Shown here piece after piece: positions 1 to 32,598 of a DNA stretch of 32,598 nt. A program made the position numbers and the translations under genes. How positions within the stretch are numbered: the stretch's first letter is position 1; the number at the start of each line of letters is the position of its first letter. The DNA is from Deltaproteobacteria bacterium (GTDB lineage: Bacteria; Desulfobacterota; Binatia; HRBIN30; JACQVA1), in assembly GCA_016210005.1 (NCBI GenBank), contig JACQVA010000010.1:1-32598 (forward strand), written 5' to 3'. The notes beneath the pieces were generated by a model. It searched no databases and was not told the DNA's origin. It saw only the letters and a program-made list of their open reading frames with translations.

Positions 1-1
1 G

Positions 2-358
2 CAGCATAAGAGCAAGGTAGTGGAGGGTTTTTCGGCCAAGTACGGCGTTGACAAGCTGGTCTACTACGAAGCGCACGGCTGCGCAGAGACCGCAATCGTG
101 CGGGAGAAGCAGCTGAAGAAGCGGCGCCGCGCCTGGAAGATGACAAATTGCGTCCCTTTCGGCCATGGGCCTCGGCTGACAGTACACAGTACTGTCAGAC
201 TGGTGAGGATTTGCCCGGTCGGCTGCACGTTACCCACAGATTTGTCGCACACCCTGCTGCCGACGCCGCAATTCTTGCCCTTGACTTGTATGACCTCGGT
301 GGGCGAAGCTGGTGGCGTTCGAGCAGCAAGTCAAAGGGAGGCAAGCACGATCTCGTGA
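2..358 (+). CDS. GIY-YIG nuclease family protein, C-terminal part (5' end off the window)
   Basis: The frame is open from the left edge with no start codon in the window, so the N-terminal GIY and YIG motifs lie outside. Codons 1-42 match the second half of the small GIY-YIG (UvrC/URI-type) proteins: HKSKVVEGFSAKYGVDKLVYYE, with the conserved glutamate of VYYE, then the basic REKQLKKRRRAWK segment. Family members normally continue with a short helix ending in an NPEWxDL-like motif. Here the sequence after AWKM departs completely and about 70 unrelated residues follow before the stop, so the C-terminus looks replaced or damaged. No other frame restores the expected ending. Family identity is fairly sure; whether the gene is functional is doubtful. 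A common alternative call would start at the internal GTG at 20. Confidence 0.6.
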   Translation, partial: QHKSKVVEGFSAKYGVDKLVYYEAHGCAETAIVREKQLKKRRRAWKMTNCVPFGHGPRLTVHSTVRLVRICPVGCTLPTDLSHTLLPTPQFLPLTCMTSVGEAGGVRAASQREASTIS

Positions 359-508
359 AGAAATGTTGCGATCCAGCGCTGCGCACGCTCATTGGCGAAG
401 ACGCGTGGCCGCGGCGTCAGCGGGCACCGCCGCGTGAAATGAATCGAACGGGGGGAAAACGGGTGTGAGGGAGGAGGAACCTGCCCTTGACGGCAGGGCC
501 GAAGCGAT

Positions 509-515
509 AAAGGAG
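509..515 (+). promoter_or_regulatory. Ribosome binding site AAAGGAG of the Cys-rich secreted protein
   Basis: AAAGGAG lies 8 nt before the ATG at 524 and fixes that start, which opens directly into a signal peptide. A small inverted repeat (CCTGCC/GGCAGG, about 480-497) lies in the leader just upstream. Confidence 0.7.
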
Positions 516-523
516 AAGTCAAA

Positions 524-1690
524 ATGAGGAAGACGTTCTTAGCTCTTGCCGCCGGCGCCATGGCGCTGACGGCAGCGCCCGCCTTGGCGCAAACGGTCGC
601 CGCGCGAGGGAAGCTCGATCACTTGATCTGTTACAAGATGCGCACCAACGCGCTCAAAGCGCCGGTTACGGTCGATATGCTGGCGCAACTCCAGCCTGAG
701 TTCACGCAGAAGGGCTGCATAATTGAACAGGCGGTGGAGTTCTGCGTTCCGGTCACGAAGCGGCTGACGGTAAAGCCGCCCTTCCCCAGCGTCAGCGGCC
801 AGCCCTTGAAAGACGACTACGTCTGCTACCTGGCCCAATGCCCGACTCAGCCGTTGCCGCCGGACAAGAAGGTGATCGATCAATTCAGCCAACGGGTCCA
901 CACCAAGTACACCCCGGTTAAGATCTGCGTGCCCGCGCGCAAAGCGCCGGTACCGTGCGGACCGACCGGCGGCGGCACTTGCGGCGGAGTCTGCGACAAC
1001 GCCACCGACGAGTGCGTGGCCGATCCGACGCAGGGATGTACCTGCAAGCCGGCACAGTGCAGCGGGGTGGTCGATAACCGCGGCTCGTGCGGCGGCGCTT
1101 GCCCGAACACCACCGATCTCTGCCGGCCGAATGCCGCGGGGGCATGCGAGTGCCAGCCGCCACCACCACCGCCGTGTGGGATGGACTCGGCCACCGGCAT
1201 CTGCGGCGGCAACTGCCCGAAGCCGACCGACCGTTGCGTTTTGGATGACAACGGGGTGTGCGCTTGCGTACCGCCGGAACCGCGCTGCGCCTCGGTCAAC
1301 GGTGTCTGTGGCGGCGTGTGTCCCAACCCGACGGATGTTTGTGTTGCCACAGCTGCCGGATGTGGCTGCAAGCCACCGGGGTGCGCGAAGAACCCGCTGA
1401 CAGGAGCCTGCGGCGGCGTCTGCCCTAAGGCCACGGACAAGTGCATACTGGATGCCGCGGGTGAATGTTCGTGCCAGCCGCCACCGTGCGGAGGTGATCC
1501 CCTCAACGGCACCTGCGGCGGCGTTTGCCCGAACAGCGGCGAGCAATGTGTCCTAGGCACAACCACCAACAGCTGCGTGTGTGAAAGGCCGTGCGGGAAT
1601 ATTCCGGGAACAACTCAGTGCGGCGGGTTCTGCCCTGCCGGGCAGATATGCGAACACGTTCCGGGAACCATCTCCTGCCGGTGCTTCTGA
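524..1690 (+). CDS. Secreted protein with seven tandem six-cysteine repeats
   Basis: 388 aa, function unknown. Residues 1-22 form a clear signal peptide (hydrophobic core, cleavage near ALAQ). Residues about 30-140 form an N-terminal domain with spaced cysteines (LICYKM, EFCVPV, DDYVCYLAQC, VKICVPA) of a type I associate with secreted proteins of uncultivated delta-like bacteria. From about residue 144 to the end run seven repeats of 31-38 residues with the spacing C-x(6-9)-CGGxC-x(5-6)-C-x(5-8)-C-x-C, usually containing CPNPTD or a close variant and separated by Pro-rich KPPP/QPPP linkers. The last repeat ends one residue before the stop, so the array is complete. The even six cysteines per repeat suggest disulfide-stabilised mini-domains outside the cell. 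No catalytic motif is seen. It stands alone, with its own terminator downstream. Confidence 0.85.
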   Translation: MRKTFLALAAGAMALTAAPALAQTVAARGKLDHLICYKMRTNALKAPVTVDMLAQLQPEFTQKGCIIEQAVEFCVPVTKRLTVKPPFPSVSGQPLKDDYVCYLAQCPTQPLPPDKKVIDQFSQRVHTKYTPVKICVPARKAPVPCGPTGGGTCGGVCDNATDECVADPTQGCTCKPAQCSGVVDNRGSCGGACPNTTDLCRPNAAGACECQPPPPPPCGMDSATGICGGNCPKPTDRCVLDDNGVCACVPPEPRCASVNGVCGGVCPNPTDVCVATAAGCGCKPPGCAKNPLTGACGGVCPKATDKCILDAAGECSCQPPPCGGDPLNGTCGGVCPNSGEQCVLGTTTNSCVCERPCGNIPGTTQCGGFCPAGQICEHVPGTISCRCF

Positions 1691-1730
1691 TCTGTATCTG
1701 TTGGCGCTGACAGCCAGCGCTCGGTAGGCT

Positions 1731-1760
1731 CGGGGGGCAACCGGAGACGGTTGCCCCCCG
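1731..1760 (+). terminator. Strong hairpin terminator after the Cys-repeat gene
   Basis: A perfect 13-bp inverted repeat (1731-1743 with 1748-1760, containing GGGGGGCAACC and its complement) closes a GAGA tetraloop 40 nt after the stop codon. It is followed by the pyrimidine-rich CTCCTCTTCTC, not a pure T run, so it is a plausible but not canonical intrinsic terminator. Confidence 0.65.
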
Positions 1761-1900
1761 CTCCTCTTCTCAGCTCGTCGTTTCCATCATCCCAAGATCT
1801 GACCTGAGACTCATCGCGTTGGTCCCGCACGTCCGATAGCGGCCGGCGCTGGCATCCGGCGCGTCTGCGCAGTAGCATCCGCTCGACCACGGAGGTGGCG

Positions 1901-3088
1901 ATGGCTGATCCTTATGCGCCGACTAAAGCGGATCGTTTCAGCTTTGGTCTATGGACTGTCGGCAACACCGGTGGTGACCCGTTCGGGGCGCCGGTGCGCC
2001 CGCCGGCGAACCCGTGCCAGCTCGTCCATAAGCTCGCCGCCTGCGGTGCCTGGGGCGTCAACTTACACGACAACGACTTGATTCCCTTCGGCGCCTCGCC
2101 CACCGAGCGCGACCGCATCGTCAAGGATTTCCAGGCAGCGCTGCGCGATTCCGGCATGGTGGTGCCGATGGCTACCACCAACTTGTTTCACCACCCGATG
2201 TTCAAAGACGGTGCCTTCACCGCCAACGATCCGCAGGTGCGCGCCTTCGCCCTGCGCTAGACCCTCGACGCCATCGATCTCGGTGCCGAGCTGGGCGCGC
2301 AGATCTACGTGTTTTGGGGCGGGCGCGAGGGCAGCGAAGCCGATGCTTGCCGCGATCCGCGCGACGCCATCCGCCGTCTGCGCGAGGCGCTCAACTTCCT
2401 GTGCGAATACGTCCGCGAGCAGGGCTATCACCTGAAGTTCGCGCTCGAAGCCAAGCCCAACGAACCCCGCGGCGATATTTATCTCGCGACCACCGGCCAC
2501 ATGTTGCACTTCATCTCCACCCTCGATCACCCCGAGATGGTGGGGGTTAATCCGGAGGTGGCACACGAGACCATGGCCGGCCTCTCCATGGTGCACGCGG
2601 TGGCGCAGGCGATGGAAGCCGACAAGTTGTTTCATATCGACCTCAACGCGCAAAAGATCGGGCGCTACGACCAGGACTTGCGCTTCGGTTCGGAAGATCT
2701 CAAAGGCGCTTTCCTGCTGGTGCGCCTGCTCGAAGGCAGCGCCGCCGGCTCGCCCTACCACGGCCCCCTGCACTTCGACGCCCACGCCTATCGCACCGAG
2801 GACGAAGCGGGGGTGTGGGACTTTGCCCGCGGCTGCATGCGCACTTACAAAATCCTCAAAGCGCGAGCGCAGACGTTCGACGCCGATCCCGAAGTGCGCG
2901 ACCTGCTCGCGGCCGCTCCGGAGCAGGCCGCGCTGGCGCCCTTGCTCAGCGGCTACGCCCGCGACAAGGTCGCTAAGCTGCGTGCCCTGGCCATCGACCC
3001 CGACGCACTCGGGCGCCGCGGCCTGGGTTACGAACGCCTCGATCAGCTCCTGATCGAGCATCTGCTGGGCGTGCGCGGCGGCTCCTGA
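1901..3088 (+). pseudogene. xylA: Xylose isomerase with an in-frame TAG stop at codon 120
   Basis: Actinobacterial-type (class I) xylose isomerase, D-xylose to D-xylulose. ATG 1901 is preceded by GGAGGT at 1891-1896; the upstream GTG at 1895 overlaps that site and is unlikely as a start. The frame is continuous from 1901 to 3088 (395 codons, normal family length) except for TAG at 2258-2260. Relatives have ALRKT at this point; here it reads ALR-stop-T, so one A-to-T change in AAG explains it. Sequence on both sides is well conserved and all metal and catalytic motifs remain: VNLHDND (His, Asp), [12 protein letters not shown] (Glu, Lys), [22 protein letters not shown] and the FDAH aspartate. 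No frameshift or decay is visible. It may be a recent nonsense mutation, a consensus error, or a read-through case. Product from 2309 would lack the N-terminal active-site His/Asp. xylB follows 20 nt downstream. Confidence 0.85.
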
Positions 3089-3108
3089 CCGGGCGCGGAA
3101 CTACCGCT

Positions 3109-4587
3109 ATGGACGACGGCCTCTACCTCGGCTTCGACGTCGGCACTCAGGGCACCAAGGGGCTGCTGCTCGATGCCGGCCGGAGAGCGGTGGTGGCGCG
3201 CGCAGGCCGGCCCCACGGCTTGATCCCCGACTTGCCGCCGGGCGCGGCGGAGCAGCACCCGGACACCTGGGTGGCGGCGCTGCGCGAAGTGGCGGCGGAA
3301 CTACTCGCCACGCCCGGAGTCGAGCGCGCGCGGGTTCGCGGCATCGGCGTCTCGGGGCAGCAACATGGCCTCGTCGTCCTCGACGCCGATGATCGCGTCG
3401 TCCGGCCCGCCAAGCTCTGGTGCGATACCACGACGGCCAAAGAGGCGGAGGAACTCTCCCGCGACTTGGGCCGATCCATCCCCGCTGGTTTCACGGCATC
3501 GAAGATCCTCTGGCTGCAACGGCACGAGCCGCAGCACTGGCAGCAAGTACGTGCGGTGCTGCTGCCGCACGACTACATCAACTTCCGTCTCACCGGGAAC
3601 AAGACCATGGAAGCGGGCGACGCCTCCGGTACCGGCTTCTTCGACCCGCTCACTCGCAGTTTCGATCAGCGCGCGATGGCGCGGATCGATCCACGGCTGG
3701 CGGCGATGCTGCCGCCGCTGATTTCGGCGGGCTCACCGGCCGGACCGCTCTCGGCCGCGGGCGCCACGCTCCTGGGGGTGGCGGAAGGCATCCCGGTCGC
3801 GAGCGGTGGCGGCGACAACATGATGAGCGCGATCGGCAGCGGCGCCACCAGGCCGGGCGTGGTGGTTGTCAGCCTGGGCACTTCCGGGACGGCCTTTGCT
3901 TACAGTGCGACTCCGGTAGTCGACCCCGAGGGCCTGATCGCGCCGTTTTGCGACTCCACCGGGGCCTGGCTGCCTTTACTGTGTGTGATGAACATGACCG
4001 GTGTGAGCGAGGAGATCCGCGCCGCGTTCGGCGGGGACCTTGATTCGCTGACCCGGGCCGCAGCGGCGGTTCCTGCGGGTGCGCAGGGGTTGCTGCTGCT
4101 GCCTTACTTGCAGGGCGAGCGCGTGCCGAACCTACCCGCCGCCACCGGCGTGCTGCTGGGCATCCGCCCCGGGCTGCTCGGCCGCGGGCATCTCTTCCGC
4201 GCCGCCTTGGAAGGCACCAGCCTGTCCCTGGCGCTAGGGATCGAGCGCATGCAGTCGCTCGGCATCCACAGCGACGTAGTTAGACTGGTCGGCGGCGGTT
4301 CGCACAATCCGCTGTGGCGCCAGATTGTGGCCGACGTACTCGAGCTTCCGGTCGTCTGCCTGGCCGAGTCCGAGTCGGCCGCGCTGGGGGCGGCGATCCA
4401 AGCGCTCTGGAGCGTGCGGCGGGCGGCCGGCCACGACGCGAGCGCCGACGAAGTGGCCACGCCTTTCGTCCACACATCCGGTGATGTCGTGTCGCCGCAA
4501 GCGCTGCCCGCGGCCACGTATCGCGCCGCCCGCGCCCGCATGCGCGAGCTGACCCAACGAATTTTCGGAGACCGGCCCAACCCCTGA
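3109..4587 (+). CDS. xylB: Xylulokinase (FGGY carbohydrate kinase)
   Basis: 492 aa, normal length. Phosphorylates D-xylulose to xylulose 5-phosphate in the cytoplasm, feeding the pentose phosphate pathway. FGGY N-terminal domain: GFDVGTQGTKG phosphate loop (residues 8-18), AEQHPDTW, GVSGQQHGLV and LWCDTTT. The GGGDNM motif carries the catalytic base Asp236. C-terminal domain: VSLGTSGTAF, RAALEGTSLSLALGIERM, LVGGGSHNPLWRQI and ESAALGAAIQA adenine and phosphate-binding motifs. It follows the xylose isomerase gene after 20 nt on the same strand, so the two form a xylose operon; no transporter or regulator is visible here. All key residues are intact, in contrast to the interrupted xylA. The gene ends 13 nt before a convergent stop codon. 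Confidence 0.93.
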   Translation: MDDGLYLGFDVGTQGTKGLLLDAGRRAVVARAGRPHGLIPDLPPGAAEQHPDTWVAALREVAAELLATPGVERARVRGIGVSGQQHGLVVLDADDRVVRPAKLWCDTTTAKEAEELSRDLGRSIPAGFTASKILWLQRHEPQHWQQVRAVLLPHDYINFRLTGNKTMEAGDASGTGFFDPLTRSFDQRAMARIDPRLAAMLPPLISAGSPAGPLSAAGATLLGVAEGIPVASGGGDNMMSAIGSGATRPGVVVVSLGTSGTAFAYSATPVVDPEGLIAPFCDSTGAWLPLLCVMNMTGVSEEIRAAFGGDLDSLTRAAAAVPAGAQGLLLLPYLQGERVPNLPAATGVLLGIRPGLLGRGHLFRAALEGTSLSLALGIERMQSLGIHSDVVRLVGGGSHNPLWRQIVADVLELPVVCLAESESAALGAAIQALWSVRRAAGHDASADEVATPFVHTSGDVVSPQALPAATYRAARARMRELTQRIFGDRPNP

Positions 4588-4600
4588 AGGGCGCTTCGGT

Positions 4601-5386
4601 TCAATAGTTCTCGATGAAGTTCTGCACCACGATATTACGCACGCGCTCGGTCAGCCGGTCGCGTTCGTCGAGCGAGCGGCCGGCGGTTTCGATCGGTGGC
4701 GCCAGCACGATGCGCACTTTGCCGCCGGGGCGAATGATGGCGTGGTGCTTGGGCAGGAACTTGTGGGCCCCGCTGATTGACAACGGGATGATCGGCAAGC
4801 CGGTTTGCAGGGCCAGCGACACCCCGCCCTTCTTGAACGCGTGCACCTTGCCGTCGGGGCTGCGGGTGCCCTCGGCGTAAAACAAGATACAGAAGCCCTC
4901 GCCGATCTGTTCGCGAGCGCGCTGGTTGATGATCGCCACCGCTTCCTCGGGCTTGGCGCGGTCGATGATGATGTGGTCGCTGAGCGCGAGCGCCTGGCCG
5001 AAGACGGGAAAGCGCAGCAGTTCTCTCTTGGCCACGAAGCGAATCTTGGCCGGCACGGTGGCAAACGTGGCCCAGATATCAAAGTTGCTCAGGTGGTTGG
5101 AAATGATGACGTAGCGGCGCTGCGGATCGATGTGCTCGGCACCGATCAGCTCCACCTCGATGCCGCAGACCTGGAGAATCCACCGGCACCAGATGCGGCC
5201 GCAGGCGTCGGCGGGCCAGCCCTTGCGGATGACCAGGATCATCACGACGCTGAGCGTGCCCCAGAACAGCGTCATGAAGAAGATGGCGAGTGCGGCCCCG
5301 ATTCCCCAAAGGCGGCGCAGCGGATGGCTGAAGGGAACAGCGCTAGCGGATTCGGCGGCCTTTATGCCGCGAGGGGCGGTCGCCAC
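4601..5386 (-). CDS. plsC: 1-acyl-sn-glycerol-3-phosphate acyltransferase (PlsC family)
   Basis: 261 aa. Transfers an acyl chain to lysophosphatidic acid to make phosphatidic acid at the inner membrane. One or two membrane segments lie at about residues 25-55 (GIGAALAIFFMTLFWGTLS). The four acyltransferase motifs are in order: NHLSNFD (motif I, His and Asp), IIIDR (motif II region), FYAEGTRSPDG (motif III) and LPIIPLSISG (motif IV). The start is a GTG at 5384-5386; its Shine-Dalgarno is weak (GTGAGG a few bases upstream), and no better upstream ATG is seen. It lies 53 nt downstream of the asparaginase gene on the same strand, so the two may be co-transcribed without an obvious functional link. 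Specificity for lysophosphatidic acid is inferred from the family. Confidence 0.88.
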   Translation of the reverse strand: MATAPRGIKAAESASAVPFSHPLRRLWGIGAALAIFFMTLFWGTLSVVMILVIRKGWPADACGRIWCRWILQVCGIEVELIGAEHIDPQRRYVIISNHLSNFDIWATFATVPAKIRFVAKRELLRFPVFGQALALSDHIIIDRAKPEEAVAIINQRAREQIGEGFCILFYAEGTRSPDGKVHAFKKGGVSLALQTGLPIIPLSISGAHKFLPKHHAIIRPGGKVRIVLAPPIETAGRSLDERDRLTERVRNIVVQNFIENY

Positions 5387-5439
5387 AGAGCCTCACTAGC
5401 CTACCGCCACCACCACGCGCAACCCACGTGATGTGCCTT

Positions 5440-6315
5440 TCAGCACACCAAGACGACATCGTGCCCGTCGGCCTCGCGGAATGCTACGGGCATAGCGGCG
5501 GTGTTGTGTGCGAAGCCAATCCGCCCTTGGGCGTCGGTGACGATCACGCCGGCCGCCGCACCGGTACGTTCCGCCAGCACGGCGATACCGGCTCGCGCCG
5601 CCGCCATCGGCTCAGTGCCGGCGCCCAGCATGTCCGCCACCGTCTTCGCCAGCGTTACACGCATGATTGCTTCGCCCCGCCCGGTGGCGGAAGCCGCCCC
5701 CAGCCGATCGTCGGCATAGGTGCCGGCGCCGAGGACCGCGCTATCCCCGATCCGGCCCGGGCGTTTGTAGAACAGGCCGCCGGTTGACGTTGCCGCGGCA
5801 ACGTGGCCGGCGCTATCCACCGCCACCGCACCGACCGTACCTGCCGGCGACGCTTGCTTTTGCTCAGACTGCCAGCGCAGGCGCTGGCGCGGGGTGATCA
5901 GCACCTCGGGGGCGCACATGGCCACGGCGTGCTCCGCCGCGAAGGCCTCGGCTCCCGGCCCGACCAACATCACCGTGACGGGATCCGCCATCAGCGCGCG
6001 CGCCAGGGTAATCGGATTACGAACGCGGCTGACCGCACCGCACGCACCGGCGGCGAGGGTGGCGCCGTCCATGATCGAGGCATCCATTTCGATCGTGCCC
6101 ATGGCCGTGAGCACCGATCCCACCCCGGCGTTGAACATCGAATCGTCTTCCAGCTCGATGACGGCGGCAGCTACTGCGGCAACGGCGCTGCCGCCATTAG
6201 TGAGCACACGCCAGCCCGCTCGCACCGCCGCGGCGCAGCCGGCCTCGGCGGCTGCGCGCACCTCTGGCGCCAGGGTGCCCGCGCCGCCATGGACGATCAG
6301 TGCCGGTCGCGGCAT
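5440..6315 (-). CDS. Isoaspartyl peptidase / L-asparaginase (Ntn hydrolase, peptidase family T2)
   Basis: 291 aa. Threonine-type N-terminal nucleophile hydrolase that cleaves isoaspartyl dipeptides and/or asparagine; the precursor is expected to cleave itself into alpha and beta subunits. The N-terminus IVHGGAGTL is the family hallmark. FNAGVGSVLT and EMDASIMDG follow. The predicted nucleophile is Thr160 in GTVGAVAVD, so self-cleavage would occur before it. Downstream motifs of the beta subunit are present: ATSTGG, GRIGDS, GAGTYAD and SATGRGE. No signal peptide, so cytoplasmic. ATG at 6315 places the hallmark motif 7 residues in, as in relatives. It is the first gene of a probable two-gene unit with plsC. 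The 212-nt divergent region towards the histidine kinase should hold its promoter, but I see no convincing -35/-10 pair. Confidence 0.9.
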   Translation of the reverse strand: MPRPALIVHGGAGTLAPEVRAAAEAGCAAAVRAGWRVLTNGGSAVAAVAAAVIELEDDSMFNAGVGSVLTAMGTIEMDASIMDGATLAAGACGAVSRVRNPITLARALMADPVTVMLVGPGAEAFAAEHAVAMCAPEVLITPRQRLRWQSEQKQASPAGTVGAVAVDSAGHVAAATSTGGLFYKRPGRIGDSAVLGAGTYADDRLGAASATGRGEAIMRVTLAKTVADMLGAGTEPMAAARAGIAVLAERTGAAAGVIVTDAQGRIGFAHNTAAMPVAFREADGHDVVLVC

Positions 6316-6527
6316 CGGGCTCCACTCACAAACTCAACTGCTCGGCGCGGCTTACTGCCGTTGGCATTGCTCGTTCCCGGCCAACCGTTCTGGCTGAGGC
6401 TGAGGAGGCCGCCAGCGGCCGGGTCGAAGCCGGGTTCATAGGTGGGCGGCACAGAGCGGGACGCTCCCAAAAGGTCCCAATGTTGTCAAGCTCGTTGGTG
6501 ACGACGTTTGCGATATGACCGGTAGAG

Positions 6528-7862
6528 ATGCTAGCCGGTAGGTGCTGGTTTGTATTGCTGGCGCAGGATGCAGCGTTCATGACCGCACCGACGATCGAAC
6601 AAGTATACGCCGAAGAAACCGTGCGCCTGGCGGCCTCGCGCCTGCCGGCGCTGGCGGTGGTATTCGCAGCGTTGATGGCGGCCGCTTGGCTGCCGGAATC
6701 GCTCGTGCATCCCGAGCGCGTCACCCTCTACGCCGGGCTCTTCGGTGTGCAGCTGCTCGGCTGTGTGGGCGCGGTGATGTTGACGCGCAGCAACTGGGGG
6801 CGCGGCTACAGTCCGGCGATCGTTGCCTGTACGAGCATATGGCTGTGTAGCGTGATGGGGGTCTACCATGCGGCTCTGCACGGTGAGGCCGAGCTGTTGG
6901 CCTTGGCGCTGGCCGGCATGGTGACTGGCGTCGGCGTGCTGGTGCCGTTGGGCGTTCGCGGGCAGTTGCCGGTCGCCCTCGGCGCGATCGGCACATACGG
7001 TATCGCGGCGGTGGCGGGAGCTAGGAGCTCGACCTCGATCGCTTTGACCGCGTTGGGGGTAGCGGCCATCGGCGGGCTGTCGGTGGCCGGAGCCGCCGTG
7101 CTCGACCGCTACCGCTACGCCTCTTTTCGCCGAACTGAGCAGTTGCGCCGGGCCAACGCGGCGCTGGCGCAGGCCAACGAGGCGAAGAACTTGTTTCTGG
7201 CCAACGTCTCCCACGAGTTGCGCTCGCCGCTCAACGTTATCCTCGGCTACGCGCAGCTCATGCTCGACGACAGCTTCGGACCACTGCCGCCGGACTTGCG
7301 CCAGCCGCTCGAGCGCGTCGTTGCCAGCACCCAGAGCCTGGTCTACCTCATCAGCGACCTGCTGGATCTCTCGCGCATTGAAGCGGGACGGCTGGCGGTG
7401 AGTTTGAAGCCGGTTGAACTGGCGCCGCTGTTCGCCGAGCTGGAGAGCTTCATCCTGCCGGCGCTGGTGGCCAAGCCCGTCCGCTTCGTAGCCGAGGAGG
7501 CGGGCACGTTAGCGGTGACGGCCGACCCCGATCGCCTGCGCCAGGTATTGGTCAATCTGCTCACCAACGCGGCGAAGTTCACTCCGAGTGGCGAGATCCG
7601 CTTGCGCGCGGTTGCCGATGGCGATGGCGTCGGTATCGAAGTGACGGACACCGGTATCGGTATTGCCGCCGAGGACTTGCCGCACATCTTCGAGCCCTTC
7701 TATCGCGGGGCCGGCACCAAGCAGTACGGCGGCGTCGGTATCGGCCTGTCGATTTCAGCTCGCTTGGCCCGCGCCATGGGCGGCGAGCTGATCGCCCACA
7801 GCCGACTGAACGAGGGCTCGCGCTTCACCGTGCGGCTGCCGGCCGCGGCGGTGAACTGCTGA
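6528..7862 (+). CDS. Membrane-bound sensor histidine kinase (orphan)
   Basis: 444 aa from the ATG at 6528. A second ATG at 6579 (MTAPTIEQVYAEE) gives a more natural N-terminus; neither has a strong ribosome site, so the start is uncertain. About six hydrophobic segments between residues 38 and 195 form the membrane sensor, without a sizeable periplasmic domain. A short linker helix (RRANAALAQANEAKNLF) leads to the HisKA domain with His229 in NVSHELRSPLNVILG. The ATPase domain has an N box (NLLTNAAKFTPSG), G1 (VTDTGIGIA), F box (FEPFYRG) and G2 (GGVGIGLSIS). It autophosphorylates and should pass phosphate to an unlinked response regulator, since neither neighbour is one. It converges on the ferritin-like gene with only 9 nt between stops. 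The input signal cannot be told from sequence. Confidence 0.9.
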   Translation: MLAGRCWFVLLAQDAAFMTAPTIEQVYAEETVRLAASRLPALAVVFAALMAAAWLPESLVHPERVTLYAGLFGVQLLGCVGAVMLTRSNWGRGYSPAIVACTSIWLCSVMGVYHAALHGEAELLALALAGMVTGVGVLVPLGVRGQLPVALGAIGTYGIAAVAGARSSTSIALTALGVAAIGGLSVAGAAVLDRYRYASFRRTEQLRRANAALAQANEAKNLFLANVSHELRSPLNVILGYAQLMLDDSFGPLPPDLRQPLERVVASTQSLVYLISDLLDLSRIEAGRLAVSLKPVELAPLFAELESFILPALVAKPVRFVAEEAGTLAVTADPDRLRQVLVNLLTNAAKFTPSGEIRLRAVADGDGVGIEVTDTGIGIAAEDLPHIFEPFYRGAGTKQYGGVGIGLSISARLARAMGGELIAHSRLNEGSRFTVRLPAAAVNC

Positions 7863-7871
7863 CGGCGTCTT

Positions 7872-8459
7872 TCAGCCCTTCACCCGGCGCAGGCTCGGAG
7901 TCGGGCGCGGCGGGCGGAGGCGCAGGCGGCCGACCTGGGTTTCGAGCAGGGCGTCGGCGCGGGCCAGCAAGCTCTGGCTGGTCGTGTACTTCTCGATCAT
8001 GTAGCCGAGGTCACCCAAGTCGTGAATGAGGAGTTGCAACGCGCGCGTGCGCGCGGCGGCGCCTTTGAGCGAATGCAGCAGATCCAGCACCACATCTTCG
8101 ATCTCCGAAGCCTCGATGTCCAGGCACATCTCGAAGGCGCGTTCGAGCGAGACCCCTTCGGCGGCCTCGCGGCGGCAGCTATCCAGCAGGGCGCGGAGAT
8201 GCTCGATGCGCGCCGGGGTGAGGGCGGCCTCGGGCGGCAACGCGCGCCGGGGGGCAGCGTCGAGCAAGGCCGCCAGCAAGGCCAGCGCTCCGAAGTGCTG
8301 CGCCTCGTGCTGCGCCATCTCGAACCAGAACCGGCGCAGCTCCTCTGGGCGGCGAAAACGGTTCTCGAACTGGCAATACAGCTCCATCGTCCGGCGTTCG
8401 AGATCCATCGCTGCCGCGATCAAGCTCTGCACGGTGGCAACCAAGCTCCGGTGCGACAT
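7872..8459 (-). CDS. Ferritin-like / rubrerythrin-type helical protein
   Basis: 195 aa, soluble, almost entirely helical. The first helix pair resembles the diiron four-helix bundle: LERRTMELYCQFE (Glu21, Glu26), then EMAQHEAQH, which contains an ExxH metal-ligand motif (Glu52, His55). The second half has DIEASEIEDVV and LIHDLGDLGYMIEKYT, in the place where a second glutamate/ExxH helix is expected; the second ExxH is not perfectly recognisable (HDLGD instead), so metal binding could be reduced. The C-terminal 30 residues are basic and Pro/Arg-rich. Candidate roles are iron or peroxide handling, but no partner gene is adjacent. The ATG at 8459 is preceded by a 15-bp palindrome at 8473-8487. 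The family call is moderately sure; the function is not. Confidence 0.65.
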   Translation of the reverse strand: MSHRSLVATVQSLIAAAMDLERRTMELYCQFENRFRRPEELRRFWFEMAQHEAQHFGALALLAALLDAAPRRALPPEAALTPARIEHLRALLDSCRREAAEGVSLERAFEMCLDIEASEIEDVVLDLLHSLKGAAARTRALQLLIHDLGDLGYMIEKYTTSQSLLARADALLETQVGRLRLRPPRPTPSLRRVKG

Positions 8460-9162
8460 CGCTTGCTCACACCGCTGCGCCGCAGCGTGCTCGCAGGTTA
8501 CGCGCCGGCCAAGACCCGTAGTGACTCACGGCGCTTACCTAGCCAACGGTTGCAACTGGAGCAATAGCCCGCCGGCTGGCGCGAGCGGCGCGCGCGCGCT
8601 CATTCACCCTGCCCGCCGGGATTGGTTAGCCGCCCGTTGAAATACGCCGATGCCCTCGGAGACGCTGCCTCGCAGCTCCCCAGGGCGAGCCGAAAAAGTG
8701 TTGTGGCAGAAGGAAGAACCGCTCATGCTGAGGAGCGCCGTCAGGCGCGTCTCGAAGCATGGGCGGCTGTTCAAACGGGTTATTAGCTGCGCCGCCGTTG
8801 CCATGCTGCCTGCTTACCCAAGAGACGAGCTGCTACCGTCCGCTCTCCCCAAAGCCACGACCCGCCTCGCTGGCTGAGAGGCGGGAATCTACTGCCGGCC
8901 AGCGTACTAGTTCAGTCGTTTCTTGCCCTAGCCGCCACTCGCGACGGGCGGCCCGGAGTGGGATCGAGGGTCCGCCGGGGCATGGTGCGAGAGGCGAGCT
9001 TATACGGTTTTCCTAGCAAAGAACCGCACGGGTCCTTGAAGCACCACAATTGCCCGGCGTCGGTGTATAGAACCAGGCAACCCCAGAGCATAAGTCCTTG
9101 ACAGGGCGCGCCAGAGTGTGGCATCGCCAGCCGGTATTCAGTTCAATTGACAAGGGTACTTT
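8460..9162. other. 703-nt gene-free region between the ferritin-like and LamG genes
   Basis: No convincing coding sequence: the short open frames have no ribosome sites and no recognisable composition. It holds a palindrome at 8473-8487, a REP-like palindrome (8724-8761) and an 8-bp stem hairpin at 8861-8885 (CCCGCCTC/GAGGCGGG, no T tract). TTGACA occurs at 9098-9103 but lacks a good -10 hexamer at the right spacing. I see no tRNA or known riboswitch. Confidence 0.5.
8724..8761. repeat. REP-like intergenic palindromic repeat
   Basis: A 38-nt imperfect palindrome: CATGCT at one end and AGCATG at the other, GCGCC-GTCA-GGCGC in the centre, with GAGGA opposite GTCTC between. The words CTGAGGAGCGCC and CGTCTCGAAGCATG recall a dispersed intergenic palindrome family that I know from many proteobacterial genomes. 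Only one copy is seen in this window. Confidence 0.5.
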
Positions 9163-12100
9163 GTGGGGGGGTATCAACAGGGCGATAGTGAACAGAGTCG
9201 GCGGATAGCGCTGGTGGGCCCCGCGCTGTTGCTGCCGCTCCTGTGGCTTTCGGGCTGGGCCGCCCCCGCCGGGGCAAACGGAACTCCTTCGCCGAGCCCG
9301 TTGGACACACCCACGGCGACACAGACGGAGACGCCGACCGCGACCGCCAGCCGCACGCCGACCTTGACAGCGACCAGTACCGCAACCGCCTCTCCAACCG
9401 TGCCGCAATCGTTGCCGGCGGGCTTGGTCGCTTGCTGGCCCTTGAACGAGACTGCGGGACGGCGAGCGGACGCCGTCGACGCTCCCGCCAACAATCTGGT
9501 CGATAACAACGCCGTGCCGGGAACCGCCGGTGTCAGCATCCACACCGGCGGCGTGGCGGCAGGCTTCAGCGCTGCTGACGGGCAGTTTCTCAGCCATGCG
9601 GACAGCCCGGCACTCAGTGTTGACAATCAGGACTTCACTCTTGCCGGCTGGGTCCGTATTGATGCTGACCATCCCGCCGGGCTCGTTGCCAAAGGGCTGA
9701 ACAACGGCACCCAAGAGTACGCGCTGGATTACCAAGCGGGCGGAACGCTACGCTTCCTCATCGGCACCGCCAGCGGCTCAGCAACCGACTCGGTGAGCGT
9801 GGGCGGTGTCAGCCTCGGCGACTTCCATTTCGTCGTCGCCTCGTTCGCGGCTGCCAGCCGCACCCTCGCCCTGCGGGTGGACGATGCGCCGGGCGGGGAG
9901 CAAGTGACCACGCTGGCGGTATACAACGGCAGCCAGCCGTTCGCGATCGGAGCCTATATCGGTAGCGACTTCCTCGATGGGCGAGTCGACGAGGTGGCAC
10001 TGTGGAAACGGCTGCTCAGCGCGAGTGAGCAGACCGCGTTGTTCAACGCCGGCAAAGGCTTGAGCTGCCCATTGGTTTTTCCCACCCCCACGGCGACGTT
10101 CACGCGCACGCCGACTATGACCGCGGTGGCTACGCCCACCGCCACGCCCACCGCCACGCCCAGCACGACGCCGGAGCCAACACCGACTGTGACTGCTGCC
10201 GACACCCCGATCTTCACCCCCACGTCCACGCCATCGGCGGCCAGCTACACTGCCACGGCCACCCCCACGCACACAGCGACAGCAACACCGACCTTGGCGG
10301 TTGCCGCCACGGTGCCGCCTTCGGTGATGGACGGCCTGGAGGCGTGCTGGCCCTTGAATGAAATCTCCGGCACGCGGACGGATTCAGTCGCCTCGCCGGC
10401 GAACGACTTGACCGACAACAACGCCGTCGCACAGGCCGCCGGCGCCAGCGGCAACACCGGGCCAGCCGCCGCCTTTGCTGCCGACGCCGGCCAATTCCTC
10501 AACCACGCCGACAGCCCTACGCTGAGCGTGGCGAACCACGATTTCACGATCGCCGGCTGGATTAGGATCGACGCCGATCAGGCGGCCGGCCTGATCACTA
10601 AAGGGACCAACTCGGACTTCCAGGAGTACGGCCTGCAGTATCAGGCCGGGGGAAGCCTGCGCTTTGTCATCGGCAGCGCCGACGGCTCGGCCGCCGATTT
10701 CGCCGCCGTGGCCAACGTCAACTTGGGGCAATTCCATTTCGTCGTCGCCTCGTTTGACGCCGCCAACAAACTCATTACCTTGCGCCTTGACGACCTCTTT
10801 ACACAAGTCAAACCCACCACCGTAACGGCATACAACGGCACCCAACTGTTCACCCTCGGGGCCTACGTCGGCAGCGACTTTCTCGACGGCCGCCTTGACG
10901 AGGTGGCGCTGTGGCAACGCCTGTTAACCGCGGACGAGCAAACCGCCCTCTACAACGGCGGGTTGGGTCTGCGCTGCCCGCTCTTTGTGCCGACCGTGAC
11001 ACCGACACCGACCATCACCGACACGCCGCCGCCGAGCGCAACTAGAACACCTACGATTACACGGACACCGACGCGCACTTTCAGGTCGCGTGCGACTCAG
11101 ACCAAGACACTCACCAACACACCCACCATCACGCCCACGCCCACGATTACACCCACCGAAACGCCGACGCCGACGGCGCCGACGCCGACCAATACCGCTA
11201 CCGCCACGCCCACGCCCACACCCACCACGACACCGACAGTGACGGCCACTATCCCCGCTTTCATCGAGTACGGGCTGGTATCCTGCTGGGGTCTCAACGA
11301 GGCCAGCGGCACACGGGTGGATTCGGTCGCCCCGTTCACCAATGATCTCAGCGACAACAACAACGTCGCCCAGGCGCCCGGGCTGAGCATGTGGACCGGG
11401 TTGGCGGCGGACTTCAGCGCGGCGAGTGGGCAGTTCTTGAGCCTCGCAGACAATCCCCCTCTCAGTATGGACAATCAGGACTTCACCCTCGCCGGTTGGG
11501 TGCGTATCGGCAGCGACCACGCCGCCGGGCTCATCACCAAGGGGGCCAACTCGAACTACCAGGAATACGCCCTGCATTATCAAGCCGGCGGCGTGCTGCA
11601 TTTTACCATCGGAACCCCCGACGGCTCGGCCGCCGACTCGGTGGCGATCGGCGGCGTCAGCCTCGCCAGCTATCACTTCGTCGTCGCTGCGTTCGACGCC
11701 ACCAACCACCTGCTCAAACTGCGCGTCGATGACTCGCGCTCGGCCATCAAGCCGACGGCGCTGATAAGCTTCGACGGCAGCGCGCCGCTGACGCTGGGCT
11801 CGTACCTGGGCAGCGACTTCTTCGATGGCCGAATCGACGAAGTGGCGGTATGGAAGCGCCTACTGACCGCGGCCGAGCAGACCGCCCTGTACAACGGCGG
11901 CCTGGGCTTGCCCTGCCCGTTGGAATTTCCGCCGCCGCCGCCGACCGCGCCGGGCACCCCCGCGGCGACCCCAACGCCAACGCCGACCCTGGCGGTGATC
12001 GCGACCGTGCCGCCCTCGGTGATGAACGGCGTCGAGGCCTGCTGGCCCCTGGATGAGATCACCGGCAGCCGACTGGATTCGGTCGCCTCGCCGGCGAACG

Positions 12101-15100
12101 ACTTGACCGACAACAACGGCGTAACCCAAGCCGCCGGCGCGAGCGGCAATACCGGGCCGGCCGCAGCTTTCGTCACCGCCGGCGGGCAATTCCTCAATCA
12201 TCCCGACAGCGTTACATTCAGTGCCGGCAATCACGATTTCACCATTGCCGGCTGGCTGCGGATCGATGCCGACCGGACGGCTGGTATCATCACCAAGGGC
12301 ACCAACTCCAACTACCAGGAATACGGTTTGCAGTATCAGGCGGGCGGGACCTTGCGCTTTGTTCTCGGCACCGCCGATGGCTCGGCGGCCGACTTCGCCA
12401 CGGTTGGCGGCGTGAGCGTGGGGCAGTTCCACTTCGTTGTTGCATCATTCGACGCCGCTAACCGGCTCATTGCTCTGAGCCTGGACAACCTGCCCGCGCA
12501 AGTTAAGCCCACCGCCTTGACGGTGTACGACGGCACACAGTTGTTCACGCTCGGGGCCTACGTCGGCAGTGATTTCTTCGAGGGCCGCCTCGATGAGGTG
12601 GCGCTGTGGAAGCGCTTGCTGAGCGCGGAAGAACAGACCGGCATCTATAATGGCGGACTCGGCTTGCGCTGCCCGCTCTCGGTGCCCACCGCGACACCCA
12701 CTCCCACCGCCACCGACACGGCGCCGCCAACGCCGACCAGTACGCCGACACGCACTCCGACGCGGACGAAGACCGTAAGAGTGGTTGGGACACTGACCAA
12801 GACCCCCACGCGCACGCCCACCGTCACGCGCACCCACACGGTTACCCCAACCATAACCGCCACGCCGACCGCCCCCACGCCTACCAACACCATAACCCCG
12901 ACGGCCACACCTACGGTCACCAACACGCCGACGATCACCCCGACGGTGCCGGCACTCATCGCTCAAGGGCTGGTCGCTTGCTGGGGGCTGGAGGAAGCCG
13001 AAGGTGCGCGGGCGGATTCGATCGCACCCTTTGTCAATGATCTCACCGACAACAACGGCGTCACACAAGCCACGGGGCTCAGCAGCTGGACCGGATTCGG
13101 GGCCGAGTTCAGTTCCGTCGACAGCCAGTTCCTCAGCCTGGCTGACAGCCCGCTCCTGAGCATGACGGATCAGGACTTTACCCTCGCCGGTTGGGTGCGT
13201 ATCGCCGGCGACCATGCCGCCGGGCTCATCACCAAGGGATCCAACTCGAACTTCCACGAGTATGCCCTGTACTACCAGCCGGGGCGGACGCTGCGCTTCT
13301 CGATCGGGAGTTCCGATGGGTCGATCGCCGACTCGGTGGCGGTAAGCGGCGTGAGCCTTGGCGTTTATCATTTCGTTGTCGCCGCCTTCGATGCCACCAA
13401 CCGTCTGCTCGAACTGCGGGTCGACGACATCCGCTCGGCGATCAAGCCGACGGCGCTGACGACGTTCGACGGCAGCGCACCGCTGACAATGGGCTCTTAC
13501 CTGAGCAGCGACTTCTTCGATGGCCAGATCGACGAAGTGGGGGTGTGGAAACGCCTGCTGAGCGCCGCCGAGCAGACCGCCCTCTACAATGGCGGCGTGG
13601 GCTTGGCCTGCCCACTGGACTTTCCCGCGCAAACGCCGACCGAGACGGGCACCCCGACGCTCACCCCCTCAAATACCCCGCCGCCGACGGCCACCGCCAC
13701 ACCTACCGCCACACCGACCGTGACACCGACACCGACCGATACCGCCACGGCCACGGAAACACCCACGGTTACGTCGACACCGACCGTAACGGAGACCGCC
13801 ACCCCGACCAGCACTCCGACCGCTATGCCATCCGACACCCCGACCAATACCCCGACAGCGACCCCCACCCGCACGCCGACCCCGACCCCGACGCTGCACC
13901 CGGCCTTGTCACACGAGCTGGTCGCGTGTTGGGCGCTCAACGAAGCGAGCGGGACACGAGCCGACTCGGTCGCCCCGCCGGAAAACGATTTGACCGCAGA
14001 GAATGCCGTGGGTCAGGCCCCGGGCGTGAGCGCACAGACCGGACCGGCCGCGGAATTCATCGGCGCCAGCGCGCAATTCCTCAGTCACCCGGATAGTGAG
14101 ACATTGAGCATGGCGGAGCAGGACTTCACCGTCGCCGCCTGGGTGCGCATCGATGCGGATCAGTCGGCGGGCCTGGTCACCAAGGGCGCCGATGCCAACA
14201 TGCGCGAGTTCGCCCTCGACTATCTTGCCGGCGGAACACTGCGTTTCACCATCGGCACGGCCGACGACAGCGCGCTCGCCGCCGCCGCGGTTGACGGCGT
14301 CAGCCTCGGTACTTTCCACTTGGTGATCGCCTCATTCGACGCCACCAACCGTATGCTGTCACTGCGAGTGGATGACGTGTGGTCGAATCTCAAGCTCACG
14401 ACGCTGGCGGCCTATGATGGTCCCGCGCCGTTTATCGTCGGCGCCTATGACGGAAGCGGTTTTCTCACCGGCAGGATCGACGAGATCGGTCTTTGGAAGC
14501 GCTTGCTGACAGCCAGTGAACAGACGGCGTTGTTCCGCTCGGGTAGCGGTATCCCGTGTCCCTTCACCACCCCAACCCCGACCGTTACCCCGACCGACAC
14601 CCCGACGCTGACGCCGACTGACACGCCGACCGCGACGCCGACCGAGACCCCGACCGCGACCCCGACCGCGACGCCGACGCTGACGCCAACGGTGACGGAT
14701 ACACCGACGGAAACCCCAACCGAGACCCCAACGATGACACCAACGGTGACAGATACGCCGACGGAGACCCCCACCGAGACGCCGACCGACACCCCGACCA
14801 GTACCCCGACGGAGACTGCCACCGAAACTCCGACCGCAACCCCCAGCGATACGGCCACCGAAACCCCGACGGCGACGCCGACCGACACCCCGACTAACAC
14901 TCCCACCGACACCGTCACCGCCACGCCTACCGCCACGCCCACCGACACCGCCACCGCAACCCCCAGCGCCACCGCCACCGAAACTCCAACCGCCACGCCG
15001 AGCCCTACCGCTACGGCAACCAGCACCATCACACCGACCATTACCGTGACCGAGACGCCGACCGTGACACCGACCGCGACCGATACCGCCACGCCGACGG

Positions 15101-15612
15101 AAACACCCACCGCTACGCCGACACCAACCGAGACAGAGACGGCCACGGCGACCAGCACCAGCACTCCAACCTCGAGCCCGACAATGACGGCGACGCCAAC
15201 ACCGTCGCCAACGCCTAGCGCCACCCCAACCGTGACCCCGACCGATACACCGCCTGAGAACACACCGGCTGGAACCTCGGTGCCGACCGGGTCGCCCCAG
15301 CCATCCGCGTCCCCAACGCCGACTCCAACACCCACGTTGCCAGCGCCGGTGTGCACGGGTGACTGCGACGGCGACGGGACGGTGACCGTTGACGAGCTTG
15401 TGCTGGGTGTGAATCAGGCGCTGGGCATCGCCCCGATCGATGCTTGTCCCGAATTCGACCTCAACCTTGACGGTTCGGTCAGCGTGGACGAGCTGGTCGT
15501 GGCCGTAAACGCCGCGCTCCAGGGCTGCCCTGCCGATCACGCCGCCCGCGCCGCAAAGCACGCCCCGGGCCTGGCCTCCGGCAGCTCTCGCGGCTCGCGC
15601 CAGCCCGCGTGA
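9163..15612 (+). CDS. Giant secreted protein: six LamG domains, Thr-Pro linkers, C-terminal EF-hand doublet
   Basis: 2149 aa. GTG start at 9163 with AAGGG 7 nt upstream; residues 12-39 form a signal peptide ending APAGA. Six LamG/concanavalin-like domains of about 215 residues begin at 9421, 10333, 11272, 12028, 12967 and 13915. Each opens with a variant of [13 protein letters not shown] and contains [40 protein letters not shown] and EQTALYNGG, ending at a conserved cysteine in the CPL motif. They are joined by Thr-Pro-rich linkers; the last (about 14566-15350) is some 260 residues. Residues 2064-2123 are a Cys-flanked pair of perfect EF-hand loops ([24 protein letters not shown]), dockerin-like in layout, then a short Arg-rich tail. 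Likely surface-displayed and carbohydrate- or protein-binding; no catalytic domain is seen. Domains 2-3 and 4-5 are a duplicated pair. It overlaps the next possible start (GTGA at 15609). Confidence 0.9.
10333..13620 (+). repeat. Duplicated two-LamG unit, exact 1695-nt period
   Basis: LamG domains 2 and 4 start 1695 nt apart (10333, 12028), and so do domains 3 and 5 (11272, 12967). Domains 2 and 4 share words such as TVPPSVM and [15 protein letters not shown] that domains 3 and 5 lack; domains 3 and 5 share CWGL, FLSLAD, AIKPTAL and GSAPLT. The linkers inside the two units have equal length and a matching basic interruption. Confidence 0.75.
14566..15350 (+). repeat. Long low-complexity Thr-Pro-coding tract
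   Basis: About 785 nt built from degenerate 6-nt and 12-nt units of the ACSCCGACC type encoding TPT, TET, TDT and TAT. It is an extended linker between the last LamG domain and the EF-hand doublet. Shorter tracts of the same kind lie at about 9280-9405, 10075-10310, 10985-11260, 11930-12010, 12690-12955 and 13625-13905. The antisense strand is also open because of the repeat, which is not evidence of a gene. Confidence 0.85.
15352..15531 (+). other. Dockerin-like EF-hand doublet (domain within the LamG protein)
   Basis: Residues 2064-2123. Two 12-residue loops fit the EF-hand pattern D-x-[DN]-x-D-G-x-V-x-x-x-E exactly ([12 protein letters not shown] and [12 protein letters not shown]), each followed by a helix of the LVxxVNxAL type. 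Cysteines before loop 1 (CTGDC), between the units (ACPEF) and at the end (GCP) probably form disulfides. A related module sits at 27463-27642. Confidence 0.7.
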
Positions 15613-15680
15613 GCGCTCCGCCCGGTCGCTGGGGCCTCGCTTGCTTGCGAGCGGCTGCCGTCGCAGGTAGTCTGCCGGCC

Positions 15681-16499
15681 ATGGCAGGGCGCGCACTCTA
15701 CACGCTGTGGTTGCTAGCCTTAGTTGCGGCCGCGCTTCCAACTCACGTTGCCGCGGGCACGGTCCACTACGTGCTTGGGGCGGGCAGCACGATTACGCCG
15801 ACGTGCAGCTCCTGCGCGCAGTCCCCCGGCCCGGTCGAGCCGCTTACCGGCTCATTTGACCTCGCCAATCTGCCGGTTGTGAACGGGGCGGAAGTCACGG
15901 CGATGACCGACCTGGACGCCCACAGCGAGTCGTTCGGGGTCACCGGTGGGGGCTTTGTCCAGCGCAGCGCTGGTGGTGTTCGCGCCGTGATTGACGCTCA
16001 GATCAATGGGCGCGCGCTGCTGTTGGCCAGCGGCCGCCAGCCTGACATCGGCCCCGCGGCTTTCACGATCATATTGGCTTCGCCGCGCAATCTAGACAGC
16101 GGCTACTTGCTGGTGCTGGTGGCCCAGCCCGCGGGTCCCGACCAACCGGACGCGGACCAAGATTTCATCCCCGACAGCCTCGACAACTGCCGCTCCGCCC
16201 CCAATTTTGACCAGCGTGACGGCGATGGCGACGGTGTCGGTGATGCCTGCGACCGCTGCGCGGATACGCCTGCCGGCGACGCGGTATTGGACGGTGGCTG
16301 CAGCCTCGATCAGGCATGTCCATGCCAGGGGCCGGATTTGGAAACCGAGTGGAAGGACCAGCGCGCTTACATGAAATGCGTGGCGCGCGTTCTTCGCAGC
16401 GCGCGCCGCGCCGGCCGAATCTCCCGGCGCGAGGTGGCAGCGTTGGTGCAGCGGGCTGTTCAGTCGGGCTGCGGCCACACCGCGCTGGCGTTGCGCTAG
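15681..16499 (+). CDS. Secreted protein with thrombospondin type-3 calcium-binding repeat
   Basis: 272 aa from ATG 15681, which begins an ideal signal peptide (MAGRALYTLWLLALVAAALP, cleavage near HVAAG). A longer frame starts at GTG 15609, overlapping the LamG stop by 4 nt, and would allow translational coupling, but it puts 24 non-signal-like residues first. After cleavage comes a beta-rich domain of about 115 residues with a CSSC pair that I do not recognise. Then a TSP3-type Asp-rich calcium-binding stretch follows: DADQDFIPDSLDNC and DQRDGDGDGVGDACDRC. The C-terminal 55 residues are a basic helical segment with a Cys at each end (MKCVARVLRSARRAGRISRR). Probably extracellular and co-expressed with the LamG protein. 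Function unknown. It ends 8 nt before a convergent stop. Confidence 0.8.
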   Translation: MAGRALYTLWLLALVAAALPTHVAAGTVHYVLGAGSTITPTCSSCAQSPGPVEPLTGSFDLANLPVVNGAEVTAMTDLDAHSESFGVTGGGFVQRSAGGVRAVIDAQINGRALLLASGRQPDIGPAAFTIILASPRNLDSGYLLVLVAQPAGPDQPDADQDFIPDSLDNCRSAPNFDQRDGDGDGVGDACDRCADTPAGDAVLDGGCSLDQACPCQGPDLETEWKDQRAYMKCVARVLRSARRAGRISRREVAALVQRAVQSGCGHTALALR

Positions 16500-16507
16500 C
16501 TCGCCGA

Positions 16508-16666
16508 CTACCGTTTGGTCTTGTGCGTGCCGCCGTAACCGTGAGTCGACTCGACCGCCGACTCGGTGGCGCTGTTGAGGTAAGCCATGACCCCGGGCAG
16601 GTCGAAGTAACGGTAGCCGTAAAGGCAGGCTGCGCCCAAGATCAGTCCGTAAATGAATTCCCTCAT
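16508..16666 (-). CDS. Small single-span membrane protein (52 aa)
   Basis: Start ATG at 16664-16666 with AGAGGTAG 7-8 nt upstream; longer in-frame starts have no such site. Residues 3-20 (EFIYGLILGAACLYGYRY) form one membrane helix with a short N-terminus; the C-terminal 30 residues are polar and end in HKTKR. No family recognised. It lies about 90 nt downstream of the stop of the tandem paralog genes on the same strand and may be the last gene of that unit. Confidence 0.6.
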   Translation of the reverse strand: MREFIYGLILGAACLYGYRYFDLPGVMAYLNSATESAVESTHGYGGTHKTKR

Positions 16667-16757
16667 GCCGGCTACCTCTTCTGGCAGGCATCCTAGCAGG
16701 CCAGAGGTGGCTGGCAACCAGATTTCTCTTAGTGCGGAGAAGCGGTTCGTGGCCGGG

Positions 16758-18125
16758 CTACGGCAACTCAACCGTCGCCGAACGGCCGCCTTCGAGGTAG
16801 GGCTCGTTCGACGAGACCGCCGCCGCGCCGTAACCGGTGAAGCGGTCGATCACCAGGCCGATGACCGGCACGCTCACGCCGCGCACGATCAAGTGCGCGG
16901 TGGTGGTGCCGAGGGTGGTGCCGCGTAGCGGGCTGATGGTGCTGAAGCGCCGGCGCAACGTGCAGGTCAACGAGACCGAAGCCGAGAGCACGTCCTCGAA
17001 CTCGTTGATGATGCTCAGGGTAATCGGGGTACTGGTTCCACCGTAGATGACGTTTTCAGTGCACGGCACCAGGAGCAGTTCGCTGTCCGAGCCGGTTTGA
17101 TTGGCCAGTACGCTGAAGTGGAGCCGATCCGGGCATTGCTCGTACTCGTCGCCGTCGAGGTTGAAGACGCCGCCGTAGTAACCGGGGGTCAGCCGGCGAA
17201 AACCGATGGCGGTGTAGCCGACGGTCTCCGCTGGGGATGACTTCGACACCAAGGCGCGGCCCTGCAAGGCATTGTGCGATGACAGCTCTGCGGTCCGGGC
17301 CTCAACTGCGCACTTGAGCTCGCCGCTGCCGGTGAACGGCGGCACCGCGGTGTAGCTGCTGAGGGAGCGATACCCCGAGCTGGCCATCCACGACAGCGGC
17401 TGGCTTGCCGTCAGCGTGACGGTGAAATCCGTGGAGTTACAGCTCACGCTGTCGATGTAGGCGCAATGCACCGAAACGCTCATGCCGGTTAGGTTGACGA
17501 TCTCAACCCGAGTATCGCGCGGGCTGCCGCCGGCATCGGCTTCAATCAGCGGGTAAACCAGCAGCGCCGACGGCAGCTTCTGCGCCGGTCCGACACCGGT
17601 GGCAGCCGCCAGGCCGGTCGGGTTTCCCGGATCACGCGTCGGCGTCGCGAGCAGCGCCGGATCGAGCGTTGCCGTCGGGGTCGCCGTCGGGCGCGGTGTC
17701 CGCGTCAACGTCGGCGTGCGGGTGTCGGTGCGCGTGGCGGTAACCGTGGGCGTTCGGCTCGGGGTGCGGGTGCGACTAGGGGTGCGCGTGAGCGTGAACG
17801 TCGGAGTGGACGTACGGGTGCGCGTGATCGTCGGCGTTGACGTCCAGCGGCGGGTGTTGGTTACAGTCGGGGTGACTGATGGCCGCCGCGTGGAGGTAGC
17901 AGTCGGCGTTGGACGCGGCGTGCGAGTGCGGGTCACCGTCGGCGTCGCTGTCGGCGTGGAGGTCGGGCGGCGCGTCGCCGTCCAGGTGGGCGTAGAGGTA
18001 GGCCGCCGGGTATACGTCGGGGTGGCGAGGGTGGCTTCGGCGCCGCTCTGGGAACCAAACAAAGTCCCGACCTGCTGAAGGATCAGGAGCAACGCCGCCG
18101 CGAAGGCTTGGCCGAAGGAGTCCAT
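16758..18125 (-). CDS. Secreted protein: Thr-Pro/Arg linker plus unknown C-terminal beta domain (paralog of upstream gene)
   Basis: 455 aa. The N-terminus has a hydrophobic stretch (AFAAALLLILQQVGTLFG) that can serve as a signal peptide or anchor. Residues about 34-160 are a low-complexity linker rich in TPT with frequent arginines (TRRPTSTPTW, TRTRTPRPTPT), more basic than the LamG linkers. Residues about 180-455 form a domain clearly related to the neighbouring protein encoded at 18131-19051: both share AQKLPSAL, RDTR(V/I)E, SRVPPF/TAVPPF, EYEQCP/DYEQCP, LHF, LVPCT, NEFE, GR(S/T)ATV. Conserved cysteines are in matching places. I do not recognise the domain. The ATG lies 5 nt after the upstream stop, with AGAGGG very close to it, so translation is probably coupled. 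Confidence 0.8.
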   Translation of the reverse strand: MDSFGQAFAAALLLILQQVGTLFGSQSGAEATLATPTYTRRPTSTPTWTATRRPTSTPTATPTVTRTRTPRPTPTATSTRRPSVTPTVTNTRRWTSTPTITRTRTSTPTFTLTRTPSRTRTPSRTPTVTATRTDTRTPTLTRTPRPTATPTATLDPALLATPTRDPGNPTGLAAATGVGPAQKLPSALLVYPLIEADAGGSPRDTRVEIVNLTGMSVSVHCAYIDSVSCNSTDFTVTLTASQPLSWMASSGYRSLSSYTAVPPFTGSGELKCAVEARTAELSSHNALQGRALVSKSSPAETVGYTAIGFRRLTPGYYGGVFNLDGDEYEQCPDRLHFSVLANQTGSDSELLLVPCTENVIYGGTSTPITLSIINEFEDVLSASVSLTCTLRRRFSTISPLRGTTLGTTTAHLIVRGVSVPVIGLVIDRFTGYGAAAVSSNEPYLEGGRSATVELP

Positions 18126-18130
18126 ACCCT

Positions 18131-19051
18131 CTAAGGGAAGATCACTGTCGCCGTGCGTCCGCCCTGGAACGACGGGTCATTGGCTGAGGTCATGGGCGTG
18201 GCCGGGTTACCGAAAGTGAAACGATCGATCGCCAGCCCGATCAGCGGGAACGAGGTGCCGCGCACCGTCACGTGCGCCGTGTCCGTGCCGAGCGTGGCGC
18301 GACCGAGGGTATTACTGATTTGCAGCAGCGTGCGCCGATCGAAGCACTTGAACGTGATGGCGGCAGAGAAGGACTGCTCGAACTCGTTTGTAATGGTGTA
18401 CTGAACATTGGGCTGGGTCGGGATCTGATTGAGCAAGTCCTGCGTACACGGCACCAGAACCATCTCGCTCTCGGACACGCCGGCCGTCGCGCCCAGCAGC
18501 GTGAAATGGAGCTTGTCGGGGCACTGCTCGTAGTCGGCGCCGTCGAGGCTGAAGACGCTAGTGAAATCGCCGTCGCTCAGTCGGCGAAAGGCCGTGGCGC
18601 TGTAGCCAACCGTCTGGCCGTCGCTGCCAAAAATGATCGCGCGTGCTTGCAGCACGTTGTGAAATTCCACCTCCGGCCGCTGCGGCAGTACCGCACATTT
18701 CATTTCGCCTTCGCCGAAGAATGGCGGCACTCGGCTATACGTCGCGGTATCGCTGAAGCCCGTGCTCGCCAGCCACGAGGAGGGCTGGTACGGCGAAAGG
18801 CTGATGAAGAAGCCGATCTCGTTGCAGATGTCGCCCCCGGACACGTAGAAGCACTGCAAGTCGACGTACTGATTGGCCAGGTTCAAGACCTCGATGCGGG
18901 TATCGCGGCTGTTGGGTATGCTTTCAATCAAGGGGAGGACCACTAGGGCCGAGGGTAGCTTCTGCGCGGGCGGGCCGGCAAGGGCTGGCTGAGCCCACGG
19001 GCTCAACAAGGCCACGGCCAGACCAAGCGTAAAGCAACCAAACCGCCTCAT
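18131..19051 (-). CDS. Secreted protein of unknown function (paralog of downstream gene)
   Basis: 306 aa from the ATG at 19049-19051, chosen because it has GGCAGGTAGG just upstream and starts a textbook signal peptide (MRRFGCFTLGLAVALLSP, cleavage near ALAG). The frame stays open upstream to 19390, but that extension is Arg/Pro-rich without coding character and would cover the predicted promoter. The mature protein begins directly with the domain shared with the neighbour (AQKLPSALVVLPLIES) and has no Thr-Pro linker. Paired cysteines (LQCFYVSGGDIC, EQCP, VPCT, FKCFD) suggest a disulfide-bonded exported fold. A promoter with good spacing lies upstream. It and the paralog at 16758-18125 form a tandem duplication read as one operon. 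Confidence 0.82.
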   Translation of the reverse strand: MRRFGCFTLGLAVALLSPWAQPALAGPPAQKLPSALVVLPLIESIPNSRDTRIEVLNLANQYVDLQCFYVSGGDICNEIGFFISLSPYQPSSWLASTGFSDTATYSRVPPFFGEGEMKCAVLPQRPEVEFHNVLQARAIIFGSDGQTVGYSATAFRRLSDGDFTSVFSLDGADYEQCPDKLHFTLLGATAGVSESEMVLVPCTQDLLNQIPTQPNVQYTITNEFEQSFSAAITFKCFDRRTLLQISNTLGRATLGTDTAHVTVRGTSFPLIGLAIDRFTFGNPATPMTSANDPSFQGGRTATVIFP

Positions 19052-19087
19052 ACCTACCTGCCCCTCGTCCGGACCGAGAGATATCGC

Positions 19088-19116
19088 ATCGTAAACGGCC
19101 CCGGGGCGCAAATCAA
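19088..19116 (-). promoter_or_regulatory. Sigma70-type promoter for the paralog operon
   Basis: On the minus strand, TTGATT (19116-19111) and TACGAT (19093-19088) are separated by exactly 17 nt, with an A/T-rich stretch (AATTTTTTGGCTTTT) just upstream that could act as an UP element. The predicted start point is about 30 nt before the ATG at 19051, leaving room for the ribosome site. Confidence 0.5.
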
Positions 19117-19352
19117 CCGAAAAGCCAAAAAATTCCTCCCGAGCCGCCGGGCCAGCATGGGCGCATGGACGACGGGCGGCATTCTCTTGCTTGGCCGCCA
19201 CCGCGGAGTTTGCGGGCGTGCCCGCTTGGCTCAGCTGTTTCTGTTGTCGCGGCCGATGTCGCGCCGGTGTCGAGCGGTCCGGGGAATGACAGCCACCGGG
19301 ATGCTCGCCGCCGCGCTGACCGCGGCAGCACCGAAGTCCCGGCGCCCCTCGC

Positions 19353-20582
19353 TTACTTGAGAAAGTAGACGGCAGCGGCCGCAACCACACCGGCAGCCGC
19401 CGCCAGACCGGCGAGTAGGTACATCTGCCGCAACAAGTCGCGGGTGGACTCGATCAACGGCGTCACCACCCGCCGAGTGATGTCACCGGCGGCTTGGGTG
19501 GCGGTTTGAGTCGCCTGCCGGGCGACGGACTGGGCGGCGTGGGTGGCCGCCTCGCTGGCGGTCTTGGCCGCGGCGGCCTGCACCAGCTGCTCGAGTTCTT
19601 CTCGGTCAATCGCGTTCGACTGACCGGACGCCGCCGCCGACGCCTGGAGTTCGGCGAGTTGCTCCTGCAACTGGCTCACGCGCGTGCTCAGGTCGTCGAT
19701 TTGCGCCGTGTACAACTGCTCCGCCGCCTGCTGCGCCGCCGGTACCGCGGCTTCGCTGGCAGCGGCTCGCACGGCTTGTTGGGCCGCGCTCTGGGCCGCT
19801 TCGGTGGCCGTGCTGGTGGCAACCTGGCGCGCGCGCTGCTCCAGTTCTTCGATCACCAACGGGTCGAGCGTCGCCGGCGCTTCGACCCGCGCGCGCAACT
19901 CCGCCAGCTGTTCGAAGACGTCTGTGAGCGAGTCCTGGACCTGTTTGCGAATCTGGGCGCTGAACTCGCCGAAGCGGGCGGCGTACAGCTCGCTGGCGAC
20001 ATCGCGCGCCGTCACCTGCCCGCGCGTGAGCAGGTCCTGCTTGAGCTGCGGTAGCTGCTCGTCGAGCAACCGGCTCACCAATGAACGCGCCACGTAGGTG
20101 GCCACCGATTCGGCGGCAGTGCGAGCCAAGCTTTCGATCGCCGCGCTCGGGATCGTATGGGCAGCATCCGGCGGCGGGGCCGCCGGCTTGATGGCAGCCA
20201 CCGCACCGTCAGGAATCAGCTTCAAGCTCTGCAGCACACGGGTCAAGGAGTCGGGCTTGGCCGGCTTGGCCAGGATGCAGGCCGCTCCGTAGGACTGCGC
20301 CTGCTTGACGAACTGCTCGCCGTCCTTCGAGCTGTGGATGATCACCGGGATCGAGGCGGTGGCCGGATTGTCGGCAATGGCCTTGGTGGCATCCAGGCCA
20401 TTCATGCCGGGCAGGATGTGATCCATCAGGATCAAGTCCGGCTTCTTGTTCTGCAGGTATCGCAACGCCTCTTCGGCTGATTCCGCCGTGTCCACGGCCA
20501 AGCGGTTTTGCTCCAACATCCGTCGCAGCATGATCAGCACGGACTTCGAGTCATCCACTACCAGCGCACGCTTGCTTGACAT
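19353..20582 (-). CDS. Response-regulator receiver domain with Ala-rich helical region and C-terminal membrane anchor
   Basis: 409 aa. ATG at 20582 preceded by GAGAGG. Residues 4-122 are a CheY-like receiver: Asp10/Asp11 acidic pair, phospho-acceptor Asp54 in LILMDHILPGMNG, the Ser of IIHSSKDG in the switch position, and the Lys of CILAKPAKP. Residues about 140-380 are a very Ala/Gln/Glu-rich helical region with heptad character (ARVEAPATLDPLVIEELEQR, TRVSQLQEQLAELQASAAAS). Residues about 387-408 form one hydrophobic helix (MYLLAGLAAAAGVVAAAAVY) followed by FLK at the very end. So the protein is probably tail-anchored in the inner membrane with its receiver in the cytoplasm. No DNA-binding or enzymatic output domain is seen. 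No kinase is adjacent on its strand; the nearest is the divergent PspA-operon kinase. A scaffold or localisation role is a guess. Confidence 0.85.
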   Translation of the reverse strand: MSSKRALVVDDSKSVLIMLRRMLEQNRLAVDTAESAEEALRYLQNKKPDLILMDHILPGMNGLDATKAIADNPATASIPVIIHSSKDGEQFVKQAQSYGAACILAKPAKPDSLTRVLQSLKLIPDGAVAAIKPAAPPPDAAHTIPSAAIESLARTAAESVATYVARSLVSRLLDEQLPQLKQDLLTRGQVTARDVASELYAARFGEFSAQIRKQVQDSLTDVFEQLAELRARVEAPATLDPLVIEELEQRARQVATSTATEAAQSAAQQAVRAAASEAAVPAAQQAAEQLYTAQIDDLSTRVSQLQEQLAELQASAAASGQSNAIDREELEQLVQAAAAKTASEAATHAAQSVARQATQTATQAAGDITRRVVTPLIESTRDLLRQMYLLAGLAAAAGVVAAAAVYFLK

Positions 20583-20850
20583 CCTAACCTCTCAGCGGCT
20601 CACAGCCGATTCTTCACCATCTTCCAGTCGCAAGGGAAGCGCCCGGGTACCGGCACCGCGCGCAGCCTCCGTTCGATCGGCAGCAGTCGAGCACGTTCTA
20701 TGCCGCCATTCGAATTCGCTCCATTTGGCTCATTGGCCTCAAGAAAGCCAACCTGTGTGGCTCTTGGTGTGCCGCAGCGTCAATAAGGTGCTACGGCGGA
20801 TTCCATTAAGCGGCTGGTCCTGTTCCCCGAGCGGCGATGCAGTCCGGGCA

Positions 20851-20863
20851 CTGCGAGTCGCAG
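20851..20863. promoter_or_regulatory. Palindrome CTGCGAGTCGCAG, candidate activator binding site
   Basis: A perfect 6-bp inverted repeat around a central G, extended by GCA/TGC on either side if one base is bulged. It is centred about 165 bp upstream of the predicted sigma54 transcription start, a usual distance for an upstream activator sequence of an NtrC-family protein. Confidence 0.35.
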
Positions 20864-20996
20864 GTGCCGGGCGCAGCACCGGGCATGCGTACTGCCAGCG
20901 CCGGGTGCCGCCGGAAGCACCGCCGTTAAGGTGCGATTGTAGGTTTCTCAACTACTTAGTGGCCTCTCCCGCGCCGCGGCGGTTTCGAGTACAATC

Positions 20997-21011
20997 TGGC
21001 ATCGTGTTTGC
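20997..21011 (+). promoter_or_regulatory. Sigma54 (-24/-12) promoter of the PspA operon
   Basis: TGGCATCGTGTTTGC matches the consensus TGGCACG-N4-TTGC at all positions except two in the CACG part. GG (20998-20999) and GC (21010-21011) have the required 10-nt spacing. The predicted start is near 21022, 26 nt before the ATG at 21048. The operon it heads encodes its own sigma54 activator. Confidence 0.7.
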
Positions 21012-21047
21012 CCTTGCGCTCTAGCAACGGAGAGCAAAGGAGGCACG

Positions 21048-21257
21048 ATGGGACTGGACAACGTGATAGCATTGGGCGCAGCGATACCGGCCGGGCTGTA
21101 CGATGCCCCGGTGGGCTGGCTGCCACTGCTGGTGGTGGCGGCGTTCACCGTTGGCCTGGCGGCGGTCGTAATGGGCGAGCGAGCCGTTGCGATGCTGGCG
21201 CGGCCGATGCGCCGTCCGACGGCGTTGCAACGCCCGATGCTGAACGCGGTGCGCTAG
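21048..21257 (+). CDS. Small membrane protein, first gene of the PspA operon
   Basis: 69 aa. ATG 21048 with a near-perfect AAAGGAGG 4 nt upstream. One clear membrane helix at about residues 22-43 (VGWLPLLVVAAFTVGLAAVV) and a basic C-terminus (ARPMRRPTALQRPMLNAVR), so the tail is probably cytoplasmic. No family recognised. It lies 26 nt after the predicted sigma54 start and 16 nt before the kinase gene, so it is the promoter-proximal product of the operon. It could be a sensor accessory or a membrane partner of PspA, like PspB or PspC in position but without visible similarity to either. Confidence 0.7.
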   Translation: MGLDNVIALGAAIPAGLYDAPVGWLPLLVVAAFTVGLAAVVMGERAVAMLARPMRRPTALQRPMLNAVR

Positions 21258-21273
21258 CGCAGGAGCCAGCTCT

Positions 21274-22443
21274 ATGGCGTTTCTCGGCTTGATCATCGCC
21301 GTGCTGCTGTTCTTGCATTTCAAGCGCCGGCACCGGCGATTTCGCCTGCGCTATCGCCACGATGATCTGCATCGTGCCATAGCCGGCCACGATTGGCAGG
21401 CGGAGCGCGAGCAGTGGCGCGAGCGCGTGCGCGAAGAGCGGCGGCGCTGGCGCGCAGCCGCACGCCAGTGGAAACGCGGCAACTTCACCCCGCCCAAGCC
21501 TGATCCGGAACAGGAGGCGCTGCGCCGCGCCCGGCGGCGGGCCGCGGTCGAAGCCAGCTTCTACGTCCACCTGATGTGGTACTTGGCCGTGATGGCCTTC
21601 CTGGCCTTCATCAACCTCATGACCACGGCGTACCCGTGGTTCCTGTGGCCGGCACTGGGCTGGGGCATCGGCCTGTTCTCGCACTACATGGGGGTTTTCG
21701 GCTCACGCTTCGTCAGGGAGCGCTTCTTTGATCCGGCGGTCGAGCGCGAGGTGCGGCGCGAGAAACAAGCGATGACCACCGACAAGCAGGCATCGATCGA
21801 GGAGCTGTCGGCCACCATCGCCCACGAGATCCGCAACCCGATCGCGGCGGCCAAGAGCCTGGTACAACAAATGGGCGAGGACCCGCACTCGGTGGAAAAC
21901 GTCGAGTACGCCAAGGTGGCGATTGAAGAGCTCGATCGCGTCGAGCGCCGGGTCTCGCACTTGCTCAAGTACGCCAAGGAAGAAGAGTACCGCTTCGCCC
22001 ACACCAACCTCGCCGGCGTGGTCGACGCCGCCCTCACCCAGCTGCGCAGCAAGCTCGACAGCGCGCAAGTGCAGGTGGCGCGTAATTACATCGCCGGTCC
22101 GACGGTCTGGGCCGACGCCGAAAAGCTCCAGCAGGTCTTCGGCAATATCATCGACAACGCCATCGATGCGCTGGCGCCCGTGGCCGAAGGACGCCGCCTC
22201 GACCTCTTCATCGAGAACGGCACGCCCAAGACCGCCACCGTCCGCATCCGCGACAACGGTTGCGGTATCCCCGAGGCGAAACTGGCGAAGATCTTCAACC
22301 CGTTCTTCACCACCAAGGAGAAAGGCACCGGGCTGGGTATGGCCATCGCCAAGAAGATCGTCGATGCCCATCAGGGCCACATCGGCGCCGACAGCGTGGA
22401 AGGACGCGGCAGCGAGTTCAGAGTCACTCTGCCGACGCCTTAG
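21274..22443 (+). CDS. 2TM-domain sensor histidine kinase, PspA operon
   Basis: 389 aa. ATG 21274 with AGGAG 8 nt upstream. Residues 1-16 are a membrane helix; residues 17-95 are extremely Arg-rich and helical; residues about 95-147 match the 2TM domain (YVHLMWYLAVMAFLAFINL and FLWPALGWGIGLFSHY). No periplasmic sensor domain is visible, so sensing is probably in or at the membrane. HisKA: His184 in TIAHEIRNPIAAAKSL. ATPase domain: N box NIIDNAIDAL, G1 RDNGCGIPE, F box IFNPFFTTKEKGTGLGMAIA (F and G2). The NtrB-like HEIRNP box fits an NtrC-type partner, and the next gene is one. It should phosphorylate Asp53 of that activator. Confidence 0.92.
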   Translation: MAFLGLIIAVLLFLHFKRRHRRFRLRYRHDDLHRAIAGHDWQAEREQWRERVREERRRWRAAARQWKRGNFTPPKPDPEQEALRRARRRAAVEASFYVHLMWYLAVMAFLAFINLMTTAYPWFLWPALGWGIGLFSHYMGVFGSRFVRERFFDPAVEREVRREKQAMTTDKQASIEELSATIAHEIRNPIAAAKSLVQQMGEDPHSVENVEYAKVAIEELDRVERRVSHLLKYAKEEEYRFAHTNLAGVVDAALTQLRSKLDSAQVQVARNYIAGPTVWADAEKLQQVFGNIIDNAIDALAPVAEGRRLDLFIENGTPKTATVRIRDNGCGIPEAKLAKIFNPFFTTKEKGTGLGMAIAKKIVDAHQGHIGADSVEGRGSEFRVTLPTP

Positions 22444-22475
22444 CCGAGCCAGCGCAGCGATTACGGATCACCAAC

Positions 22476-23873
<1,398 letters not shown>

Positions 23874-23919
23874 CGATTGCGCGGCGGCCATCGGTGTTCT
23901 TACATAACAGGAGCGTACT

Positions 23920-24648
23920 ATGAGATTCCTGACGCGGTTGACCAACCTGATCAGCGGGGTGCTGGGCGAATGGCTCGGTGGACGCGAGCGGCGCAATCCT
24001 GCCGCGGTCTACGAAGCCGCCATCGGCGAGCGCTCGGCGCAGTACGCCAAGCTGCGCGAGGCCGCCGCCAGCATCTTGTACCTGCGCAACAAGCTCGGCC
24101 GCCAGCTCGAAGAAGCCAGGCGCGAGCTCGCCCGCAGCGAGGGCCAGATCGAGCTGGCCCTCGATCGCGACGACGACGAGGCCGCGCTGTTTCTCATCGA
24201 GCGCAAGGAGCGCTTGACGGCTGACCTGCAGCGGATCACCAAAGAGTTGGCCGAGCTGACCACCGAAGCCGAGAGCGCCAAGCGCAATCTCGTGGCCTTC
24301 CATAGCGACATCCAGAGCCTGCGCGAAGAGAAGACCCGCATGCTGGCGCGACTCGCCAACGCCCAGGCCCGGCTGCGTTTGCAGCGCGCCCTCAACGGCG
24401 TGGCCGGCCTGACCCCCGACGCCGACATCCAGGCACTGGAAGCCGTGCGCGAGTACATCGAGCGCACCATCGGCGCGATCACCGGCGCTGACGCTAGCGG
24501 CGACGGCGGGCTCGATGCCCGCCTCGATCAGATCCGCAGCGAGCAAGCGCTGCACGCGGCGCGGGCGCAGCTCGAGGAGCGCAAACGCAGCCGCCGCCGG
24601 TTGCTGCCGCTGATCCTGCCCAAAGGCGCCAGCGTGGTCGCCGGTTGA
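23920..24648 (+). CDS. pspA: PspA/IM30 family envelope-stress protein
   Basis: 242 aa. ATG 23920 with AGGAG 7 nt upstream. Begins with an amphipathic helix (RFLTRLTNLISGVLGEWLG) as in PspA/IM30/Vipp1, followed by coiled-coil helices through about residue 190 (REAAASILYLRNKLGRQLEE, IERKERLTADLQRITKELAE). PspA proteins are membrane-remodelling ESCRT-III relatives that polymerise at the inner membrane under envelope stress. The C-terminal 50 residues are basic and end LILPKGASVVAG. It lies 46 nt after the NtrC-type gene and belongs to the same operon. In E. coli PspA is controlled by PspF, an activator without a receiver domain; here the activator has a receiver and a dedicated kinase. Confidence 0.88.
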   Translation: MRFLTRLTNLISGVLGEWLGGRERRNPAAVYEAAIGERSAQYAKLREAAASILYLRNKLGRQLEEARRELARSEGQIELALDRDDDEAALFLIERKERLTADLQRITKELAELTTEAESAKRNLVAFHSDIQSLREEKTRMLARLANAQARLRLQRALNGVAGLTPDADIQALEAVREYIERTIGAITGADASGDGGLDARLDQIRSEQALHAARAQLEERKRSRRRLLPLILPKGASVVAG

Positions 24649-24679
24649 GCTGGCAGGCAAACAGCAATAGGAGGAGCGT

Positions 24680-24826
24680 ATGTTCATGTTTGGTTTCGTC
24701 TGTGGCGTCGCCGCGGCCACCTGGTTCATCCTCTACCGCAACGGCGACCTGCTGCTTCGTCTCGGCGGCCAAATCCGCGACGTCGCCCGCCGCTATCGCG
24801 AATGGGAGGAGTCGGGCCGGTTCTAG
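24680..24826 (+). CDS. Small membrane protein, last gene of the PspA operon (48 aa)
   Basis: ATG 24680 with AGGAGG (24669-24674) 5 nt upstream; 48 codons to TAG at 24826. The sequence starts MFMFGFVCGVAAATWFILYR, one membrane helix, followed by a charged amphipathic helix (LLLRLGGQIRDVARRYREWE). The gene lies 31 nt after pspA. Short length hides it from common gene callers, but the ribosome site, helix pattern and position argue that it is real. A membrane docking partner for PspA is an inference from position only; no family is recognised. Confidence 0.65.
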   Translation: MFMFGFVCGVAAATWFILYRNGDLLLRLGGQIRDVARRYREWEESGRF

Positions 24827-24832
24827 CAGCGC

Positions 24833-26887
24833 TTGACTGCGCCTCCCGCTTTCGACTACAGGGCACGTCGCGTTTGGCGGCACAATAACGCTGATCGGCG
24901 GCGCAACCGATCGGTGGAGGGGAGGCAAGCGCTGGGACGGTTACTGAGATACTACGGCTCGCTGCTGGCGGTGGTCGCCGTCCCGGCCGCTTCCGGCTGC
25001 GGCGGTAGTACGCCGCCCGCGAACACGCCGACCGTCACGCCTAGCCTGACCGCCAGCGCCACGCTCACCTATACGCCAACCGCCACCGCGACGGCGACCG
25101 CAACCGCTACCCCCACCGCTTCGCCGACAGCGACCGAAATCGCGCCGGTCGAGTGGGCGACTTATGGCCAGAACCAGCTGCGAACTTTCTTCAACGCCGC
25201 CGAGCGGCGCATCACCAAGGCCAACGTCGCCACCATGCGGCCGAAGTGGCAGTACTTGACCGGCGCCATCATCACCGCGTCGCCCACGGTCGCTTACGTC
25301 GACGTGCCGATCGAAGGTCGGATCAAGGTCAGCTTCGTCGCCTCGTGGGACGGTAACTTCTACGCCCTGCGGGCCGACAACGGCTCAAAGCTGTGGCATT
25401 ACACGATGAAGCCGCACCCCGGCGGCTCTTTTCCCTACGCCTCCTCCGCCGAGGTCACGACCGTGGCAGGCGAGCAGCGGGTCTACGTCGGGGGCGGCAT
25501 GACCGTTTACTGCTTCGCCGCCGCTACCGGCGAGCTGCGCTGGAGCTTTGACGCCGGCACTGGCTGCACCACCTGTGATCTTCACACCGAACGCAACGAA
25601 ATCGAAACTTCACCGACGGTGGTGGGCGGACTCGTCTACTTCGCGATGGACGTGAATGACGCCGCCCCCGGCAAAGGCGGCATGTACGCGGTTGACGCCA
25701 ACGATGGCCATCTCGTTTGGTACTTCGATGTCACTACCGGCGCCACCTGCCGCCCCTGGCCGACCGACGTGGTGTACCGCTTCGATGGCTACCACACGCA
25801 AGCGGAGCTCGGGCTGCCGGAGGACTTCTTCGCCACGCGCCCGGGCTGCGACTTCGACCGCACCGGCATCGCCTGCGGCAACACCTGGTCGTCATTCGCG
25901 GTCGATGCCGCACGCCGCCTGATCTTCACTGCCACCAGCAACTGCGATACCGACAACGACCCCGGCACGCCCGAGCCGCCGCCGCCGATGCCGCCCTACG
26001 ACGAGGCGCTGGTGGCGCTCACGTTCGACGGGGTGCCGGCATGGGTGTGGCGGCCGCGTGAAGTCGACAACGCCGACCTCGCTTTCGGCGGCGTTCCCAA
26101 CTTGTTCGCGGTCGAACTCGGCGGGACGACTCGGGAGGTGATCGGCATCGGCAACAAGGACGGCACCTACTACCTGCTCGATCGCGATGGCATGAACGAG
26201 CTGACCGGGCGCATCGAGCCGTACTGGCAAACGCGGGTGGTCGAGGGCGGACCGATCGGCGGCATTATCGCCAGCGCGGCCGTTGGCGACGGCAAGGTGT
26301 TCTTCAGCACCGCCATCGGCGAGTCGCTCAGCCGCCCGCAGCTACCGGCGGCGTGGGCACTTGGGTGGAGCGATGGCGCACTGGCCTGGTCGAACTCGGC
26401 GGCGCCACCGAGTTACGCCCCGACCACGGCTATCCCGGGCGTGGTATTCATGGGCGGCTTGGTCAGCAGTCTCTACGCTTACGACGCCGACACCGGCGAA
26501 CAACTGCAAGCATTCTCAGTCAACAACCAGGTTGCCTCCGCCGCCACCATCGTCGAAGGCGAATTCTTCACCGGCGCCGGAGTCGGTGCCCGCACCGGCT
26601 CTCACGACAGCCTGGCTTACCAGAACTCACTCATCCCCAGCGTGGTCAGCGCATTTTGCCTGCCTGATGCCGGTGATTGCCCGAGTGCACTGTGCAACGA
26701 CGGCGATCCCTGTACCTATGACTTCCATGGCGTGGGCGGATGTCAGAGTGAACCGGCGCCGGACGGCTTGCCCTGCCAAGCCGATTCGCAGCCGGGGCGT
26801 TGCGAGTCGGGAGTCTGCCGAGCGGCCGCGACTCCGACCGTAACGGCATCGGCTACACCTATTGTGACTGAGAGGAGCGTGCAATGA
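24833..26887 (+). CDS. Exported PQQ-like beta-propeller protein with Thr-Pro linker (probable lipoprotein)
   Basis: 684 aa from a TTG at 24833; the true start is uncertain (no ATG near, and GGGGAGG at about 24918-24924 suggests an internal non-ATG start close to the signal peptide). LLAVVAVPAASGCGG looks like a lipoprotein signal (Cys at about residue 56, with a weak lipobox). A short TPT/TAT linker follows. The main part has PQQ-enzyme-like repeats: SFVASWDGNFYALRADNGSK, VYCFAAATGELRWSF, MYAVDANDGHLVWYF and LYAYDADTGEQLQAF, so a propeller like that of quinoprotein dehydrogenases or BamB; I cannot show PQQ binding. The C-terminal 80 residues are Cys-rich (CNDGDPCTYDF). Stop overlaps the next start by 4 nt (ATGA), so the two are coupled. 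Confidence 0.8.
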   Translation: MTAPPAFDYRARRVWRHNNADRRRNRSVEGRQALGRLLRYYGSLLAVVAVPAASGCGGSTPPANTPTVTPSLTASATLTYTPTATATATATATPTASPTATEIAPVEWATYGQNQLRTFFNAAERRITKANVATMRPKWQYLTGAIITASPTVAYVDVPIEGRIKVSFVASWDGNFYALRADNGSKLWHYTMKPHPGGSFPYASSAEVTTVAGEQRVYVGGGMTVYCFAAATGELRWSFDAGTGCTTCDLHTERNEIETSPTVVGGLVYFAMDVNDAAPGKGGMYAVDANDGHLVWYFDVTTGATCRPWPTDVVYRFDGYHTQAELGLPEDFFATRPGCDFDRTGIACGNTWSSFAVDAARRLIFTATSNCDTDNDPGTPEPPPPMPPYDEALVALTFDGVPAWVWRPREVDNADLAFGGVPNLFAVELGGTTREVIGIGNKDGTYYLLDRDGMNELTGRIEPYWQTRVVEGGPIGGIIASAAVGDGKVFFSTAIGESLSRPQLPAAWALGWSDGALAWSNSAAPPSYAPTTAIPGVVFMGGLVSSLYAYDADTGEQLQAFSVNNQVASAATIVEGEFFTGAGVGARTGSHDSLAYQNSLIPSVVSAFCLPDAGDCPSALCNDGDPCTYDFHGVGGCQSEPAPDGLPCQADSQPGRCESGVCRAAATPTVTASATPIVTERSVQ

Positions 26888-29355
26888 CGACGGGCGCAAA
26901 CCGCAGCAGTTGCGATCAACCACGGGTGCAGTTGGGCGGGCGGGGCAGGCACCTGAGGGCTGCAGCCCTCGCTGCCGTGCTCTGGTCAGTGCCGGCGCAA
27001 CCGCTGGTGGCCAGTCAGGACGGTATCCCTGGCTACTCGGGCAAGCAGGGTGAGTCTTGCGACGACTTCTGTCACGCCGAGGGCCAGACGCCGCTGGTGC
27101 GGTTCGATGGCCCGAACGAGGTCCCGGCCGGCGCCCTGGCCAGTTTTCGCTTCGCCGTCGAATCCGACGCACCGGCACAAACTGTGGCGGGCTTGGACGT
27201 CGCCGCCAGCGCCGGCTCACTGGCGGCGGTGACGGCGGATACGCGCCTCGACGTCGACGAAATCACCCACAGCTCACCCAAGACTGCGGTCGAAGGCGAA
27301 GCCAGCTGGGAGTTCACCTGGCGCGCGCCCAGCCAGCCCGGCACGCAGACCCTCTATGGCGCCGGCCTGAGCGCCAACAGCAACGGCAGCAAGAGCGGCG
27401 ACGGCACGGCTAAGACGACCAAGACGGTGACCGTCACCGCTGCCGCGCCCGTGCCGATCGCCTGTGTCGGTGACTGTAGCGCCGATGCCGAGGTAACCGT
27501 CGACGAGCTGGTCACCGGCGTCAACATCGCCCTCGGCAATGCGGCATTGGTGGCGTGCCCGATGTTCGATGCCGGCCAGGACGGCGAGGTCACGGTCGAT
27601 GAGCTGGTGACCGCGGTCAATAACGCGCTCGGCGGCTGCCCCGGCCCTTATCCCATCGTGTTCAGTGGCGAAAGCAACCGGTTGAACGCCTACGACGCCG
27701 GCGCCGGCTTCGACAAGCAGACGGTGATTGAACGTCACTCCGTGGATCCCAACGGCTTCGACATCAACGGGCAGATTTGTTTCCTGCCCGACGGCTCGCA
27801 CCGCTTCATTGCCGGTGAAGACACCTTCCAGCCCGAGCCGCCGCCGGCCTGGGGGCTGTTCCAACTGCAAGGGGCGGCGGTCGGCGCACTCTCGGCCACG
27901 CGCCTCGGCCGGCTGGTGCCGACGTATCAGCCGGGCTTGGAAGGCACTAACAACGAGCCCTACGGCTGCGGTTTCTTGAGCGATGGCCGCCTGGTAACCA
28001 GCGACCTCGGCAATCAGGCCAGCGGCGACGGCACCGGCCAGCTCATCATCTGGTTCCCGCCGCTGGATGCGCCCAACCCGCGCTTCTGCAAACTCGATAT
28101 CGCCGTCGCCACGGCCGGCGGCGTTCTCGTTGACCAGAGCGATCGCGTGTACGTAGCCAGCGCACGGGCGGCGCCCAATACCGGTGGGCCCGGCGTTTAC
28201 CGATATACCGGTCCCTTCCCAACCTCCGATGACGCGGCCGGCAACTGCGGCCAGCTCGATTCCACCGGCGCCCCGCTGGCCGATGCGGTCCAGAAGGCTC
28301 TCTTCATCGCCGCCGACGTACACATCGCGACGCCCAGCGGGGTGGCGCGCACCCGCGACGGGCATTTCTACGTCACCAGCGTCTTCAACGGCGTCATCGC
28401 CGAATACGACGGCGACGGCCACTTCCTGCGCCGTATTCTCGAACCGCCCGCAGGCTCCACGCCCCCGACATATGCCACCGGCAACCCGTTCGGCATCAAC
28501 CTGAGTGCTGACGGTACGATCTATTACAGCGACATGGGCCTCACGCTCGATTCCGACGGCCCCGGCCCGGGCGCCGGCTTAGGCAGCGTGCGCCGCATCC
28601 GCTTTGTTGCCGGCGATCCGTTGGCTCCGGAGACCATCGACAGCGGCCTGAGCTATCCCGACGGCATCGGCATCCTTGAGGAGTTAGGCATCCGCGCCTT
28701 CAGCATCAAACGGCCGGGCAGCGAGTTCCGCAGCTCGGCGCTATTCGGAATGGACGTAAGCACCAACAGCCCGGAGCCGTGGTTGACGGGGCCATTGAAG
28801 CTGGTCGCCGGCTTACCCGACAGCAACGGCATCGCACCGCTGCGGCTGGCCGAAGACGTGATCATCGGCTTTCGCGTCCTCAACGGCGAATCGGTGTGCT
28901 TCAAGCTGTTGGCGGCCGGCAGCCAGGGAAGCCTCGACTGCGACGGCGGCTCGGCTCACGACGTGTTAGTCACCATCGACAGCCACGGGGAAGAGCCCGC
29001 CGATGCGCCGGTGATCCAGACCGGCTTGGGCAGCGACGGCGGTCCCGGCGCCGCCACACTGCGTGTGATGCAGGCGACCGCCCAGCAGCCGCGCGATAAG
29101 CGTCTGTCGGACTGCCCAACGGCAGACTACGGCCCGCCGCAGCCGATGGCCTACACCACGCGCGGCGCCACCGGCACGGTGATCAACGCCCGCCAAGATC
29201 CGGCGCCGAGCCTGACTACGACCGGGACCAACTTTACCTGCGACGGCTGGAGCCGGGCGGGCGGCAACCCCGTGCTGGTCAGCCCACTGGTCGCCGAAGA
29301 CGCCCCGCAGATCCTGGTCGATGTCGTCAACCTGCTGGTGCTGATGGAGCAGTAA
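26884..29355 (+). CDS. Secreted choice-of-anchor-V-like protein with EF-hand doublet and propeller-like C-terminal region
   Basis: 823 aa. ATG 26884 overlaps the previous stop and has AGAGGAG 8 nt upstream. Signal peptide up to about residue 44 (LAAVLWSVPAQPLVAS). Residues about 47-190 resemble the choice-of-anchor V domain of exported proteins: GIPGYSGKQGESC, WEFTWRAP, GAGLSANSNG. A CDDFCH motif (Cys59, Cys63, His64) sits where relatives carry a haem-like CxxCH; here the spacing is C-x3-CH. Residues 194-253 are a Cys-flanked EF-hand-like doublet whose loops are degenerate (DCSADAEVTVDE and DAGQDGEVTVDE). Residues about 258-700 have repeated strand motifs of an NHL/SMP-30-like propeller (DGRLVTSDLGNQ, GVLVDQSDRVYVASA, GVARTRDGHFYVTSVFNGVI, GINLSADGTIYYSD). 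Function unknown. Confidence 0.82.
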   Translation: MTTGANRSSCDQPRVQLGGRGRHLRAAALAAVLWSVPAQPLVASQDGIPGYSGKQGESCDDFCHAEGQTPLVRFDGPNEVPAGALASFRFAVESDAPAQTVAGLDVAASAGSLAAVTADTRLDVDEITHSSPKTAVEGEASWEFTWRAPSQPGTQTLYGAGLSANSNGSKSGDGTAKTTKTVTVTAAAPVPIACVGDCSADAEVTVDELVTGVNIALGNAALVACPMFDAGQDGEVTVDELVTAVNNALGGCPGPYPIVFSGESNRLNAYDAGAGFDKQTVIERHSVDPNGFDINGQICFLPDGSHRFIAGEDTFQPEPPPAWGLFQLQGAAVGALSATRLGRLVPTYQPGLEGTNNEPYGCGFLSDGRLVTSDLGNQASGDGTGQLIIWFPPLDAPNPRFCKLDIAVATAGGVLVDQSDRVYVASARAAPNTGGPGVYRYTGPFPTSDDAAGNCGQLDSTGAPLADAVQKALFIAADVHIATPSGVARTRDGHFYVTSVFNGVIAEYDGDGHFLRRILEPPAGSTPPTYATGNPFGINLSADGTIYYSDMGLTLDSDGPGPGAGLGSVRRIRFVAGDPLAPETIDSGLSYPDGIGILEELGIRAFSIKRPGSEFRSSALFGMDVSTNSPEPWLTGPLKLVAGLPDSNGIAPLRLAEDVIIGFRVLNGESVCFKLLAAGSQGSLDCDGGSAHDVLVTIDSHGEEPADAPVIQTGLGSDGGPGAATLRVMQATAQQPRDKRLSDCPTADYGPPQPMAYTTRGATGTVINARQDPAPSLTTTGTNFTCDGWSRAGGNPVLVSPLVAEDAPQILVDVVNLLVLMEQ
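27463..27642 (+). other. Degenerate EF-hand doublet (domain within the 823-aa protein)
   Basis: Residues 194-253, same length and cysteine layout as the module at 15352-15531 (CVGDC, ACPMF, GGCP), with VTVDELVTGVNIAL and VTVDELVTAVNNAL helices. Loop 1 lacks the position-3 Asp and position-6 Gly; loop 2 lacks the position-3 Asp. Calcium binding is therefore less certain than in the LamG protein. Confidence 0.65.
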
Positions 29356-29452
29356 GCCGGCCGAGTGCCCCCGCCCGAGAGCCGAGCAGGCCCCAAGTTG
29401 TCCTGCGCTGATCACGGGATCAGAACAGTCCGCCGGCGCCGCTCTTGGCATT

Positions 29453-29488
29453 GCTCTCCCCGCACTCCAGCAAAGGTGCGGGGAGAGC
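29453..29488. terminator. Hairpin between convergent genes, probable bidirectional terminator
   Basis: A perfect 12-bp inverted repeat (GCTCTCCCCGCA, 29453-29464, with 29477-29488) around a 12-nt loop lies between the plus-strand stop at 29355 and the minus-strand stop at 29504. No T tract on either side, so termination strength is uncertain. Confidence 0.5.
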
Positions 29489-29503
29489 CGATTGCGCCGG
29501 CCG

Positions 29504-30553
29504 CTACGGCTTCGGATCGGCGGTGTTCTCGATGTACACCCGCTGCAATACCGGCGCCGAGATTGCGCGCAGTTTTCGTGCGGTAGTGACGTTAGGCCCC
29601 ACCAGCCGGCACTCGGTCTTGCCGACACCGGTGGCGAGTTGGCCGGCGCCAAACGGCTCGTAATCGCTGCGGCGGAAACGGCCGAGGAGGTTCTTCACCC
29701 AGCCGTAGGCTCCGCCCGTTGGCGCCAGCGAGACCTCGATGACCCCGGCCGGTGGCACCGCGTTCTGCCCCAGCGACAGATCGAGGGTCGCGCAGATGTT
29801 GATCTCGTCGAGGTCGAGCGGGCTCAGGCGGGTGCGAAACTTTCCAACCGGAGTCTCGTTGCCGTTGATGACCAGCACCTCGGCGGTGAGCGTCACGTCG
29901 GCCGTCTGGTTGATCAGCATCAGCGAGGTGATTTCCAGCCAGTCGGTGCTGCGCGGATCCTTCTTGCACTCGTAGAAGCACGAGAAGACCTCGCTTACCT
30001 CGCCGGACGACTCGGGTTTGGGCACGCCGTTGACCTCGTGCTCGACGTGGGTGAGTCGTGCCAGCGGTTGATTGCTCTGATCACACAGATCCACCTGGTT
30101 CGCCCCGTAGTACACCGATCCCAGCGGCGGGACATGTCCGACAGTGGCTTGCATGCGGGCGGGAGCGGAGCAGTTGTGCAGGACCACTGGCGTCGTGCCC
30201 GGCACGGTGATCTCGACGAAGATGTCGAAGAAGCTGTCGCCGTTCTTGGACGTTTGTCCCGGCGAGGGCATGCGCGGATCAAGGTGAACCATGATCCCGT
30301 TGCCGCAGGAGAGATCCAGTTGCACCATCTCGGTCTCGATGTAAGGCACCGGGGCCACCACCGGGTCGCCGCGCCTGATGCGGGTCGGGCCGCTGCACCG
30401 GAGCTCCATCGCGCCGCCCATATCGACCATCAACGTGGCCTTGGTAGCTGGGAGCACGTCCTCGCCGGCGGGCGGCAGGAACACATCGAACGCGGCCGCG
30501 CGGTTCGCGTACGAGAGCAAAGCGGCGGTCACGATCAACAGAAGGGCGTTCAT
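29504..30553 (-). CDS. Secreted protein of unknown function
   Basis: 349 aa. The start is the ATG at 30551-30553, which has AAAGGAG 7 nt upstream and begins a signal peptide (MNALLLIVTAALLSYANRAA, cleavage near AAAF); the frame stays open upstream to 30649 without coding character. The mature part is predicted beta-rich, with an even scatter of cysteines (LRCSG, LSCGNG, HNCSA, DLCDQ, FSCFYECKK, INICATL, ECRLVG). No motif that I can name. It is not clearly related to the paralog pair at 16758-19051, although size and style (a secreted domain with a conserved DWLEITSLMLINQ segment) are similar. It stands alone, convergent with the 823-aa protein gene. Confidence 0.8.
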   Translation of the reverse strand: MNALLLIVTAALLSYANRAAAFDVFLPPAGEDVLPATKATLMVDMGGAMELRCSGPTRIRRGDPVVAPVPYIETEMVQLDLSCGNGIMVHLDPRMPSPGQTSKNGDSFFDIFVEITVPGTTPVVLHNCSAPARMQATVGHVPPLGSVYYGANQVDLCDQSNQPLARLTHVEHEVNGVPKPESSGEVSEVFSCFYECKKDPRSTDWLEITSLMLINQTADVTLTAEVLVINGNETPVGKFRTRLSPLDLDEINICATLDLSLGQNAVPPAGVIEVSLAPTGGAYGWVKNLLGRFRRSDYEPFGAGQLATGVGKTECRLVGPNVTTARKLRAISAPVLQRVYIENTADPKP

Positions 30554-30735
30554 GCGATTCTCCTTTCGTTGCGTGAGAGTGATCTCGAACACTGTGGGCG
30601 AAACCCTGCTGGCCGCGACGCCAGCCGGGGCGGCGGGCGCGCGAGACACGCCGGCGGTCGCTGCGCCGCAGCGTTCGCGCCGCTACAACTGCTGCCCCGG
30701 TCATGACGCGCGTGGGCCATTTCGGATCCAGACGG

Positions 30736-31216
30736 TCAGAGTCGCGTTGCCGCAACCGGATAATCGCGTGCTCGGCTCATAGCACACCCGCGACGCTCGT
30801 TTCCATGATTTTCGCGCCTTGGGGCCACAGATGCTCGATAAAGATCCGCCCAGCGGGTGACCGATTCCATACCGAATCCAGCGATAAGAATGAACGGTAG
30901 GTACGCCACAACATCATATCGAAATCGACACCCCGGCAAAGTAGACTGGTGTATGCAAGCGGCGGTAGCCCAGCGGTAGAGCGATCAAGAGAGTCACGGC
31001 GAGCAGGAGCGAGCCTGCGGCGTCGCGGGGTTGCCTGGCGCCCCTGTCACTCAGCACTCCGATACCCGCCAGGCCGACCAGTAGCGCCAGGCCCACGGTG
31101 CTGGTGTTGGCGATGATGTCGTAGGGCATCAACGCCACCAGCCGAGCAGCGGAGGTCTGGCCAAAGATCGGGCAGTGGCAGCCGTCTGTGGCGACTGCGC
31201 CCGCGTCGTCTACCAT
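30736..31216 (-). pseudogene. C-terminal remnant of a polytopic membrane protein, one-base frameshift
   Basis: Two overlapping minus-strand frames together read as the end of a membrane protein. The first (31216 to 30914) holds TSTVGLALLVGLAGIGVL and AGSLLLAVTLLIALPLGY, then RRLHTPVYFAG. The second carries on with CRFRYDVVAYLPFILIAGFG to 30736. Removing one G from the GGGG run (30931-30934 on the minus strand) joins them as PVYFAG-CRFRYDVV. An RFRY-type motif before a final helix is common at the ends of GT39/ArnT-like membrane glycosyltransferases, so that is my best guess. The N-terminal bulk of any such protein is missing. Downstream of the last helix the frame has no coding character. Alternatively the frameshift is a consensus error. 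Confidence 0.35.
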
Positions 31217-32462
31217 TCAGGCCGCGCTATGGGACACACAGCAGTTCTTCGAAGCTAGCGCGAGCGGTGTCGGTGCCGCTGCTGCGCCCAGCCAGGGCTC
31301 CCTCGTTGAGAACACTCCGCCGTACATCGATTCGAATCGGGTGAATCCGATCATCACGGCTGCTGGGGATCCGACCATCTCAGCCAATCGTGACGGGCTC
31401 TTCTACATGGCCGCGTTTGGCTGGGAGCTGCCCCAGGGCCAGCTCGTGTTGCTTCCACGAATCAGCCACACGGTGTCAACGAATCCGAGCGGCACAGCTT
31501 ACGAATGGCTGCAACGGGCGCTGTCCCCGTCTCCGGCCGGCAGCAGCATTCTGGAGCGGCCGCAGATTGCGGTGGATCGAACGACTGGGAACAATTCTGA
31601 AAGCAAGTACCTGTGCACTACATACCGCAACGCGAACCTCCAGACAGCCATCTGGGTTGCGCAGCGTCCCGCCTCGTCACCGGACTACACGTCAAGCATC
31701 CAAGTGTCAGATGTTCGTACGTATCCTAGCCGCGTGGACGGGTGCCAGGTCGCGGTGGCGCCAGACGGCGGCGTTTACGTGGCGTGGTGGGAGGAGTTGG
31801 ACCAGGGTGGGGGGTCGAAGATTAGCGTGATCAAGCTGCGTCGATCCCCCGGGGGGCTCAGCTTCGGGCCGACTGTTATTGCCAGCAACTGGTTCGTGAA
31901 GCCAAAGGATGCGAGCGCGACATCCGACTGCAGCGAGGGGTCAGGCGGGCTCGCCGATTCCGCGCCCGCGCTCAAGGGGCACATTCGGAGCTATCCCTTC
32001 CCCAGTTTGGCGGTTAGCAAGGCGACGGGCACGGTGTACATTGCGTACAACCGCCTGCCCTTGTCCGGGAGCGGGAGCCAGATCGCATTCGTGCGGTCGA
32101 CTAATCAGGGAGCGACCTGGTCGAATCCTCTCGTGGTCAACGACAGTGCCGTCGGAGACAAATACATGCCGGCGGTTGCGGTCAGCGACTACAACAACTA
32201 CGTGAAAGTGATCTGGTACGATCGAAGAAACGACCCCAACAACCTCAACATCGACGTCTACAGTGCCGTGTCGAGCAACAGCGGCAGCAGCTTTGGCCAA
32301 AACGTCCGGCTGACGAACGCGCCATTCGGTATTCCGCGGCTGTTTCCGCACTACGATTGCCGCACAGGCGACTTCTGGCCGCAGCCGGCCAGTTGCGACC
32401 TCGGCGACCATATCTCGACGGCTGGATTTGCCACGACCAGTGGCTTCCTCCAGTCGTGCTGA
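31188..32462 (+). CDS. BNR/sialidase-like repeat protein, probably truncated at both ends
   Basis: 424 aa from a GTG at 31188, without ribosome site or signal peptide; the frame is open back to 31125, so the real N-terminus is probably lost. Two Asp-box-like motifs of the sialidase/BNR superfamily are present: RSTNQGATW (about residue 306) and SSNSGSSF (about residue 363). DPTISANRDGLFYMAAFG, VDGCQVAVAPDGGVYVAWWE and YNNYVKVIWYDRRNDP mark the blades. No arginine triad or catalytic pair can be assigned, so sialidase activity is not claimed. The protein ends GFATTSGFLQSC just where relatives usually have a W-x-D-x-R motif, 43 nt before a probable transposase stop. Codon choice looks less GC-biased at third positions than in neighbouring genes. 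Confidence 0.6.
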   Translation: MATAPASSTIQAALWDTQQFFEASASGVGAAAAPSQGSLVENTPPYIDSNRVNPIITAAGDPTISANRDGLFYMAAFGWELPQGQLVLLPRISHTVSTNPSGTAYEWLQRALSPSPAGSSILERPQIAVDRTTGNNSESKYLCTTYRNANLQTAIWVAQRPASSPDYTSSIQVSDVRTYPSRVDGCQVAVAPDGGVYVAWWEELDQGGGSKISVIKLRRSPGGLSFGPTVIASNWFVKPKDASATSDCSEGSGGLADSAPALKGHIRSYPFPSLAVSKATGTVYIAYNRLPLSGSGSQIAFVRSTNQGATWSNPLVVNDSAVGDKYMPAVAVSDYNNYVKVIWYDRRNDPNNLNIDVYSAVSSNSGSSFGQNVRLTNAPFGIPRLFPHYDCRTGDFWPQPASCDLGDHISTAGFATTSGFLQSC

Positions 32463-32504
32463 TCCTGCCCGAGAAGTGTTCGCTGGACACGGTGACGTGA
32501 GATG

Positions 32505-32597
32505 TTAGGGTCCTTCAGCAAGCTTGGCAAAGACTTTGAAGAACTCGGCGATGTCGTCCAGGCGTGGCAGCCCGATCCAGAGAGCCTTGGTGCCTGG
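32505..32597 (-). mobile_element. Probable IS4-type transposase, last 30 codons (continues beyond the window)
   Basis: The minus strand is open from the right edge to TAA at 32505-32507. The visible C-terminus contains PGTKALWIGLPRLDDIAEFF, which resembles the PGxKxLWxGLxRLxD C-terminal signature of IS4/Tn5-like transposases as I remember them. No inverted repeat can be confirmed, because the rest of the element is outside the window. Its position beside the abruptly ending BNR gene fits an insertion. Confidence 0.45.
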
Positions 32598-32598
32598 C

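Follow-up and report, generated by a model that had tools for sequence, protein, structure and literature searches.

A receiver protein with a helical repeat array and a predicted C-terminal membrane anchor in a Binatia bacterium

Response regulators are classed by the output domain they carry, and almost all of them are soluble. The locus studied here lies on a 32,598-nt stretch (contig JACQVA010000010.1, 66% GC; in the following, the window) of a genome assembly from a Deltaproteobacteria bacterium. It raises the question of what a receiver might do that carries no output domain and appears to be held at the membrane by its C terminus. An intact ORF with an ATG start, closely preceded by GAGAGG, encodes a 409-aa protein in which a complete receiver (REC) domain is followed by ~270 residues without a Pfam domain and by one C-terminal hydrophobic helix. 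Its parts, with the evidence used to delimit them, are as follows:

19353..20582, minus strand: whole gene of the predicted tail-anchored receiver protein, 409 aa (ORF; orthologue L007:1501-3003)
20232..20564, minus strand: receiver domain, aa 7-117, with D10, D11, D54, S84 and K106 (PF00072; PleD alignment)
20148..20231, minus strand: Pro/Ala-rich linker, aa 118-145, with no predicted secondary structure from about residue 120 on (low-pLDDT model; sequence)
19875..20147, minus strand: helical unit 1, aa 146-236, with a predicted helix at 146-233 (model; unit alignment)
19617..19874, minus strand: helical unit 2, aa 237-322, with a predicted helix at 241-318, resembling the stretch ~83 aa further on (self-match; model; unit alignment)
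19419..19616, minus strand: helical unit 3, aa 323-388, continuous with the membrane helix (self-match; model; unit alignment)
19359..19418, minus strand: C-terminal hydrophobic helix, aa 389-408, a predicted tail anchor followed by one Lys (hydropathy)

PF00072 covers aa 7-117 over nearly its full profile (E 4.8e-25), and a score of 88.3 bits against a gathering score of 30.2 identifies the domain as a REC. The closest solved REC by sequence is receiver D1 of Caulobacter PleD (E 2.1e-16); the second PleD receiver also aligns. In the ungapped alignment with D1, D10/D11, D54, S84 and K106 all fall on the columns that we take to be catalytic, so the intact Asp54 claimed in the original prediction was called correctly, and Ile103 occupies the usual aromatic switch position. 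The orthologue described below retains D10, D11, D54 and K106, with Thr replacing S84. PleD carries on after D1 with another receiver and a diguanylate cyclase, neither of which is present in the window protein. That there is no output domain, as had also been proposed, agrees with our searches: besides REC, no Pfam family exceeded its cut-off over the whole protein, and the post-REC part searched alone against Pfam, at E values up to 10, gave no convincing match. A post-REC profile found none among solved structures (best E 0.59), and NCBIfam returned generic REC families only, all below their cut-offs.

A whole-protein search gave a receiver match in 58 of 58 genomes, the window's own included. 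Besides the latter, only one genome (G001), of the same family and another genus, showed a match that continued far past the receiver (E 1.5e-61, aa 1-299). This orthologue (L007:1501-3003) is 500 aa long, arranges its parts in the same order and, like the window protein, ends its hydrophobic tail in Leu-Lys. The first 120 residues, which hold the REC, are 57% identical between the two and the helical part after them 38%; the latter thus diverges faster, as expected of a spacer. Since REC, helical part and tail anchor are all kept in a second genus, the combination for which a search had been proposed is conserved in this comparison of two sequences. Searches with a post-REC alignment at E 1e-5 matched, among 148 genomes of the class, only the 2 that had supplied the alignment. 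At E 0.001, among 395 genomes taken from the phylum, they matched one, which was that of the window itself, with G001 not among the matches. The detectable family is, therefore, narrow; an unrelated protein with the same build would escape such a search. The loci L020/L037, L028, L038 and L039 from other genomes, whose match in the first search extended past the REC, had other architectures without a tail helix and were set aside. Public genome contigs contained five related loci, none with the tail, and 573 plasmid records matched the receiver protein, of which 0 covered 80% of the query. Open-licence papers, in which absence is weak evidence, yielded no bacterial response regulator of such build, whether described as membrane-anchored, tail-anchored or integral to the membrane.

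The sole hydrophobic segment of the protein is aa 389-408 (mean Kyte-Doolittle 2.15), that is, a single helix at the extreme C terminus and no other, as in a tail-anchored protein with predicted insertion. On the biological insertion scale, applied with what we take to be its values and without position terms, this tail sums to -0.30, compared to +9.94 for the next-best segment outside it. The window tail is Ala-rich and on this scale only marginal, while that of the orthologue is stronger (-2.22). For a wider comparison, we considered 79 REC ORFs in 61 loci, comprising the window locus and 60 stretches that cover part of the genome's 119 receiver matches and in some cases end at contig ends. 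Of the 79, only the window protein had a post-REC segment with a negative value; the second lowest was +3.75. This uniqueness, together with the same order of parts and the stronger tail in the orthologue, argues for a tail beyond chance, and the single C-terminal membrane helix of the original prediction stands as a predicted feature.

The Ala-rich helical stretch expected after the receiver is likewise present, with 23% Ala at aa 126-385 and predicted helices throughout the units listed above. It is made up of helical units of ~80-90 residues arranged in tandem, of which the window protein has three and the orthologue four. The window protein matches itself best at an offset of 83 aa, with a score of 71 (shuffle maximum 55), and the orthologue at 88 aa, with a score of 89 (shuffle maximum 51), each with 100 shuffles; aligned units share 17-43% identity. 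Structure models, both built from two-sequence alignments, place three long helices at 146-233, 241-318 and 327-408 in the window protein and four units at 150-224, 234-313, 322-406 and 414-499 (one break) in the orthologue. As the mean pLDDT is 55 and 53, respectively, only helix limits were taken from them. GC-rich codons favor Ala, yet alone would not give repeats kept between genera.

Over the whole helical part, hydrophobicity peaks at a period of 3.92 residues in the window protein and 4.00 in the orthologue, exceeding all 300 shuffles, and both have little spectral power at 3.5. The first unit alone shows weaker periodicity (shuffle p 0.010 and 0.023). Reading by eye shows short heptad-like runs where unit 2 ends, near aa 295-312; an extended heptad coiled coil of the FrzS/AglZ kind was not found in the helical part, which, judged from its sequence, is for the most part no classical heptad coiled coil. 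The terms ‘rod’ and ‘coiled coil’, which had been used for this region, are not borne out, given the low-confidence models and the dominant period, and the repeat array with its ~3.9-4.0 periodicity does not support a continuous coiled-coil rod.

Three genes divergent from the receiver gene begin 0.7 kb away and are listed here as neighbors separate from it:

21274..22443, plus strand: 2TM histidine kinase of the PspA block (profile match; conserved block)
22476..23873, plus strand: NtrC-type regulator (profile match; conserved block; start set manually to the ATG that precedes its REC)
23920..24648, plus strand: PspA/IM30 (profile match; conserved block)

A tie to this PspA operon had been implied. 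In G001, the kinase (88% identical), NtrC-type regulator (80%) and PspA (75%) occur together on contig C23 without the tail-anchored gene, whose sole match at that block is the receiver of NtrC itself. The orthologue sits apart, on contig C18; a further 18 proteins of the window were searched against the ~43 kb around it, and not one had a match. Linkage to the PspA block is, thus, not conserved in this one relative, and the tie was given up on this single comparison, which speaks against a fixed link and leaves the receiver an orphan. Nor are the two kinases of the window favored as partners: one belongs to the conserved PspA block, and the other (6528-7862) has its best G001 match, 62% identical, on contig C14 rather than on the contig of the orthologue. 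The window's only two receiver matches start at 20232 and 22488. Sigma-54-type sites in the window were no more frequent than chance (13 found versus 16.9 expected), and the sigma-70-type promoter sought near the receiver gene was not found. In G001, a gene of the PilT family is located ~4.6 kb from the orthologue; a link to type IV pili was set aside because, in the window's genome, matches to this family fall on other contigs.

Several observations concern the surroundings in their own right. The kinase-NtrC-PspA block is strongly conserved between genera (L106:9644-12696, minus strand, versus 21274-24648 in the window) and possibly represents a two-component-controlled Psp variant. The histidine kinase at 6528-7862, on the plus strand, has no adjacent response regulator gene. 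In G000, seven PilT-family matches (TIGR01420) over the curated cut-off, on C9, C1, C132, C53 and C114, make up a rich set of retraction-type ATPases. Beside the receiver gene, 16758-18125 and 18131-19390, both on the minus strand, encode two similar secreted-looking proteins that share a QKLPSAL stretch and have no Pfam or NCBIfam match; one of them is preceded by a long Thr/Pro-rich repeat, and the listed GTG start of 18131-19390, which overlaps the receiver gene, is probably too early. Further away, a 2,149-aa ORF (9163-15612, plus strand) contains six LamG-like (Laminin_G_3) stretches and is followed, at 15609, by a TSP3-like protein.

The closest precedents, the Myxococcus xanthus proteins FrzS and AglZ, begin like the window protein with a receiver fold that leads into a long helical domain, and the cited passages describe their output as localization and docking (PMC1974792, PMC12632262), the same output that we propose here. 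Localization of FrzS is reported there to require its receiver, its 258-residue coiled coil and its C-terminal tail alike (PMC1974792), and the receiver docks or recruits SgmX (PMC12632262). The receivers of FrzS and AglZ lack the phosphorylation residues and are, according to the same passages, pseudo-receivers (PMC1974792), whereas the window receiver has all five residues. Unlike these proteins, the window protein combines an intact Asp54 with a predicted membrane helix and a helix period of ~4 residues; the passages on FrzS name a coiled coil and a C-terminal tail and do not mention a membrane helix. Because of the missing phosphorylation residues in FrzS and AglZ and the window helices that are not mainly heptad, we place the window protein outside their group, and because of those residues and the unmentioned anchor the precedent is only partial. 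Membrane-anchored archaeal regulators of Methanoregula, MetOD3-REC-MetOD2, resemble the window protein in joining REC to a membrane-anchored, lineage-restricted extra domain; as described in the cited part, a 180-aa membrane portion precedes their REC and MetOD2 follows it (PMC5847659). The window protein differs in having REC first and the anchor at the extreme C terminus. A further likeness is to RomR, the M. xanthus polarity response regulator, a soluble protein in which a receiver with a non-enzymatic C-terminal extension serves a polarity role. To our knowledge, RomR has neither a helical repeat array nor an anchor.

As far as the sequence goes, receiver, helical array and predicted anchor form a real, conserved and unusual architecture, which confirms the first observation made on this protein. 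The safe statement is an anatomical one, and the mechanism is what we infer from it. Sequence and analogy suggest a phosphorylation-controlled scaffold or localization factor as the likeliest reading. More specifically, with a probability of roughly 0.45, the protein may be an orphan phosphorylatable docking module that a modular helical spacer keeps attached to the inner membrane and that works in a FrzS/AglZ-like manner. This docking module is favored by the complete REC, the conserved order of parts, the three versus four units, the lack of an output domain, the unique tail and the FrzS precedent; as judged from one relative, G001, the gene has no conserved neighbors. The REC would be cytoplasmic and receive its phosphate from a kinase encoded elsewhere, and phosphorylation would alter which partner the REC face binds. 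The helical units, perhaps through self-association, would set the partner's place and distance from the membrane; we keep the ‘perhaps’ because a period of 3.9-4.0 is not suggestive of a heptad coiled coil. Localization or docking, rather than the activity of an output domain, would then be the output itself, in the way that FrzS and AglZ use a receiver plus a helical part.

Other explanations account for some of the same features. A membrane-held phosphorelay intermediate or phosphate sink, in which the helices merely keep REC near membrane kinases, would suit a complete REC without an output domain, and 88 matches to a histidine kinase query in G001, some being fragments of one gene, offer many possible donors; we nonetheless consider it unlikely, as a 270-residue repeat array kept between genera would be needless for a sink. 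The long helices with their strong ~4-residue hydrophobic stripe, and the PspA block as a divergent neighbor, could also point to the Ala-rich helices as an effector acting on a membrane or polymer in a PspA- or phasin-like fashion, with REC phosphorylation switching binding. Against this reading, which seems improbable to us, no similarity was found to PspA, phasin, other Pfam families or, with a best E of 0.59, solved structures, and linkage to the PspA block is not conserved in G001.

The remaining alternative concerns the anchor, since the tail might not span the membrane and instead be a hydrophobic oligomerization helix packed in a soluble protein. The Ala-rich composition and marginal value of the window tail (-0.30) would allow this, but the orthologue's tail is clearly hydrophobic (-2.22), and the window tail stands far from both the rest of its protein (next +9.94) and the 78 other REC ORFs (next +3.75), making a soluble tail very doubtful.

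Relative to the original prediction, two points on the helical part are new, the array of ~80-90-residue units and a hydrophobic period of ~3.9-4.0 in place of a mainly heptad pattern. A bolder and rather speculative extension, to which we give little credence at present, would be that response regulators have an output of a new kind, in the form of a phosphorylation-switched dock on a membrane tether of adjustable length. Such a tether would change its reach in evolution as entire ~85-residue units, built on a four-residue stripe and not on heptads, are gained or lost. FrzS and AglZ show the positional principle with receivers that lack phosphorylation residues, and the window protein would provide a testable, phosphorylatable version. 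If the favored reading is true, a complete, phosphorylatable receiver on a membrane-fixed repeat array, lacking any enzymatic or DNA-binding domain, would exert its output by position alone.
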